64,000 nt of DNA from Loktanella sp. PT4BL (GTDB lineage: Bacteria; Pseudomonadota; Alphaproteobacteria; Rhodobacterales; Rhodobacteraceae): positions 1 through 64,000 of the forward strand of contig NZ_QJJL01000003.1 in the NCBI RefSeq assembly GCF_003201935.1. The letters are read 5' to 3'. The translations under genes were made by a program, and so were the position numbers. The notes below the pieces were generated by a model. The model was not told the origin of the DNA and ran no database searches. It was given only the letters and a program-made list of their open reading frames with translations. The number at the start of each line of letters is the position of its first letter. The stretch's first letter is position 1. Positions 1-64,000 of the stretch are shown in pieces.

Positions 1-54
1 GCCATACGCAACCTCCATCTGCTAACGCAGACCTTCTCGCAGGCACCTCACGCG

Positions 55-276
55 TCAGGAACAGGCCAAATCAATGGGGCGGGGCCGCCGCTTACTCATA
101 TCCAGCTGAAACGCCTGTAAATCCTCCGGCGTCGCAGTATCTGGAGAACGCACCATAAACCGCGTGAAATACCGAATCCAGCGCAGATACATCGTCTGAG
201 TCTTGGGCCGCAGCCCTTTGATTTGCATATCTTCGAGAAATTGCTGACGTAGCGCAGGTACATATTTATCGGTCAT
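55..276 (-). pseudogene. Tyrosine recombinase N-terminal remnant
   Basis: The frame from the ATG at 276 encodes about 73 residues that look like the core-binding (SAM-like) domain of a phage-type integrase: a start MTDKYVPALRQQFLEDM, then a helix ending KTQTMYLRWIRYFTRF and the stretch SPDTATPEDLQAFQLD. These features are typical of the recombinases found with IS91-type elements. The frame then runs into unrelated residues and stops, so the whole catalytic domain (R, HxxR, Y) is absent. The ORF stays open upstream to 417, but the family resemblance begins at the 276 start. It is a dead fragment at the left end of the island. The family call is made by eye. Confidence 0.6.
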
Positions 277-284
277 AAAAATCT

Positions 285-324
285 CCTCTTGGTCAAATTG
301 AGACGGTTTCAATCGTCCAAGAGG
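285..324. promoter_or_regulatory. Inverted repeat upstream of recombinase remnant
   Basis: CCTCTTGG at 285-292 is mirrored exactly by CCAAGAGG at 317-324, with a weaker inner pair (ATTGA/TCAAT). The repeat lies 9 bp before the ATG of the recombinase remnant. It could be an operator or the footprint of a lost element end. Nothing else is seen between 277 and 533. Confidence 0.35.
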
Positions 325-533
325 TTCGTCAGTTTGCAAAGTCACCTCGCTCCAACCTATGCGAAACACACGCCAAAAACGCCAATACCGCGAGAGCGGT
401 TTTGTCCCTGTCCGCATACCGGACCTCTGATAGCCAGAGATGCTGCATGATGCACGAATTGCCAGTAAGCGGGCTGCGGCCGCAGAATGTTGGTCAGCTA
501 TTCAAGTGCCGGTTTGGGCCAACACCGACGTTA

Positions 534-1211
534 TTACTCGCTTTTCCAAGGCTGCACCTGCGGCATCACCCCCGCCACCTCCACCTCCCTCAACATCCCG
601 CCAGTGACCAACCCATCGCGCACCCAGCCGAGCGCCTCCCACCAATCCTGATACCCTCGCTGCGCTGCTGTGATCTGCTCTGGGTGGGGTCGCCAAGTTA
701 CTGGACAGATCAAAACATCAATGGTCCGCCATTTGCCCCGCGAGAGGACGCGCTCCGTCCCGATCACCTGGGTGACGGCCCGAACCCCATGCTGGTTCTC
801 GCGCGTCTCCCGCGGCACACAACGCGGCACCGCACCCGGCATCCAGTCGGGTGTCATCCCCGCCCGTGCCAGCTCTGCGACGCGCAGGGCCATGCGGATC
901 CCGCCAAGGCTGTCGGGCAGTCCAGCCACGGTCGCTGCAATCACCTCGGCGTCCGGATGGGTGTAGCTGCCCATCTTGTACTGTCCGCCATCGACCTTGC
1001 AACCCAGTACGCCGCGCTGCATCAGAACATATTCCAACCCGAAGCCACGACTTTCCTCCTCGGCGTCCTGTCTCGGTGGCAGTTCAAGCTGGGCTTTCTC
1101 GACCCGGAAGGTCCATTCAAGGGCTGCCTGCACGCCCAGCGCGCGTTTGGGTTTGCCACCTGCGCTGGGCTGTGCGCGCATGCGGGGCAATCTGCGATCA
1201 AACTTGCTCAT
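534..1211 (-). CDS. Unknown phage/island protein, last gene of operon
   Basis: I do not recognise this protein of about 225 residues. The ATG at 1211 (MSKFDRRLPRM) is chosen because it overlaps the TGA of the upstream gene as ATGA (1208-1211). An in-frame start at 1274 would lie deep inside that gene. The N-terminus is basic. The middle contains GGQYKMGSYTHPDAEV and a Cys/Pro-rich stretch around PGAVPRCVPRE, and the C-terminal third is Trp-rich (VTWRPH, DWWEALGW). No signal peptide or membrane segment is seen. Its place at the end of a phage-like operon behind an initiator-like gene suggests a role in element replication or late regulation, but that is inference from position only. Confidence 0.6.
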   Translation of the reverse strand: MSKFDRRLPRMRAQPSAGGKPKRALGVQAALEWTFRVEKAQLELPPRQDAEEESRGFGLEYVLMQRGVLGCKVDGGQYKMGSYTHPDAEVIAATVAGLPDSLGGIRMALRVAELARAGMTPDWMPGAVPRCVPRETRENQHGVRAVTQVIGTERVLSRGKWRTIDVLICPVTWRPHPEQITAAQRGYQDWWEALGWVRDGLVTGGMLREVEVAGVMPQVQPWKSE

Positions 1212-2251
1212 AGCACACCCCGCTGACGCAGCTTGTCTGGCGTGACCAGTTGGCGTGCCAGCATCAATTCGCACATGGCGCTGCTGATGGCATTGGCTGG
1301 CAGGAAGGCGTCGGAATTGACCATCCCGGCGTAGAACGCGGCCAGCTGATCATCACTGGGACGGGGACCCGTCGCTTGCTTGCGCCGCCCCTTGGCTGTT
1401 CGACCACTGCCTGCTGCTGTAGTCCTGGCCTTGGCACCGGCCTCGGCGTCACGCCGTGCAACCCGTTCCATGGCCCGATCGAGCGCCTTGGGGCCATCTG
1501 GCGGGGCAGGGTGAGCCTCGCGGCTCTCGCGGGCTACCGCAAGGATCCGATCCTGCGACATGCCCAGATCATCGATCCAGCGCTGGACGTGCTGCCGTGC
1601 TGGCAAGCCCTGCCACCAAGCGGGCAGTGCGCCGTAGGCATCGAAGCCAAGCGCTCGCAGCAGGTCACCAAAGAAATCGTCAAAACCGATTTCGCGCCCG
1701 CGCGCATCCTCCTCCTCCTCCTTTACTGGTTTACTTAAAGGTTCTCTTACAAGGTTAGTGTCCGGATTTCGGACACGGCTTTGGTCATTTTCCGGACACG
1801 GGTCGGGGTCAAAATCGGACACGGGTCGCGCATCAATCCCGTGTCCCGTTTTCGGACACGGGTCCTGCTCATTGGCCATTTCTTCGCAGGAACCTTGGTC
1901 CCCTGGCACTGTCCCACCCAATAGCAATGTGCCGTGTCCGGTTTCTGGACACGGGTTAGGATCATGCGGGGTAAAGCCGGGCTCGAACCCCAAGATGTAG
2001 CGCGTGGGCATCTGCCGTTTGGTCACGGGGTGAATGCGCGGCACACGGCGCAATAAACCCGCCGCTTCCAGCTGACCAAGATGATCATTCAAGGTCGAGC
2101 GACTGATCTCGCAATCATGCGCCAGCCGCGCTTGGGAGGGGAAACAGCCGTAGTCGGGATTGAAGCGATCACACAGATGCCAGAGCACAATCTTGGTGGT
2201 GGGCTTGAGCCCACGGCGCTGGATGGCCCAGTTGGTGGCAGCATGGCTCAT
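1208..2251 (-). CDS. HTH replication-initiator-like protein
   Basis: A 347-residue protein. The first 90 or so residues form a winged-helix domain of the kind found in phage and plasmid initiators and in phage replication protein O: NWAIQRRGLKPTTKIVLWHL, then FPSQARLAHDCEISRSTLNDHL as the recognition helix. Residues about 95-170 are low complexity and carry Pro-Cys-Pro units (PCPETGHG, PCPKTGHG, PCPEN). After an acidic Glu/Asp run there is a C-terminal domain with a basic linker. The DNA coding the middle region carries an array of 12-bp repeats in all three frames, so the repeats look selected as DNA. The gene overlaps its upstream neighbour (2248-2251) and its downstream neighbour (1208-1211) by ATGA. 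A role as replication initiator is inferred; a plain transcription regulator is possible. Confidence 0.7.
   Translation of the reverse strand: MSHAATNWAIQRRGLKPTTKIVLWHLCDRFNPDYGCFPSQARLAHDCEISRSTLNDHLGQLEAAGLLRRVPRIHPVTKRQMPTRYILGFEPGFTPHDPNPCPETGHGTLLLGGTVPGDQGSCEEMANEQDPCPKTGHGIDARPVSDFDPDPCPENDQSRVRNPDTNLVREPLSKPVKEEEEDARGREIGFDDFFGDLLRALGFDAYGALPAWWQGLPARQHVQRWIDDLGMSQDRILAVARESREAHPAPPDGPKALDRAMERVARRDAEAGAKARTTAAGSGRTAKGRRKQATGPRPSDDQLAAFYAGMVNSDAFLPANAISSAMCELMLARQLVTPDKLRQRGVL
1758..1957. repeat. Iteron-like array inside the initiator-like gene
   Basis: The 12-mer CGGACACGGGTC occurs exactly at 1793-1804, 1816-1827 and 1853-1864. Two-mismatch copies lie at 1770-1781 and 1946-1957. 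The first three copies are 23 bp apart. Three copies have an inverted partner GTGTCC(C)G upstream (1758-1764, 1842-1848, 1934-1940), making imperfect palindromes. An AT-richer stretch with short pyrimidine runs (about 1722-1757) sits beside the array. The layout recalls lambda, where iterons and an AT-rich box lie within the O gene. Confidence 0.65.
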
Positions 2252-2700
2252 GAGGTGACCCTCCGCGCCGAAGGACCGGTACCATCGTGGCGTGCCCTTG
2301 CATCGCGCGGGGCGTCCGGTGTACTGGTTTGCACGATCCGCGTTGTGAATCCGTGATCCGCCAGCGCGCCCAGCGCATCATCGAGGCTGCGCACCAGCGC
2401 CCAGCCAAAGCCTTGCGCCAAGATGGCATCGCGAAACGCCTCCTGCTCAGGGCTGAGACGACCCTTCAGAGACTTCAGCTCCAAAAACAGCACGCGCCCA
2501 TCGCAGAGCACAATGAGATCGGCAAAGCCGGGGTTCACCCCCATGCCAACCAGGATCGCCTGACGCCGCGCACCGCAGGGCCCGGCCTCGGTAACTTCAT
2601 TGGCGCAGTGATGCACGATCGCCCCCTTGGGCAGGGCAAAGCGCAGAGCGACCACAACAGCGCGCTGCAGATCTGCCTCGGGTGTTCCACGCCGCTTCAT
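2248..2700 (-). CDS. VRR-NUC domain nuclease
   Basis: A 150-residue protein of the PD-(D/E)XK nuclease superfamily, VRR-NUC type. The N-terminus TPEADLQRAVVVALRFALP supplies the first conserved Glu. The core GFADLIVLCDGRVLFLELK gives the metal-binding Asp and the E-x-K pair, with the G-x-x-D turn typical of VRR-NUC. The remaining 50 residues are a poorly conserved tail. Small stand-alone VRR-NUC proteins are common in phages and islands and are thought to act in DNA repair or as structure-specific nucleases. The gene starts within an ATGA overlap with the 92-residue protein upstream and ends in an ATGA overlap with the initiator-like gene, so the three are translated together. Confidence 0.8.
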   Translation of the reverse strand: MKRRGTPEADLQRAVVVALRFALPKGAIVHHCANEVTEAGPCGARRQAILVGMGVNPGFADLIVLCDGRVLFLELKSLKGRLSPEQEAFRDAILAQGFGWALVRSLDDALGALADHGFTTRIVQTSTPDAPRDARARHDGTGPSARRVTS

Positions 2701-2975
2701 CGCTCCACCTCCGGATCCTGGTTGTGATGATTGCCGCGCCCCGGGGTCTTGGCCTCCAGCACGACCAGCAAGATCCGCGCGTCCTCACGTTCCTCAGGTG
2801 TCTCGCCATGGCGGACCAGCACATTGCAGGCGAGGCGCAGCATGTGGTCGGAATGGTGAATGACGTCGGCCACGACGATGCGGGCCTCGCGCCGCCGCTC
2901 GTCAATCCAGTCCGCGCGCGCCTCATCACGTTCAGCGCGTCGGCTCCGTTGCCGGAAGGGCAGGGGGATGCTCAT
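2697..2975 (-). CDS. Small hypothetical protein
   Basis: A 92-residue charged protein that I do not recognise. It is Arg/Glu-rich, opens with a basic stretch (PFRQRSRRAERDEARADWIDE), and appears largely helical through VVADVIHHSDHMLRLACNVLV. There is no signal peptide. Its start and stop overlap both neighbours by ATGA (2972-2975 and 2697-2700), which is the main reason to accept it as real. It is probably an accessory protein of the element. Confidence 0.6.
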   Translation of the reverse strand: MSIPLPFRQRSRRAERDEARADWIDERRREARIVVADVIHHSDHMLRLACNVLVRHGETPEEREDARILLVVLEAKTPGRGNHHNQDPEVER

Positions 2976-3223
2976 CGTCCAGCCCTCCGTTTGCGGTTAG
3001 GATGACTTTGCTCGCGGCTCAGGAGCCACGCCTCAACACTGCTGCGGCGATAAAAGACCTTACGGCCAATGCGCATGCAGGGCGGCCCTTCGCGCCGCGC
3101 TTCCCACCGCGACAATGTATCGGGTTTGATTGTCAGGTCCTTGGCCAGCTGTTCCCTGCTGATCCAGTCGGCCAGTAGGTTCGACGGCTCCGTGGCCGGT
3201 TCAGGTATCATCATCTGCGACAT
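2972..3223 (-). CDS. AlpA/excisionase-type DNA-binding protein
   Basis: An 83-residue winged-helix protein of the AlpA / MerR-like excisionase fold. ISREQLAKDLTIKPDTLSRWEARREGPPCMRIGRKVFYRRSSVEAWL shows the helix-turn-helix, the conserved R-x-G-P-P-x-x-x-I-G turn, and the wing ending in a V-x-x-W-L helix. Such proteins direct excision or switch on island genes with a P4-type integrase, and one is encoded at 5398-6657. It is the first gene of the five-gene minus-strand operon. Upstream at 3296-3314 is a 19-bp sequence also found upstream of the integrase gene, so the two may share a regulator. Confidence 0.75.
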   Translation of the reverse strand: MSQMMIPEPATEPSNLLADWISREQLAKDLTIKPDTLSRWEARREGPPCMRIGRKVFYRRSSVEAWLLSREQSHPNRKRRAGR

Positions 3224-3295
3224 GGGTGATCTCCTTGTTTCGGGCCCGACTGTTCGGGCTCAGGTGATCGAAGCAGAGGTCGAGGGGTGGAAACG

Positions 3296-3314
3296 AGGCG
3301 GAAGGTGGAATTGG
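3296..3314. repeat. 19-bp repeat, copy 1 (AlpA promoter region)
   Basis: AGGCGGAAGGTGGAATTGG, identical to 6741-6759. This copy lies 73 bp before the start of the AlpA-type gene. Confidence 0.7.
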
Positions 3315-3334
3315 GAAGAGAGGTGAATTCCACC
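3304..3334. promoter_or_regulatory. Inverted repeat GGTGGAATT/AATTCCACC
   Basis: GGTGGAATT (3304-3312) is mirrored exactly by AATTCCACC (3326-3334), with 13 bp between. A third half-site, AATTCCACCCC, lies at 3414-3424. This is a good operator candidate between the AlpA-led operon and the WYL gene. Nothing coding is seen in 3224-3550. Confidence 0.5.
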
Positions 3335-3550
3335 CCATGTTTTATTGAGTTTTATGATTTTGCGGCATGTCCGCGCGCCTTTTCTGAGGCTTAAATCCGG
3401 AATTTTCTGATGCAATTCCACCCCTGCCAAAAGCGGTGTGGCGGCACGGCTGCTGTTTGATTTGTGAACGCGCAGGTTCGCAGTGCGTCAGGCAGATTTT
3501 AGCGCGACGCATACGGCTGCAGGCGAAACCCGTCGGATGAGCGCGGGCGA

Positions 3551-4558
3551 CTACGGCAGTGAGGGGAAATCAGGCCGCCGGTAGTCGGCAACCAGTTCGC
3601 GCAATTCGTCTGGGGCGATAACCTCGACGGTGTCGCCCCATTTGTAAAGGTGCCAGGCCATTTCCAGCCAGCCACCGGCCTCGAAGCTGACGATCAGCCC
3701 GCCCTCCTTATCATTCTGCATGATCTGGTTGGGGTGAAACACATAGTTGCGAGCCACCGGCGCAGCACGCTTGTTGAAGTGCCAGATGACGGTGCCAAAC
3801 TCCGTTTCGGAATGAAAGCACTCGAAAGACCGGGCCGCATGCCCCGCAATGTCAAATCCGGGATCACGCAGGAATGTGTCTTTGACAAGCCGGGCTCCGT
3901 GCAAGCGGTCGAGCCGGAAATGCCTGATACGAGTATCCCGCTCCGGTTCGCGGCAAATCAAATAACAACGTAGACCGAATAACACGCCGTAAGGTTCGAC
4001 CCGCCGTGTGCGGGGGGCATCATCCCGCTCTCCGATATAGTCGACATCCAGCGTGAATGGGCCTTTGAGTGCGAGGTCGATCACAGCGAGGATTTCCGGA
4101 TCGTAGGAGGTACGTGGACCGGGGCGGCAGGCGTGGCCTCGCGCTTGCAGCGTTGCCTCAGCATCCGTTTCTGCGCGCAGAACCTCGCCTGTTGGATGCA
4201 GGGCGATGATCCGGGAACGTAAGGTTTCCAGCGCGCGCACCTCGGTTACAGCACCGTCGCGGGTTGCACGGCGAATACCCATCTCCAAAGCTGATAGCTC
4301 ATCGTCCTGTATGCCTTGCAGGCGCAACAGGCGTTCTTGTCCCGAGAATGACCACCACTTGCGGCGATCATCCGGGTCGATGTTCACGTCGACGGTCGGA
4401 AATACCTTTTCCAGTGCGCGTGCCATGCGCTGAGCGCTGCGGTGGTTCACTTTGAAGGCGTTCTGAATGTCTGTCAGGCATACCCCCTTGGGGCGCAAAG
4501 CAGCCATGTCCGCCAGTTGCATGAGCTCCAGCGTTTTCGAGAATGGAACATAGGACAT
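3551..4558 (-). CDS. WYL-domain transcriptional regulator
   Basis: About 335 residues from the ATG at 4558 (MSYVPFSKTLELM). The frame stays open to 4879, but the extra N-terminus is Cys/His-rich, resembles no protein, and would cover the divergent promoter region. Residues 1-60 form a winged-helix DNA-binding domain (LTDIQNAFKVNHRSAQRMARAL). The WYL domain follows at about 150-240: YGVLFGLRCYLICRE corresponds to the usual P-x-x-x-x-x-x-x-W-Y-L region, with RHFRLDRL after it. The C-terminal WCX-like extension ends LRELVADYRRPD. WYL regulators sense nucleic-acid ligands and often control phage-defence genes and other accessory genes. It is divergent from the unknown gene at 4791, its likely target. 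Confidence 0.85.
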   Translation of the reverse strand: MSYVPFSKTLELMQLADMAALRPKGVCLTDIQNAFKVNHRSAQRMARALEKVFPTVDVNIDPDDRRKWWSFSGQERLLRLQGIQDDELSALEMGIRRATRDGAVTEVRALETLRSRIIALHPTGEVLRAETDAEATLQARGHACRPGPRTSYDPEILAVIDLALKGPFTLDVDYIGERDDAPRTRRVEPYGVLFGLRCYLICREPERDTRIRHFRLDRLHGARLVKDTFLRDPGFDIAGHAARSFECFHSETEFGTVIWHFNKRAAPVARNYVFHPNQIMQNDKEGGLIVSFEAGGWLEMAWHLYKWGDTVEVIAPDELRELVADYRRPDFPSLP

Positions 4559-4560
4559 TT

Positions 4561-4630
4561 GAGTGGGGTGCCATAATTTGCCACCCTCAATAGTGCATTT
4601 TGTACAGCTTCGCGCAAGCTGCCCAAGTCG
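4561..4630. promoter_or_regulatory. Palindromes between WYL gene and divergent gene
   Basis: GGGTG (4566-4570) faces CACCC (4582-4586), and AGCTT (4616-4620) faces AAGCT (4626-4630) across CGCGC. Both lie in the 232-bp divergent intergenic region and could be regulator sites. They are short, so chance is not excluded. Confidence 0.3.
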
Positions 4631-4790
4631 GTTGAGGCGATTCTTATTCCCCTCTTGCACATCGCTTGCGCAAACCACCAACGCGCGCCGTATCGGCGCG
4701 TGACTGGAGGCGCATTGCCCGCGCAAAACGTGGGGAATGCCGGGGCATGTGTGGCTGGCCAAATGGTGGCAAGGATAAAGGAGAATGAAT

Positions 4791-5387
4791 ATGACTGCCT
4801 CACCAAGCGCTTTCTTTTCGATGGCGGAGCTGGCGATCCGCTGGCAATGTCCTCTGCACAAGGTTGTAGATGCGGCCATTCTCGGGCAGCTGCGTGTGTT
4901 TATTGGTATCTCGCCGGTTACCTGTGGTCATCAACGCATCGGTGGTCTTGTGCAGGTGAATGTCGGGGATATGTTGCCGATGTTCCGCCGGACGGGTCCC
5001 AGCGATGAAGCCACCACGCTGCGCCGTATCGCGCCATATGAGGGTGGTGAGTGGATCTACATCACCGAACCTGCGGAGGGGCTGGTCATCCGCAGCATTG
5101 ATCTTCTGGTGCCTGGTCAGGATGTACAGTGTTATGAGGACGAGCGCGATATCTTGCGTCGGAGCATGCATTCCGCTGGTGCTGCGCCGCGCTATGATTG
5201 GGACGCCATGTATGCCTGGCTCTTCAAGCGGATCAATGAAGAGGGATTGCCTGAAAGTCAGGCGGCACTGGTAGGCGAAATACAGGAATGGTTCATCCGC
5301 AGTTCGAAATCTGGCAAGGTTCCCGAGGACAGCACGATCCGGAAGCGCATCATATTGGTCTGGCGCATTCTGCGGGGCGACAAGTGA
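4791..5387 (+). CDS. Unknown island protein divergent from WYL regulator
   Basis: About 198 residues from the ATG at 4791. The AAGGAG at 4778-4783 is 7 bp from this ATG but only 1 bp from the in-frame ATG at 4785, so 4791 is preferred. I do not recognise the family. The N-terminal part (FFSMAELAIRWQCPLHKVVDAAI) reads like an MerR/excisionase-type helix-turn-helix. The C-terminal half (YDWDAMYAWLFKRINEEGLPES, EIQEWFIRSSKSGKVPEDSTIRKRI) resembles proteins found beside integrases in alphaproteobacterial islands. It lies between the WYL gene and the convergent integrase gene, so a regulatory or partner role in the element is likely but unproven. Confidence 0.6.
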   Translation: MTASPSAFFSMAELAIRWQCPLHKVVDAAILGQLRVFIGISPVTCGHQRIGGLVQVNVGDMLPMFRRTGPSDEATTLRRIAPYEGGEWIYITEPAEGLVIRSIDLLVPGQDVQCYEDERDILRRSMHSAGAAPRYDWDAMYAWLFKRINEEGLPESQAALVGEIQEWFIRSSKSGKVPEDSTIRKRIILVWRILRGDK

Positions 5388-5396
5388 CGCCCCGCA
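5371..5396. terminator. Hairpin between convergent genes
   Basis: TGCGGGGCG (5371-5379) pairs perfectly with CGCCCCGCA (5388-5396) around the stop codon of the gene at 4791 and just before the integrase stop at 5398. It probably ends transcription in both directions. There is no clear T-run. Confidence 0.5.
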
Positions 5397-5397
5397 A

Positions 5398-6657
5398 TTA
5401 TGCGGAGCGTTGATCCGGTTCAGCATCATGCACAACCCGGGGGCGTGGGCGGAAGATACTGGCCACGCTGTCCACGCCTGCACGCAGGGGCGAGTCCATC
5501 AGATGCGCGTATCGCTGCGTGGTTTGCATCTGGGTGTGTCCCAATAGGCGGCCAATAATTTCCAGAGATGCACCGCCACTGACCAGCAGGGACGCAAACG
5601 TGTGACGCAGGTCATGGATGCGAACATCATGCAGATCTGCCTCATGCTGCACCTTCACCCAAAAGCGGCGAATTTCTTTGACGGGTTGTCCGACAGTATC
5701 GCCTGGGAAGAGCCAGGGATTGCCGTCGGGCACCACCAGTTGGCGCTGACGCACGATAGCGGCCACGTCTTGTGAGATCGGCACGCGGTGGATCTTGCGT
5801 TGTTTGGTGGTCGCGGCGGGTTTGGACCAGATGGCGTAATCCAGATTGAATTGCTCGAACCGCGCAGTGCGGACCTCACCCACCCGCGCACCCGTCAGCA
5901 TGCACATGCGAATGATCGAGGCGGCACGCTGATCCGTGGCCGCATCGAGTGTGGCGGCAAGCCGGACCAGCTCTTCAGGGCTCAGAAACCGCTCGCGGGC
6001 ATTTTCGATACGCCGGTGGAAGCCCTGTGCCGGATTGTCCGCGCGCCATTCCCATTCCATGGCGAGCGTGAACATCTTGCGCAACACCTCGCCCATACGA
6101 TTGGCGCGGATTGGCGTTGGTTTGTGCCCTTGCAGCTTACGGGCACGATTATTCGGTTTGAGCTTGCACGGGCGGGGGCGGCCTTCCGCTACAAAATCCA
6201 GAAACGTGGCCACATCTGATTTGGTGATGTCGGGGACAAGGCGGTTGCCCCATGCCGGGTCGAGCATCTTCTTGAGCATCGATATTTGATCGCCGGCGTT
6301 GGTGGGAGACAGTTTGGGCAAGTGCTCGCGGATGTAACGGTCAATCATGTCGGAGATGCGTGGCGCCGTGCGCAGCTCTTCCTTGGCTGCCAAAGGGTCC
6401 TGACCTTCATCGATCATCCGCCTTAGCTCTTTGGCGCGTTCGCGCGCGGCCGTAACGCTCCATTCAGGCCAGCGCCCGATCGACATCCGCCTCTGGCGTC
6501 CGGCGAAACGGTAATCCAACGTAAAGGCGCGATTGCCGGATGGTTGTATGCGCGCCGCTAGTCCGCGTATGTCGGTATCGAAGATCTGGTAACTATTCCC
6601 CTCCAGCGGCTCTGCATCGCGCAGCACTTTCTCACTTAGCTTCAATCGTTTGACCAT
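5398..6657 (-). CDS. P4-type tyrosine integrase
   Basis: A 419-residue site-specific recombinase. Residues 1-90 form the N-terminal DUF4102 arm-binding domain (LKLSEKVLRDAEPLEG, GLAARIQPSGNRAFTLDYRFAGRQRRMSIG). The core-binding domain follows at about 100-215. The catalytic domain carries all key residues: Arg in LTGARVGEVRTARF, H-x-L-R in HDLRHTFAS, GH in LLGHTQMQTTQ, and the nucleophile Tyr in QRYAHL. The enzyme appears complete. Such integrases insert islands at tRNA 3' ends, and a tRNA-fMet 3' fragment lies at 8776-8821. The start is supported by AGGAGG-like GGAGGG just upstream. The 19-bp repeat at 6741-6759 lies in its promoter region. Confidence 0.92.
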   Translation of the reverse strand: MVKRLKLSEKVLRDAEPLEGNSYQIFDTDIRGLAARIQPSGNRAFTLDYRFAGRQRRMSIGRWPEWSVTAARERAKELRRMIDEGQDPLAAKEELRTAPRISDMIDRYIREHLPKLSPTNAGDQISMLKKMLDPAWGNRLVPDITKSDVATFLDFVAEGRPRPCKLKPNNRARKLQGHKPTPIRANRMGEVLRKMFTLAMEWEWRADNPAQGFHRRIENARERFLSPEELVRLAATLDAATDQRAASIIRMCMLTGARVGEVRTARFEQFNLDYAIWSKPAATTKQRKIHRVPISQDVAAIVRQRQLVVPDGNPWLFPGDTVGQPVKEIRRFWVKVQHEADLHDVRIHDLRHTFASLLVSGGASLEIIGRLLGHTQMQTTQRYAHLMDSPLRAGVDSVASIFRPRPRVVHDAEPDQRSA

Positions 6658-6740
6658 TCACCTGGCCCTCCTTTCGTGATCGACACAGGCGTAGATCGAC
6701 GCCTCTATCAAGTCAGAGCACGGGGGCAGGGGCGGAAAAT

Positions 6741-6759
6741 AGGCGGAAGGTGGAATTGG
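6741..6759. repeat. 19-bp repeat, copy 2 (integrase promoter region)
   Basis: Identical to 3296-3314. It lies 84 bp before the integrase start, in the same orientation relative to its gene as copy 1. A nearby GGAATTCC at 6769-6776 recalls the half-sites around copy 1. Confidence 0.7.
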
Positions 6760-6787
6760 CGCCTGACAGGAATTCCGCATAGCGATG

Positions 6788-7156
6788 TCAATATGTTAGT
6801 CGTGCCGCCCAGCGCAACCGGATCGGATAACGTGAAGAAGCACGGGAGAATTCCGGGCGCAGGCGGCGGCGTCTGTCGCAAAACCAGCGATACGCGAGGT
6901 TCAGATGCACCTCCTCGCAGAGCCGCCGCTCTGACCGGATACCAAAGCAATACCCGACCAGCAGCATCCGGATCAGCAGCTCGGGATCGACGGAGGGACG
7001 GCCCGTGTGACTGTAGAAATCAGCAAGGTGGGCACAGATACTGCCCAGGTCGACGAACCGGTTGATGGATCGCAGCAAATGATCCATGGGGATGTGATCC
7101 TCGAGCGAGAACTCGTAAAATAACGCCGGTTGCGCTTCCTGCCTCGGTCCCATCAT
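6788..7156 (-). pseudogene. IS1182-like transposase, N-terminal remnant
   Basis: About 95 residues match the start of an IS1182/IS5-group transposase: MMGPRQEAQPALFYEFSLED, then HIPMDHLLRSINRFVDL and SVDPELLIRMLLVGYCFGIRSE, then EVHLNLAYRWFC. These correspond to the DUF772 N-terminal domain. After WFC the frame passes into Arg-rich sequence and stops where the full family would continue for over 300 residues with the DDE catalytic core. The rest is deleted, so it is inactive. No terminal inverted repeats were found. It lies between the integrase and the cobalamin riboswitch and shows past IS activity in the island. Confidence 0.75.
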
Positions 7157-7327
7157 CGCCGATACTCCCCTCGATTACAGGAATTGAATCAGCAGTTCAG
7201 CTCTCGATCAAGAAAGAGGTTTTCAACAAAATAAGCGCGTAGTAGCCAATTCTGCGGGGCACTCAATGGCCGCCTACCGCAGCGTTTATGCTTTCTCTCA
7301 TGTCGCAGTCAGACCTTGCTAGTTTCC

Positions 7328-7472
7328 CACGAAAGCATCAGGTGAAAATGATGGTGATCTTCGAAAGAAGTTCTTAATTGGGAACCGTGTGAGAAACTCG
7401 GACTGCCCCCGCAACTGTGAACAGCCTGAGGCAGAAGCCTTGAAGTTGTAAGTCAAGACACCTGCCATCGTA
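7328..7472 (+). ncRNA. Cobalamin (B12) riboswitch
   Basis: The leader holds the conserved blocks in order: TTAATTGGGAA, GGACTGCCCCCGCAACTGTGA, and the closing AGTCAAGACACCTGCC. It sits 62 bp before the CbiM-type gene. Two hairpins follow (7481-7495 and 7504-7520) and could form the expression platform. B12 would be expected to lower expression of the cobalt permease. Exact ends are approximate. Confidence 0.9.
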
Positions 7473-7480
7473 ACGTAACC

Positions 7481-7520
7481 GCCGGACCCTCCGGCAAATT
7501 AACTGCGTCGGGTGGACGCA
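7481..7520 (+). promoter_or_regulatory. Hairpins between riboswitch and RBS
   Basis: GCCGGA-CCC-TCCGGC (7481-7495) and TGCGTC (7504-7509) with GACGCA (7515-7520). The second hairpin ends directly before the AAAGGA ribosome-binding site, so control by RBS access is plausible. Confidence 0.5.
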
Positions 7521-7533
7521 AAGGAACTATATT

Positions 7534-8214
7534 ATGCATATCGAACCGGGCGTCGTAGATGGCGCGAAAATGCTCCTCGCTTATGGTACTGCGGCTGCGG
7601 CTGCTGGCTATTCCATGAAATTAATCAATGATGATCTCAAGACCCACTCTGCCGTATCATTTGGCCTGCGCGCAATCATTGCCGCTGTTGGAGTGTTCAT
7701 CTTCTTCGAAGTATTCCCACACTTCGCGGTTGGCATATCTGAAGTTCATATAATTCTGGGAACGACCCTATTTCTGCTACTTGGGTCTGGCCCGGCTGCG
7801 GTTGGTCTTGCAGGCGGTCTAGCAATCCAAGGCTTCTTGTTCGCGCCCTCTGATGTGCCGATGTACTTTGTCAACGTCTCGACGCTGCTGTTCCCCCTGT
7901 TTGCAGTGGACGCGCTGGCCAAAAAGGTCATCCCACAGACAACTGCATATGTCGATCTGCGTTATTCAGACGTATTGAAGATGTCGGCAGTTTATCAAGG
8001 AGGCGTGGTGGCATGGGTGGCATTCTGGGCTATCTACGGCCAAGGCGTTGGTGCTGAAAATATCTCAGCCGTGACTAGCTTTGGCGTCGCCTATCTGCTG
8101 GTGATCTTGATCGAGCCTGTGGCCGACCTCGCCGCGCTTGCGGGAGCCAAAGGCCTACGTTCTTTGACGGAACGTGGTGTGTTTACTCAGCGCCTACACA
8201 ATGCTGCGGCCTAG
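7534..8214 (+). CDS. CbiM-type cobalt ECF transporter permease
   Basis: A 226-residue membrane protein. The N-terminus MHIEPGVVDGAKM has the Met-His start that binds Co(II) or Ni(II) in CbiM/NikM substrate-specific components. At least five hydrophobic segments follow (for example IIAAVGVFIFFEVF, IILGTTLFLLLGSGPAAVGLAGG, VAWVAFWAIYGQGVG, VAYLLVILIEPVADL). Family members work with an energizing module, CbiQ and the ATPase CbiO, and with CbiN. None is encoded nearby, so it may borrow components or act alone. The RBS AAAGGAAC is well placed and the riboswitch upstream fits a role in cobalt supply for B12. It lies between the integrase and the tRNA fragment, so it may be island cargo. Confidence 0.8.
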   Translation: MHIEPGVVDGAKMLLAYGTAAAAAGYSMKLINDDLKTHSAVSFGLRAIIAAVGVFIFFEVFPHFAVGISEVHIILGTTLFLLLGSGPAAVGLAGGLAIQGFLFAPSDVPMYFVNVSTLLFPLFAVDALAKKVIPQTTAYVDLRYSDVLKMSAVYQGGVVAWVAFWAIYGQGVGAENISAVTSFGVAYLLVILIEPVADLAALAGAKGLRSLTERGVFTQRLHNAAA

Positions 8215-8775
8215 GCCAACTCAGTTCTGGGCTGTGGCGCGTACTGTGTCGCAGTCCTCAGTCTTGCAGGTAACCACTCTATAAAGCGTAGAAGCAGTTC
8301 GTGGTAAGCATGATGGCAACCGTCCTACGGGGCGCGCATTTGGCCTTGAAGCGGGCATTTGATTGTCTCCAGCCGAGGTCTGCTTCGTCCCGCCTAGCAG
8401 ACATCGGCTCAGCCGAAATGCTGCGTTCCACTGCCAATGTCTGCTTTGGGGGAAGGTGTACCGCCGCGTTGCAATCACCTATGAATGTCCGGTAAAGGCC
8501 GATACCGTCGATGTGGATGCCGACAGTATTGGGGGTTAAATCTTCTTGCTTCGTTCAACGTCGTCGGTGCACTGGACCTATTTTGATGGCTCTTCTTAGT
8601 GATCATCGGAGAATGCTGGTCAACGTCTGGTCAACCCGTGAATGCTATTTGGGCTACACTCGGATCCGTGCCAAAACGGTGAAATCCGGTGAGAAGCGGC
8701 GGATAAGTTTTTGCTTTCAAAGGCTTGCCTTCTAAGGTGTTGATTTTAATAAGTTATTGAAACCATTGAGTTTTA
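8215..8775. other. Gene-free stretch before the attachment site
   Basis: No convincing gene is seen. Short ORFs on both strands lack RBSs and family features. A tandem GGTCAAC-N5-GGTCAAC-type repeat (TGGTCAACGTCTGGTCAACC, about 8618-8637) lies about 140 bp from the tRNA fragment and could be integrase arm-type sites; this is speculative. Confidence 0.4.
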
Positions 8776-8821
8776 GCTCATAACCTGAAGGTCGTAGGTT
8801 CAAATCCTACTCCCGCAACCA
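8776..8821 (+). repeat. tRNA-fMet 3' fragment, attachment site (att) of the island
   Basis: The 46 bp from GCTCATAACCTGAAGG through the T-arm (GTAGG-TTCAAAT-CCTAC) to TCCCGCAACCA match the anticodon loop (CAT) to CCA end of an alphaproteobacterial initiator tRNA. The 5' half (acceptor strand, D-arm) is missing, so this is not a functional tRNA. Such 3' copies are left when an integrase uses the tRNA as attB. With the tRNA reading left to right, the island lies to the left and the intact tRNA should be beyond the left edge of the window. Confidence 0.8.
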
Positions 8822-9155
8822 AATCTCAGTAATCATATCTGTAATTGCCTCGGCATCCGGCCGGGCCCACAAGGTCTATGATCATGACGTCAAGGCGCAA
8901 AGTTCCTTTATCACGGCACTCTCTCGAAATCATGGGCAGCACTCTGATCGGCAACATATGCAAATCCCGTGAGTGGCGTTTGAGCGGGCCCACTTTCGAA
9001 ACAATAATGAAGAAAGTATAAATCCTTGTACGTGAATGGCTCTTGAATGGGTCGTTTGCGTTCATTCATGTCAATGACATGGCATATACGCGGTGCTTTG
9101 CATTAGGTTGATGAAGCCTGCAAGCGGGACGACCAATTTGCGAAAGGTAACAAAT
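8822..9155. other. No gene seen
   Basis: The minus-strand ORF at 8826-9065 has no RBS or recognisable family. I see nothing else in this stretch, which is the first chromosomal DNA right of the attachment site. Confidence 0.4.
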
Positions 9156-10499
9156 TCAATCCGACCCTGCGTGCCTGCGCAATGTCACCACAAATCTTGC
9201 ACCGCCAAGCTGTACGGATCGTCGGACTTCTATGCCCCCCTGATAAGCAATCACCAGATCAGATGCGATCGCCAAGCCAAGACCTGTTCCGGGCTTTGAT
9301 TCATCAAGTCTTTGCCCACTGACAAATGCCAGATCCCCACCGCCTTCCGCCATGCCTGGGCCATCGTCCTCGACGATGATACGAATCTGGTCTGGTGTTG
9401 CGTCGGCAGTGAGTTGGATCACAGTCTCTGACCATTTCAGCGCATTATCGAGCAGATTTCCGATGATCTCTTCAAAGTCGATCTGGTTGATTTTGGCGTG
9501 AAGATCAGGAGGAACATCTGTGATCACTTCGCGTCCCGTGCGTTTTGCGAGTGCGCTAAAGGCACGCCCCAGCCTTGACAGGCTCACATTCAGATCAGTT
9601 GATGACCCTTCGAGTGCACTATCTTGCGTCGCCTTCATGCGGGCAAATGACCGTTTAAGTTGCGCATCAAGTCGATCAAGCGCATTGATGCCCTTTTGCA
9701 CCTGTAGGCCTGCTTGCTGCATTTCAAAAAGCTCGTTGCGCAAGACCGCCGAAGGCGTTTTCAGCGCGTGCGCCAGATCCACCGTCTGGCGTCGGGACCG
9801 GCTGACGATCTCTCTGTTGCGATCCAGTAGCGTGTTGATGTCAGTGACGAGCGCTTGTACTTCCTGCGGATAGCTTTCGACGGGCAATTGTCCTTCATGG
9901 TCCTTGCGTGCGATGACATCCTTGCGCAACTGAGACAGAGGTCTGAGCGTAAATATCACAAGCAAAAAAGCGCCCGCAACGGCCAGAAGGCCGACCAGTG
10001 CAAACGATACATTCAAACGCTGACGCAGGCCTGCCTGATCAGCCTCCAGTGCTTCGGTGGACGAGGCAACAGTGACCAACCAAACCGCGCCATCATCAAG
10101 GGTCATCTGGCGTGACAAGGCACGCAAGTTCTGCCCCGCTGGCCCTTCGACACCAGTGATAACCGGATTGATCGCAGGTGATGTGCTGACAGGCAGCAAG
10201 GAGTCCGCGAGCGAGCGGGATACCACGATGCCACCATCCTCATTGATGGCTTGCCAATAGTTCCCCGAGAATGGCCGCTGATAGACAGGGTCGTCTAGCT
10301 GATCGAGCATCGCTTCGCTCGCACCGCCAGTGTTGGCCAGCGCAACGACAGCTTGCGTGTGCCGTGCCGCAAGCTGTTCATCAAAGCGCGATAAAGTAAG
10401 ATCTTCGAGGTAGTTTCCGACTGCATTAGTGCCTGCCAGCACAACAACAGTTGCCCAAATCGCGCCGCCGGCGACAGCCCGTTGGCGAAGTGATCTCAC
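9156..10499 (-). CDS. Sensor histidine kinase
   Basis: A 447-residue membrane sensor kinase with a GTG start at 10499 that overlaps the TGA of the response regulator gene. A first membrane segment (AGGAIWATVVVLAGTNAVG) is followed by a periplasmic sensor region to about residue 165. A second membrane segment (FALVGLLAVAGAFLLVIFTL) and a HAMP-like linker come next. The H-box DLAHALKTP holds the phosphoacceptor His244. The ATPase domain has the N-box NLLDNALKW, G1 VEDDGPGM and G2 GTGLGLAIASDL. The H-box form DLAHxLKTP is that of PhoQ/QseC-like kinases. The signal is unknown; the next genes encode two secreted Asn/Gly-rich proteins, so an envelope signal is possible. Confidence 0.93.
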   Translation of the reverse strand: MRSLRQRAVAGGAIWATVVVLAGTNAVGNYLEDLTLSRFDEQLAARHTQAVVALANTGGASEAMLDQLDDPVYQRPFSGNYWQAINEDGGIVVSRSLADSLLPVSTSPAINPVITGVEGPAGQNLRALSRQMTLDDGAVWLVTVASSTEALEADQAGLRQRLNVSFALVGLLAVAGAFLLVIFTLRPLSQLRKDVIARKDHEGQLPVESYPQEVQALVTDINTLLDRNREIVSRSRRQTVDLAHALKTPSAVLRNELFEMQQAGLQVQKGINALDRLDAQLKRSFARMKATQDSALEGSSTDLNVSLSRLGRAFSALAKRTGREVITDVPPDLHAKINQIDFEEIIGNLLDNALKWSETVIQLTADATPDQIRIIVEDDGPGMAEGGGDLAFVSGQRLDESKPGTGLGLAIASDLVIAYQGGIEVRRSVQLGGARFVVTLRRHAGSD

Positions 10500-11158
10500 G
10501 CGACCAGCTGGATCGAATACCCGCGACCACGTTCTGTTTCGATAAGGTCATTCCCCAGCTTCTTGCGAAGGCGGGTCACAAAAACAGCAATTGTGTTGGA
10601 ATCGCGGTCATCGCCGTATTCGTAAATATGCTCTGACAGTTCGGTCATTGAGACAGGGCGGTTCGCGTTGTGAAACAGGTAGGACAGAACCGCTGCTTCA
10701 GGGGCTGTCAGCGTGACGGGCATGCCGTTGAGGCTTACCCTGCCGCTTCTGCTGTCAAACCTGACTCCGTTTTTCTGGAACACGGGATTTCGCTGAACGG
10801 AATTCCTGCGCAAGAGCGCGCGCGTGCGAGCGATGAATTCAGGTATATGGAATGGTTTGGTCAGATAGTCATCGGCACCGGCGTCAAGCCCGTCAACGCG
10901 GTCTGCCCAGCCGTCACGTGCTGTGAGAATAAGAACTGGAATGTTGCTGCCATCGTCGCGCCACGCCTTAAGGATGGTAATGCCGTCCTGGACCGGCAGC
11001 CCAAGATCAAGCACAATCAGGTCATAGGGTTCTGTCTCACCCAGAAACTTGGCTTCTTCGCCATCCGACGCCAAATCGATCGCATGCCCTTCGTTCGAAA
11101 GAGCATGTTTGATCTGTTCGGACAGCTCGATATCGTCTTCTGCAACCAATATGCGCAT
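10496..11158 (-). CDS. OmpR-family response regulator
   Basis: A 220-residue regulator. The receiver domain (1-115) has the acidic pair D8/D9, phosphoacceptor Asp51 in LIVLDLGLP, and the switch Lys in YLTKPFH. The C-terminal winged-helix domain (about 125-218) is of OmpR/PhoB type, ending RLRKKLGNDLIETERGRGYSI. It overlaps the kinase gene by GTGA (10496-10499), so the pair is translationally coupled. Likely targets are the adjacent genes at 11211 and 12266, but no binding site is identified. Confidence 0.95.
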   Translation of the reverse strand: MRILVAEDDIELSEQIKHALSNEGHAIDLASDGEEAKFLGETEPYDLIVLDLGLPVQDGITILKAWRDDGSNIPVLILTARDGWADRVDGLDAGADDYLTKPFHIPEFIARTRALLRRNSVQRNPVFQKNGVRFDSRSGRVSLNGMPVTLTAPEAAVLSYLFHNANRPVSMTELSEHIYEYGDDRDSNTIAVFVTRLRKKLGNDLIETERGRGYSIQLVA

Positions 11159-11210
11159 GGGAAATCCTTAGGTCGCGATAATGGCAAAAATTGGACTGCA
11201 GATAAACAGG

Positions 11211-11774
11211 TTATCTTTCGCGTCCATTGCCCCGATCACCTGAATTGCCACCACCGCCACCGGAATTCCCGCGATCACCGGAATTGCCGCGGTTGCCGGA
11301 ATTCCCGCGATTGCCCGCGTTTGCGTTTGCGTTCGCCTGTGCGTTTGCATTTGCGCTGGATGGCAGACTTGATCCGCCGCCTGTTGACTTTGCCGCGGCT
11401 GCAACGGCCTGACCCATCTCGCTTCTATGCGAAATACGTTCCCCCTGAACGCCGTTGTAGAGCAGTTCAATAACTGAACCGTCATCACGCTGCACAAGCA
11501 AACGATAGGTCATGCGGCCGTTGGAAAGAAAACCGCGAATATCGATAACGACACCGCCAAAATCCGAAACCGCGGTTAATGCGATCGTTTCGGCACGTAG
11601 AATTTGTTCCTGCTGGACCAGTTGGCGCAATTGCCCCTGCGATAGTTCCGTCACTTCAGCTGCAGCGCCAAATGGCACTAACGCGAGGATCGACGCGAAT
11701 ATCGCTGATCTCAAGGTGATCGGAATTTCCAGCAAAGGCTTTCGTCCAGTATCCAAAACTAACCGCGCGCACAC
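11211..11774 (-). CDS. Secreted PepSY-like protein with NRGNSG repeats
   Basis: Up to 187 residues. A hydrophobic segment (RSAIFASILALVPFGAAAEV) reads as a signal peptide with cleavage after AAA; the true start is uncertain because the ATG at 11774 gives an unusually long n-region. The mature part (LSQGQLRQLVQQEQIL... VVIDIRGFLSNGRMTYRLLVQRDDGSVIELLYNG) fits a PepSY-type fold, often found beside two-component systems as a periplasmic modulator. The last 50 residues are Asn-Ala then repeated NRGNSG/DRGNSG units, likely disordered. It is co-directional with the regulator and kinase genes and 52 bp upstream of them, so it may be the first gene of their operon. Confidence 0.7.
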   Translation of the reverse strand: MCARLVLDTGRKPLLEIPITLRSAIFASILALVPFGAAAEVTELSQGQLRQLVQQEQILRAETIALTAVSDFGGVVIDIRGFLSNGRMTYRLLVQRDDGSVIELLYNGVQGERISHRSEMGQAVAAAAKSTGGGSSLPSSANANAQANANANAGNRGNSGNRGNSGDRGNSGGGGGNSGDRGNGRER

Positions 11775-11938
11775 ACCATACGGGCATTCGTGCGATCATC
11801 CAGATCTCGTATGACACTTTCAACACTGGGGAAAGGCAGCTTGCGGGCTTTCGGTGCTGACTCAGACACGATCTTATCTTTCTCGTGGAGTTCTTCAGTC
11901 ATATGGCCGCGCAAAATCAAGATATTTGTCTCAGACAT
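11759..11938 (-). CDS. Possible small protein
   Basis: A 59-residue frame from the ATG at 11938 (MSETNILILRGHMTEELHEKD) ending 16 bp inside the PepSY-like gene. It is charged, with no signal peptide. The RBS is weak and no family is recognised. It may be a real leader gene of the operon or a chance ORF in the divergent promoter region. Confidence 0.3.
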   Translation of the reverse strand: MSETNILILRGHMTEELHEKDKIVSESAPKARKLPFPSVESVIRDLDDRTNARMVCARG

Positions 11939-12265
11939 GTCTTTAACTTTCATCACTGCAGTGAATTGGAATCGGTAAACAAATAACTCGTACAGCGTAA
12001 AATTTTACATGGCCGCTATGAACCTTTTCAAAACCACGTATTCACGTGCGGTTCATGTTGTCAGGTTCCTGAAACCTGCTTGCGTGACGGCGTCTCACGA
12101 AAAATGCGCCGTTTGATTTTGACACCATTGCCGCCAAACAGGCGCAGATATGTGCTTGCCCCTATTCTGACAGGATCACATGAACCCAGACAAACGACCC
12201 ATTCAGCGACCGTTCATTTTGCTTCGCTTACCAACTCAGGCGAATCATGCAGAAAGGAAAAGCAA

Positions 12266-12868
12266 ATGATGCGCAAGACACACGTGAAGACGAAGGTTCT
12301 TTGCATTGCAGCCATGTTGTGCATGACGAGTGCGACGGTTTTTACAACATCAGCTACCCCGGCCTTTGCTGAGCGTGGAGGGAACGGGCAGGGCAATGGC
12401 CGCTCCAGCGAAGCGCGCGGCAATCAAAGCGAAAGAGGCAATGGCGCCAGTGAACGGCCGGCGTCCGGTAACAATGGTCGGGGCCACCTTGCCCGTGAAC
12501 TTGGCAACCTGAATGCCGCACATGCCAACCCGAATGCGCTTGCCAATGCATCGCCAGACAGCATGCCTGGCAAGCTCTACATCTATAAAATGGCGCAAGA
12601 GGATTTTGCGGCGGTTGTTGCGATCCAAGATGAAAAATTTGACACGTATCAAGCCCTGATTGGACTGTCGGAAGAAGAAATTGAAGCCGCATTTCCGGAA
12701 GGCGGGTATGAAGAAGCTGTGACAGCGGCCGCAACTGACTATGAAATGGCGAGGCTTGATGCATTAGATGCGCAGGAGGCCGCCGGTGACAGCCTCGCCG
12801 TTCTGACAGATGGTCGTGAGCTCTCAGAAGCCGCCTTGGCAGAGCTGTGGCGCCTTCTCGGTCTTTAA
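12266..12868 (+). CDS. Secreted Asn/Gly-rich protein
   Basis: About 200 residues from the ATG at 12266. GAAAGGA lies 7 bp before it; the open frame to 12080 has no RBS. The N-terminus is a clear signal peptide (KVLCIAAMLCMTSATVFTTS... PAFA, cleavage before ERGG). Residues 37-80 are Gly/Asn/Arg/Ser-rich (NGQGNGRSSEARGNQ). A helical acidic C-terminal domain follows, containing LSEEEIEAAFPEGGYEEAV. I do not recognise the family; similar GN-rich proteins occur in roseobacters. It is divergent from the PepSY-like protein, which has a matching GN-rich tail, so the two may be co-regulated by the neighbouring two-component system. Confidence 0.7.
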   Translation: MMRKTHVKTKVLCIAAMLCMTSATVFTTSATPAFAERGGNGQGNGRSSEARGNQSERGNGASERPASGNNGRGHLARELGNLNAAHANPNALANASPDSMPGKLYIYKMAQEDFAAVVAIQDEKFDTYQALIGLSEEEIEAAFPEGGYEEAVTAAATDYEMARLDALDAQEAAGDSLAVLTDGRELSEAALAELWRLLGL

Positions 12869-12895
12869 GGCACCATTTTGAAATAGAAACACTGC

Positions 12896-12925
12896 AGCGG
12901 CCGAGGGTAATAGCTCTTGGCCGCT
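12896..12925 (+). terminator. Possible terminator hairpin
   Basis: AGCGGCC (12896-12902) pairs with GGCCGCT (12919-12925) 28 bp after the GN-rich gene. There is no T-run, so the call is weak. Confidence 0.35.
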
Positions 12926-12953
12926 ATTACTTGTCCAGTCGGAATGTCTGTTC

Positions 12954-13877
12954 TCAACGCTTGGCGGGCGATATGGCGCTTACTTCGCCCGTGGCGGACC
13001 TCTCGGAGCGCGTCCGACCATTTGCATGCTGTGATGGATACTGTTCATGCAGCGCCCTGATCAATTTCCGGTATGTCGCACGGTGCCTGTTGCGCACGTT
13101 TACACCGACAAATACCGATTGATCTATGCTTGGCGCATCGACAACTCTCTGGCAGATGCCTGATGCAATCAACGCTTTGGCCGAATGTTCCAGCACATAG
13201 GCTGATCCCGACAGTGACGTCAAAAGGTCAACCATCGCGGCATTCTGGCCGATCGACAGCGAGACATGCGTCAGGTCCGGCAAGAGTGCGGCATGCGCAT
13301 TTGCAAAGGTTGCCGAGTAGTTTGCCAGAATGTAGTTTTCCTTGTCGACGCGGGCCAAAGTATCGCCTTGGGTCGAGACCATGATGTAACGCACTTCTCC
13401 GAGTGTCTCGAAGTACAGGTCGGGCTGAATCTGAGGTGAATATAATATTGCTATATCCTGACGCCCAATGATCAAATCAGAACACATTTGACTGGAATAA
13501 TCCGCCTCTAGCAAAAAGGCGGTCTGGGGCAGGATCTCGCGAAGACGTCCGATCAGCCTCTTGATTTCGATTCCTACCAGATCGTGCTGGAGCCCGATCC
13601 GCATCGTGACACCTGCAAGCGCGGTATCTTGCGCGGCATTTTTGGCCGTCACCCAATCGTGGCGGAGACTGCGGGCGTGCGGTTCAAATCGCAGACCTTG
13701 GGTCGTCAAAGCCGTGCCCGAGCGAGAGCGCTGAAACAGTTTCACCCCTACAGATGCCTCAAGCGAACGCACCCGCCCTGAAACGGTTGACTGCGTCACA
13801 CCCAAACGCTCTGCGGTGCGGTTGAAACTCTTTGTCTCGCAAAGATCCAGGAAGGTATCGATCAATTCTATCTGCAT
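12954..13877 (-). CDS. LysR-family transcriptional regulator
   Basis: A 307-residue LysR protein. The N-terminal winged helix (IDTFLDLCETKSFNRTAERLGVTQSTVSGRVRSLE) is canonical, followed by a type-2 periplasmic-binding effector domain (about 90-290). The C-terminus ends in a basic, probably disordered tail. It is divergent from the mttB-like gene with about 110 bp between, the usual arrangement for a LysR protein controlling its neighbour. The inducer is unknown; a methylated amine related to the methyltransferase substrate is a reasonable guess. Confidence 0.9.
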   Translation of the reverse strand: MQIELIDTFLDLCETKSFNRTAERLGVTQSTVSGRVRSLEASVGVKLFQRSRSGTALTTQGLRFEPHARSLRHDWVTAKNAAQDTALAGVTMRIGLQHDLVGIEIKRLIGRLREILPQTAFLLEADYSSQMCSDLIIGRQDIAILYSPQIQPDLYFETLGEVRYIMVSTQGDTLARVDKENYILANYSATFANAHAALLPDLTHVSLSIGQNAAMVDLLTSLSGSAYVLEHSAKALIASGICQRVVDAPSIDQSVFVGVNVRNRHRATYRKLIRALHEQYPSQHANGRTRSERSATGEVSAISPAKR

Positions 13878-13987
13878 CTTTTACATCCTGCCCTAATCGG
13901 TTAATCCGATCAATAATAACCGGATAGGCAGATTGCGCGATTTGTGAACTGGGAGAATACTCGATCCAGTTCCAGGGAGGCGTGAGC

Positions 13988-15526
13988 ATGTTGGACATAG
14001 AGAAAAGAAAAGGGCGCACCGGTGGGCGTGCAGCACGCGTTGCCCTGCGCAGCGCCCCTTTGGCCGAGAATTTGCGGCCTGTCCGCGCAGGCCTTCCGGG
14101 CGGACAATATAAGCCTCTGACGGATGCAGAGGTTCTGCGTATCCACCATGCGGCGCTTGATGCTTTGGAGCAGATCGGTCTGTCACAGGCCCCGCCCTCC
14201 GGTGTCGAAATCCTTACAAAAGCGGGCGCGATCCTGGGCGATGACGGACGCATCCGTTTTCCACGCGCATTGGTCGAGGACATGCTGGCCAAAGCTGCGC
14301 GGAATATCACCTTGCATGGTCGTGACCCACAATACGACCTGCACCTGACGGGCACGAATGTTCATTTTGGCACGGCAGGTGCTGCGGTGCATGTGGTGGA
14401 CCTTGCAACCAACACCTATCGCGACAGTACCGCACAAGACCTGCACGATGCGGCCAAGATCACCCATGCGTTGGACAACGTGCATTTCTTCCAGCGCGCG
14501 ATGGTGGCGCGGGATATCTCTGACAATCTCGAAATGGATCTGAACACGATCTATGCCTGCTGTTCAGGCACGACCAAACATGTCGGCACATCTTTTGATG
14601 ATCCAAGCCATGTTGCACCGTCAATCGAACTCTTGCACCGGATCGCAGGCGGCGAAGAAGCATGGCGTGCGCGCCCCTTTGTTTCGAACTCGAACTGTTT
14701 TGTCGTCCCGCCGATGAAATTCGCCGAAGAAAGCTGCCGTTCCATGGAGGCCTGCATTCGCGCGGGCATGCCGGTGCTCTTGCTGTCCGCGGGGCAAGCG
14801 GGCGCAACAGCGCCTGCGCCGATCGCCCTTGCGATTGTTCAGGCGGTTGCCGAATGTCTTGCTGGCGTCGTCTATGTAAACGCGATGGCACCCGGTCATC
14901 CGGCGGTCTTTGGCACGTGGCCATTTGTCTCTGACCTGCGCACGGGGGCGATGTCGGGTGGTTCGGCAGAGCAGGCCCTGCTGACCGCAGGATGCGCCCA
15001 AATGCACCGGTTCTATGACATCCCCGGGGGGGCGGCGGCGGGCATATCGGATTCGAAACTCCCTGATATGCAGGCCGGATGGGAGACAGGTATCACCAAC
15101 GTGCTGGCCGGTCTTTCGGGCCTGAACATGGTCTATGAGGCCGTTGGCATGCATGCCTCATTGCTGGGGTTCTGTCTGGAATCGCTGGTGCTTGGCGATG
15201 ATGTGCTGGGGCAGGTTCTGCGCACTGTCCGTGGCATTGACGTGACCGAAGACAGCACGTCAATCGAGGCGATGAAGGCCGTCTGTCTGGGCGGTCCGGG
15301 CCATTATCTTGGCTCTGACCAAACGCTCGCTTTGATGCAGACGGAATACATCTATCCCACCTTGGGCAACCGGATGAGCCCGAAGGAATGGAACGAAGCC
15401 AACCGCCCTATGTTGCTGGATCAGGCGATAGCCCGCAAGAATGACATCCTTAGCAAAGCGCAAATCCAGATTGACCCTGCGGTCGATGCGGCGATCCGTG
15501 CTGACTATAATATCTACTTCAAATAA
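13988..15526 (+). CDS. MttB-family methyltransferase (non-pyrrolysine)
   Basis: About 512 residues of the trimethylamine methyltransferase (MttB) superfamily. The ATG at 13988 is preferred over the GTG at 13982 because AGGGAGG lies 7 bp before it. Family features include the N-terminal LTDAEVLRIHHAALDALEQIG, SNSNCFVVPPMKF, SGGSAEQALLTAGCAQM and the C-terminal CLGGPGHYLG. The frame is continuous without an in-frame TAG, so it is a non-Pyl homologue like MtgB-type betaine demethylases, which transfer a methyl group to a corrinoid protein. No corrinoid protein or reductive activator gene lies beside it, so its partner must be elsewhere. It is 9 bp ahead of the dehydrogenase gene, so they form an operon. 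The substrate is unknown. Confidence 0.88.
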   Translation: MLDIEKRKGRTGGRAARVALRSAPLAENLRPVRAGLPGGQYKPLTDAEVLRIHHAALDALEQIGLSQAPPSGVEILTKAGAILGDDGRIRFPRALVEDMLAKAARNITLHGRDPQYDLHLTGTNVHFGTAGAAVHVVDLATNTYRDSTAQDLHDAAKITHALDNVHFFQRAMVARDISDNLEMDLNTIYACCSGTTKHVGTSFDDPSHVAPSIELLHRIAGGEEAWRARPFVSNSNCFVVPPMKFAEESCRSMEACIRAGMPVLLLSAGQAGATAPAPIALAIVQAVAECLAGVVYVNAMAPGHPAVFGTWPFVSDLRTGAMSGGSAEQALLTAGCAQMHRFYDIPGGAAAGISDSKLPDMQAGWETGITNVLAGLSGLNMVYEAVGMHASLLGFCLESLVLGDDVLGQVLRTVRGIDVTEDSTSIEAMKAVCLGGPGHYLGSDQTLALMQTEYIYPTLGNRMSPKEWNEANRPMLLDQAIARKNDILSKAQIQIDPAVDAAIRADYNIYFK

Positions 15527-15535
15527 GGGGCGCAT

Positions 15536-16435
15536 ATGCACTACGGATATATCGGCCAAGGCAATCTTGGGGCAAATTGCGCGGCTTGTTTGCTGCGCGG
15601 GGGCATGGATGTGACCGTCACGGACATCAATCGCGCCGCGGCAGAACCCGCCATTGCCTTGGGTGCCAAATGGGCCGGCAGCCCCGCAGAACTTGCAGGC
15701 TCGGTTGATCACGTCATCACCTGCCTGCCATCGCCTGCCGTATCCGAGGCGGTCGCGGCCCAGATGCTACCCGTGATGAAAGAGGGCGCGCATTGGATCG
15801 AAATGTCGACCTTGGGCCGTGACGAAGTGCTGGCCTTTGCGGCGAAAGCGGCAGCACATGATGTGCGGATGATGGAACTGCCTGTTACTGGCGGTGTGCA
15901 TCTGGCCGCGCAGGGCAACATCACCATGCTGGCCGGTGGCGACAAGGATATGTTCGAAACCCATCTGCCTGCGCTCAAGGCGATGGGTAATCAGGTGTTC
16001 CACATGGGCCCGCTCGGGTCGGCGTCGATCATCAAGGTGATCACCAATATGCTGGCCTTTATCCACCTCAAAGCCTGCGGTGAGGCGCTGATGCTGGCCA
16101 AGCGTGGCGGGCTTGATCTGGGGCAGGCGTGGCATGCGATCAAGGCGTCGTCCGGCACGTCGTTCGTGCATGAAACCGAAGGAGCGCTTGTCCTGAACGG
16201 ATCTTATGACGTGGCCTTCAATATTGATCTGGCGCTGAAGGATCTGGGGTTCGCCATGGGCTTTGGCCGCGAATTCGAAGTGCCGCTTGAACTGGCGGCA
16301 GCGACCGAACAAACCTATGTGGCAGCCCGCGCGGCCTATGGCGGAGACGCCCAATCGCCGATGATCGTGAAGCTGCTGGAAGACCTGCTCGATACCGATT
16401 TGCGGGCTGATGGGTTTCCGGCGCGGCTGACCTAG
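15536..16435 (+). CDS. 3-hydroxyisobutyrate dehydrogenase-family oxidoreductase
   Basis: A 299-residue NAD(P)-dependent beta-hydroxyacid dehydrogenase. The Rossmann start YGYIGQGNLGANCAACLLRGG is followed by the family signature region (LPVTGGVHLAAQGNITMLAGG, matching the D-x-P-V-S-G-G site with L in place of D). The catalytic Lys is in GSASIIKVITNMLAF and the helical C-terminal domain carries ALKDLGFAMGFG. It likely oxidises a short hydroxyacid produced from the methyltransferase pathway or from an amino-acid-derived substrate. It is co-transcribed with the mttB-like gene and its last 4 bp overlap the convergent hydrolase gene. Confidence 0.88.
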   Translation: MHYGYIGQGNLGANCAACLLRGGMDVTVTDINRAAAEPAIALGAKWAGSPAELAGSVDHVITCLPSPAVSEAVAAQMLPVMKEGAHWIEMSTLGRDEVLAFAAKAAAHDVRMMELPVTGGVHLAAQGNITMLAGGDKDMFETHLPALKAMGNQVFHMGPLGSASIIKVITNMLAFIHLKACGEALMLAKRGGLDLGQAWHAIKASSGTSFVHETEGALVLNGSYDVAFNIDLALKDLGFAMGFGREFEVPLELAAATEQTYVAARAAYGGDAQSPMIVKLLEDLLDTDLRADGFPARLT

Positions 16436-17349
16436 GCGCTGGCCTCGGCAAAGAAAGGCAGCCACGCCTCAAGCACTTTGTCGGGGTGTTGTTCGGCCAG
16501 ATAATGACCGCCGGGCAGGGCCCATCCGCGCACGTTGGCGGCCCGCTCTTGCCAAAGGGCGAGACAGTCAAAATGTGCCTCGATTGCGCCGTCCTTACCC
16601 CATAGCGCCAACAGCGGCATTTGCAGCTTTGTCGGGTCGGCATCATCATGCGCGATGTCGATGGTTGCCGCGGCACGGTAATCCTCGCAGGCTCCGTGGA
16701 TCGCCTCGGGTTTGGAGAAACAGGTCAGGTATTCATCCAGCGCCTGCTGTACGAAAGGCGACAGTCCCGCAGAACCCGCACCGCATTTCTTGAGCCAGAA
16801 AAAGGCAGGGTCAGCACCGATCAGATTTTCCGGAAACGGATGTGGCAGGGTCAGCCAGTACCAATGCCAATAGGTATGCGCAAAGGCGCTGCTTGCGTCG
16901 CGGTACATCTCGCGCGTGGGCGCGATGTCCAGCACAGAGAGCGCGACCACCCGTTCGGGATGGTCCGCTGCCAGACGATGAGCCACACGGCCTCCGCGAT
17001 CATGCGCGCCGATCAGAAAGCGATCATGACCCAAATGGTCCATCAGCGCCAAGACATCGCCCGCCATCGCGCGTTTGGCGTAAGGGCTGTGCTTCGCGTC
17101 TGTTGTCGGTTTTACCGACCGGCCATAGCCCCGCAGGTCAGGGCATATGACCTGATAGGTCTCCGCCAGAACAGGCGCTATCGCGTGCCACATGGCAGAG
17201 GTCTGGGGATAGCCATGCAGCAGCACCAGCGGGGGGCCGTTGCCAGCGATGCGGTAAAAGATATCGCCTTCGGGGGTGGCCAGATTATGCTCTTCAAACC
17301 CGTCGAAGAAATGCGGCGCGGCGGGGGCTGCTGCGGCTGCAGGGTGCAT
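16432..17349 (-). CDS. Haloacetate/fluoroacetate dehalogenase-type hydrolase
   Basis: A 305-residue alpha/beta hydrolase. The oxyanion motif LLHGYP is at 43-48. The nucleophile elbow GAHDRGGRVAHRLA has Asp117 rather than Ser, with Arg118 and Arg121 matching the carboxylate-binding arginines of fluoroacetate dehalogenase. HTYWHWYWL provides the halide-binding His/Trp pair, and ALPGGHYLAE the catalytic His. This pattern fits FAcD/DehH enzymes that cleave C-Cl or C-F bonds of short haloacids. Epoxide hydrolases also have Asp here but usually lack this Arg/His-Trp set. The start codon overlaps the stop of the upstream gene (TAATG at 17347-17351), so it is the last cistron of the kinase-GTPase operon, which is unexpected. 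Confidence 0.85.
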   Translation of the reverse strand: MHPAAAAAPAAPHFFDGFEEHNLATPEGDIFYRIAGNGPPLVLLHGYPQTSAMWHAIAPVLAETYQVICPDLRGYGRSVKPTTDAKHSPYAKRAMAGDVLALMDHLGHDRFLIGAHDRGGRVAHRLAADHPERVVALSVLDIAPTREMYRDASSAFAHTYWHWYWLTLPHPFPENLIGADPAFFWLKKCGAGSAGLSPFVQQALDEYLTCFSKPEAIHGACEDYRAAATIDIAHDDADPTKLQMPLLALWGKDGAIEAHFDCLALWQERAANVRGWALPGGHYLAEQHPDKVLEAWLPFFAEASA

Positions 17350-18131
17350 TACGCAAATATCCGTTGCCAGGATGCCTGCATCGCCCCAAAGCGTTCCGCT
17401 TCATAAGCGATCAATGCGACATGACCATCATAAAGAGCCAGCGCTGCGGAATTGCCATCATCAAAGGCACCATCCAGACAAATCAACTGGGCGGCTTCCT
17501 CACCACGCAGCGTTTTCTTGTGCGCTTCGCGGAATGCTTCGACCTGCGTGCTCCAGATGGCCTGTAGCGCTGCGAAATCCCCCTCTTTTGCAACGATCTC
17601 GCCGTCGCAGATGTGGAGTACGGATGAAAACGCGGGGGCGTTCACCGTCAGGAACTGTTCCATGGGTGGCTTGGGAGTGCTGTCCATTTCGGCCAGTGCG
17701 ACGTCCCAAAGTTCGGCCAAACCAAGGGCGGAAACGCCGCGTTCGCCGCTGTTTCCAAAGGGTTCGGAAGGCAGGCTGCGGACTGTCATGTTTTCCGCTT
17801 TGCCGCAGAGTTCTTCCAGAAGGTCATGCGCAGCCTGAACAACATCGGGATCTTCGCGTGACAAGACCTGACCGATGACATCCGCATCGGATTTTGGCGA
17901 AACACTCAGGATACCGCGCATACGACGACCTGCCGCTATAATCCGGATGGATTTGCCGCCACAGCGAAAAGCAAGGCAGCGCTCAAGCACGGTATCATCG
18001 ACCTCGCGCAGGATCGCGGCCACCGGGGACGGCGATCCGCCCTCCGAAATCATGCGCGCGCCTGTTTCATCCATGACTTCCCGCGCAGACAAAACAGCGA
18101 GTTTTTGTGCCAAAGCGTTCAATTCGCTCAT
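17349..18131 (-). CDS. Unknown protein of kinase-GTPase cluster
   Basis: A 260-residue soluble protein I do not recognise. It opens with a helical region (LNALAQKLAVLSAREVMDETGARMI). The middle reads as alternating strands (RCLAFRCGGKSIRIIAAGRRMRGILSVSP) and the C-terminal half is acidic with FLTVNAPAFSSVLHICDGEIVAKEGDF. There is no signal peptide, membrane segment or nucleotide-binding motif. It follows the small protein at 18163-18525 by 31 bp and is coupled to the hydrolase gene by TAATG. The position suggests an adaptor or effector in the phospho-signalling system; this is inference only. Confidence 0.6.
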   Translation of the reverse strand: MSELNALAQKLAVLSAREVMDETGARMISEGGSPSPVAAILREVDDTVLERCLAFRCGGKSIRIIAAGRRMRGILSVSPKSDADVIGQVLSREDPDVVQAAHDLLEELCGKAENMTVRSLPSEPFGNSGERGVSALGLAELWDVALAEMDSTPKPPMEQFLTVNAPAFSSVLHICDGEIVAKEGDFAALQAIWSTQVEAFREAHKKTLRGEEAAQLICLDGAFDDGNSAALALYDGHVALIAYEAERFGAMQASWQRIFA

Positions 18132-18162
18132 AAGCCAGTTTCCAGCTCTCGGTTATGTGTTT

Positions 18163-18525
18163 TCATTCACCGCTACTGATGCGGTCAAGGCATGCACAAG
18201 CATCAGCAACAAACCTATCTGCATCCATCTTTGGGCCGCAGATACAACAAAGAACATCATTCGGTTCATTTTCTGCACGCAAAAAGACGCGCAACTGCGA
18301 CGTACTCGCAACAGAGGCCATCCCGCTTGGCTTGTCCGCCAATGCCGGCTTGCCATTTGCTCCCAACAATAATGCAGCCTCTTCACAAAGAGCATCCAGC
18401 GCCTCACGCCGCAAATTTGAACTTGAGTCTGTTACGAGGATCATTTTCGTCGAGAGATCTGCGAAGGCAACCGCAGTGCAGCCTTCAAATTTCTCACGCA
18501 AAGCATCCAACTCATCAACAACCAT
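18163..18525 (-). CDS. Small protein, possibly Roadblock/LC7-like
   Basis: A 120-residue protein. The pattern of helix (VVDELDALREKFEGC), two strands (TAVAFADLSTKMILVTDSSS), long helix (RREALDALCEEAALLLG), then more strands (LRVFLRAENEPNDVLCCICGP) and a final helix agrees with a Roadblock/LC7 or profilin-like fold. Roadblock proteins regulate small GTPases in bacteria (MglB acts on MglA), so one beside three GTPases would make sense. The fold assignment is by eye and weak. The gene is 83 bp downstream of the GTPase gene at 18609. Confidence 0.5.
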   Translation of the reverse strand: MVVDELDALREKFEGCTAVAFADLSTKMILVTDSSSNLRREALDALCEEAALLLGANGKPALADKPSGMASVASTSQLRVFLRAENEPNDVLCCICGPKMDADRFVADACACLDRISSGE

Positions 18526-18608
18526 CTGCAGCTCGCTTCCTAACTACGCATGGCTATGAGTACGGCAAATGTGACGATTGTGGAAGGGCTGCAAAAAACC
18601 GTGCTGCA

Positions 18609-19496
18609 TCAGGATGAACGCAGGATCCGGTCGACAGAGGATAAAGGGTCTTCCGCTGTGGTCTCTGCGGGTGCACGTTCCCGTGATGAACGGACACTGT
18701 CCGGTGCGCGCTGCACCCGGCGCGGCATCACCGGCGCAACGACGGGCGCAGGTATGTCACTCAGGCTGTCCATGTTATAGAGCGGCAACTCGGTGCGTGC
18801 AGTAAGCGCTGTCAGCCGCTCGATCACATCAATCAGATGGGCGGTAAAGGGGCCTGCGCCACTGGCATCCCACCGGTCATAGTCTTCACCTGCTTGAATG
18901 GCGTGCAAGAGCGAGACAGGGAAAATCGCACCAAACTGTCCTTGGGTTTCACGGGTCACGCGTTTGACCACGCGACTACGGTCTTTTTCGGTGTTCAGCT
19001 TGTCAAACCGCGTGATCAGCAGGATCGAGTTTTCGCGGACAGCTTGCGGCATGTCTTCCCAAACGGCTGCCTCGGATTGGCGCCAAGCTTGGGTCGCATG
19101 GGTGCACCAGATCACGGCGTCCACTTCGGGCAGCATCCGCTCCCAGACAGAGGATGACATGTTGGGGTCCGAAATGCCCGGAAAGTCGATCAGGTCACAG
19201 ACTTCAAGAATGTCGGCTTCCAGAAACAGGCGGATGCTGCGGGTTTGCTCGACAGGGATGTTTTCAAGCTCTGCGAGGGTGACAGGTTCTTTCGATCCAT
19301 CAACATCAATGCGGTAGGGCGCGCGCGTGCCATAAGAAATCCAGACAGGGGACAAGCGTGTCGCGGTTACTTTCTCAGGTAACGGACGCTGGCCCATCAG
19401 CAGGTTCGAGAGCGTACTTTTGCCGGCGCTGAACTCACCCATCAAAGCGATGCGTGGTTTGCGGCGACCGCCGGAATTTGTTTCACCAACACTCAT
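18609..19496 (-). CDS. Dynamin-like GTPase, short form
   Basis: A 295-residue GTPase. The P-loop GEFSAGKST is at residues 20-28, G3 is DFPG at 104-107, and G4 is TRFDK at about 162. MGEFSAGKSTLSNLLMG is typical of bacterial dynamin-like proteins. It is shorter than a full dynamin, ending in a proline/arginine-rich tail after about residue 230 and lacking the long helical stalk. It may work as a partner of the 695-residue protein, as many bacterial dynamins occur in pairs. Its ATG overlaps the upstream gene by ATGA (19493-19496), so the two are translated together. Confidence 0.85.
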   Translation of the reverse strand: MSVGETNSGGRRKPRIALMGEFSAGKSTLSNLLMGQRPLPEKVTATRLSPVWISYGTRAPYRIDVDGSKEPVTLAELENIPVEQTRSIRLFLEADILEVCDLIDFPGISDPNMSSSVWERMLPEVDAVIWCTHATQAWRQSEAAVWEDMPQAVRENSILLITRFDKLNTEKDRSRVVKRVTRETQGQFGAIFPVSLLHAIQAGEDYDRWDASGAGPFTAHLIDVIERLTALTARTELPLYNMDSLSDIPAPVVAPVMPRRVQRAPDSVRSSRERAPAETTAEDPLSSVDRILRSS

Positions 19497-21580
19497 TTAT
19501 CAACTCCCACTGCGAGCAGAGGTTTTGTTTCGCTCAGCTCTTCGAAGATGTAGTCGAAAAGCTCATCGCGTTCCTGCTGGGCAGTAATACCGAAAATGTC
19601 TTCCAAATCGTCAATTGCGATCTCGGATTTGCTACTGATGTCTTCAAGAATGGCGCGCTGTTCGGCGTGGAACTCTCGTAGTTCAGACTGCGCGCGCGCA
19701 CGGATATCATCGGCTTGCCGAACTTTCAGCTCATCAACGATCGGGGCTGTTTCCGCTTCGATCAGGTCGTAGAACCCGCTTGCAAAAGCGCGGTATCCCT
19801 TGCGGCGTTTCCACCACCCCTTCCACCATGATGTTTGCAAGTCCAATGCAATGGTCTGGCCAAGAGACACGGGGGCAGGGATCTCGGGCGGGGCAGGCGG
19901 TGTAATCGTGAAGTTCTCGACATCGACACCGAATGCAGACCGATACGTATCTGCAAGATCACCGGCAGCGGCGGCATAGACGTCTTGGCAACTGGCGGTC
20001 ACATTGCGCCGCATCACCTGATAGCTGGTGCGCAGCAACATGCGCAGGCCATCAGGGCTATATTGCCAGATCTCTTCCTCACCCTTGGTTTCCAGATGCT
20101 GCAGCAAAGATTCCAGCGCGCGATCCAGAAAGCGTTTGTGCGATTGGTCAACGCGTGATCCGAACTGCGAAAACGCAATGTCCAGCCGCTCATCGAGGGC
20201 CTTCATGCTTGCGGCTTCCAACGTATCAAGGTGGGCCGAAAGCCTTTCGCTCGACATGACTTCGACGGTGTCACCATCCAGACGCATCGATACGACTGCG
20301 TTGGACGCGCGCACACCGCCCACGAGGTTCAGCGCGCGCTTGCGTGATGCGGACAGGATTTCAGCACCGGGGCCTTCCGAAATACGTTCGGACAGCGCGC
20401 GATAAAGTTCGGGGATACCGGAAAGATGCCAGACAAGCTCTTTGGTTTCCATGCTGGCGGTTTCCGCACTCAGCGCGGCTTCGGCCCAGTTGAACATGGC
20501 CTCGGCGCTGTCGGCAACAATATCATCAAGGTCTTCGGACAAGGCCATATTGGCCCAATAGGCGCTACCGAAAATAACCTCGGGGTTCTCTGGTCCGTTA
20601 TTGTCGGCCAGCGTCTGCAAAATGCTGTCGCGTATTTCCGGAACCTGTGCGCCGGGATCAGACAGTTCGTCGATCCGGTTTACAAAGATGACGACCTCGC
20701 GCGCCTTCACGTTCGAGATCAGACGGATCAGCCCCATATCCATCGAACTAAGCGCCTGATGGGCGGACAGGACAACAACGCAGATACGGCTATCGCGCAG
20801 GGCATTGATGGTAATCTGTTCCCGCATCATGAATGTATCATTCACGCCCGGCGTATCGCGCAGACAGATCGACATCGGGATCGAGTCCGCGTTCAGATAC
20901 AGGTCAGCGGATTTTGTAATATCGGCAAAGCGGCCCTGCTGGTCTTCTTCTTCGAGATCCTCGAAATCGTCGCCCATGCAGACATAGCGCTGCACCAATT
21001 CGTCGCTCAACTCGGCGTAGCTGTGTTTTTGTCCCAACAAAAGTTCGAACTTGCGACCAAGGCGCTGCCTTGTCTTTTCACGCATTTCGGCAATTTGTTG
21101 ACGCACTTTCTCAAGCTCTTCGTCAGCACCGGCACGTTCAGACAATTCGCCGATTCGGCCGCCGTTCTCGACAAGGTGATCCCATTCACCTTGGCTGAAG
21201 AACTGAAAGGTTGCCGTTGGCGCATCATCCGGCAAGGGCGTGTTGAGGTGAAGCGAAGTCACAACAGACGTCCATGGGTTCACATCCGCAGGCAACAGAT
21301 CGGGCCGGCCAACCATGGCATTCACCAAAGACGTCTTACCCGACTTGATTTGGCCGATCATGGTAATGCTTGGTTCAAAAGCGCGTAACTGTTTGATAAG
21401 TTTAGAAGCTTTCTTTTCAGCGTCCTGGCCGCCAAGCTTTACGACATCCGCAAGCGTCGCTTCGAGGTCGACAACCTCATCGTGGAAGCGGTCCATCTTC
21501 TCCAGCCCAAGGCGCATGAAGGGGAGCTGCTCCGGCGGGATTGCTAGACCATCCCCATTTGCGACCTCTTCCATCTTCAT
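19493..21580 (-). CDS. Dynamin-like GTPase, long form
   Basis: A 695-residue protein with a helical N-terminus, then a GTPase domain. The P-loop GQIKSGKTS is at 76-84, followed by G2 around VNPWTSVVT, G3 DTPGVND and G4 NRIDE. The remainder is mostly helical (stalk-like) and contains a short basic/Trp patch (TSWWKGWWKRRKGYRAF) near residue 585, a candidate membrane-binding paddle. The C-terminal 100 residues are a charged helical hairpin. This arrangement matches bacterial dynamin-like proteins, which remodel or protect membranes. The membrane-binding role is inferred. It is in tandem with the short GTPase gene and 160 bp downstream of the third GTPase-like gene. Confidence 0.85.
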   Translation of the reverse strand: MKMEEVANGDGLAIPPEQLPFMRLGLEKMDRFHDEVVDLEATLADVVKLGGQDAEKKASKLIKQLRAFEPSITMIGQIKSGKTSLVNAMVGRPDLLPADVNPWTSVVTSLHLNTPLPDDAPTATFQFFSQGEWDHLVENGGRIGELSERAGADEELEKVRQQIAEMREKTRQRLGRKFELLLGQKHSYAELSDELVQRYVCMGDDFEDLEEEDQQGRFADITKSADLYLNADSIPMSICLRDTPGVNDTFMMREQITINALRDSRICVVVLSAHQALSSMDMGLIRLISNVKAREVVIFVNRIDELSDPGAQVPEIRDSILQTLADNNGPENPEVIFGSAYWANMALSEDLDDIVADSAEAMFNWAEAALSAETASMETKELVWHLSGIPELYRALSERISEGPGAEILSASRKRALNLVGGVRASNAVVSMRLDGDTVEVMSSERLSAHLDTLEAASMKALDERLDIAFSQFGSRVDQSHKRFLDRALESLLQHLETKGEEEIWQYSPDGLRMLLRTSYQVMRRNVTASCQDVYAAAAGDLADTYRSAFGVDVENFTITPPAPPEIPAPVSLGQTIALDLQTSWWKGWWKRRKGYRAFASGFYDLIEAETAPIVDELKVRQADDIRARAQSELREFHAEQRAILEDISSKSEIAIDDLEDIFGITAQQERDELFDYIFEELSETKPLLAVGVDK

Positions 21581-21740
21581 CCTTGTCCGTCCTTAACAAA
21601 TTGATCGTACCACAGCTTTGCGCGGTCCCGCTCGTCGCTAAATAGCAAGAAAAGCACCGTCTTTATTGCCATAATGGAAACAGATCCGCACGGCAAAAGT
21701 ATGGCGCTTAGCTTAAAAATTTCACAAGCGACAACGTGGG

Positions 21741-23228
21741 TTACGCAGCCAAGTCAGCCTGCAGTTCTCGTTTAATCTGTAGCATGAGGCTGACGGCTTC
21801 AAGGGCTGCGCTGCCTTGTTTTTCCATCTGCATCAATTGCACCATGTCTGCGGCGTCAAAAGCGGTATCGCGGGTGCGTTGCAATGAAGTATCTGCGGCA
21901 TCACCGTTTTCGTTCAGATAATCACACAGCCACTGTATATGATCCACAGCCATTGCCATGACCTCGGCAGGGCCATCTTCACCTTGTTTCTCAAGCACGG
22001 ATGCAAGCTCTGCACCGTGCTCTTCAAGGTAGGCGATAACATGCTCATAGGCGTCGCGTGTGGCAGCCTGCAGCGGTTCCGCGGCAACCGCGGCTGGTTC
22101 CTCCGCTTCAGCCTTTGCCTGCGGTTCTGGTGCAGGCGTCTTCGCAGGTTTCGCCGCTTCCTCGAACGCGAGGTCCCGGGACACATTCTTGCGGGCGGCG
22201 ATCTCGCGCAGGCGCGAAATGGCGTCGCGTGTCGCGGGCTTTGTTTCAGCAGGGCTAGCTGCCGGTTTCGGCGCCTCTGCTTGTGCATTCTCGGGAGCAG
22301 CAACAGGCGCGGCAGGACCTTTGGCGACCACCGGTTCTGGTGTTGGCGCAGGCTCTGGCGGTGTGCTTACCTCTGGCGCAACAGGGGCATCCTTTAAGGG
22401 GGCCAACAGATCGGCATACTGATGCAGCAGAACATCAGCCTGATCCACCGCAGACTGACGGCCGCGCTCGACCTGTTTGAGAACCGCCGAGATCAGCGCG
22501 GATCCGCCGCTCTCGCGCATGACGTCCTTGTCGACAGTGCCATCTGCAAGCCGCGCTGAAAGTGCCTGGTTCGTGGCAATCGCCAGAACCGCATTGAATT
22601 CATCCCCTGCAGCCGCAGAGATTGCGCCGACTGCGGCCTCATAAAGCCCTTGCGCCTTTAGAAAATCGGCATGGGTGACCATGCAGAACGCGTGATCCTT
22701 GATCAGGTCAGGCATGGTGGCCCAAATGCGTTGCTCAGGTTCGGTGAAACCGCGTGTGCACCAAAGTGCGACGTCCGTGCGCTTGGAGGCCCACTGCGAT
22801 GCACGGTGCACGGCGTTCGTGTCATTAGGGGCGACGACTTCGAGAACCGAAATCTTGTTCAGGGCCGGCAGAGGCATCTGCATTTCCACAAAGACCGGGG
22901 ACAGGCCTGCGATCATATCGGAATCGACGGCATTGAACTCTTCTTTGGACCCGTCAGCCAGGGTGCAGACCGATTTTTCACTTTCGCCATAAACCAGTTG
23001 CATCGTTGGCAAATGCACCCCCTCAGGGATGACATCTGCGCCCACAAGCAAATTCAGCAATCTCGATTTTCCGGATTCAGGCATGCCGAGGATGGCCAGA
23101 CGTACCGGCTTTTGCAGGCGCTCAAGCAGCAGTTCCGCTTTTTCATGGTCAGAATCAGGAAGCAGGCCACTTAGCACGGCCTGCTTCAATTCTGTTTGGA
23201 CCCGGTTTCCCAGTGATTGATTCGACAT
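21741..23228 (-). CDS. GTPase-like protein with degenerate switch and Pro/Ala linker
   Basis: A 495-residue protein. The N-terminal domain has a P-loop (GMPESGKSRLLNLL, about residues 48-61) and G2-like TMQLVYG. The G3 position reads VVAPND, without D-x-x-G, and G4 is THAD instead of N/TKxD, so hydrolysis may be lost. Residues about 280-385 are a Pro/Ala/Glu-rich linker. A helical C-terminal domain follows (about 390-495). A similar Ala/Pro linker occurs in the kinase and FHA proteins. The protein may be a regulatory or scaffold pseudo-GTPase for the two dynamin-like proteins. Its start codon overlaps the phosphatase stop (TAATG at 23226-23230). Confidence 0.75.
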   Translation of the reverse strand: MSNQSLGNRVQTELKQAVLSGLLPDSDHEKAELLLERLQKPVRLAILGMPESGKSRLLNLLVGADVIPEGVHLPTMQLVYGESEKSVCTLADGSKEEFNAVDSDMIAGLSPVFVEMQMPLPALNKISVLEVVAPNDTNAVHRASQWASKRTDVALWCTRGFTEPEQRIWATMPDLIKDHAFCMVTHADFLKAQGLYEAAVGAISAAAGDEFNAVLAIATNQALSARLADGTVDKDVMRESGGSALISAVLKQVERGRQSAVDQADVLLHQYADLLAPLKDAPVAPEVSTPPEPAPTPEPVVAKGPAAPVAAPENAQAEAPKPAASPAETKPATRDAISRLREIAARKNVSRDLAFEEAAKPAKTPAPEPQAKAEAEEPAAVAAEPLQAATRDAYEHVIAYLEEHGAELASVLEKQGEDGPAEVMAMAVDHIQWLCDYLNENGDAADTSLQRTRDTAFDAADMVQLMQMEKQGSAALEAVSLMLQIKRELQADLAA

Positions 23229-24283
23229 TACTTGCCTCCGGCGGCTATCTTAGCCGGCGGCTCAGCCGCATCAACCTCCTGTGTCAAATCGGTTTCATCA
23301 TTCAGCTCGACCTTTTTGAGGGGTCTGACTTCCTTGATCACTGTTGGCGCGCTATTTGCAGCGACTTCCTTCGGCTTTTTCGTCTTTGCCGCAACCTTTT
23401 CAATGTCGTCCAATTCAACAACACGTGTGACAGTCGAGGTCTGATGATCGACATGGCCAACAGGCTTGGCGCGGATTGCGCGGATGACAGGCTTGTTGTG
23501 GTTCAGTTTGATCACCGAGAACGTGCAGTTGTCCTGATCGGGGTCAGCCAGCGCCTCGATTGCCTCCAGCAGATAGCCCGCAATCTCGGCCGCCTTCTTG
23601 CGGCGATAGCGGTGCAGGATTTTCTGGATCTTTGCATCTTCCAGATACTGCAGACCGTCGCTTGAGACGACAACGATATCACCGACCTGCAATTCGAAAG
23701 GCGTTTTCGGGCAATCCGATTTCGTCACGCGATCACCCAATATCACCGACGTCAGACAGTTCCTGTCAGGATGGTTCTTGCCGGCTTCTTCATCCAGCAA
23801 ACCTTGCTGGACCATAAAGTCGATCTGCGGCGCCATCGAATGATCTTCATTCAGCTGCTTCATCGTGCCATTGCGATAATGGTACAACGGGCTGTCGCCA
23901 ATCGACATCCAGTACATCCGGTTCTCGACCAGAACGACAGAAACAAGTGTCGCCCCCATGCCGCGTGTTTCGGGATGTGCCTGCACATGTTCACGGACAT
24001 AGCCGTTGGCGTTCGCCGCAGCTTCGGTCAGGAAGCGTGGAATTTCACCTTCGAAATCGGCAAAATTCGCGCTTTCAAACTTGAGCTCGCTAAAGACTTC
24101 GGTGACGACAATCTTGCTGGCAACATCACCGGCCGCATGGCCGCCCATGCCGTCGGCAAGCACAACCACACCACTATCCGCCCCGAAAGGGAAATCAGTG
24201 ACGATTGCGTCTTCTTGATAGTCACGCCCGCCCTGACAGATCGCAGATGCGACGTCAAAACGTGGTTCAGGCGATCGCCACAT
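23228..24283 (-). CDS. PP2C-type Ser/Thr phosphatase
   Basis: About 351 residues from the ATG at 24283 (MWRSPEPRFDVASA); the open frame extends to 24343, but that would cover more of the FHA gene. The PPM/PP2C metal-binding motifs are present: RDYQEDA near the N-terminus, VVLADGMGGHAAGDVAS, VVSSDGLQYL, and DPDQDNCTFSVIK for the final Asp. The catalytic domain ends at about residue 240, followed by a charged Lys/Val-rich tail that may be disordered. It would reverse phosphorylation by the kinase at 25201, as in PknB/PstP or PpkA/PppA pairs. It overlaps the FHA gene by 17 bp. Confidence 0.9.
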   Translation of the reverse strand: MWRSPEPRFDVASAICQGGRDYQEDAIVTDFPFGADSGVVVLADGMGGHAAGDVASKIVVTEVFSELKFESANFADFEGEIPRFLTEAAANANGYVREHVQAHPETRGMGATLVSVVLVENRMYWMSIGDSPLYHYRNGTMKQLNEDHSMAPQIDFMVQQGLLDEEAGKNHPDRNCLTSVILGDRVTKSDCPKTPFELQVGDIVVVSSDGLQYLEDAKIQKILHRYRRKKAAEIAGYLLEAIEALADPDQDNCTFSVIKLNHNKPVIRAIRAKPVGHVDHQTSTVTRVVELDDIEKVAAKTKKPKEVAANSAPTVIKEVRPLKKVELNDETDLTQEVDAAEPPAKIAAGGK

Positions 24284-25142
24284 CTTCGTCCTCCTCGGTC
24301 GCACCATCCGACCAGTTGAAAGATTTGTCGCAAAGCGCAACAAACCGCAGCACAGTCTCGCCGATACGGATGACGTCGCCGGTTTTCAGCGTTTCGTTGC
24401 TGATCAAAGGCTTGTCGTTCAGGCGTACAATATTTGACTTGCCGCCATGCCCAAGCAAAAATTCCTTGGTGTCGGGGTCATAAACAATTGCGGCGTGGTT
24501 CGAACGCGAGATCGAGTTGTCACCAAAATCGAGCTGGATCGCCTGGTCCTCGCCACGGCCGATCTGTGACATACCCGCCATGAGAGAGAAGCTTTCGCCA
24601 CGTCCCGGTCCTTCGGCAACAACAATCCAGCCAACAGGGAAGCGCACGCTCTTGGTGGGTGCCGCCTTTTGGGCGTCGTTGAACAGGTCAACAACATCAC
24701 CATCGGATTTGTCAAAGCCAATCAGGCGTGTCTTTGTGCGACGCGACCGCGCGGGTGACCGTGCTGCCGCTGCAGAAGCGACTGCCTGCTCTGCAACAGG
24801 TGCCGCAACGGGACGCACCGGTGCAATCGGTGCTGTCGGTTCCGGAAGGGCGGTTGATGTCCCGTCATCCTCTAGATCCCAGATATTCACTGCCGCAGGT
24901 GCTGCAGGTGCAGCGGGTGCTGTTGGCGCTGCCGGTGCCTGCTCTGCGCTGACAACCCGCACATCGGTTGCGGCGTTCGTCTGAAGGGGAGTAGCGACTG
25001 CAGGTTTGCTCAAAGGCGCAGCCTCGTCCACTATTGATCCGATCGTATCACGATAGGATTGCTCCAGAGATTCCACGGAACTCGCGCGCCGCGTATTTGT
25101 ATCGCTGCGTTTCTTTCCAAGTAGATCACGAATGAATTTCAT
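24267..25142 (-). CDS. FHA-domain protein
   Basis: About 291 residues from the ATG at 25142 (MKFIRDLLGKK), chosen because GGAGGG lies about 7 bp upstream; the longer frame to 25304 overlaps the kinase gene. The N-terminal 60 residues are basic and Ser/Thr-rich, a possible kinase target. Then comes an Ala/Pro linker. The FHA domain covers about 185-275, with the phosphothreonine-binding residues visible: GR in SQIGRGEDQ, S-x-x-H in SRSNHA, and N in VRLNDKPL. It should bind a Thr-phosphorylated partner, probably the kinase or one of the GTPase proteins. Confidence 0.88.
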   Translation of the reverse strand: MKFIRDLLGKKRSDTNTRRASSVESLEQSYRDTIGSIVDEAAPLSKPAVATPLQTNAATDVRVVSAEQAPAAPTAPAAPAAPAAVNIWDLEDDGTSTALPEPTAPIAPVRPVAAPVAEQAVASAAAARSPARSRRTKTRLIGFDKSDGDVVDLFNDAQKAAPTKSVRFPVGWIVVAEGPGRGESFSLMAGMSQIGRGEDQAIQLDFGDNSISRSNHAAIVYDPDTKEFLLGHGGKSNIVRLNDKPLISNETLKTGDVIRIGETVLRFVALCDKSFNWSDGATEEDEDVAIA

Positions 25143-25200
25143 CTTGCTACCCTCCAATTTACTGATGTCGGGCGGTCCTGCTGGACCGCTGTGACATATT

Positions 25201-27492
25201 TTACTCTGCCGCGCCGGATACCGTGTGCGAAGCCACCCAAAGGCCGCCATCGCGCTGCACTGCGAAACTGAATTGTTCCGTTCCGTCCGCGAGCTCACGC
25301 TCAAAAATGTTCATAATCGAGTCGCGTTGATCAATCGTTTCACCTGTCGAAATATAAGAGGTGATCACATCGCCTACTTCCAGACCGCCCTGTTCGACTT
25401 GATCAAGCGCCACGACTGTTGTGGTCCAGCCAGTGCCAGAGAACGCTGTCTGGAACGCCGTCCCATCGACCAATGTGACATTCTGTACGACCGGAACAAC
25501 CCAGTTATACTGGACGAAATCGCCGGTTGATGGCTTGATTGTGTTGAAAGCGACCGGAATTGTCGGTGCGACTTCGCCGTCACCGATTTGCTGACGCAGC
25601 GCTTCTGGAATATCAGAAATTGCATCGATACCAATGCCATTCACAGCCACGATCACAAGGCCAGGCTCAACCCAGACGGGCGAGATCGGTCCGGCTTCGG
25701 CTACAATATTCGATTGCTCGCCGGCAGCGGTGAAAGGCAGTTGCACAGTCCAGGACCCGGTGACAGGGGCGGCTGCAGGTGGCAGTTCATTTCCGGGTGT
25801 TACTGCCGAGATCTCGACTGCTGGTCCTGCACCGACGCTTTCGACATTTTCAGGTGTGGTTGGCAGCGCAACCGGCGCAATTTCGGATGCTTCTACCGGA
25901 CGGTTTGCAGTGGTCAAAACGTCACCGGAAACAGGCTGATCAGCCGCAGGCTGCGGTGTCGCAACTGGCTCCGGCAGCGGCTCAGGCTCAGGCAAAGCCG
26001 CGATTTCGACGCTCTCGGGCCGTGCAGCCGGACGCACCGTTGGTGTCGGCGCTACGGCCGCGACAGGTGGTTCGATGACAGCAGGCGGGACAATGGCGGT
26101 CTCTTCTGGCGCTGGCTCTTGTGTGATTGCAGGGGTCTGTTCTGCGGCAACTGACGCGGCCAGTTCCTCGGCAACAGAAGGTGCAGGGGCCTCTTCGCGT
26201 GGCGCAAGAAAGGCTGGCACGTCGGCCACGACAGGATCTGCGGCTGCTTCTGGGGTAGCCGCTGGTGCTGGTGCTGGTGCCGGTGTGAAGACTGGCTCGG
26301 CAGGTGCTTCAGCAACAACCGTTGCTTCAACTGCAGCAGGCGCTGCGGCTGCGACAGGTTCTTGCGCTGCAACCGGGGCATCCTCGCCGCCGGTCATTGT
26401 CATAACGCCGACACCAACCAGCAGGGCGACTGCAGCCGCAGAGCCCAGCAAAACTGGCATGTTGGATTTCTTCGCTGGTGCAGCGGCAACGGGGGCGCTT
26501 TTTGCAGACTTTTGTGGCTCGGCTGCAACTGCCGCACCAACTTTAAGGGGCGTTACATTGCTTTGCCCGCCTTCCATGATCTCCATCCACTCCTTAGCGG
26601 ACTGGACGCGGTCCTTTGGAAGGACCGCAAGCGCTTTGTCGATCGCCGCAAGGAAAGACGGTTCATACTCGCTAAAACGACCTGCAAGCGGCTCATAGGG
26701 GTCTGTTTCGCCGGACGCGATAGCGGCCAGGCGGGCCTGTGAGTTTGGTGGTACATCGCCGTTGATAAGGTGGTAGAACGACGCACCCAAGGCATAGAGG
26801 TCGCTGCTCGGGCTTTGTTCGGAACCTGCGATGTAGAATTCTTGCGGAGAGTAGCCATCTTTCACGACACGCAAGGCCGACAGCACGCGGCTTTGCTTTG
26901 TTGCTTCCTCGCGGGCGGCACCAAAGTCGATCAGGACAGGATGGAAATCCTTATTAATCAGGATGTTGTCGGGCGAGATATCGCGGTGAAGGATACCTTG
27001 GTCATGGATGAACCCAACCGCGCCCAACACTTCTTTCAGGATCGACTTGATCTGTGTCGCGTTCAGGCCGTGGTTTGGGTCTTCGATGGTATCAAGAAGA
27101 TCGCGACCCGTCACAAAGTCCAAAGCCATGTAGGCGGTCTCGTTGTCTTCGAAAACCTGATGCACGCCGACGATGTTCGGATGGTTCAGCTTCGCGAGGC
27201 TGCGGGCCTCCTGAACGAAGAGGCGGACAATTGATTTTAACTCGTTCTGGTGAGCGCGCGAACGCGCCTGCACCACGTAGCGGCTGCGACGGCAGAAGGC
27301 CCCGGGGAAGCACTCCTTGATAACGACTTTACGATCGAGGCTATCCTTGGCCAAATACGTAATGCCGAAACCGCCAGCATTCAGAAAGCTCTCGATTGTA
27401 TACTGGCCGTGCATCAGCTTTGTGCCCGGCTTCAGCTCATCAACGAAGCTATCCTTTTCAGTCGTATCTTCTTTCACTTGCGCCTTAGCCAT
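25201..27492 (-). CDS. Membrane Ser/Thr protein kinase with periplasmic repeat modules
   Basis: A 763-residue kinase of Hanks type. The Gly loop GGFGITY, VIK with Lys59, HRDISPDN at about 169-176 and DFG in LIDFGAARE are intact; the catalytic loop has Ser where most Ser/Thr kinases have Lys, as in some other bacterial kinases. A single membrane segment (VLLGSAAAVALLVGVGVMTM) starts at about residue 347. Outside are about 200 residues rich in Ala/Pro/Val/Glu, then two similar modules (WTVQLPFTAAGE... VWVEPGLVIVAVNG and YNWVVPVVQNV... GGLEVGDVITSYIS) resembling PDZ-like domains. It is the first gene of the cluster and probably senses an envelope signal. Confidence 0.9.
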   Translation of the reverse strand: MAKAQVKEDTTEKDSFVDELKPGTKLMHGQYTIESFLNAGGFGITYLAKDSLDRKVVIKECFPGAFCRRSRYVVQARSRAHQNELKSIVRLFVQEARSLAKLNHPNIVGVHQVFEDNETAYMALDFVTGRDLLDTIEDPNHGLNATQIKSILKEVLGAVGFIHDQGILHRDISPDNILINKDFHPVLIDFGAAREEATKQSRVLSALRVVKDGYSPQEFYIAGSEQSPSSDLYALGASFYHLINGDVPPNSQARLAAIASGETDPYEPLAGRFSEYEPSFLAAIDKALAVLPKDRVQSAKEWMEIMEGGQSNVTPLKVGAAVAAEPQKSAKSAPVAAAPAKKSNMPVLLGSAAAVALLVGVGVMTMTGGEDAPVAAQEPVAAAAPAAVEATVVAEAPAEPVFTPAPAPAPAATPEAAADPVVADVPAFLAPREEAPAPSVAEELAASVAAEQTPAITQEPAPEETAIVPPAVIEPPVAAVAPTPTVRPAARPESVEIAALPEPEPLPEPVATPQPAADQPVSGDVLTTANRPVEASEIAPVALPTTPENVESVGAGPAVEISAVTPGNELPPAAAPVTGSWTVQLPFTAAGEQSNIVAEAGPISPVWVEPGLVIVAVNGIGIDAISDIPEALRQQIGDGEVAPTIPVAFNTIKPSTGDFVQYNWVVPVVQNVTLVDGTAFQTAFSGTGWTTTVVALDQVEQGGLEVGDVITSYISTGETIDQRDSIMNIFERELADGTEQFSFAVQRDGGLWVASHTVSGAAE

Positions 27493-27954
27493 CTGTCTAC
27501 CCAGCTTTCAAACATCACTCACACGACGGTCATTCGTCTTCGATCATGTTGGTCTCATTCAAATTAGGCCAAAAAGTGACACTAACTTGTTGTTTAGTGG
27601 TTCTTAATCTTTTGTACTCTGCACTATTAGATCAGACAGGAGAAACAGTGACCGGCGGGAAATCGCCTATTTGCCTTTGTTTTAACTGAAAACTCAAAGC
27701 TTTGAGGTTCCTGCAGCGATCCACTTCAAGATGGGCTTTCGCCAAGGGAGAATACCCGCGTTTTTGGTATTTTGCAGAATGCCTTTGTTGCTCGGCAGGG
27801 GTCGAAACGAGGTTTTTTCCTGATTCTGTCCGCGATTGCGGTGGGAATCGGCGCGATTCTCTGATGCCTTTGCATACGTCTTTACGAACAAGCCTCGCTT
27901 GTGGTGCCTGCGCGAAAGGTGCAGCATCCGCGATAACATAGTAAGGACGTTCAG
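27493..27954. other. Divergent promoter region
   Basis: A 462-bp gap between the kinase gene and the GAPDH gene, transcribed away from each other. It is AT-richer near 27540-27680. No gene is supported; overlapping short ORFs lack RBSs. It should contain promoters for both the kinase operon and the GAPDH gene, but I could not place boxes with confidence. Confidence 0.4.
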
Positions 27955-28926
27955 ATGGTGCGTGTATTCATTAACGGGTTCGGCAGAATTGGCCGGACAA
28001 TGCTGCGGGCCCATGCGACAGGTGCTTGGCCTGATATTGAGATTGTCGGGATCAACGATATTGCTGATCCCGCTCTCTGCGCGCATCTGTTTGAGTACGA
28101 CAGCGTTTTCGGGCCCTTTGCGGGCGATGTAACCTATGCGGACGGTGCGCTCGTCGTTGACGAAAAGGCGATCCCTCTCACGCGGACCTCCGACATCTCG
28201 ACGCTGGATTTGTCGGGCGTCGACATCGTGCTTGAATGTACCGGCAAGGCGGAAAGCCGCGCTGTTGCAGAACGCGGTTTGCACGCAGGCGCGCGGCGTG
28301 TGCTGATTTCGGGGCCGTCCTCTGCAGCAGACCTGACCGTGGTCTTGGGGGCGAATGAAGCCAATCTCAATGATCAGCCCATTGTGTCGAATGCCTCTTG
28401 CACGACCAACGCGCTGGCCCCTTTGGTGAAACTCATTGATGATACTTGGGGCTTGCGAACCGGCTGGATGACAACGATCCATTGCTATACCGGCAGCCAG
28501 CCCAGCATTGATGCGCCACGCGACGACGCACTGCGCAGCCGTGCCGCTGCCTTGTCAATGGTACCGACCACAACCTCGGCCCAGCGGCTTCTGAACGAAG
28601 TGCTGCCCGATATTGCGGGCCGGATCGAGGCCGCAGCGGTGCGCGTTCCCGTCGCCTCTGTGTCTGCCGTCGACCTGTCCGTCACGCTGGACAGCCAAAT
28701 GACCCGCGCAGACGTCCATGCCGTCTTGCGGGCCCAATCCGGCATTATCGGCTGGACTGACAAACCGCTTGTCTCAACCGATCTGCGCGCGCGGCCCGAA
28801 AGCCTTGTGGTGTCGCTACCTGAAACCCGCGTTACCCAAGGCGGGCTCTTGCGGGTCTTTGGCTGGTACGACAACGAATGGGGCTTTTCGTGCCGGATGC
28901 TGGATGTGGCGACGCGGATGGTGTGA
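27955..28926 (+). CDS. Glyceraldehyde-3-phosphate dehydrogenase paralogue
   Basis: A 323-residue GAPDH-family enzyme. The NAD-binding start VFINGFGRIGRTMLRA, the catalytic SNASCTTN with Cys149, the activating His in TTIHCYTGSQ and the C-terminal WYDNEWGFSCRML are intact. The phosphate-site region PTTTSAQRL replaces the usual PTTTGAA. It is slightly shorter than typical GapA (about 333). The variations at substrate sites suggest a paralogue with special substrate or regulation, perhaps a gluconeogenic or erythrose-4-phosphate form. No other glycolytic gene is adjacent. The RBS AAGGA is 8 bp upstream. Confidence 0.88.
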   Translation: MVRVFINGFGRIGRTMLRAHATGAWPDIEIVGINDIADPALCAHLFEYDSVFGPFAGDVTYADGALVVDEKAIPLTRTSDISTLDLSGVDIVLECTGKAESRAVAERGLHAGARRVLISGPSSAADLTVVLGANEANLNDQPIVSNASCTTNALAPLVKLIDDTWGLRTGWMTTIHCYTGSQPSIDAPRDDALRSRAAALSMVPTTTSAQRLLNEVLPDIAGRIEAAAVRVPVASVSAVDLSVTLDSQMTRADVHAVLRAQSGIIGWTDKPLVSTDLRARPESLVVSLPETRVTQGGLLRVFGWYDNEWGFSCRMLDVATRMV

Positions 28927-29013
28927 TCACTGTGCGTCTGCGCACACCCCGTGGCGCGTTTTTCTTTTGCGCTGGGTGCGCTAGGTAGCAGCGACCAACA
29001 CAAAGGCACCAAT

Positions 29014-29940
29014 ATGTCCGCAATCGTTTCCGTCCAAAATCTGCGCAAAGCCTATGCTGGCGGGTTTGAGGCGCTCAAATCCGTGAACCTCGACATCGAG
29101 GAGGGCGAAATCCTCGCTTTGCTTGGTCCCAATGGCGCAGGCAAAACGACGCTGATTTCCACGATCTGCGGGATCACTGTGCCAACCTCGGGCACCGTCA
29201 CTGTAGGCGGGCATGATACGCAAAAAGCATTCCGTGCCGCGCGTGCCCTCATCGGCCTTGTCCCGCAGGAAATCAATCTTGAGCCCTTTGAAACGGTCAT
29301 GAATACCGTGCGCTTTTCGCGTGGCCTTTTCGGGAAGCCCCGCAACGATGCCTATCTTGAGGATATCCTCAAGCAACTGTCGCTTTACGACAAGAAGGAC
29401 AACAAGGTCATGACGCTCTCGGGCGGCATGAAGCGCCGTGTGCTGATCGCCAAGGCGCTGAGCCACGAACCCCGCGTGTTGTTTCTGGATGAACCCACAG
29501 CAGGCGTTGATGTGGAACTGCGCAAAGACATGTGGGAGGTTGTGGCGGACCTCAAAGCCTCGGGTGTGACGATCATCCTGACCACCCACTACATCGAAGA
29601 GGCCGAAGCGATTGCCGACCGAGTCGGTGTAATCAACAAAGGTGAAATCCTGCTGGTGCAGGACAAGGCCGATCTGATGTCACAGATGGGGCGCAAGCAG
29701 TTGAAAATCGAATTGGCTGCGCCTGTTGATCAGGTCCCGGCGGCACTTGCAGACTATCACCTGACCCGCGCCGAGGATGGCCTGTCGCTGCTTTATCACT
29801 ATGATACCAAAGGCGAGCGTACGGGCATCACCACCCTTCTGGCCGACCTGCAGAAGGCCGGTTTGCAGATGAAAGACCTGCAAACACAACAAAGCAGCCT
29901 CGAAGACATCTTCGTCGGCCTCGTAAAGGAAACCACATGA
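29014..29940 (+). CDS. ABC transporter ATP-binding protein (ABC-2 exporter)
   Basis: About 308 residues from the ATG at 29014; the open frame to 28951 has no homology. Walker A is GPNGAGKTT, the signature is LSGGMKRRV, Walker B is [11 protein letters not shown], and the H-loop is [10 protein letters not shown]. The C-terminal extension of about 80 residues, ending [12 protein letters not shown], is the DUF4162-like tail of ABC-2 drug or polysaccharide exporter ATPases. It overlaps the permease gene by ATGA. The pair forms a complete half-transporter that would work as a dimer. The substrate is unknown. Confidence 0.93.
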
Positions 29941-30698
29941 GCCTGAACGCGATTTGGACAATCTACGTCTTTGAAATGCGCCGGTTCTTCCGGACGATCA
30001 CGCAGAGCTTTATTTCGCCGGTGCTGTCCACCGCACTCTATTTCGTCGTCTTCGGCGCGGCCATTGGCAGCCGCATTGATGAGGTTGAGGGCGTAAGCTA
30101 CGGCGCATTTATCGTGCCCGGTCTCATCATGCTGTCGGTCATGACCCAGGCGACCACCAACGCCAGTTTCGGCATCTATTTCCCGAAATTCATCGGGACA
30201 ATCTATGAGCTTCTCTCCGCGCCGATCAGTTTTCTTGAAGTTGTGGCAGGCTATGTGGGTGCTGCTGCGACCAAGGCGCTGTTCATCGGTGTTGTGATTC
30301 TTGTGACGTCGTTCTTCTTCGTCGAGATCCAGATTGCGCACCCCTTGGCGATGATAGCCTTCCTTATCCTCACCTGCGTCAGTTTTGCGCTTTTGGGTTT
30401 TATCATCGGGATCTGGGCGGGCAATTTCGAGCAACTGCAACTGATCCCGCTGCTAGTGATTACGCCACTGGTTTTCCTTGGCGGGTCTTTCTATTCGATC
30501 ACGATGTTGCCGCCCGTTTGGCAGACCATCACCCTGTTTAATCCGGTCGTCTATCTGATCAGCGGTTTCCGTTGGTCCTTCTTCGGGCAGGCGGATGTCG
30601 GGATCGGTGCCTCGCTCTTTGCCATCGCACTCTTTACTGCAATCTGTCTGATGGTCATCTGGTGGATTTTCCGCACGGGATGGCGGATCAGGCAGTAA
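29937..30698 (+). CDS. ABC-2 type transporter permease
   Basis: A 253-residue inner-membrane permease with six predicted membrane segments (for example [79 protein letters not shown]). The conserved region with [20 protein letters not shown] is characteristic of the ABC-2 membrane family. It is coupled to the ATPase gene by ATGA overlap. Confidence 0.93.
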
Positions 30699-30736
30699 CC
30701 CTTGCGCCCTGCTTGGGAAGGGCTAAGTAAGTTGGC

Positions 30737-31531
30737 ATGAAACGTTTTATTCCATTCATGAAGTCCGAGCCCTTTGTCGCCGTCATCCGGCTGCAGGGCG
30801 CGATCGTCAATTCTGGTCGGGGGCTTGATAACCCCGGCCTTGCGCCTGTCATTGAAAAGGCCTTTGGCAAAGGCAAGCCTGCGGCCGTCGCGCTGGAAAT
30901 CAACTGCCCGGGCGGATCACCTGTGCAGTCTTCCCTGATCGCATCACGCATCCGGCGCCTGGCAGACGAAAAGAAAGTCCCCGTCTTTGCTTTTGTCGAG
31001 GATGTGGCGGCCTCCGGTGGCTACTGGCTCGCTTGTGCTGCGGACGAAATTTTTGTCGATCCCTGCTCGATCACCGGATCCATCGGCGTGATCAGCGCAG
31101 GTTTCGGTGCGACTGATGCAATCGGAAAAATCGGTATTGAACGCCGCGTACATACCGCCGGCAAATCCAAATCCATGATGGACCCGTTCAAGCCCGAAAA
31201 ACCCGCTGATGTGAAAAAGCTCAAGGGTTGGCTGGAAGACCTGCACGCGACCTTCATCGACTACGTGAAATCGCGGCGCGGGACCAAGCTGTCGGATAAT
31301 CCAGATCTCTTCACCGGCGAAGTCTACATTGGCCAGAAAGGTGTTGATGAGGGTTTGGTCGACGGGATCGGCCATCTGGTGCCCGTGATGAAAGAACGCT
31401 TTGGCGACAAGGTTACCTTCAAACGCTATGATCAGAAAAAACCGCTCTTTGCCCGCTTTGGCGCGCGGATTGTCGACGATGCGGTCGCAGGCATTGAAGA
31501 GCGCGCCGCTTTCGCGAGGTTTGGCCTGTGA
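30737..31531 (+). CDS. S49-family signal-peptide-peptidase-like protease
   Basis: A 264-residue S49 (SppA/SohB-like) serine protease. LRLQGAIV-type start (VIRLQGAIVNSGRG), EINCPGGSPVQSS and the nucleophile Ser in DVAASGGYWLACAADEIF are present, with DPCSITGSIGVI and the catalytic Lys in HTAGKSKSM. There is no N-terminal membrane segment, so this is the short single-domain form. It would degrade cleaved signal peptides or membrane proteins as an oligomer. It overlaps the next small gene by GTGA. Confidence 0.9.
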   Translation: MKRFIPFMKSEPFVAVIRLQGAIVNSGRGLDNPGLAPVIEKAFGKGKPAAVALEINCPGGSPVQSSLIASRIRRLADEKKVPVFAFVEDVAASGGYWLACAADEIFVDPCSITGSIGVISAGFGATDAIGKIGIERRVHTAGKSKSMMDPFKPEKPADVKKLKGWLEDLHATFIDYVKSRRGTKLSDNPDLFTGEVYIGQKGVDEGLVDGIGHLVPVMKERFGDKVTFKRYDQKKPLFARFGARIVDDAVAGIEERAAFARFGL

Positions 31532-31695
31532 TCCTGAAAGCGATCTTTATCTTTCTGGCCTTCATGCTGGTGTTGGCGATGTTCGGCAAATGGCGTTTCC
31601 CGGGTCAGGCGCGTCTGGCGCAGGCAAAATGCCCGAAATGCCTGCGGTACCGGATTGGTAAAGGCCCGTGTCAGTGCGAGAAGAAGCTGAAATGA
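31528..31695 (+). CDS. Small membrane protein with zinc-ribbon-like Cys motif
   Basis: A 55-residue protein with a GTG start overlapping the protease stop (GTGA, 31528-31531) and a stop overlapping the next ATG (ATGA, 31692-31695). One hydrophobic segment (LKAIFIFLAFMLVLAMFG) is followed by a basic cytoplasmic tail with CPKC and CQC, a possible four-Cys zinc ribbon. The double coupling makes it a real gene despite its size. Its function is unknown; it may tether or regulate the protease. Confidence 0.75.
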   Translation: MILKAIFIFLAFMLVLAMFGKWRFPGQARLAQAKCPKCLRYRIGKGPCQCEKKLK

Positions 31696-32468
31696 GGGCG
31701 CTGGTCACAGGCGCCGGGGCGCGTTTGGGTCAGGCGATGGCGCTTTATCTGGGGCAGCGCGGCTTTGATGTGGCCGTGCATTATGCCGGATCAGAGGCCG
31801 GTGCGCGCGAAACCGTGGCCGGGCTCGCAGCGCTGGGGCGTCAGGGCGTTGCAGTACAGGCGGACCTCTTGGACGAAGATGCGACGCAGGCGTTGGTCGG
31901 TCGCGCGACAGAGGCGCTGGGCGGTCCGCTTACCTGCCTTGTGAACAACGCCTCGATTTTTGAGCATGACAGCGTCACCTCCGCCACCCGCGAAAGCTGG
32001 GACAGGCATATTGAATCCAACCTGCGTGCACCCTTCGTGCTGACGCAGCATTTCGCAGCGCAAGTGCCTGAACCCAAGCCTGACGCTGAGGGCGAACCGA
32101 TTGCCCAGGGCCTTGTGGTCAATATGCTCGATCAACGCATCCATAAACTCACGCCCGAGTTCATGAGCTACACAATCGCCAAGATGGGTCTTTGGGCGAT
32201 GACGCGTACGACGGCGCAGGCATTGGCCCCCCGCGTGCGGGTCAACGGGATCGGCCCGGGGCCGACATTGCAGGGTCACAGGCAGAGCAAAGAGCACTTC
32301 TCGAGGCAGCGCGCCGCGACGATCCTGAAGCGGGGGGCAAACCCTGCAGACATCACTGCCGCCCTTGGATATTTTCTCGATGCGCCTGCTGTGACGGGGC
32401 AAATGCTGGCTGTGGACGGGGGGCAGCACCTCGCGTGGGAGACGCCTGACGTGTTGGGTTTGGAATAA
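31692..32468 (+). CDS. SDR-family oxidoreductase
   Basis: A 258-residue short-chain dehydrogenase. The cofactor loop is TGAGARLGQAMA (Rossmann G-x-x-x-G-x-G variant), with NNAS, and the active-site Tyr and Lys in YTIAKMGLW. The usual catalytic Ser is not obvious: the strand reads GLVVNMLDQRIHKLTPEF, as in pteridine reductase (FolM/PTR1)-like enzymes, where Asp replaces Ser. It may therefore reduce pterins. The ATG at 31692 is chosen for its ATGA overlap with the small gene. Confidence 0.85.
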   Translation: MRALVTGAGARLGQAMALYLGQRGFDVAVHYAGSEAGARETVAGLAALGRQGVAVQADLLDEDATQALVGRATEALGGPLTCLVNNASIFEHDSVTSATRESWDRHIESNLRAPFVLTQHFAAQVPEPKPDAEGEPIAQGLVVNMLDQRIHKLTPEFMSYTIAKMGLWAMTRTTAQALAPRVRVNGIGPGPTLQGHRQSKEHFSRQRAATILKRGANPADITAALGYFLDAPAVTGQMLAVDGGQHLAWETPDVLGLE

Positions 32469-32752
32469 CACCTACGGAAAGTTGTGCACCGCGCGCGCGC
32501 GTCTTCACAAAAACGTCACAAACCGCCTATTTTTCAAGGTGTTAACGAATTTGCAATAAAAATAGTGTTCTTTTTCAATGCCTTGGGAAAGTGCCTATTT
32601 TTTGCGCAAATAGCCGAACCCTGCTAAATACAACAGAAATTTCCACCTGCCCAAGAATAACCCACGGAGTTATCCACAGAAACAGTGGATGCCTTTTCAC
32701 TTGTCCTTGGCGCGTTACCATTGCAGACAGACCAGAATCACAGACCAGACAG

Positions 32753-34621
32753 ATGACAGAGCAGCCAAGCAAGCCAATCCCCACCGGATATGACGTGATC
32801 CATGCGTATTTGCGGACGCTGGACAGTTCGCCCGGGGTATACCGGATGCTCGATGCGGACAGCCGTGTGCTCTACGTCGGCAAGGCGCGGAACCTCAAGG
32901 CGCGGGTGTCGAATTATTCCCGCCCCGGCAATCACTCGCCCCGCATTACGCGGATGATCCGCGAAACCGCGACGATGATGTTCCTGACGACGCGGACAGA
33001 GACCGAAGCCTTGTTGCTTGAGCAGAACCTGATCAAGCAGTTGAAACCGCGCTACAATGTGCTGCTGCGCGATGACAAATCCTTTCCCAATATTCTGGTC
33101 ACGAAAGACCATGATTTTCCGATGATCAAAAAGCATCGGGGTGCTAAGAACCAGAAAGGGAACTACTACGGTCCCTTTGCGGGTGCCGGTGCAGTGAACC
33201 GCACGCTGAACCAGTTGCAGCGTGTGTTCCTTCTGCGGAATTGTTCGGACAGTGATTTTGAAACGCGCACGCGGCCCTGCCTGCAATATCAGATCAAACG
33301 CTGCTCTGGTCCGTGTTGTGGCCTGATTTCCGAAGAAGATTACGCCGGTTCGGTCCGCGATGCCGAGAAATTCCTGCAAGGCCGCACCAAAGGTATTCAG
33401 GAAACGCTTGCCAAACAGATGCAAGACGCGTCCGAGGCGATGGAATTCGAACGCGCTGCTGCGCTGCGTGACCGGATCAAGGCGCTGACCCAAGTGCAAT
33501 CTGCCCAAGGTATCAACCCGCAGAACACCGCCGAGGCTGATGTGATCGCGCTCCATACGGACGGCGGACAGGCTTGCGTGCAGGTGTTCTTTGTTCGTGC
33601 GAACCAGAACTGGGGCAATCACGATTACTATCCGCGCATCAGCGGGGATGAGGATATGTCCGAGGTGATGGAGGCCTTTGTCGGGCAGTTTTATTCCAAC
33701 CGCGAACCAGCCCGCCTTTTGATCCTGTCACACGGTCTGGACAACGACGATCTGATGGCCGCCGCCTTGGCCGAGAAAGCCGAACGCAAGGTCGAAATCA
33801 TAGTGCCCCAGCGCGGCGAAAAGGCGGAGCTGGTGCAAAACGCGCTGCGCAATGCCCGCGAGAGCCTTGCACGCAAGATGTCCGAAACCGCCACGCAAGC
33901 GCGTTTGCTAAAAGGCGTGGCTGAGGCCTTTGATCTGGAAAAGGTGCCCCAGCGGATCGAGGTCTACGACAACTCTCATATCCAAGGCGCCCATGCTGTG
34001 GGGGCGATGGTCGTGGCGGGGCCGGATGGTTTTGACAAAAACCAGTACCGCAAGTTCAACATCAAGGGCGATAGCCTGACACCGGGCGATGACTTCGGCA
34101 TGATGAAAGAGGTGCTGACCCGCCGCTTCCAGCGCCTTTTGAAAGAAGACCCCGAACGGACGCAAGGGACGTGGCCTGATCTTTTGCTGATCGACGGCGG
34201 GCAGGGGCAGGTCAGTGCTGTGCGCGAGATCATGGATGCGCTGGGCGTCAGCGATATTCCGATGGTGGGCGTGGCGAAGGGCGAAGACCGCGATGCGGGC
34301 AAAGAGGAATTCCACCGCACCGGCAAACCGGTCATGGCGCTCCGCCATAATGACCCTGTGCTGTATTTCATCCAACGGATGCGGGACGAGGTGCACCGCT
34401 TTGCCATCGGTACCCACCGTGCGAAAAGGTCCAAGGCGATTGGGGCCACGCCGCTGGATGATGTGCCCGGCGTTGGGGCCACCCGCAAACGCGCACTGCT
34501 GGCGCATTTCGGGTCGGCCAAGGCTGTCGCGCGTGCGAATCTGGCGGATTTGAAAGCAGTGGACGGTGTGTCAGCAAAACTGGCGCAGACAGTCTATGAC
34601 TACTTCCATGAGAATGGTTAA
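32753..34621 (+). CDS. uvrC: UvrABC excinuclease subunit C
   Basis: About 622 residues. The N-terminal GIY-YIG nuclease ([28 protein letters not shown]) makes the 3' incision. A UvrB-binding UVR motif lies around [17 protein letters not shown]. The RNase H-like endonuclease domain ([21 protein letters not shown] and LLIDGGQGQ) makes the 5' incision, and the C-terminus has tandem helix-hairpin-helix motifs ([32 protein letters not shown]). The ATG at 32753 is preferred over the open frame to 32591. It overlaps the convergent monooxygenase gene tail by 4 bp. Confidence 0.97.
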
Positions 34622-35178
34622 TTCGGCGCTTGCGTCCGGTCATGCTGCCCGTAGTCGCGGCGGATACTGTAGATTGCAGCCTCTTCCAGACCGGACGTGC
34701 CAAGGTGTTGATCCAGCAACGCCTGCGCGGCCGCAGCGCCATCGACTGTAGCCAATGCAATAAACTGGCCCTTGTGGTTGACGCTTTCGAAGCCGCTAAA
34801 GGCGGGGTTCGTCACAGGTGCCGTTCCATAAAGTGCGACGACATGTGAGGTATCAGACGCCCCTAAAGGTGTTACCTCGCCACCCGTCCAATGCAAAACC
34901 CGCGCGCCCACACGGATACGGTAGTTGGTGAAATGCACCTGCCGCCCTGCGGTTTGCGACCGCCGGTGCGTTGCATCCTGGCGCCAAGCAACAATAGCCT
35001 CTTCACTTTCCCAAAGCTGGTGCGAGAGGATCACATCCGCATCAGTCAGAGAGGCGTAACGATCCAGAAACGCGAGGCCGGTATGTTTCGCCAGCACCGG
35101 ACGCAACAGCGCGACATGTTCAAAATAATGCGCCAGATGCCCGGGTTTCGGGCGCACCTCGAAAAACAGCGCATGCAT
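34618..35178 (-). CDS. Antibiotic-biosynthesis-monooxygenase-like (ABM) protein
   Basis: A 186-residue protein. Residues 1-100 have the ABM/dimeric ferredoxin-like pattern: [22 protein letters not shown], then [35 protein letters not shown] second, weaker similar unit occupies the C-terminal half. It is the last gene of the molybdenum hydroxylase operon, 7 bp after the MoaD/ThiS-like gene. It could act on the hydroxylase product or detoxify reactive intermediates; no direct evidence. Confidence 0.75.
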
Positions 35179-35185
35179 TTCGCAG

Positions 35186-35431
35186 TCATCCCCCCACCAT
35201 ATAGGGCATCAAAATCACCTCATTCTCCGGCCCGATCTTCGTGAACCACGCCTCGCGGTAGATCACTCCGTCCAGCGCCAGCGACACCCCCCGTTTGACT
35301 TGCGGGGCGAGGCCGGGGTGTTTTTCGACCAAGGCGTCCAGCAACTCCTTGAAATTGCTGGCCTCCACCTCGACCCATTCTTCTCCATCGGCGAAGGCGC
35401 GCAGCGATCCCCAGAGTTTGACGCGGACCAT
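35186..35431 (-). CDS. MoaD/ThiS-like sulfur carrier protein
   Basis: An 81-residue beta-grasp protein ending in GG (MPYMVGG), the C-terminal motif that carries thiocarboxylate in MoaD and ThiS. It starts VRVKLWGSLRAFADG and contains SLALDGVIYREAWFTKIGPENEVILMP. A second MoaD is encoded at 39839-40084, ahead of moaE. This one lies in the molybdenum hydroxylase operon, 5 bp downstream of the large subunit. It may supply sulfur for a special cofactor form or have another role. No activating enzyme is adjacent. Confidence 0.8.
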   Translation of the reverse strand: MVRVKLWGSLRAFADGEEWVEVEASNFKELLDALVEKHPGLAPQVKRGVSLALDGVIYREAWFTKIGPENEVILMPYMVGG

Positions 35432-35436
35432 CGCCC

Positions 35437-37674
35437 CTAGCCCGTGATTGCCTTCAACACACGTGGCGGCGACATCGGCAATTCCGTCAACCGCACGTTT
35501 GCCGCGCGTGACACAGCGTTCGCGATGGCCGCCAAGGGGGGTACGATCGGCGTCTCGCCCACGCCGCGCACACCGTAGGGATGGCCGGGGTTGGGGATTT
35601 CAAGGATTACCGTTTCGATTGGTGGCAGGTCCGAAGCCACGGGAATGCGGTAGTCAAGGAAAGCAGGGTTCTGCAAACGCCCATCCTCGCCATAGATGTA
35701 TTCCTCGTTCAACGCCCAACCGATCCCTTGCACGGCCCCGCCCTGCATCTGTCCTTCGACGTAATCTGGATGCACCGCTTTGCCGGCATCCTGAAACACC
35801 GTGTAGCGCAGGATTTTGACAGCGCCTGTTTCGGGATCGACCTCGGTATCGCAGAGGTGCACACCAAAGCTGACGCCGGCACCATCAGCGTTGACCTCAT
35901 GGTGGCCTGCAATCGGGCCGCCCGTGTTGCCTGCAATGGCGGCAATCTCGGCCAGTGTCATGGGTGGATGCGTGCCTGCGTTGGGGCCAGCAGGTTTGGC
36001 AGCGCCGTCTTCCCAGATCACCGCGTCTTCGTCGATATCCCAGATTTTCGCCACACGGCGGCACATCTCTTTGATCGCGGCGCGCGCGGCTTCAATCGTG
36101 GCAAGGCCGACCGCAAAGGTCACGCGGCTGCCGTCGGTGATATCGTTGAAGCCCAAAGACGAGGTGTCAGCGATCACTGTGCGGACCTTGTCATAGGGCA
36201 CGCCCAGTTCTTCGGCTGCCATCATCGAAATCGACGCGCGCGAGCCGCCGATATCGGGGTTGCCTTCGACCACACCCACGGTGCCGTCGTCATTGATGTT
36301 CAGCGACACACAGGTGTTGCCACCAAAGTTGAACCAGAACCCACAGGACAGCCCGCGCCCCTGGTTCGGGCCGAGGGGGGCAGTGTAATGCGGGTGCGCT
36401 TTCGCGGCCTCCAGCGTGGCGACCAGCCCGATTTCGTTGAAGGTCGGCCCGTAGGACGACAGCGTGCCCTTTCGTGCCGCATTCATCAGGCGCACATCCA
36501 GCGGATCAAGGCCCAGTTCCTGACAAAGCTCGTCCACCACGCTTTCCACCGCATAGATGGCTGTGGGCGCACCGGGGGCGCGGTAGGGGATTTCCTTGGG
36601 GCGGTTGGTCATGGCGTTCCAGCCGATCGTTTCGACCGCTTCCAGATCGTAGGCGGCAAAGGCTGCCTGTGCGCCCATTTCAACGGTGAAGTTGGGATAG
36701 GCCCCGCCCGAATAACGCAACTCGCCCCGCGCGGCGGTAATGCGGCCGTCTTTGGTCATGCCGATCTTGATATCCATAGACGACGAAATCGTCGGCCCAG
36801 TCGCCTTCAGTACTTCATCGCGGGTCATCACGATCTTGACGGGTTTGCCCGACTTGCGTGACAGCGCGAGCGCCACAGGTTCAATGAAGGTCGATGTCTT
36901 GCCGCCAAAACCACCGCCGATTTCGGATGCAGTGATGCGCAGCTGGCTTTCTTCCACGCCCAGAACAGCGGCACAATTCGCGCGCACCATGTACTGACCT
37001 TGGGTGCAGCACCAGACTTCGCCACGGCCATCATTGCCAAGGCTCGCCATGCAGGCCTGCGGTTCGATATAGCCTTGGTGGGTCGCGGCGGTTTTGAAGC
37101 TGCGTTCGATGATCTTGTCCGCCTTGGCAAAGCCCGCGTCCAGATCACCATGCCCGAATTTGCAGTAGGTGGTCACGTTCTGCGACTTACCTGCCGGCAC
37201 GTTTTCAAGCGCGCGGCCTTCCTGCACCACGGGTGCATCCGGTTTCATCGCGGCGTCCACATCGGTGACATGGGGCAGAACCTCGTATTCCACCTTGATC
37301 AGCCGGATCGCCTGTTTTGCAATCGCCTTGCTGGTGGCAGCCACGGCGGCAACCGCGTGCCCATCGTAAAGCGCCTTGTCGCGCGCCAGACAGTTGATTG
37401 CCACATCGGCAAAGTCCGCGTCCTCTGGCATCGCAAGGTCAGCACCTGTGACAACGGCCTTCACCCCTGCCAGCGCCTCTGCCTCGGATGTATCAATCGA
37501 CACGATCCGCGCATGGGCATGCGGGCTGCGCAGAATGCGGCCATGCAACATACCGGGTGCAGAGATATCCGCGCCATAGGCGGCCTTGCCCGTGACCTTG
37601 TCGATCCCGTCCGGGCGGGTCACCCGGGTGCCGACAACATTGAACCTGCGCTTTACCTGATCATCGAATGCCAT
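35437..37674 (-). CDS. Molybdopterin-binding (CoxL-type) subunit of xanthine dehydrogenase family
   Basis: A 745-residue large subunit. The N-terminal domain (VTGKAAYGADISAPGMLHGRILRSPHAHA) and the Mo-binding regions GGGFGGKTS, PYRAPGAPTAIYAVE and YGVRGVGETPIVPP, the last giving the catalytic Glu, are clear. The loop after PYR is APGAP, unlike the AYRCSFR of form I CO dehydrogenase and the AYRGAGR of form II, so this is not a CO dehydrogenase. The substrate is unknown; the family includes enzymes for purines, aldehydes and N-heteroaromatics. It lies directly after the 2Fe-2S gene with a 1-bp gap. Confidence 0.9.
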   Translation of the reverse strand: MAFDDQVKRRFNVVGTRVTRPDGIDKVTGKAAYGADISAPGMLHGRILRSPHAHARIVSIDTSEAEALAGVKAVVTGADLAMPEDADFADVAINCLARDKALYDGHAVAAVAATSKAIAKQAIRLIKVEYEVLPHVTDVDAAMKPDAPVVQEGRALENVPAGKSQNVTTYCKFGHGDLDAGFAKADKIIERSFKTAATHQGYIEPQACMASLGNDGRGEVWCCTQGQYMVRANCAAVLGVEESQLRITASEIGGGFGGKTSTFIEPVALALSRKSGKPVKIVMTRDEVLKATGPTISSSMDIKIGMTKDGRITAARGELRYSGGAYPNFTVEMGAQAAFAAYDLEAVETIGWNAMTNRPKEIPYRAPGAPTAIYAVESVVDELCQELGLDPLDVRLMNAARKGTLSSYGPTFNEIGLVATLEAAKAHPHYTAPLGPNQGRGLSCGFWFNFGGNTCVSLNINDDGTVGVVEGNPDIGGSRASISMMAAEELGVPYDKVRTVIADTSSLGFNDITDGSRVTFAVGLATIEAARAAIKEMCRRVAKIWDIDEDAVIWEDGAAKPAGPNAGTHPPMTLAEIAAIAGNTGGPIAGHHEVNADGAGVSFGVHLCDTEVDPETGAVKILRYTVFQDAGKAVHPDYVEGQMQGGAVQGIGWALNEEYIYGEDGRLQNPAFLDYRIPVASDLPPIETVILEIPNPGHPYGVRGVGETPIVPPLAAIANAVSRAANVRLTELPMSPPRVLKAITG

Positions 37675-37675
37675 G

Positions 37676-38152
37676 TTATGCGGCCCTCATTTCTGCAGCG
37701 GCCTTCTGGACCGCCTTGATGATTTTGTCATAGCCGGTACAGCGGCAAAGATTGCCCGCCAGCCAATAGCGTACCTCAGTGTCTGTTGGATCGGGGTTCT
37801 TTTCCAACAGCGCCTTGGCCGCCACCAGAATACCGGGCGTGCAGATGCCGCACTGCAAGGCGGCTTCTTCGAGAAAGACACGTTGCAAGGGATGCAGGGT
37901 ATCGCCCTTCGCCATGCCTTCGATGGTTTCAATCTCGGCACCTTCGGTTTCGACGCCCAGCACCAGACAGGAGCAGACCAAACGCCCGTTCATCATGACA
38001 CTGCAGGCACCGCAATCGCCTGTGCCGCAGCCTTCCTTTGCGCCTGTCAGACCAAGCCGGTCGCGCAGCACATCCAAAAGGCTTTCATCGGTGTGGCAGA
38101 GGAATTCTGTCTCGTCACCGTTGATGGTTGTTGCAACGGGTATCGTCTTCAT
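37676..38152 (-). CDS. 2Fe-2S (CoxS-type) subunit
   Basis: A 158-residue small subunit with two [2Fe-2S] clusters. The N-terminal plant-type ferredoxin motif is GCGTGDCGACSV with C-x-x-x-x-C-x-x-C, then a Cys in VCSC. The C-terminal four-helix domain has CGICTPG and NLCRCTGY. It passes electrons between the Mo site and FAD. It overlaps the FAD subunit gene by ATGA. Confidence 0.95.
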   Translation of the reverse strand: MKTIPVATTINGDETEFLCHTDESLLDVLRDRLGLTGAKEGCGTGDCGACSVMMNGRLVCSCLVLGVETEGAEIETIEGMAKGDTLHPLQRVFLEEAALQCGICTPGILVAAKALLEKNPDPTDTEVRYWLAGNLCRCTGYDKIIKAVQKAAAEMRAA

Positions 38153-39012
38153 AGCTGACCTCCTGCGCGCCCATAGGCGATAAGGGCTGCGCGTTTCGCG
38201 AGAACCCCTGCTGTTTTCGTGCGGAATTCGATGGTTCCGCGTTTGTCTGTGATCGGCGAACAGGCCGCTTCAACCGCGTGCACCATTGCAGCGATGGCTG
38301 CGTCATCCAGCTTTGAGCCGACAAGCGCCGCCCCTGCGTCTTTCACCAAGCGCACCGTCGGGGCCACTGCACCAACCGCGACGCGCGCGGATGTGACTGT
38401 GCCATCCTCATCGAGCGCAAGGCTCACAGCCGCCGATGACACCGCGATGTCCATTTCGGTGCGGGGAATAAAGCGCAAATAGGCGTCACCTGCATGCGCA
38501 GGGCGGGCAGGCAGATAGATCGAAGTGATGAATTCCCCTTTGCTCAGGGAATTCTTGCCGGGGCCTGTCGGGATATCCACAACAGGCACATCGCGGACCC
38601 CGTCAGGGCCGTGCACCCGAGCCACCGCTTCTGCTGTGACCATCGCGGGCACCGCATCGCCCGCAGGCGAGCCAGTGCAAAGGTTGCCTGCCATCGTCGC
38701 ACGGCTTTGGACCTGGGAAGAGCCGATCAACTCGACCCCTTCCACCACGCCGGGCCACATTGCCTTTACCGCGTCATGTTCACCCAGTTCGGCGCCTGAC
38801 ACCGCAGCCCCAATGCGAAATCCACCGTCTTCAGCGACGATTTCACGCATGCCGGGCAGGTGCTTGAGGTCGACCATCAGATCAGGCTCGACCATCTCTG
38901 CCTTCAACTGCACAAGCACATCGGTGCCGCCCGCCAAAATGCGGGAAATGCCGGTTTCGTCACGCAATAGGGTTGCAGCCGCCTCAAAACTCTCGGGCTT
39001 AACGTATCTCAT
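38149..39012 (-). CDS. FAD-binding (CoxM-type) subunit
   Basis: About 287 residues from the ATG at 39012 (MRYVKPESFEAA); the frame is open to 39171, but the extra part overlaps the divergent pgsA promoter. The FAD-binding motifs ILAGGTDVLVQLK and SQVQSRATMAGNLCTGSPAGDAVPA are canonical. It is the first gene of the five-gene operon coxM-coxS-coxL-MoaD/ThiS-ABM. The order is complete for a molybdenum hydroxylase, but no XdhC/CoxF-type maturation gene is in the window. Confidence 0.93.
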   Translation of the reverse strand: MRYVKPESFEAAATLLRDETGISRILAGGTDVLVQLKAEMVEPDLMVDLKHLPGMREIVAEDGGFRIGAAVSGAELGEHDAVKAMWPGVVEGVELIGSSQVQSRATMAGNLCTGSPAGDAVPAMVTAEAVARVHGPDGVRDVPVVDIPTGPGKNSLSKGEFITSIYLPARPAHAGDAYLRFIPRTEMDIAVSSAAVSLALDEDGTVTSARVAVGAVAPTVRLVKDAGAALVGSKLDDAAIAAMVHAVEAACSPITDKRGTIEFRTKTAGVLAKRAALIAYGRAGGQL

Positions 39013-39173
39013 TGGGTATCCCCATATATCGGTAGGATTTGCGGCGCACGCGCACCGCGTCAGACGCATTGTGTCTTGAACGTCCCAGAGGGTCAAATCC
39101 ATTCCCGCCGGATTGGGCCAGATTCTCGACACGCCTACTGGTATCGGACGCCGCGCCGCGCTACCACTCATCT

Positions 39174-39842
39174 ATGACATTGAACCTGCCAAATATCCTC
39201 ACGATCCTGCGACTGGCCGCAGCGCCCGGTGTTGTGGTGATGTTTCTTTATTTCGCGCGGCCTTGGGCGGATTGGTTCGCGCTCGTGCTGTTTATCGTCG
39301 CGGCGTTGACCGATTTTCTCGACGGCTATCTGGCGCGTGCCTGGAAGCAGGAGAGCAAGCTTGGCGCGATGCTGGACCCGATTGCCGACAAGGCGATGGT
39401 GATCATTGCGCTGGTCGTGATCACGGGCTTTTCCGGCATGAACCCGTGGATTTTGCTGCCTGCCACGGTGATCATTTTTCGCGAGGTGTTTGTCTCTGGC
39501 CTGCGCGAGTTTTTGGGCGATACCGCTGGTACGCTGAAAGTCACGAACCTTGCGAAATGGAAAACAACCGCCCAGATGGTCGCAATTTCCATGCTTTTCG
39601 CGACTGGCGCGTTTGAGCATTATTTTGCGATGCAATCGCTCGCGATGACACAAGAGATGGTCGAGGACGCGATCTTTGGCAATGGCCCCGATGAGTTGGG
39701 TCTGTGGTGGAAATACCAAGGCATGATCATTAGCTGGTGGGGCGGTATCGTAATGCTCTGGGCCGCCGCGGTTTTGACACTGGTGACAGGCTGGGATTAC
39801 TTCAACAAATCGCGGCCTTTTTTGCGGGATGGTGAAATATGA
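39174..39842 (+). CDS. pgsA: CDP-diacylglycerol-glycerol-3-phosphate 3-phosphatidyltransferase
   Basis: About 222 residues from the ATG at 39174. The CDP-alcohol phosphotransferase motif is complete: DFLDGYLARAW, then GAMLDPIADKAM (D-G-x2-A-R-x8-G-x3-D-x3-D). There are four to six membrane segments. It makes phosphatidylglycerol phosphate. It overlaps moaD by ATGA. Its N-terminal LNLPNILTILRLAAAP is typical. Confidence 0.95.
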   Translation: MTLNLPNILTILRLAAAPGVVVMFLYFARPWADWFALVLFIVAALTDFLDGYLARAWKQESKLGAMLDPIADKAMVIIALVVITGFSGMNPWILLPATVIIFREVFVSGLREFLGDTAGTLKVTNLAKWKTTAQMVAISMLFATGAFEHYFAMQSLAMTQEMVEDAIFGNGPDELGLWWKYQGMIISWWGGIVMLWAAAVLTLVTGWDYFNKSRPFLRDGEI

Positions 39843-40084
39843 ATGTAGTCTATTTTGCATGGGTGCGTGAACGCATCGGTCTGCCGCAAGAAACGGTAGA
39901 AACAGGTGCTGCAACGGTCAAAGACCTGATTGCCGAACTGAGCGCGCGCGAAGAGCGCTATGCCGCTGCCTTTGCCGATATCAGCGCACTGCGCGTCGCA
40001 CTTGATCAGGAACTCTCGGATTTCGACGCGCCCCTTGATGGTGTCCGCGAGGTTGCCTTCTTCCCTCCGATGACGGGCGGCTGA
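39839..40084 (+). CDS. moaD: Molybdopterin synthase small subunit
   Basis: An 81-residue beta-grasp protein, VVYFAWVRERIGLPQE at the start and FFPPMTGG at the end. The GG terminus carries the thiocarboxylate for molybdopterin synthesis. It overlaps moaE by one base (TGATG), which fixes the identity as MoaD rather than ThiS. Confidence 0.95.
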   Translation: MNVVYFAWVRERIGLPQETVETGAATVKDLIAELSAREERYAAAFADISALRVALDQELSDFDAPLDGVREVAFFPPMTGG

Positions 40085-40524
40085 TGACGGTTCGTGTGCA
40101 GGCAGAACCTTTTGACGCGGGCGCAGAGCTGAATGCCTTTGCGCAAGGGCGCACCGATATTGGCGCTGTTGTCAGCTTTACCGGCGTTGTCCGCGACACC
40201 CAAGGCGACCTGCAAGAAATGCTGATCGAACACTACCCCGGCATGACGACACGCGCGATTGCTACGATCGCGGATGAGGCTGTCGCGCGCTGGGCGCTGG
40301 CGGATGTGTTGGTGATCCACCGCTATGGGCCGCTCAAACCCGGTGAACCGATTATGATGGTGGCCACCGCGTCCGCCCATCGCGCTGCGGCCTTTGAGGC
40401 GGCAGACTTTCTGATGGATTACCTGAAATCCCGCGCGCCGTTCTGGAAGAAAGAAGTGACCGCGCAGGGCGCCTCATGGGTTGATGCCAAAGACGCTGAC
40501 GAGGACGCGCTTAGACGCTGGTAG
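40084..40524 (+). CDS. moaE: Molybdopterin synthase large subunit
   Basis: A 146-residue MoaE. Conserved motifs are GAVVSFTGVVRDTQGD, the Met/Glu region EMLIEHYPGMT, VLVIHRYGPLKPGE and the catalytic Lys in APFWKKE. It forms the heterotetramer with MoaD that inserts the dithiolene sulfurs. The last 14 bp overlap the convergent tag gene. Confidence 0.97.
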   Translation: MTVRVQAEPFDAGAELNAFAQGRTDIGAVVSFTGVVRDTQGDLQEMLIEHYPGMTTRAIATIADEAVARWALADVLVIHRYGPLKPGEPIMMVATASAHRAAAFEAADFLMDYLKSRAPFWKKEVTAQGASWVDAKDADEDALRRW

Positions 40525-41113
40525 GCCAGACATCGGCCGGATCGCGCGCCATTGCCGCACAAGGGGCGTGGCGCGGACAGGTAGTCAGGTGATTGTTGAT
40601 CAGCCCTGTTGCTTCCATGAAAGCATAGACAATTGTCGGGCCGCAAAACCGGAAGCCCGCCTTTTTCAAATCCTTTGAAATCTGTGTCGAGAGCGGCGAT
40701 TGCGTCGGCATATCTGCACGGTCTGAAATGGTGGTGCGCAGCGGCACCCCGTCCACATAGTCCCACAAGAACCGGTCAAAGCCTTGTCGTGCTTCGATCT
40801 CTTGCCATGCGCGGGCATTGCCGATGGTTGCTTCGATCTTGCCACGATGGCGGATGATACCGGCGTCACCCAGCAGGCGGGCCACATCGGCCTCGCCCCA
40901 TTCGGCGATCACATCAGGCTCAAACCCCGCAAAGGCGCCCCGAAAGTTTTCACGCTTCTTCAGGATCGTGATCCACGACAGCCCTGCCTGAAACCCGTCA
41001 AGGATCAGCTTTTCCCAAAGTGTGCGGCTGTCATACTCGGGCACGCCCCATTCGGTGTCATGGTAATCAATGTAAATCTGCTCGGGTCCGGCCCAGCCGC
41101 AACGCTCATTCAT
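40511..41113 (-). CDS. tag: DNA-3-methyladenine glycosylase I
   Basis: A 200-residue Tag enzyme that removes 3-methyladenine. N-terminal RCGWAGPEQIYIDYHDTEWG supplies zinc ligands Cys and His, and C-terminal TTCPRHAPC the other pair. ILDGFQAGLSWITILKKRENFR is the family signature with the base-binding Trp. Full length is typical. Confidence 0.95.
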   Translation of the reverse strand: MNERCGWAGPEQIYIDYHDTEWGVPEYDSRTLWEKLILDGFQAGLSWITILKKRENFRGAFAGFEPDVIAEWGEADVARLLGDAGIIRHRGKIEATIGNARAWQEIEARQGFDRFLWDYVDGVPLRTTISDRADMPTQSPLSTQISKDLKKAGFRFCGPTIVYAFMEATGLINNHLTTCPRHAPCAAMARDPADVWPTSV

Positions 41114-41182
41114 TTGGGTTCCCTTAACCGGTTGTTAGCCCAAACTGGGGCATCTTGCGCAAGTTTAGTATGGAGTGCGCAG

Positions 41183-41989
41183 ATGCAAAACACCACGCTC
41201 AGCCTTGCGCAGGTTGATAAGCAAGTGCTGGATGATCCATTCGGATACGCAATGGCAAGCCGTGATGCAGATGTGCTGTATCTGGTGCGCGATGCACTGA
41301 CTGCGGGGCGTGGGCAATTGGCGTTCCAGCCTGTTGTGACATCCGACGCGCAGCACCAAGTCGCCTTCTATGAGGGCCTGATGCGTTTGTCCGATGAAAG
41401 CGGGCGGGTGCTGCCTGCGGCCCACTTTATGCCGCAGGTCGAAGACACGGATCTGGGCCGTCAGATTGATTGTCTGTCGCTGGAACTGGCGCTGCGCAAA
41501 CTGCGTCAGAACCCGGACCTGCGCCTGTCGGTCAACCTTTCGGCGCGTTCCATTGGCGATGGTGAATGGCGGCGCACCTTGGATCGCGGGCTTCTGGACC
41601 GCAACAATCTGGGGGACCGATTGATCTTTGAGATCAGCGAAACCTCGGCCATGTTGCTGCATGAAAACGTGATCCGCTTTATGGCCGAAATGCAACCAAA
41701 GGGTGTTGGCTTTGCTTTGGATGGCTTCGGTGCGGGCCTTATCGCGTTTCGACATCTGAAATCCTTTTTCTTCGATCTGGTGAAGATCGACAAAAGCTTT
41801 ATCCGTGGCATTGAGCGTGATTCCGACAATCAGGTTTTGGCAGAGGCGCTGATTACAGTCGCGCATCAGTTCGAAATGTTTGCCGTTGCCGACGGGGTGG
41901 AAACGGCTGCAGAGGCTGAATTTCTAGAAGGCCTCGGTGTGGATTGCTTGCAAGGGTATTACTTTGGCGTGCCAAAACCCGCGCTCTAG
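41183..41989 (+). CDS. EAL-domain protein, degenerate
   Basis: About 268 residues from the ATG at 41183; GGAG lies 7 bp before it. The EAL fold is complete, with EGL in place of EAL (FYEGLMRL), NLSARS, EISET, VKIDKSF, DGVETAAE and LQGYYFG. The loop-6 motif DDFGTG reads DGFGAG, so the second metal-binding Asp is Gly. It may bind c-di-GMP without cleaving it. There is no GGDEF or membrane segment. A diguanylate cyclase is encoded at 52560. Confidence 0.85.
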   Translation: MQNTTLSLAQVDKQVLDDPFGYAMASRDADVLYLVRDALTAGRGQLAFQPVVTSDAQHQVAFYEGLMRLSDESGRVLPAAHFMPQVEDTDLGRQIDCLSLELALRKLRQNPDLRLSVNLSARSIGDGEWRRTLDRGLLDRNNLGDRLIFEISETSAMLLHENVIRFMAEMQPKGVGFALDGFGAGLIAFRHLKSFFFDLVKIDKSFIRGIERDSDNQVLAEALITVAHQFEMFAVADGVETAAEAEFLEGLGVDCLQGYYFGVPKPAL

Positions 41990-42138
41990 CAGAAATCTAC
42001 CAAGTATCCGGATGCTTTGATTTGCTTTTCAGCACAATTGCGCATACCCAAAGAGGCAATGGGCTAAGGTGTTTGGCTTGCACCTGTCGGGTGGAACTGG
42101 CACCTTTTTGCTGGACCAAAACCTGAAGGGAACCATCC

Positions 42139-43314
42139 ATGACGAACGTCGTTATCGCATCCGCAGCACGCACCGCCGTTGGCAGTTTCGGCGGATCATT
42201 CGCAAACACACCCGCACATGATCTGGGGGCCACCGTTCTGGAAGCCGTCGTCGCGCGTGCCGGTATCGATAAATCTGAAGTCAGCGAAACGATCCTCGGC
42301 CAGGTTCTGACAGCCGCCCAAGGGCAGAACCCCGCGCGTCAGGCACATATCAATGCGGGTCTGCCGAAAGAATCCGCTGCTTGGGGCATCAACCAGGTGT
42401 GCGGGTCCGGTCTGCGCGCGGTTGCGCTGGGCGCACAGCATATCCAGCTGGGTGATGCGTCTATTGTCGCCGCCGGTGGACAGGAAAACATGTCACTTTC
42501 GACACATGCCGCGAACCTGCGCGCCGGTCACAAAATGGGCGATATGACCTATATCGACACCATGATCCGTGACGGTCTGTGGGACGCGTTCAACAACTAC
42601 CACATGGGTCAAACAGCCGAAAACGTGGCCGAGAAATACCAGATCACACGCGAGATGCAGGACGCATTCGCTGTCGCATCGCAGAACAAGGCGGAAGCGG
42701 CCCAGAAGGAAGGCCGCTTTGACGATGAAATCACAGCCTTCACTGTGAAAACCCGCAAGGGCGATATTGTCGTTGATAAAGACGAATACATCCGTCACGG
42801 CGCAACCATCGAAGCTATGCAAAAACTGCGCCCTGCTTTTACCAAGGACGGATCTGTGACGGCGGCGAACGCCTCGGGGCTGAACGATGGTGCCGCGGCG
42901 ACCTTGCTGATGTCTGCGGATGAGGCCGAAAAGCGTGGCATCGAACCGCTCGCGCGCATTGTCTCTTACGCCACAGCCGGGCTTGACCCGACCATCATGG
43001 GTGTCGGACCGATCTATGCATCGCAAAAAGCACTGGCGAAGGCCGGTTGGAGCGTTGACGATCTCGATCTTGTCGAAGCGAACGAAGCTTTCGCTGCCCA
43101 GGCATGTGCCGTCAACAAAGAGATGGGCTGGGATCCGGCGATCGTGAACGTGAACGGCGGGGCCATCGCAATCGGTCACCCGATCGGCGCCTCTGGCTGC
43201 CGCGTTTTGAATACATTGCTGTTCGAAATGAAACGCCGTGGTGCGAAGAAAGGCCTGGCTACGCTGTGTATCGGCGGCGGAATGGGCGTTGCAATGTGCG
43301 TTGAGCGTCCGTGA
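42139..43314 (+). CDS. phaA: Acetyl-CoA C-acetyltransferase
   Basis: A 391-residue thiolase. The nucleophile Cys is in [10 protein letters not shown], with the His in [10 protein letters not shown] and the general-base Cys in CIGGGMG, all intact. EANEAFAAQ is the family motif. It condenses two acetyl-CoA for polyhydroxybutyrate or runs ketone-body degradation. The adjacent phaB favours the PHB role. Confidence 0.95.
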
Positions 43315-43393
43315 TTTTTGAGAAATAATGTTGCGCCCAAGGTGGCGCAGCGATAACAAGATTACCTAACCAAAGCTCTGGGAGGAGAAATTT

Positions 43394-44119
43394 ATGTCCC
43401 GTGTTGCACTTGTAACAGGCGGCTCGCGCGGTATCGGCGCAGCTATTTCGAAAGCATTGAAAGATGCAGGCTATCAGGTTGCCGCGACTTACGCGGGCAA
43501 CGATGAAAAGGCTGCTGCCTTTACGGCTGAAACCGGCATCAAGACCTACAAATGGGATGTCGCGAATTACGAGGCCTGTCAGGCAGGCGTCGCCCAGGTC
43601 GAAGCTGATCTTGGTCCGGTTGAGATTTTGGTGAACAACGCGGGCATCACCCGTGACGCGCCTTTCCACAAGATGACACCGCAGCAGTGGCATGAATGCA
43701 TCGACACCAACCTGAACGGCGTGTTCAACATGACGCACAATGTCTGGGGCGGTATGCGCGAGCGCAAGTTCGGCCGCATCGTGACCATCTCTTCGATCAA
43801 TGGTCAGAAAGGCCAGTTTGCGCAGGCAAACTATGCCGCGACCAAGGCAGGCGACATCGGTTTCACCAAATCATTGGCCCAAGAGGGCGCGCGCGCCGGC
43901 ATCACGGTGAATATCGTGGCACCCGGTTATATTAACACCGAAATGATGAGCACGATCCCCGAGAAAGTGATGAACGAAGTCATTCTGCCGCAGATCCCTG
44001 TTGGCCGCCTTGGTGAGGCCTCGGAAATTGCGCGCGCGGTCTGCTTCCTTGTGTCTGATGATGCGGGTTTCGTGACCGGCTCAACCCTGTCGGCCAACGG
44101 TGGCCAGTATATGGCCTAA
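43394..44119 (+). CDS. phaB: Acetoacetyl-CoA reductase
   Basis: A 241-residue NADPH-dependent SDR. TGGSRGIGAAI is the cofactor loop, with NNAGITRD, SSINGQKGQ for the catalytic Ser and YAATKAGD for Tyr/Lys. ANYAATKAGDIGFTKSLAQEGA matches PhaB closely. It lies 79 bp after phaA, with a GGGAGGAG RBS. A terminator at 44144-44172 ends the pair. Confidence 0.95.
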   Translation: MSRVALVTGGSRGIGAAISKALKDAGYQVAATYAGNDEKAAAFTAETGIKTYKWDVANYEACQAGVAQVEADLGPVEILVNNAGITRDAPFHKMTPQQWHECIDTNLNGVFNMTHNVWGGMRERKFGRIVTISSINGQKGQFAQANYAATKAGDIGFTKSLAQEGARAGITVNIVAPGYINTEMMSTIPEKVMNEVILPQIPVGRLGEASEIARAVCFLVSDDAGFVTGSTLSANGGQYMA

Positions 44120-44143
44120 GCGCTGGCACATCCTGAAAATCAC

Positions 44144-44172
44144 AAAGGCCACGTCAACGGGACGTGGCCTTT
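44144..44172 (+). terminator. Rho-independent terminator after phaB
   Basis: AAAGGCCACGTC (44144-44155) pairs with GACGTGGCCTTT (44161-44172), followed by TTCTTTT. Strong hairpin with T-run. Confidence 0.9.
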
Positions 44173-44193
44173 TCTTTTCGGCGTTAGAAATCG

Positions 44194-44361
44194 CTAGTGC
44201 GCGCTGAGGCGCGAAATTTCTTCCTTGAGAATCAATTTCTGTTTCTTGAGTTTTGCAATTTCGATGTCATCGGCAGATGGGCTTCGCTGCATTGCCTCGA
44301 CATGCTCCGAGAGGTTTTTATGCTTCTTCTTCAGTTCCTGTACATGCGAACTCAAGCTCAT
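44194..44361 (-). CDS. DUF465 (YdcH-type) small protein
   Basis: A 55-residue protein, MSLSSHVQELKKKHKNL to ISRLSAH. It is Lys/Glu-rich and predicted to be a helical hairpin, with the DUF465 pattern L-x-x-x-H-x-x-L (VQELKKKHKNLSEHVE) and IAKLKKQKLILKEEI. The family is common in alphaproteobacteria, where function is unclear. It follows the phaB terminator and is transcribed toward it. Confidence 0.8.
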   Translation of the reverse strand: MSLSSHVQELKKKHKNLSEHVEAMQRSPSADDIEIAKLKKQKLILKEEISRLSAH

Positions 44362-44477
44362 AGTCGATCTCCTCTAGGTTTGGGTATTCCGATTGCAGCA
44401 CATTCGATGTCGTCTGTCACGCTGCAAGGCAGAAACTGGGCGTCTTTCCACCGTGGCAGCCGTGTGTTGCGAATTCG

Positions 44478-45239
44478 TTAATGCCAAATGGGTAAATCCG
44501 CGCCGTTCCGCAAAACGCGCCCGACCTCTCGGGTATAGCTTTCCTGATCGCCCTGATGCACCTCGCCTGCATGCATGACCAGCGTCGGCGCCATGCGAAA
44601 CGGCGTTTTCCCTTCTTGTCGCGCTTGCAACAGGAAGAGTTCTGGCGCGCGGTGCGCGCGTCCTGCAATGGGCCGCACGATGATGGCACCGAGCCGCCCC
44701 GCAAGCGAATCGAGGACCTCCGGCAGCCGTTCCATACGTTGGATCAGCGTCAAGTATCCGCGCGGCCCGACCCGTCTTGCCCCGACGTCCAGCCAAGTCT
44801 GCAACGGCGTGTCACCTGCAAAGGCTATATCCTTGCCTGTGTCATCCGATGCCGTGCTTGCAGTGCGATCAAAATAGGGCGGGTTCATGATGACATGATC
44901 AAACCGCTTTTGCCGCAGGTCCGCTGGTAACGTGCGCAAGTCAGCGCTCACCACCGTCAGCGGCAGCGCGTTTTCTTCAGCATTGCGCTGGGCGAGTGCG
45001 GCATATTCCGGCTGCACTTCAACTCCCGTTATCTGCAAATCAGGTACGCGGGCGGCCAGACAAAGCGACGCGGTTCCAACACCGCACCCCAGTTCCAGTA
45101 CTGACTGCCCCGATTTCGCCGCAACCGAAGCCGCCAAAATGACCGGATCAACGCCCGCGCGATATCCGCGTTTGGGCTGCCAGATTGCGATTTTGCCACC
45201 CAGAAAATCGTCTTTGGTCAGGTCCTCAGTCGCGCCCAA
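44478..45239 (-). CDS. tRNA1(Val) A37 N6-methyltransferase-like protein
   Basis: A 253-residue class I methyltransferase with a TTG start at 45239 (GGAGA about 8 bp upstream). SAM-binding VLELGCGVGTASLCLA and the catalytic NPPY (VIMNPPYFDR) match TrmN6/YfiC, which methylates adenine. RGYRAGVDPVILAAS near the N-terminus is also typical. The first bases overlap the DUF2007 gene. PrmC-like glutamine methylases share NPPY, so the target is not certain. Confidence 0.85.
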   Translation of the reverse strand: MGATEDLTKDDFLGGKIAIWQPKRGYRAGVDPVILAASVAAKSGQSVLELGCGVGTASLCLAARVPDLQITGVEVQPEYAALAQRNAEENALPLTVVSADLRTLPADLRQKRFDHVIMNPPYFDRTASTASDDTGKDIAFAGDTPLQTWLDVGARRVGPRGYLTLIQRMERLPEVLDSLAGRLGAIIVRPIAGRAHRAPELFLLQARQEGKTPFRMAPTLVMHAGEVHQGDQESYTREVGRVLRNGADLPIWH

Positions 45240-45444
45240 GGTCGATCTCTCCGTCGCGCATCACCGCCTCGGCCATGAACAAATCGCGGTCCAGCACCAT
45301 CAGGCGGCGCGGCATTATGCCAATGCTGCCTTCAAGGACGCTCATATTTACGTCGAAGGTGAACCAGTCTATACCCTCGCTGTCCAGAAGGGCGGTTGCA
45401 AATGCGATGACGGTCGGGTCATTGGTGCGTAGAAGCTCTTTCAT
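45226..45444 (-). CDS. DUF2007 small protein
   Basis: A 72-residue protein starting MKELLRTNDPTVIAFATALL. The pattern of a short helix after an N-terminal Thr-Asn-Asp and LDSEGIDWFTFDVNMSVLEGSIGIMPRRLMV fits DUF2007, a PII-like putative signal-transducing domain. It overlaps the methyltransferase gene by 14 bp, so they are likely co-transcribed. It is divergent from ispB. Confidence 0.8.
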   Translation of the reverse strand: MKELLRTNDPTVIAFATALLDSEGIDWFTFDVNMSVLEGSIGIMPRRLMVLDRDLFMAEAVMRDGEIDLGRD

Positions 45445-45500
45445 AACCAAAGACCTAAGGCGCGGTGCAGCCGTTGTCTATTCACATGACGGAAATTGCG

Positions 45501-46499
45501 ATGAGCCTTGATACCGCTGCCACCAAACCGCACGAACAACTCGCCGAGGCGCTGGCCGATGATCTGACGGCTGTGAATGCGCTGATCCGCGAGCGTATGG
45601 CGTCGGAACATGCCCCGCGTATCCCCGAAGTGACCGCGCATCTGGTTGAGGCAGGTGGCAAGCGTTTGCGTCCGATGCTTACACTCGCCGCGGCGCGGAT
45701 GTGTGGCTATACGGGGCCTTACCATATCCATCTGGCGGCCACGGTTGAGTTTATTCACACGGCGACTTTGCTGCATGATGACGTTGTTGATGAAAGCAAG
45801 CAACGGCGGGGCCGCCCCACGGCAAACCTGTTGTGGGACAATACATCAAGCGTACTTGTCGGCGATTATCTCTTTGCGCGGTCGTTCCAGTTGATGGTTG
45901 AAACAGGATCGCTGCGCGTGCTGGATATTCTGGCGAATGCGTCCGCTACGATCGCCGAAGGCGAGGTGCTGCAACTGACCGCCGCCAGTGATCTGGCAAC
46001 AACCGAAGCGATCTATCTGCAGGTCGTGCGCGGGAAAACCGCTGCGCTCTTTTCTGCCGCGATGGAAGTCGGCGGCGAGATCGCGGGGCAAGACGCTGCG
46101 ACCAAACAGGCGCTCTTTGATTATGGCGATGCGCTGGGTATTTCCTTCCAGATCGTCGACGATCTTCTCGACTATGGCGGCACCAAAGCCATTGGCAAGA
46201 ACGTGGGCGATGATTTCCGCGAGCGCAAGCTTACCCTGCCCGTGATTCGCGCCATCGCCGCCGCTGATGCGGAAGAACGCGCCTTTTGGGAACGGACAAT
46301 CGGAAAGGGCAGACAGGAAGCAGGCGATCTTGATCAGGCGATTGCCCTGCTTGCAAAGCACGGCACGATGGAAGCCACGCGACAGGATGCGCTGGCATGG
46401 GCCGAGAAGGCGAAAACGGCGCTGGATGCAGTGCCAGACCATCCCCTGAAAAAGATGCTGGTTGATCTGGCGGACTACGTCGTCGCGCGGATCACCTGA
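45501..46499 (+). CDS. ispB: Polyprenyl (octaprenyl-type) diphosphate synthase
   Basis: About 332 residues; the ATG at 45501 has GGAA 7 bp before it, and an ATG at 45486 is an alternative. The first Asp-rich motif is LLHDDVVDESKQRRGRP and the second DDLLDYGG, both complete. GGKRLRPML and GEVLQL are typical of long-chain trans-prenyltransferases. It makes the ubiquinone side chain. Confidence 0.93.
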   Translation: MSLDTAATKPHEQLAEALADDLTAVNALIRERMASEHAPRIPEVTAHLVEAGGKRLRPMLTLAAARMCGYTGPYHIHLAATVEFIHTATLLHDDVVDESKQRRGRPTANLLWDNTSSVLVGDYLFARSFQLMVETGSLRVLDILANASATIAEGEVLQLTAASDLATTEAIYLQVVRGKTAALFSAAMEVGGEIAGQDAATKQALFDYGDALGISFQIVDDLLDYGGTKAIGKNVGDDFRERKLTLPVIRAIAAADAEERAFWERTIGKGRQEAGDLDQAIALLAKHGTMEATRQDALAWAEKAKTALDAVPDHPLKKMLVDLADYVVARIT

Positions 46500-46703
46500 G
46501 CTCTGCCATAAAGCCCGAAGGCGTGCCCTATCCAGATAATCAGGCCACGACGATCTGGTGGCGTCCCCCAAAGTGGTTGTCTATCGCGGTCGATGTGGGC
46601 GGAGCGCCAGTGTCGTCATCATAAATCAAAAGCCAAGGTCGATAAATCAACCTTGGCAGAACTGACAGCGCGGCCCTTGCGCAACGCAATCAGCATATAT
46701 GCG

Positions 46704-46738
46704 AGCAACCCTTTTCGATCTTTGGCGAAAGGGTTGCT
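46704..46738. terminator. Hairpin after TRAP binding-protein gene
   Basis: AGCAACCCTTT (46704-46714) pairs with AAAGGGTTGCT (46728-46738). It lies 13 bp after the stop of the gene at 46751. The rest of the 46500-46750 gap shows nothing. Confidence 0.6.
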
Positions 46739-46750
46739 AAGGGGGAGCAG

Positions 46751-47785
46751 TTACTCTGCCGCGCGGTTGGCTGCGACAGCCGCTTGCGCGCTGGCAACCA
46801 AGGCGGCACCGTCATAGCCTTTCGCGTCCATCTCGGCGATCCAGGTTGCCGTCACTTCCGCGCCCAGCGCTTTGATCCGGTCTGTCTCGACCTCGGACAG
46901 TTGCGCAATCTCGTTGCCATCAGCGGCCATCACATCACGGCCGACGACATCTCCGGTATCATGCGCGCGGCCTGCCCAGCGGCTTGCCATCATGCCGGAA
47001 TTGGCATCAATGATCGCGCGCAGATCGTCGGGCATCCCTTCATAGACATCCTTGTTCATCGCCCAGATGAAATAGAGGTTATACAGCGCCTGATCACCTG
47101 CCACATCCGTATGGCTGTCGGTCAACTCGTCCAGCTTCAGCGACGGCGACATTTCCCACGTAATCACACCGCCATCGACAACGCCGCGCGACAATGCTTC
47201 GGGAAATTGCGGTACAGGCATGCCAATGGGGGTTGCGCCAAGCTCTTCGAGCAGAAGTGTTGCAGCGCGCGACGGTCCACGCAGTTTCAACCCTTCAAAA
47301 TCCTCGACCGTTTCGACGGGCGCACCACGTTTGTGCACAATACCGGGGCCATGCATGTGTGCGGCAATCAGATGCACATCGGCGAAGTCATCCATCAGGT
47401 ATTCCTGCGTGAACTCCCACGCTGCGGCACTTGCCTCTTCGCCAGACTTGCTTGTCATGAAGGGCAGTTCCATCGCCTCGGCTTCGGGAAAACGGTTCGG
47501 CTGATAGCCGGGAATGACCCAGCCACCATCAATCGCGCCATCGCGGATCAGGTCGTACTGGCTTGGTGCAGACCCGCCGAGTTGCATGAAGGGGTAGAGT
47601 TCTACCTTGATGCGGCCATTTGACTGTTCCTCGATCGCGTCGGCCCAGGGCTGCATGAAATAGGTGGGGTTCGCACTGGCGGGCGAGACAAAGTGCTGAA
47701 AGCGCAGCGTCACCTCTTGTGCGATTGCGGATGTTGCAGACAGGCCAAGTGCGGCCATCAAAGCGGCAGATTTCATCAGGTGCAT
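46751..47785 (-). CDS. TRAP transporter solute-binding protein (DctP-type)
   Basis: About 344 residues; the ATG at 47785 is preferred because AAAGGA lies 8 bp before it, though the frame is open to 47803. A signal peptide (LMKSAALMAALGLSATSAIAQ) precedes the mature DctP fold (VTLRFQHFVSPASANP, LRGPSRAATLLLEELGATPIGMPVPQFPEAL with the carboxylate-binding Arg). No DctQ or DctM genes are adjacent, so it is an orphan. The ligand is probably a carboxylate. Confidence 0.9.
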   Translation of the reverse strand: MHLMKSAALMAALGLSATSAIAQEVTLRFQHFVSPASANPTYFMQPWADAIEEQSNGRIKVELYPFMQLGGSAPSQYDLIRDGAIDGGWVIPGYQPNRFPEAEAMELPFMTSKSGEEASAAAWEFTQEYLMDDFADVHLIAAHMHGPGIVHKRGAPVETVEDFEGLKLRGPSRAATLLLEELGATPIGMPVPQFPEALSRGVVDGGVITWEMSPSLKLDELTDSHTDVAGDQALYNLYFIWAMNKDVYEGMPDDLRAIIDANSGMMASRWAGRAHDTGDVVGRDVMAADGNEIAQLSEVETDRIKALGAEVTATWIAEMDAKGYDGAALVASAQAAVAANRAAE

Positions 47786-47883
47786 AGCGTGCATCCTTTT
47801 CATCAGGTTTTCAGGGGAAAGGTGTCACCGCTAGCGACACGAGGGATATAGGGCCACCGCGCCCCAGTTGCAAGTTATTCGCA

Positions 47884-47914
47884 AGAGGGGAAATCACCGA
47901 TTGTTTTCCCCTCT
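47884..47914 (-). terminator. Terminator after map
   Basis: AGAGGGGAAA (47884-47893) pairs with TTTCCCCTCT (47905-47914), just after the map stop at 47919. The stem is perfect; the T-run is short. Confidence 0.7.
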
Positions 47915-47918
47915 GGTA

Positions 47919-48791
47919 TTATCCGCCGTAGGTCGGGTGAAACCTGCCGCTTGGTGAGCGCGTGAAAATCTCGCACCCGTCTGCGGTGATGCCGATTGAA
48001 TGCTCGAATTGCGCGGACAGCGATCTGTCATAGGTGACAGCAGTCCAGTCATCGGCCAGCACCTTGGTATCTGGACGCCCCAGATTGATCATCGGCTCGA
48101 TGGTAAAGAACATCCCTTCCTCAAGCACAGCACCGGTGCCTTCGCGCCCGTAGTGCAGCACATTGGGCGGTGCATGGAATACACGGCCCAGCCCGTGCCC
48201 GCAGAAATCGCGGACCACGGACATGCGGTGGCTTTCTGCATAAAGCTGGATCGCGTGGCCGATATCGCCAAAGGTATTGCCAGGCTTCGCGGCCTCGATC
48301 CCTTTCATCAGGGCGTCGTGGGTAACCTCAATCAAGCGTTCGGCCTTCTTGGAAGGCGTGCCAGCCACATACATGCGGCTGGTGTCGCCATACCAACCAT
48401 CCACTATGACGGTGACGTCGATATTCAGGATATCCCCGTCCTTGAGCGCATCATCATCGCGCCGCTTTTCGTGGTTGCGCGACACAGTCTCACTGGCGGA
48501 TTTCGGAATCGGCGCGCCGGGAATGCCGTGGCAGACCACATGGTTGACGGAAATGCAGCTTGCGTGCTGATAGCCTTTGTAGCCGATCGTCGCCGAGACT
48601 GCGCCCGCCTCATCCACCCATTGGGTGATCAAACGATCCAGTTCACCGGTGGTTTGGCCCACGGTCACATAGGGCGCAATGTCGTCCAAAAGTTTGGCCG
48701 CCAGTGCCCCCGCTTTTGCCATGCCGGCAAAGTCGTCGGGCTGATACAGGCGAATGCCGTCTTTGGTCAGATGCGTTTTGTTCGTTTCCAC
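47919..48791 (-). CDS. map: Methionine aminopeptidase type I
   Basis: About 290 residues from the GTG at 48791 (VETNKTHLTKDGIRL); AAAGGAA lies 9 bp before it. The metal ligands are in ILNIDVTVIVDGWYGDTSRM, FCGHGLGRVFH, FFTIEPMINLG and FEHSIGI. An insertion rich in Arg/Asp (ETVSRNHEKRRDDDALKDGD) follows the substrate loop and seems a lineage feature. It removes N-terminal Met. Confidence 0.95.
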   Translation of the reverse strand: METNKTHLTKDGIRLYQPDDFAGMAKAGALAAKLLDDIAPYVTVGQTTGELDRLITQWVDEAGAVSATIGYKGYQHASCISVNHVVCHGIPGAPIPKSASETVSRNHEKRRDDDALKDGDILNIDVTVIVDGWYGDTSRMYVAGTPSKKAERLIEVTHDALMKGIEAAKPGNTFGDIGHAIQLYAESHRMSVVRDFCGHGLGRVFHAPPNVLHYGREGTGAVLEEGMFFTIEPMINLGRPDTKVLADDWTAVTYDRSLSAQFEHSIGITADGCEIFTRSPSGRFHPTYGG

Positions 48792-48845
48792 GGGTCGCGT
48801 TCCTTTGTGTCTTATGCCGCACATAGGCGAATTTTCGACGAAGTT

Positions 48846-49547
48846 CTAGGGCCGGAACGGGATTGGATCGCCCAGCGTGATCCCCGTGGGGTCAATTCTG
48901 CATGCATGCGCCAACACGATAACACCGGCGTCCGCCGCGTGATCGAATGCGGCCTTGTAAGCCGGATCAATGTCACCCGCCAAAGTGACCGCCGTACAAT
49001 CCGTGCGCTGCACCAGATAGAACATCACCGCACGATGCCCCTGCCGCACCATCTGCGCCAGTTCCGCCAGATGCTTGGCCCCGCGCGCCGTCACGCTATC
49101 GGGAAACTCTGCCAAGCCTGACTGGCGGGACAAGGTCACGCTCTTGACCTCGACATATGTATCTGGCCCGTCACCGCTCAGCAGAAAATCAATCCGGCTG
49201 TTTTCACCATACTTCACCTCGGGCCGCACCAGATCATAAGGCGGCAGACCCGGCACCTCATGCGCCATCAAAGCCGCCTTGAGCGCGCGGTTCGGCACCG
49301 AGGTATCAACACCGGTAAAATGCCCGTTGTCATGTTCAACCAGACGCCAGCCGAATTTCAGCTTTTTCCTGGGATCGTCATTCGGCTCAAGCCAGACCTT
49401 CATGCCCGGTTCGGCCAGCCCCATCATTGATCCGGGATTGGCGCAATGCGCGGTGACTTCGCGCCCGTCTTCCAGCCGTACATCGGCCAGAAACCGTTTG
49501 TAGCGTTTGATCAGGCGGGCAGGGACAAGAGGCGTGGCAAATTCCAT
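48846..49547 (-). CDS. sfsA: Sugar fermentation stimulation protein homologue
   Basis: About 233 residues from the ATG at 49547 (MEFATPLVPARLIKRYKRFLADV). The SfsA pattern is clear: TAHCANPGSMMGL, the nuclease-like core SRIDFLLSG...YVEVKSVTL and GRA-type RGAKHLAELAQM. The core resembles a PD-(D/E)XK nuclease. It was named for effects on sugar use in E. coli, but its role here is not known. Confidence 0.93.
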   Translation of the reverse strand: MEFATPLVPARLIKRYKRFLADVRLEDGREVTAHCANPGSMMGLAEPGMKVWLEPNDDPRKKLKFGWRLVEHDNGHFTGVDTSVPNRALKAALMAHEVPGLPPYDLVRPEVKYGENSRIDFLLSGDGPDTYVEVKSVTLSRQSGLAEFPDSVTARGAKHLAELAQMVRQGHRAVMFYLVQRTDCTAVTLAGDIDPAYKAAFDHAADAGVIVLAHACRIDPTGITLGDPIPFRP

Positions 49548-49589
49548 ACGCGCCCTATAACAACTCTGACAAGACAGGAGAACCACCAG

Positions 49590-50309
49590 ATGCCAAACCC
49601 CACCGCTGCCATGCTTGTGATCGGCGATGAAATTCTTTCGGGGCGCACCCGCGATGCGAACATGCACTATCTTGCGGGGCAATTGACCGAGCGGGGCATC
49701 GACCTCAAAGAGGTGCGGGTGGTAAGTGACGATAAGGATGCGATTATCGCAGCGGTTAAGGCGTTGTCAGAAAATTACGCCCATGTCTTCACCAGTGGTG
49801 GCATCGGGCCGACCCATGATGACATCACCGCCGATTGTATCGCCGCTGCCTTTGGTGCGCATATCGACGTGCGTGCCGATGCGCGCGCGCTGTTGCAGGC
49901 GCATTACGACCGTTCCGGACAGGAATTGAACGCGGCACGTCTGCGCATGGCACGCATTCCAGACGGGGCGACGCTCATCGACAATCCGGTTAGCACGGCG
50001 CCGGGGTTCAGCCTCGGGAATGTCCATGTCATGGCGGGGGTTCCTTCGGTGTTCAAAGCCATGGTCGCGAGCATCCTGCCGACACTGACAGGCGGCGCGC
50101 CGCTGTTGTCGCGTACACTGCAACTCTTCAAGGGTGAGGGCGATCTGGCGGGACCATTGGGCGCGTTTGCGCAAGATTACCCCGATCTGAGCGTCGGGTC
50201 TTACCCTTTCCAGAAAGATGGGGTTTACGGGTCGAACATCGTGGTGCGCGGCAGTGACGCCGTTGCGCTCGATCTGGCGATGAAAGCACTTGAGGCGAAA
50301 TTTGCATGA
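49590..50309 (+). CDS. CinA-like molybdopterin-binding protein
   Basis: About 239 residues. The MoCF_biosynth domain is clear: AMLVIGDEILSGRTRDANMHYLA and VFTSGGIGPTHDDITADCIAAAFG. It lacks the C-terminal nicotinamide-nucleotide amidohydrolase domain of full CinA, so it is the short form. It may act as an ADP-ribose pyrophosphatase-like enzyme, but this is uncertain. An ACAGGAG RBS precedes it. It is the first gene of a four-gene run to 52540. Confidence 0.88.
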   Translation: MPNPTAAMLVIGDEILSGRTRDANMHYLAGQLTERGIDLKEVRVVSDDKDAIIAAVKALSENYAHVFTSGGIGPTHDDITADCIAAAFGAHIDVRADARALLQAHYDRSGQELNAARLRMARIPDGATLIDNPVSTAPGFSLGNVHVMAGVPSVFKAMVASILPTLTGGAPLLSRTLQLFKGEGDLAGPLGAFAQDYPDLSVGSYPFQKDGVYGSNIVVRGSDAVALDLAMKALEAKFA

Positions 50310-51034
50310 CGACACTTCCGTCGCTTGAAACACTCTATTCCGTGATCGAAGGCACATGGCCGCCCGCCGAAAGCCGCGAGGTGGGTCCTTGGAAAATACG
50401 GCTTGATAAGAGCGGCAGCAGCCGCGTCAGTGCGGCAACAGCGCAGGGGCCTGTCACCGACACCGACATTCCGTTGGCTGAAGCCGCGATGCGCGGGGCA
50501 GGGCAAACGCCGCTCTTCATGGTGCGGGCGGGCGAGGGCGACTTGGACGACATGCTGGCCGCACGCGGTTATGTGATTAAAGACGTCACCAACCTTTACG
50601 CAGCACCTGTCGCGACCGTCGCAACCGAACGTCCGCCGCCCGTTACCAGCTTTGAGGTCTGGCCGCCGCTGGCCGCACAAGAAGAAATCTGGGCCGCGGG
50701 CGGGATCGGCCAAGGGCGTTTGGCGATCATGGCACGCGCCGTGGGACCAAAGACAACCTTGCTGGGGCGATTGGATGACCAGCCTGCAGGCACGGTTTAT
50801 GTGGGCATCGCCGCCCGATGCGCCATGATCCATGCGCTGGAGATTGCGACTGCCCATCGCCGTCAGGGGCTTGCGCAATACCTGACGCGTGCGGCAGCCT
50901 GTTGGGCGCAGGACAATGGCGCGGATTACCTGACGCTGGTGACAACGCAGGTGAACGATGCGGCCAACGCGCTCTACACTTCCCTCGGCATGACGCATGT
51001 GGGACAGTACCACTATCGACGATGCCCGGAGTGA
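50306..51034 (+). CDS. GNAT-family N-acetyltransferase
   Basis: A 242-residue acetyltransferase. The N-terminal half is unusual for the fold and may be a second, degenerate GNAT unit. The C-terminal half has IHALEIATAHRRQGLAQYLTRAAACWA (acetyl-CoA pyrophosphate loop R-R-x-G-x-A/G) and NDAANALYTSLGM. It overlaps the CinA-like gene by ATGA. The substrate is unknown. Confidence 0.85.
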   Translation: MTTLPSLETLYSVIEGTWPPAESREVGPWKIRLDKSGSSRVSAATAQGPVTDTDIPLAEAAMRGAGQTPLFMVRAGEGDLDDMLAARGYVIKDVTNLYAAPVATVATERPPPVTSFEVWPPLAAQEEIWAAGGIGQGRLAIMARAVGPKTTLLGRLDDQPAGTVYVGIAARCAMIHALEIATAHRRQGLAQYLTRAAACWAQDNGADYLTLVTTQVNDAANALYTSLGMTHVGQYHYRRCPE

Positions 51035-51038
51035 ACCT

Positions 51039-51605
51039 TTGACTAACCAACCCACCGCCCTTGATTTGCCCATGGCCGACCCGTTGCCGGAGGCCACGCA
51101 GAAGTACTTTGATATCTGTCGCGAAAAGCTTGGGATGGTGCCCAATGTGCTGCAGGCCTATGCCTTTGACATCGACAAGCTGAACGCCTTTACGGCGCTT
51201 TATAATGACATCATGCTGTCCGCCTCTGGCCTGTCCAAACTCGAGCGCGAAATGATCGCGGTCGCGGTGTCGTCCATTAACAAATGCTACTACTGCCTGA
51301 CTGCCCATGGTGCCGCCGTGCGGCAGTTGTCGGGTGATCCGCAACTTGGCGAGATGCTGGTGATGAACTGGCGCGTCGCCCCTCTGGATGCGCGCCAGAA
51401 GGCGATGCTCGAGTTTGCGGAGCTGATGACCGTGGCGAGCGCCAAGATCGAAGAGAAAGACCGTGACGCATTGCGCAGGGTCGGATTTTCTGACCGTGAC
51501 ATCTGGGATATTGCCGCGACGGCTGGCTTTTATAACATGAGCAACCGCATCGCTTCGGCCACCGATATGCGGCCCAATGACGAATATCACGCGCAAGCCC
51601 GATGA
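51039..51605 (+). CDS. AhpD-like peroxidase-related protein
   Basis: 188 residues from a TTG at 51039 (TNQPTALDLPMADPLPEATQ), with GGAG about 8 bp upstream; a Met 11 codons later is an alternative. The AhpD/CMD core with CYYC (INKCYYCLTAHGAAV) gives the redox Cys pair and His. It probably reduces peroxides or acts as a thiol oxidoreductase. It overlaps the OmpA-like gene by ATGA. Confidence 0.88.
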   Translation: MTNQPTALDLPMADPLPEATQKYFDICREKLGMVPNVLQAYAFDIDKLNAFTALYNDIMLSASGLSKLEREMIAVAVSSINKCYYCLTAHGAAVRQLSGDPQLGEMLVMNWRVAPLDARQKAMLEFAELMTVASAKIEEKDRDALRRVGFSDRDIWDIAATAGFYNMSNRIASATDMRPNDEYHAQAR

Positions 51606-52540
51606 TCCGCATAATTGCCGCATGTTTGGGCATTGCTGCGGGCATGGCGCAGGGCCAAACGCTCGATTTTCCAAGCAACGCGAGCTTGCAGGAAGAGGTG
51701 ATCCGCCCTGCCGATAGTTACCTTTTGCCGCTGGGCATTTGGGATCAGGGCGCGATGCCTGCGCAAACTGTCGAAGGCCGCGTGATCCAGCAAGCCTGGC
51801 GGATCGCGGCGCCTGCGCTCACGACATTACAACTGGTGCGCCCGTTGCGCGAACAGTTGCGCAACGACCGCTATCAGATCATCTTTGAGTGCCAGACCGA
51901 GGCCTGTGGCGGCTTTGATTTCCGTTTTGCGGTCGAAACGCTGCCACCGCCGGACATGAGGATCAACATTGGTGATTTCCGGTTTCTTGCGGCTGAACGG
52001 GTCGGACAGGATGGGCCCGAGTATCTGACTTTGTTCATCAGCCGAACAGCGGAAGCAGGCTTTGTCCAAATCACGCATGTCGGTCCTGAAAGTGAGACCG
52101 CACCGCCGATTGCGCAGGCTGCTGCGTCACCCTTGCGTGCATTTGGCGCGGTATCCGACGCCACACTGTCCGAGCAACTTGATCAGGCCGGGCGCGCGGT
52201 CCTTGCCGATCTGAACTTTGAGACGGGTTCTGCCCAGCTTGCCCAAGGGGATTACCCGTCGTTGCGCGCTTTGGCAGATTATCTTGCAGATAGGCCGTCG
52301 CGGACGGTTGCACTGGTGGGACATACGGATTCATCGGGGGCACTCGACACAAATATCGCCTTGTCCAAACGTCGCGCAGCCTCTGTTTTGGAACGGCTTG
52401 TCAGCGACTATGGTGCAGACCGTGCACAGCTTGAGGCCGAGGGCATGGGCTATCTTTCGCCGCTTGCCTCAAATCTGACCGAAGCGGGCCGGACCGCCAA
52501 TCGCCGCGTCGAAGTGATCGTGACATCTACTGAGGAATGA
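51602..52540 (+). CDS. OmpA-family outer-membrane protein
   Basis: A 312-residue protein. A signal peptide (IIAACLGIAAGMAQGQ) leads an N-terminal region of about 180 residues of unknown fold with a Cys pair (FECQTEACGGFDF). The C-terminal OmpA domain binds peptidoglycan: LNFETGSAQL, LVGHTDSSGALDTNIALSKRRA and AGRTANRRVEV. It anchors the envelope to the cell wall. Confidence 0.9.
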   Translation: MIRIIAACLGIAAGMAQGQTLDFPSNASLQEEVIRPADSYLLPLGIWDQGAMPAQTVEGRVIQQAWRIAAPALTTLQLVRPLREQLRNDRYQIIFECQTEACGGFDFRFAVETLPPPDMRINIGDFRFLAAERVGQDGPEYLTLFISRTAEAGFVQITHVGPESETAPPIAQAAASPLRAFGAVSDATLSEQLDQAGRAVLADLNFETGSAQLAQGDYPSLRALADYLADRPSRTVALVGHTDSSGALDTNIALSKRRAASVLERLVSDYGADRAQLEAEGMGYLSPLASNLTEAGRTANRRVEVIVTSTEE

Positions 52541-52559
52541 TTGTCTTGGGGTCCTGACC

Positions 52560-53318
52560 CTAGGCATGTGCCCGGAGTGCTTTCTTCTGCAACGACGGCG
52601 TCCAGTTTACAAAAAGCGCCCGACCGTTTTGTTTTGCATAGTAAAGTGCGGCATCCGCCCGCCCAAGTAAGGTATCAATTGGGATCGCCGGTTGCGCCAT
52701 TACCGCACCGATCGAGAGCGTCACTGTCAGTTCGCCATGGGCCTCGGTCATAACTTTGATCGGTTGCGTCAGGCGCGTGCCGATAGACTGCGCAGTTTCC
52801 GGGGCTGCGTCCCTGAGATAGATCGCAAATTCCTCGCCTCCAAGGCGGCCCAACACATCATCCTGACGGATATTTTCACGCAGCTTGGCGGCGATGGCCT
52901 GCAAACATTTGTCCCCGGCTTGGTGCCCGTAGGTGTCATTGATGGCTTTGAACCTGTCGGCATCCAGCATCATAAGGACACCGGTGTTTTCGCGGGTCCG
53001 TGCCTTTGCGGCCAGATCAAAAAATGTGTTGCGGTTGTTCAGTCCGGTCAGCCCGTCCATGCGTGACAGATGCCATAGCTTTCGCTGCAGGCGTAACTGG
53101 AACATCGTGATGATAAAGAAGAACGTGATAATCGGGCCACCGACCACGATTGAATGAGCAAGGTAGAACCACAAAGAGTAGTATGCGCCACCACCAAAGA
53201 ACGTTGCGAAAGCGATATTCGCAACTGTGACAAACCCCAGCCACACCCCAAGGCGCACGATAAAACCAAGCGTGCTTTGCGGTGCCAGTAAGCGCATGAT
53301 CTGGTCCATCAGATTCAT
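52560..53318 (-). CDS. Membrane diguanylate cyclase (GGDEF)
   Basis: A 252-residue protein. Two membrane segments (GFIVRLGVWLGFVTVANIAFATFF and LAHSIVVGGPIITFFFIITMF) precede a GGDEF domain: MDGLTGLNNRNTF, GRLGGEEFAIYL (active-site GGEEF) and IPIDTLLGRADAALYYAK. The I-site R-x-x-D is not clear. It should make c-di-GMP. Confidence 0.93.
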   Translation of the reverse strand: MNLMDQIMRLLAPQSTLGFIVRLGVWLGFVTVANIAFATFFGGGAYYSLWFYLAHSIVVGGPIITFFFIITMFQLRLQRKLWHLSRMDGLTGLNNRNTFFDLAAKARTRENTGVLMMLDADRFKAINDTYGHQAGDKCLQAIAAKLRENIRQDDVLGRLGGEEFAIYLRDAAPETAQSIGTRLTQPIKVMTEAHGELTVTLSIGAVMAQPAIPIDTLLGRADAALYYAKQNGRALFVNWTPSLQKKALRAHA

Positions 53319-53375
53319 TCTCCGTCGTCCTTAGGACACCGGATAGGGCACATGCGTTACGATTGGTTTAAGACG

Positions 53376-53406
53376 AAAAAAAGCGCGACCAACAACACGG
53401 TCGCGC
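53376..53406 (-). terminator. Rho-independent terminator after LysR gene
   Basis: GCGCGACC (53383-53390) and GGTCGCGC (53399-53406) form a perfect stem. On the minus strand it is followed by seven T (53376-53382), after the LysR gene stop at 53434. Confidence 0.9.
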
Positions 53407-53433
53407 AAGTCTTTGAATAGACACCTTGGGAAA

Positions 53434-54339
53434 CTACCAGATCTCGGGGCCCTTGTCGGCAAAGGCGTGGGCCAGAAAATCTATGAATGCGCGCACCTTG
53501 GGCTGCGTAAAGCGACCTGGTGGATACACCGCATAGATGCCTTGTGTCTCAACCGGCAAATCGGGAATCGCGACTTCGACCAACCCTTTACTCATTGCAT
53601 CCGCATAAAGAAAACTTGGCAAATAAGCAATTCCAAGCCCGCCGATACAGGCGTTCAAGAGCGATTGACCATCATTCACGGTCAGCCAGCCCGCCGTGCG
53701 CACCTGCCGTTTTTCGCCCGACGGTGCGGTTAATTTCCAGACCGCGGAGTTCGCTTGGTTTGAATAATGCAGCAGCTTGTGCTCGTTCAGGTCGTCAATC
53801 TTTTCGGGGCGGCCATATTGCTTGAAATAAGCAGGGCTCGCGATCATGCGCTTTGTTGTTTCGGTCAGCTTACGGGCGCGCAGGGTGCTGTCTTCCAGCT
53901 CGCCAATGCGGACAGCCATATCAAAGCCTTCGGAAATCAATTCAACATAGCGGTTGTTCAACGCCATGTTCACAGTGATGTCGGGGAACTCGGACAGGAA
54001 TTCGCCCAGAACAGGCGACAGGTGGTTCACCCCGAAATCTGTCGCCACGCTGATACGCAGCAGGCCGGAAGGCGCGGATTGCATCGAAGTGACCAAAGCA
54101 TCGGCTTCGCCTGCGTCATTCAGAACACGGCGGGCGCGGTCGTAATAGGCAAGCCCGATCTCGGTCGGGCTGACGCGGCGGGTGGTGCGGTTCAGCAAAC
54201 GTGCCCCCAGACGGGCCTCAAGCGATGAGACGTGTTTGGAGACCGCAGATTTGGAAATTCCCATTTTCTTGGCAGCGTCCGTAAAGCCGCCCTGATCCAC
54301 AACTGTGGCGAAGGCCTCCATTTCGGTTAGACGATCCAT
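53434..54339 (-). CDS. LysR-family transcriptional regulator
   Basis: A 301-residue LysR protein. The winged helix MEAFATVVDQGGFTDAAKKMGISKSAVSKHVSSLEARLG is canonical. The effector domain contains HLSPVLGEFLSEFPDITVNMALNNRYVEL and GIYAVYPPGRFTQPKVRAFIDFL, as in the CrgA-like group. It is followed by a strong terminator. Its target is unknown; the nearest candidate is fadH upstream, in the same direction. Confidence 0.92.
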   Translation of the reverse strand: MDRLTEMEAFATVVDQGGFTDAAKKMGISKSAVSKHVSSLEARLGARLLNRTTRRVSPTEIGLAYYDRARRVLNDAGEADALVTSMQSAPSGLLRISVATDFGVNHLSPVLGEFLSEFPDITVNMALNNRYVELISEGFDMAVRIGELEDSTLRARKLTETTKRMIASPAYFKQYGRPEKIDDLNEHKLLHYSNQANSAVWKLTAPSGEKRQVRTAGWLTVNDGQSLLNACIGGLGIAYLPSFLYADAMSKGLVEVAIPDLPVETQGIYAVYPPGRFTQPKVRAFIDFLAHAFADKGPEIW

Positions 54340-54533
54340 GAAACTTCCTGACGCTGCTATTTGATACCGTTCCGCCCAACGTGGCAGTGAAATCGGGCAG
54401 GATTAGGACAAATGCCTGACAATACGGGGGTATGAATCCGCTTTGGTGACAACGCGGAAACAGCGGTTTTCAGCGAAATACCCTGTAAATTATGGGATCA
54501 GACGTGTCGTCACCCATGCCTTGCGTGGTCCGG

Positions 54534-56678
<2,145 letters not shown>

Positions 56679-56712
56679 CTACTCTGTGCCTGAATGACGA
56701 AAGGGGTTTACG

Positions 56713-57696
56713 ATGGAAGCCAGCTTTTCCCGCCGGAAACTGTTGACGCCAGACGAACTGCGGCAATTGTCCGAACGGTCCGACCTTCAAGGCGGGTTGC
56801 AAATGGCAAGCCACGTCGGGGCCATCGTGGTTGTCGCGCTGCTGCATGCGCAGGCGATGGGCACCGCATGGGTTTGGGTGACGGGGTTTGCTTTGGGTGT
56901 TCTGTTGAATTTCCTCTATGCCGCCCAGCACGAACTGTCCCATGCCACCGTGTTCAAGACCCGCAAACTGAATGAGGTCTTTGGCCGCATCATCGGCTTT
57001 GTACAGTTGTTCCCCCGCGACTTTGACCAGATCATGCATTTTGCCCATCACCAACACACCCAGGACTGGGAGCGTGACGGCGAACTGGTGCGCGAACCCT
57101 ACACGCTGACCACATATCTGCTTTGGCTCAGCGGTATCACCTACTGGCGCAACCGTGTCTTTGGCATCGTGCGCCGCGCGCGCGGGATCATTATTGAACC
57201 CTATATCCGCGCCGAGGAAGAGGCCAAAGTGATCCGTGAAAGCCGCCTGCATCTGGCAGGTTACGGTCTCATCGCGCTCGCTTCTGTTGCTGTGGGGTCT
57301 TGGGCCGCGCTGACCTTCTGGATTATCCCGATGGTGCTGACCAAGCCCGTTCACCAGTTGCAGAACACCATCGAACATCTGGGGCTGAGCCATGAGCCCG
57401 ACATCATGGAAAACACCCGCTCGACCCGCGCAAATGCGCTGCAACGCTGGCTGTGCTGGCAGATGCCCTATCATACGGCACACCATACCTTTCCCGTCGT
57501 CCCCTTCTGGAAGCTGCGGACATTGAACGACCGGATCGAGGAAAAGGCAGGCGAGGTCCACCGGATGGGCTGGCTGGAATTCCAGATCGAGGTGATCGGC
57601 AAACTGATGGCCAAAGACGAAAGCCAGTATCCGATGGATGAAGTCTGGATCATCCCGCGAAGCGGTGGCCGCGTGACGCGGATGCCAGCGGAATGA
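56713..57696 (+). CDS. Membrane fatty acid desaturase family protein
   Basis: A 327-residue desaturase. The three His boxes are present: AAQHELSHAT, MHFAHHQHTQ and YHTAHHTFP. Membrane segments flank them (HVGAIVVVALLHAQAMGTA, GFALGVLLNFLYA, LALASVAVGSWAALTFWIIPM). It could introduce a double bond or hydroxylate a lipid or carotenoid. An AAAGGGG lies 7 bp before the ATG. It is divergent from fadH, so the two may be co-regulated. Confidence 0.9.
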   Translation: MEASFSRRKLLTPDELRQLSERSDLQGGLQMASHVGAIVVVALLHAQAMGTAWVWVTGFALGVLLNFLYAAQHELSHATVFKTRKLNEVFGRIIGFVQLFPRDFDQIMHFAHHQHTQDWERDGELVREPYTLTTYLLWLSGITYWRNRVFGIVRRARGIIIEPYIRAEEEAKVIRESRLHLAGYGLIALASVAVGSWAALTFWIIPMVLTKPVHQLQNTIEHLGLSHEPDIMENTRSTRANALQRWLCWQMPYHTAHHTFPVVPFWKLRTLNDRIEEKAGEVHRMGWLEFQIEVIGKLMAKDESQYPMDEVWIIPRSGGRVTRMPAE

Positions 57697-57755
57697 GGCG
57701 GCGTGACGCAGCCCCGGGTTTGACCCGGCGGCTCTTGGCTGAGGTCGCGATAGGG

Positions 57756-57776
57756 GTCCCGGATCGGGTCCGGGAC
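57756..57776. repeat. GTCCCGGA hairpin repeat element
   Basis: GTCCCGGA (57756-57763) pairs with TCCGGGAC (57769-57776) in the 91-bp gap between the desaturase and isomerase genes. It resembles short dispersed palindromes seen in many alphaproteobacterial genomes. Confidence 0.5.
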
Positions 57777-57787
57777 TGCGTGGCGAT

Positions 57788-58630
57788 ATGCGGCAACTGA
57801 AGGTTTACACCTCGCTTTGGGCGATGCAGCCGCACGACCAGAGCGGCGTAAAGCTGCCTTATGATCAGGTGTGCGAAATGGTGGCCGTAGCCGGATTTGA
57901 CGGTATGGCGATTGATCTGGGGGCCTCCGACGTGGCCGTGGCCCATGCCGTACGTCCGCATATGGACGCGAACGGCCTGACCCCGCTGATCGTGGCATTT
58001 CCCAAGACGATTGAAAGCCTTGAAGACACGCTGCATATGGCCGCTGATTTCGGCGCGCCCTTTGTTGACGTGATCGGACAGGTGATGCCCATCGCCCTCG
58101 ACGATATGGTGCCAGTGATCGAGACATGGATGGGCATGGCCGACCGGATCGGGGTGCCCGTGCAGTTCGAGACGCATCGCAACTGCATCACCAACGACCT
58201 TTATACAACGCTGCAGCTGCTTGACCGTATCCCCGATATGAGGATTTGCGCGGACCTGTCGCATTACGTGGTGGATCGCGAATTCTGGTTTCCTCTGTCC
58301 GATCACGATCTTGGCCTGATGAGCCGCATCCTGAAAAGGTCAGACAGCTTCCAAGGTCGCGTGGCCTCGCGCCAGCAGATCCAGTTGCAACTGGATTTCC
58401 CGCAGCATCAGAAGTGGGTGGAACTTTTCAAAGGCTGGTGGCGCGAGGGCCTTGCCGACTGGCGCGTGCGCAACGCGTCGGGCGACTGCATCTTTGTCTG
58501 CGAACTGGGACCACCGGAATACGCGATGACCGGACCGGACGGCCGAGAGATGTCGAACCGCTGGGAAGAGGCGCAGGTGATTATGGCCTGGGTGCGCGAG
58601 ATCTGGGATGAACTGGGCGGGGACGGCTAG
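57788..58630 (+). CDS. Sugar phosphate isomerase/epimerase (xylose-isomerase-like TIM barrel)
   Basis: A 280-residue TIM-barrel protein of AP_endonuc_2 type. VPVQFETHRNCITNDLYTTLQLLDRIPDMRICADLSHYVVD contains the Glu/His/Asp metal-binding pattern of the superfamily. The substrate cannot be told. It follows the desaturase gene by 91 bp. Confidence 0.85.
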   Translation: MRQLKVYTSLWAMQPHDQSGVKLPYDQVCEMVAVAGFDGMAIDLGASDVAVAHAVRPHMDANGLTPLIVAFPKTIESLEDTLHMAADFGAPFVDVIGQVMPIALDDMVPVIETWMGMADRIGVPVQFETHRNCITNDLYTTLQLLDRIPDMRICADLSHYVVDREFWFPLSDHDLGLMSRILKRSDSFQGRVASRQQIQLQLDFPQHQKWVELFKGWWREGLADWRVRNASGDCIFVCELGPPEYAMTGPDGREMSNRWEEAQVIMAWVREIWDELGGDG

Positions 58631-58768
58631 GGAACGGGCGTGACAGAGAACATGACGCCAATATGCCCATCAGTACCCGGACAAACAGCCTTATCCAGTT
58701 TCGCACGTGTAGACATTGGGGGTCTGCGCATCTAGAGGCAGACGTGCTGTCATTTCTAAGGATCACTT

Positions 58769-59650
58769 ATGAATAGCAACGTCGCCGTCTGGACCATGAT
58801 CCGCAACGAAGACTACTTTCTTAAACTATGGGTCAGCTATTACGGGCAATTTATACCCCGCGAGAACATGTTCATTCTTGTCGACGGCGCAGACAGCATA
58901 TTGCCGGACGGGCTGGAAGGTTGCCAGATCATCACTTTCCCAAAAGGGAAAGTTGGTCCTGGCTGGGACAAGAAACGCTGGGAGTTTCTTTCGCATTTCG
59001 CCAGTGCGCTGACAGCACGATTTGATCTTGTCGTCGGCGGTGATGTGGACGAATTGATTGTCCTTGAGCCGCAGTTTGGAGATGATCCATTCGCGCATAT
59101 TCTTGCGGAGACAACAGCTCCGGTCATCTCACCCTTTGCCATCGAACTGGTGCACCGCGTCGACGTGGAAGCCCCTCTCGATCAAAGCCGTCCGGTACTG
59201 GCGCAAAGGGCTTTTGGCCGGATCAATATGTGGTATTCGAAGCCCTGCATTATCCGCGTCCCCATCCAGTGGAGCCTTGGGCAGCATTTCTCGACCCATC
59301 CCGAACTGCATTTGTCGCAGAAGCTGTTTCTCTTTCACTTGCGCTATGTTGATCATGACATGCTCATGCGGCGCCAAAACCTACGCAAGGCGCATGTATC
59401 AGATGCGGATGGCGCGCTTGTAAAGGATGTGGCCGGTGTAGGCTGGCAACAGGAGGCGAACCAAATCAGCGACTTTCTGCATAGCTTTGTAACACATGGC
59501 CAGCCAGTCGAGACGAATTTTGGATTTGGGCCGCTTCGCAAACGAATGTATCGCGAATGGGAAGAAGGGCGCGGCGGGTTTTGGAAACACGCACGCGTGC
59601 ATCGAATGACGACTTATCGGATACCCGAACGCCTCAGAGCAGCGTTTTAG
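58769..59650 (+). CDS. Glycosyltransferase, family-2 like
   Basis: A 293-residue protein with VAVWTMIRNEDYFLKLWVSYYGQFI at the start and GGDVDELIVLEP as a D-x-D metal site. This resembles glycosyltransferases of the GT92/family-2-like group. It may make a surface glycan. AAGGA lies well placed upstream. Its last 17 bp overlap the convergent FkbM gene. Confidence 0.8.
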   Translation: MNSNVAVWTMIRNEDYFLKLWVSYYGQFIPRENMFILVDGADSILPDGLEGCQIITFPKGKVGPGWDKKRWEFLSHFASALTARFDLVVGGDVDELIVLEPQFGDDPFAHILAETTAPVISPFAIELVHRVDVEAPLDQSRPVLAQRAFGRINMWYSKPCIIRVPIQWSLGQHFSTHPELHLSQKLFLFHLRYVDHDMLMRRQNLRKAHVSDADGALVKDVAGVGWQQEANQISDFLHSFVTHGQPVETNFGFGPLRKRMYREWEEGRGGFWKHARVHRMTTYRIPERLRAAF

Positions 59651-60569
59651 CGCCTTCGCTCGCTTGGGCTTGCCGCAATCGCCTTGGGCGATTGGCGGGA
59701 AGCATGGCACAGTATTCCATCACGTCAGCCTCTGATCCGATGCAATCTTTGGTTATCAGAAGATCCAGCACCGCAAGCGCCAAGTCGTAGCTCTGTATCA
59801 CAGCATCAGACAAAATCGCCAGATGCTTGAGCTGTTCAACAGTGAGGCTTTGAAGGTCGAGCAAGCTTCGAATGAAAATCGCGTCTCCGTCGACAAGCTG
59901 GTTCTGATGATATTTGGCCTGCAGGAAAGGCGAAAACCGGCGCGCCACATTAACTGCCTTCAAGGTATCGAACTTGTGCAGATAAAAGCCCGCATCTGAG
60001 AGTAAACGCATTTGCTCATGCATCAACGGCTGACCGACATAAAGGGGGATCGCCGCCACTTCGGTGAACACCATAAGCGCATCATGTAATTTGTCGGGGC
60101 CGTTCCTGAACACGGCCGCCTCGCCGCCCTGAATGTCGATCTTTATGAGGTCGGCATGTGGAATTTCGGCGATGTCATCAAGCCGAACGGTTTGCACCTG
60201 TACTTGTTCCGTCACTGTCATCATGCCCGCCCATTTCTCCAGATAAGCAATTGCAGCAGGGTTGGGGGGCAGTAATGATGTGAATCCACTATGGCGACAG
60301 ATATGCAGTGTGCTTTCTGTTCCATCTCCGACAGCATAGGGCAGCACGATGCGATTTGGACGATTTTCGGCCAACAAGGCCTCATAGGCCGAAGGCTGGG
60401 GCTCGAAGCAATAGACTTGTGCGAGGCCCTGCGTCAGCAACAAGTCATATGGCGACGGTTCAACAGGATTGGCGCCAATATCAATAATTGCGGTCGGGCG
60501 TTCAGGCGCAAGCATCTTGTGTAATTGCGTCCAGCGCTTTGCGTCCGTTTCATTGGGGGTCTCGGGCAT
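59634..60569 (-). CDS. FkbM-family methyltransferase
   Basis: A 311-residue methyltransferase. The SAM-binding site is IIDIGANPVEPSPYDLLL, with CFEPQPSAYEALL and the family motif LIKIDIQGGEAAVF. It may O-methylate a surface sugar. The 60-residue C-terminal part is unusual. Its position opposite the glycosyltransferase suggests a shared role in surface glycans. Confidence 0.88.
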   Translation of the reverse strand: MPETPNETDAKRWTQLHKMLAPERPTAIIDIGANPVEPSPYDLLLTQGLAQVYCFEPQPSAYEALLAENRPNRIVLPYAVGDGTESTLHICRHSGFTSLLPPNPAAIAYLEKWAGMMTVTEQVQVQTVRLDDIAEIPHADLIKIDIQGGEAAVFRNGPDKLHDALMVFTEVAAIPLYVGQPLMHEQMRLLSDAGFYLHKFDTLKAVNVARRFSPFLQAKYHQNQLVDGDAIFIRSLLDLQSLTVEQLKHLAILSDAVIQSYDLALAVLDLLITKDCIGSEADVMEYCAMLPANRPRRLRQAQASEGAKTLL

Positions 60570-60772
60570 GTAGCACTCTCAGCATCTGGTCGTTTATTGG
60601 GCTACGTGCCCATGGCGGCAAGTTTGCAGGACTGTGCCAGGCACGCAAGCCCGGTGGTTGGCGCCTGTATTGGGATTTGCATGACTTGTGAAGCAATTAC
60701 CATAGACAGCAGCCACGTTTCGGTTTCTTGCCGGAAAACCCAACCCGCGACAATTTCTGCCTCGAACCAAAA

Positions 60773-60800
60773 GACCCCACCGCTATCAAGCGATGGGGTC
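60773..60800 (-). terminator. Terminator after fasciclin gene
   Basis: GACCCCACCGCT (60773-60784) pairs with AGCGATGGGGTC (60789-60800), with one G-T type mismatch; on the minus strand CTTTTGG follows. It lies 71 bp after the stop at 60871. Nothing else is seen in the 60570-60870 gap. Confidence 0.7.
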
Positions 60801-60870
60801 GTGTGGTGCCGTTATGGGCAAACCGAGCGCAACTCCCGGGGAGAAGATGCGGTCGGGTGAGTGGCCTGGC

Positions 60871-61362
60871 TTATGGCAACAGAACAGCGTCAATCACGTG
60901 AATCACGCCGTTAGACGCGATGATGTCCGCTGTTGTCACTGTCGCGTTCTCAACGGTCACGCCGTTGCGGCCGTCGATGTGGACTTCTTCACCGTTGACG
61001 GTGGCAACGCTGAGGCGCTGACCTGCCAGTTGATCGGATGTGACTGCACCGGGTACCACGTGATATGTGAGGATCGCTGTCAGTTGGTCGATGTTTTCTG
61101 GCATCAGTAGTGTTTCAACGGTACCTGCTGGCAGTGCGGCGAAAGCTGCATCTGTTGGTGCGAAGACAGTGAATGGACCTTCGCTCTTCAATGTGTCTAC
61201 CAGACCGGCAGCGGTGACAGCGGCGACCAGTGTGTTGAAGTTGCCGTTGGAAGCCGCGATATCGACGATATCAGGCTCGCTCTCCATCATGGGTGCACAA
61301 GCAGCTGCAACAGCAACGCCAGCGGCGAGAATGGTAGATTTGATTGCAAAGCGACGGTTCAT
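60871..61362 (-). CDS. Fasciclin-domain lipoprotein
   Basis: A 163-residue protein. A lipobox ([10 protein letters not shown], Cys at about residue 22) predicts a lipoprotein. The FAS1 domain covers the rest: [36 protein letters not shown] (H1), YHVVPGAV and the final [13 protein letters not shown] (H2). FAS1 domains mediate adhesion or cell-surface contacts. Confidence 0.92.
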
Positions 61363-61491
61363 TGGGTGTTCCTTTCGTTCCCTGTTAACGCACTTGTTAC
61401 GGGGGGAGAGGTGCTCTGGTTGTCATTCTGACAATGAGTTTATCCGCTGTATTGTTTTGATCCGATGCGCGCTGCATTACGTAAGGCGAGG

Positions 61492-61857
61492 TCAGCTTTC
61501 GGCGCAATGTGCGCGAAATGCCTTCTTGAGAACCTCCAGTTCTCCACGCAATGCCGAAATTTCCGTGCGCAAGTCTTCTGCAACCGGTGCGCCGGCGATC
61601 AGGGTGAAACGGTCCAATGTAACGCCGCTTTGGTCGGTGATCAGAAAGCTGTGCACCCCATCCGCGATCATTGCCGCAGGGATCGGCACGGCAACTTGCC
61701 AGACATCATGTGCCGCATCATAGGTGCAATTCACTTGTGGCAAGGGCTGGCCAAGATGGGTGACCTGCAAAAGGGGTTGTTCTTGTCCGGCACCCGTCAG
61801 GTCGCCGTGCCAAACGCCTGCTTTGATCCGTGTGTTGATGAAATGCGCAGTGGCCAT
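61492..61857 (-). CDS. Hypothetical protein, possible beta-sandwich
   Basis: A 121-residue protein I do not recognise. It is rich in strands (FINTRIKAGVWHGDLTGAG, WQVAVPIPAAMIADGVHSFLITDQSGVTLD) and ends in a coiled-coil-like helix (LRTEISALRGELEVLKKAF). No signal peptide is seen. It lies 12 bp after the gene at 61870 and is probably co-transcribed. Confidence 0.6.
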   Translation of the reverse strand: MATAHFINTRIKAGVWHGDLTGAGQEQPLLQVTHLGQPLPQVNCTYDAAHDVWQVAVPIPAAMIADGVHSFLITDQSGVTLDRFTLIAGAPVAEDLRTEISALRGELEVLKKAFRAHCAES

Positions 61858-61869
61858 AGGGTCGTTTCC

Positions 61870-62643
61870 TCAGATATCAGCACGCGGATAGCGGCTGAGT
61901 GTCAGATCACGGATAGTCAGTTTGTTCATCGCGGGGCGTTCGATCATCAGATCAATCCACATCCGCTCGGCGCGCCGTTCATTCAGGCCGCTATAGGCGA
62001 GATCGAACTCGACCATCGTTTCCGCAGTATCATCCGGCAAGGTCAGCAGCACCTGTTCGGTGTTCGGGCCGTTCTTGACGTTCAGCCGCGCGTAGATGGC
62101 TGTCGGTCTTTCACGCGTGATCAGCGCCGCCAACCGGATCAGGTGGCGCTTGCGCAGCCCTTCACAGGACTCTTCGGGAACTTCGATCACAAGTGACAGA
62201 TAGCTGCCAGCAAAGTCGAAGGTCTCAAGCACGATCCCGAAAGGTGCAAGATCGGTGTCCTGAGTATTGCGGATCTGTCGGAGAATGATTTCGCCGCGAG
62301 GGCAGTCGTGAAAGATCACCAACTCATTGGTGATTTCCATCTTGGACAGAGCAGGTGCATGCGCCGGTAGGTCCGCAGCAGCCCGCCAAGGTTTTGGCCG
62401 CCACCCCCAGTCCGTGCCGGGCGGTTGGGGAAAAATGTCAGAGCCGATCCGTGGCAGTGCAAGCCTGCTGTCAGCGGCAAAGCGGAAGGCCTGAATGTGG
62501 CGCAGCAGTTTCTTGGCTGCTTCGTTCGCCTGATCCAGTGATGCAAGGTCGGTCGCTCCGACGGCTTTCGTCGCCTTTCGCCACCGCGCAATGCTGCGGC
62601 GTTGCAGGAACCTCGTGATGTGGCCTTGCAGTGGTAATGGCAT
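61870..62643 (-). CDS. Conserved protein, possibly DUF6478-like
   Basis: A 257-residue protein. It has a basic helical N-terminus (RFLQRRSIARWRKATKAV), then Trp-rich GTDWGWRPKPW and a long beta-rich part (NELVIFHDCPRGEIILRQ, VRLAALITRERPTAIYARLNVK). It resembles a conserved roseobacter family of unknown role, perhaps the one labelled DUF6478; this is from memory and uncertain. The last residues (LSRYPRADI) end 12 bp before the next gene. Confidence 0.6.
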   Translation of the reverse strand: MPLPLQGHITRFLQRRSIARWRKATKAVGATDLASLDQANEAAKKLLRHIQAFRFAADSRLALPRIGSDIFPQPPGTDWGWRPKPWRAAADLPAHAPALSKMEITNELVIFHDCPRGEIILRQIRNTQDTDLAPFGIVLETFDFAGSYLSLVIEVPEESCEGLRKRHLIRLAALITRERPTAIYARLNVKNGPNTEQVLLTLPDDTAETMVEFDLAYSGLNERRAERMWIDLMIERPAMNKLTIRDLTLSRYPRADI

Positions 62644-62705
62644 ATAAGCGGTCTTCTTCTATCAAAAGGGCAAGTTTGCCAAACAAAACGCGCGATGAAA
62701 ACTGC

Positions 62706-63317
62706 TCAGATTTCGGCTGGGCTGTCTGTCGCCGCGGCGGGTGGCGCCTGTACACCCGCAAGGATCTGTTTGAGCAAGGTCGCCCCCGGTCCGTCCTGAA
62801 GTGGCGATGCCGCCAAACCGCGCACACCGATAGTAACCAGTCGGCCGTTCACATTGGCAAAGGCGCGCCATTCTTCCCGTTGCAGACCGTCCAGCGGTGG
62901 TGGCCCCTGATCGGTGAAATGGATCATGACCTGATCATTGAAGGCCTGCGTGGACAGGACATTCACAGCATCGGGATTGTTCGCTTTCGTCAGCAGGCGG
63001 ACACCGTCATCCGTGATGAGAAAATCCCGCAGGCCGATTTCGTCCGTGGCAATGCGCCCGCTGTCGGGGGGGCCCACCTGTATGGTTGCGATACCCACGA
63101 TTTCGGGCGCGGCGGTGCTGTGGCCCAATGTGGCGCAGGACGCCAACATCGCAAAATCCTTTGCAAGTTGGCTTGATCGAGGATCAACACAATAGCCAGC
63201 GGGCGCTGTGGCAATAACAGCGCCCTGACCAAGCGAAACAGACTGTGTCACCTGATCAATCGGGGTGCAGGCCGTCATGGCTAGCACCCCGAAAACGACA
63301 GCGTTGGCACGGATCAT
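62706..63317 (-). CDS. Putative lipoprotein
   Basis: About 203 residues from the ATG at 63317 (MIRANAVVFGVLAMTAC); the frame is open to 63359, which would overlap ilvD. The lipobox LAMTAC predicts a lipoprotein. The mature part has GYCVDPRSSQLAKDFAMLASCATLGH with two conserved Cys, then a strand-rich region with TDQGPPPLDGLQREEW. I do not recognise the fold. It starts 4 bp after the ilvD stop. Confidence 0.7.
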   Translation of the reverse strand: MIRANAVVFGVLAMTACTPIDQVTQSVSLGQGAVIATAPAGYCVDPRSSQLAKDFAMLASCATLGHSTAAPEIVGIATIQVGPPDSGRIATDEIGLRDFLITDDGVRLLTKANNPDAVNVLSTQAFNDQVMIHFTDQGPPPLDGLQREEWRAFANVNGRLVTIGVRGLAASPLQDGPGATLLKQILAGVQAPPAAATDSPAEI

Positions 63318-63321
63318 GCCG

Positions 63322-64000
63322 TTACAGATCCATGTAGATGTGTTTTTCGGCTTTCGCACCGGGATGCGTCACCGCCCCGAGCCGTGCGCCACCGACAAGT
63401 TGCGCATATTTCCACAGCGCGCCCGAAGCATAGATGGTCTCTTTGGGGCCCTTCCAGTTGGCCTTGCGCGTTGCGAGCTCTTCGTCGGTCAGATCAACGC
63501 TCAACTCCCCTGTGACGGCATTGATGGTGATCACATCGCCATTGACCAGCAAACCGATCGGCCCGCCATGTGCGGCCTCTGGTCCTACGTGACCTACACA
63601 GAACCCGCGTGTCGCGCCCGAGAAACGGCCGTCGGTGATCAGTGCCACCTTCTTGCCCATGCCTTGACCTGACAGTGCAGCAGTCGTTGCCAGCATCTCG
63701 CGCATACCGGGGCCACCTGCGGGGCCTTCATTGCGGATGACAATGACTTCGCCTTCCTCGTATTCGCGGGCTTTGACAGCGGCAAACGCCTCTTCTTCAC
63801 TCTCGAAGACACGTGCAGGACCGGTAAAGACCTGCTCGTCGCTGGCCATGCCCGCCACTTTTACAATCGCACCTTCAGGGGCAAGGTTGCCTTGCAGACC
63901 CACAACACCGCCTGTCGGGGTGATCGGGTTTTCGACCGGATAGATCACGGTGCCATCTGCATCGCCTTTGATCATATCAAGTTCTTCACCCATCGTGCGG
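63322..64000 (-). CDS. ilvD: Dihydroxy-acid dehydratase, C-terminal part
   Basis: The window holds the last 226 or so codons; the start lies beyond the right edge. [83 protein letters not shown] and the final IYMDL are characteristic of IlvD. The enzyme makes branched-chain keto acids with an Fe-S cluster; the Cys ligands are in the missing part. Confidence 0.95.

Follow-up and report, generated by a model that had tools for sequence, protein, structure and literature searches.

What does a kinase–FHA–phosphatase set control when it is encoded among dynamin-type GTPase genes, with no secretion genes beside it? This question is raised by positions 16432–27492 of the window, the window being the whole 64,000-nucleotide stretch analysed here (Loktanella sp. 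PT4BL, contig NZ_QJJL01000003.1). The ORF map shows nine ORFs in this interval, all co-directional on the minus strand and, in the direction of transcription, in the order PK, FHA, PP2C, GTP4, DYN, GTP6, SM7, SM8 and hydrolase, just as the first-pass annotation had read them. Its remark that neighbours overlap or nearly touch holds for spacings of at most 83 nt, with the sole exception of GTP4 and DYN, which are 160 nt apart. Pfam matches above cut-off identify the kinase, the FHA protein, the PP2C phosphatase, Dynamin_N domains in the 695-aa and 295-aa ORFs, and the alpha/beta hydrolase. The features are as follows.

25201–27492, minus strand: PK, a Ser/Thr protein kinase of 763 aa (Pkinase, E 6.5e-33; HRD, DFG and the catalytic Lys retained in the alignment), composed of a kinase domain, a single transmembrane stretch at about residue 347 (hydropathy 2.24 at 347) and an extended C-terminal part.
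24267–25142, minus strand: FHA protein of 291 aa from its probable start (FHA, E 9.1e-8), with a low-complexity linker containing Thr138, followed by the FHA domain.
23228–24343, minus strand: PP2C phosphatase of at most 371 aa, start uncertain (TTG; PP2C_2, E 4.6e-11).
21741–23228, minus strand: GTP4, a degenerate GTPase of 495 aa with a conserved helical C-terminal region (MMR_HSR1 and Dynamin_N, both sub-threshold).
19493–21580, minus strand: DYN, a bacterial dynamin-like protein of 695 aa (Dynamin_N, E 5.8e-13; predicted fold).
18609–19496, minus strand: GTP6, a short dynamin-type GTPase of 295 aa, stalkless and with a basic tail (Dynamin_N, E 5e-11).
18163–18525, minus strand: SM7, a predicted Roadblock/LC7-fold protein of 120 aa (predicted model and fold matches).
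17349–18131, minus strand: SM8, a conserved protein of 260 aa (no Pfam match).
16432–17349, minus strand: alpha/beta hydrolase (Abhydrolase_1), a passenger outside the conserved unit.

The FHA protein probably starts at 25142, giving 291 aa, rather than at 25304. The phosphatase scores 150 bits against an Stp1-like model, under the model cut-off of 230.

The distribution of the locus was followed through DYN. Among 198 Rhodobacteraceae genomes, one per genus, a DYN homologue (E ≤1e-10) exists in 48, each a separate genus. In an alignment search at E ≤1e-15, 2 of 289 genomes drawn from the class and 4 of 299 drawn from the phylum contain a match, every one within Rhodobacteraceae, and no homologue appears outside the family in these draws. 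Dynamin_N proteins at large are common, being found in 12 of 14 control genomes. The DYN-centred gene unit is real, conserved and apparently family-restricted. Two sets of loci were compared. The first comprises the best 80 of 457 DYN-search matches and so over-represents the nearest relatives; its best match is Loktanella sp. 5RATIMAR09, with a dynamin 98 percent identical, followed by Yoonia. The second comprises 40 loci. The family survey gave 47 DYN-positive genomes besides that of the window; 37 of them contributed to this set, and ten (G004, G019, G022, G051, G074, G098, G147, G159, G168 and G195) did not. Since the two sets come partly from the same contigs (e.g., L037 and L111), their counts are not independent.

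All eight genes from PK to SM8 are present in 47 of the 80 loci; with SM8 left aside, the seven genes from PK to SM7 are present in 53/80 and 26/40. The gene order is kept on one strand in 43/80 loci (30, plus 12 with the hydrolase and 1 with the kinase match in two pieces), a recurrence that exceeds chance. One of the seven genes is missing from 27/80 loci, many of which are cut by contig ends. For the long loci L101, L118, L132, L136, L137, L139, L141, L142 and L146, no kinase match was found in the stretch examined, and the ORFs upstream of FHA in L136 and L139, read individually, include no kinase. In L122–L124, two of which are Leisingera, the set is divided into two convergent blocks. 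Scattering in related genomes, which the first-pass annotation had named as a refutation of a distinct system, is not the general picture: a large share of relatives have the genes side by side. Exceptions are several loci that carry the dynamin–GTPase pair alone and G003, in which dynamin pairs lie at ~0.3 Mb and SM7/SM8 and kinase–FHA–PP2C–GTP4 at ~3.38–3.39 Mb of the same contig, all genes being retained. By this comparison, the eight ORFs are shown to be a conserved unit that is largely co-inherited. In addition, dN/dS against ten related loci is 0.02–0.26 for the core genes other than FHA and 0.06–0.13 for FHA where defined, several values being undefined because synonymous sites are saturated; by this measure the core genes are under purifying selection.

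At least one of twelve window-flank genes (hydrolase counted) lies nearby, at E ≤1e-30, in 25/80 loci, which belong, where named, to Yoonia, Loktanella or Roseobacter sp. CCS2; the remaining 55 share none. The site thus stays constant within the Yoonia group but changes outside it. The hydrolase, previously counted as a cluster member, directly adjoins SM8 in only 8/80 loci and lies >4 kb farther away in 4 more; it is ruled out as a member and only accompanies the unit, as a passenger, in some of the Yoonia-group loci.

At the genome level, the partners of DYN follow it closely. SM7 homologues are confined to genomes with DYN, being found in 43 of these 48 and in none of the 150 without it (Fisher p 2.5e-38, kinship ignored), and an FHA homologue in 38 of 48 versus 3 of 150, 41 in total (Fisher p 7e-28, kinship likewise ignored).

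Three dynamin-like GTPases had been proposed here; instead, the cluster holds one full-length dynamin, one short G-domain protein and one degenerate GTPase. DYN scores 49.7 bits against Dynamin_N (cut-off 27), and the G1, G3 and G4 motif patterns occur in the DYN of all 40 relatives. Its predicted model (pLDDT 84) has BDLP, IniA and SynDLP as top fold matches and displays a long helical stalk whose tip, aromatic and basic, lies at the end remote from the G domain. The prediction of a bacterial dynamin fold for DYN carries high confidence. GTP6 lies directly downstream of DYN for 48 of 48 DYN copies across the 40-locus set; according to the Cj-DLP work, the majority of dynamin genes in bacteria occur as operon pairs (PMC6104087). 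For GTP4, the P-loop is retained in 25 of 34 relatives, DxPG in none and G4 in 18, and by its motifs it is a degenerate GTPase.

The first-pass annotation had left SM7 and SM8 as two small proteins of no assigned kind; neither matches Pfam. For SM7, the leading Foldseek and VIA matches of the predicted model are Roadblock proteins. The Pfam Roadblock model matches 0 of 32 SM7 members at E 1, so Roadblock membership is based on the fold; a comparison with PDB sequences gives nothing useful, the best hit being a phospholipase A2 (E 0.13), taken as chance. With high confidence, the predicted structure places SM7 in the Roadblock/LC7 fold, newly recognised here. Its neighbourhood and co-occurrence suggest a putative role as GTPase regulator or scaffold; the Roadblock protein MglB is the GAP of MglA (PMC9481161). 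SM8 relatives in the alignment are 19–29 percent identical. SM8 is found in 67/80 loci with many queries and in 7/40 with one query, the low latter count reflecting the single query.

The linker of the FHA protein contains a possible point of control. The protein is the only PF00498 match detected in this genome, in which two further Pkinase matches exist besides PK. Ahead of the FHA domain, the low-complexity linker carries a KTRLLGF-type motif with Thr138 of the 291-aa protein (codon 24731–24729), and the degenerate DNA pattern of this motif occurs once in the genome. The threonine is invariant in 19/19 aligned rows. A wider search gave 107 FHA-like cores in 101 of 121 sequences; after removal of five spurious frames (L039, L067, L080, L130 and L154) and the contig-end L050, the threonine is present in all 101 scorable sequences, from partly dependent loci: 93 were scored by motif pattern, all Thr, and 8 by eye (L049, L093, L106–L109, L114 and L116), with the sequence after the Thr altered in L049. 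The PknG sites OdhI Thr14 and GarA Thr21 likewise lie in the region ahead of the FHA domain (PMC8546545), and P. aeruginosa Fha1 is controlled via phosphorylation at Thr-362 (PMC5995506). Thr138 is accordingly placed as a candidate switch site that PK may phosphorylate, as we infer from position and conservation. The Roadblock protein, the invariant linker Thr, the degenerate state of GTP4 and the kinase–FHA–PP2C blocks that lack a dynamin had all escaped the first-pass annotation.

The input to the kinase appears to differ among lineages. The idea of a membrane kinase acting as envelope sensor fits the window, where PK has a transmembrane stretch; however, only 5 of 31 kinases in the 40-locus set possess one, so a general envelope sensor is unsupported and such a role is lineage-specific at best. 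LysM/SBP_bac_3-like genes adjoin the kinase–FHA set in L112, L115, L122–L124, L128, L071 and L072, and FHA–PP2C in L177; L106 has one on the opposite strand. Among six of these proteins checked, three score above the Pfam LysM cut-off and four match SBP_bac_3, all sub-cut-off. In mycobacteria, PknG is proposed to be controlled by a solute-binding protein that acts as its upstream sensor (PMC6069109).

Taken as a whole, the cluster has, in our estimation, about an even chance of being a phosphothreonine-switched membrane-remodelling module of Rhodobacteraceae. In such a module, DYN would act on the membrane via the aromatic and basic tip of its stalk and would work together with GTP6, much as the members of other dynamin pairs in bacteria do. 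SM7 would control or sense which nucleotide GTP6 (or DYN) carries, or scaffold both, comparable to MglB with MglA. PK would add a phosphate to Thr138 of the FHA protein and PP2C would take it off. FHA domains favour ligands with a hydrophobic residue at +3, and in OdhI and GarA the phosphorylated residue is bound by the FHA domain of the protein itself; likewise, phospho-Thr138 would fill the FHA domain of the same or another copy. Its occupancy would decide whether FHA can hold GTP4, as an adaptor, and the dynamin complex, so that membrane tethering or remodelling is switched. The trigger would vary by lineage, being a transmembrane kinase here, mostly kinases free of a transmembrane stretch elsewhere, and in a few lineages LysM/solute-binding-like proteins beside the kinase. 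Several observations argue for this module: the one-strand gene order (43/80) and the seven core genes (53/80 and 26/40), the co-occurrence of DYN with SM7 and FHA over the 198 genomes, the retention of all genes in G003 though apart, the predicted SM7 and DYN folds, purifying selection, the single FHA domain and single threonine motif in the genome, and the OdhI/GarA phosphosite, likewise a threonine before the FHA domain. Only tentatively, and with less assurance than the module itself, we suggest that this may be the first known case of a bacterial dynamin machine with a Ser/Thr kinase dedicated to its control, in which the invariant FHA threonine would gate DYN–GTP6 and the Roadblock protein would set the nucleotide cycle.

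Alternatively, two separable neighbours may be joined by co-expression only: a DYN–GTP6–SM7–SM8 membrane module and a PK–FHA–PP2C(–GTP4) signalling module with its main targets elsewhere. Kinase–FHA–PP2C blocks are found apart from any dynamin at other places (L167, L168 and L170–L174), some including GTP4 and that of L167 lying on a sequence that stops shortly past PP2C; these blocks count against a single indivisible system, and the convergent blocks of L122–L124 agree with a division. Five DYN-positive genomes (G019, G022, G054, G098 and G159) contain SM7 with FHA undetected, so dynamin and the Roadblock protein look like the tighter core. However, FHA tracks DYN strongly, the gene order is conserved, and the window's genome offers a single detected FHA domain; we therefore consider two independent modules possible, though unlikely.

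A defence role, in which a kinase-triggered dynamin seals or disrupts membranes under phage or other membrane attack, is less probable still. Its appeal lies in the patchy spread (48/198 genera), in generic PADLOC kinase matches (PD-T4-6 and mad6) and in LeoA/LeoBC matches of the GTPases, which are weak and partial (LeoA model of PADLOC: DYN 34.5 bits, GTP6 21.7 bits). However, any Ser/Thr kinase gives such kinase matches, the window flanks are, judged by reading, metabolic or transport ORFs, and Yoonia-group members keep the cluster at a constant site.

The identical trio of kinase, FHA and PP2C could also be a former or orphan regulatory set of type VI secretion (the threonine phosphorylation pathway) that neighbours GTPase genes by chance, and the FHA protein gives a weak match to the TagH model (13.7 bits, cut-off 120). 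Against this, VipB is absent from the genome, and over the 198 genomes it is found in 14/48 DYN-positive versus 30/150 DYN-negative ones (Fisher p 0.23, kinship ignored). Where the two co-exist (14 genomes), VipB is either on a different contig or no closer to DYN than ~157 kb (G128 and G062), never near it on shared contigs. The VipB absence and the missing genome-level association disfavour a type VI link, to which we assign very little probability, and the first-pass view of a distinct kinase–FHA–phosphatase–dynamin cluster, rather than a type VI accessory, is upheld by these data and the conserved order. Equally remote is a helper of photosynthetic membranes, set aside here: reaction-centre genes exist in this genome and in 25/48 DYN-positive versus 59/150 DYN-negative genomes, but the association over the 198 genomes is not significant (Fisher p 0.13, kinship ignored) and 23/48 DYN-positive genomes lack these genes.

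Under the phosphothreonine-switched reading, the cluster looks like an undescribed bacterial mode of membrane-remodelling control; in the open-licence literature searched, no description of this gene unit was found. To our knowledge, the on/off switching of bacterial dynamins is largely open, and the cluster combines, in one small locus of environmental bacteria, a predicted switch residue, a putative regulator of GTPases and the only FHA protein detected in the genome. It would bring dynamin operons into the range of the Roadblock fold and would give a concrete target to a kinase–FHA–phosphatase set that has no secretion system. If the dedicated kinase control holds true, Roadblock-type GTPase control, as by MglB or Ragulator, would be coupled to a dynamin effector.

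Several known systems invite comparison. DYN shares the predicted bacterial dynamin fold with BDLP, IniA, Cj-DLP1/2, SynDLP and LeoABC, and the pairing of GTPases in an operon is repeated here by DYN and GTP6. However, the GTP6 partner has no stalk, and a kinase, an FHA protein, a phosphatase, a degenerate GTPase and a Roadblock protein accompany the pair; we know of no such accompanying gene set in those systems. PpkA–Fha–PppA of type VI secretion has the same clustering of kinase, FHA protein and PP2C phosphatase, but the cluster here is free of secretion genes and has no genome-level association with that system. In Myxococcus MglA–MglB, a small Roadblock-fold protein likewise adjoins a GTPase; however, the GTPases here are dynamin-type and not MglA-like by Pfam, and the GAP role of SM7 is putative. 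PknG–OdhI/GarA of Actinobacteria differs in that the targets here would be GTPases rather than metabolic enzymes and in that the Thr138 phosphosite is predicted, but it shares with the cluster a threonine ahead of the FHA domain, and the LysM/SBP-like genes near some of the kinases recall the PknG sensor.

Among the mapped loci of relatives (L-numbers), pairs of the dynamin-like protein DYN and GTP6, the short dynamin-type GTPase directly downstream of it, occur in tandem in L042, L068, L070, L071, L073, L074, L075 and L054-type genomes; by locus mapping, L073 carries three such pairs, whereas each of L042, L068, L070, L071, L074 and L075 has two. The kinase–FHA–PP2C set was not found in most of these tandem loci within the stretch examined per locus. 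Kinase–FHA–PP2C blocks, some including the degenerate GTPase GTP4, are situated in L167, L168 and L170-L174, with no dynamin genes found beside them in the stretch examined; such blocks may be read as a signalling module, either paralogous or ancestral. In L136, L137, L139, L141, L142 and L146 (Rhodobacter/Tabrizicola-type and related), FHA is the first cluster gene and a kinase match is absent from the stretch examined; the GTP4 frame in L136 spans approximately 834 codons. The window's own genome (G000) contains two Pkinase matches besides the window's kinase:
G000:C4:44842-45642, Pkinase match, beyond the window
G000:C1:61548-62090, Pkinase match, beyond the window

Two short motifs lie outside the FHA and kinase domains:
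Window FHA linker, approximately residues 84-92 of the 291-aa protein, IWD-L/I/M-type motif
Kinase C-terminal tails of L040, L047, L048 and L056, I-x-x-L/I-V-x-E-T/S-N-like motif (alignment, by eye)

The linker motif recurs in relatives, at most 110 residues upstream of 59 of the 107 FHA-like cores, a denominator that includes spurious cores. The tail motif, C-terminal to the kinase domain, is common to kinases without a transmembrane stretch and is a possible docking motif.

Around the kinase or FHA-PP2C genes of L071, L072, L112, L115, L122-L124, L128 and L177, adjoining LysM/SBP_bac_3-like genes form runs of up to three, and these neighbours possibly encode periplasmic sensors.
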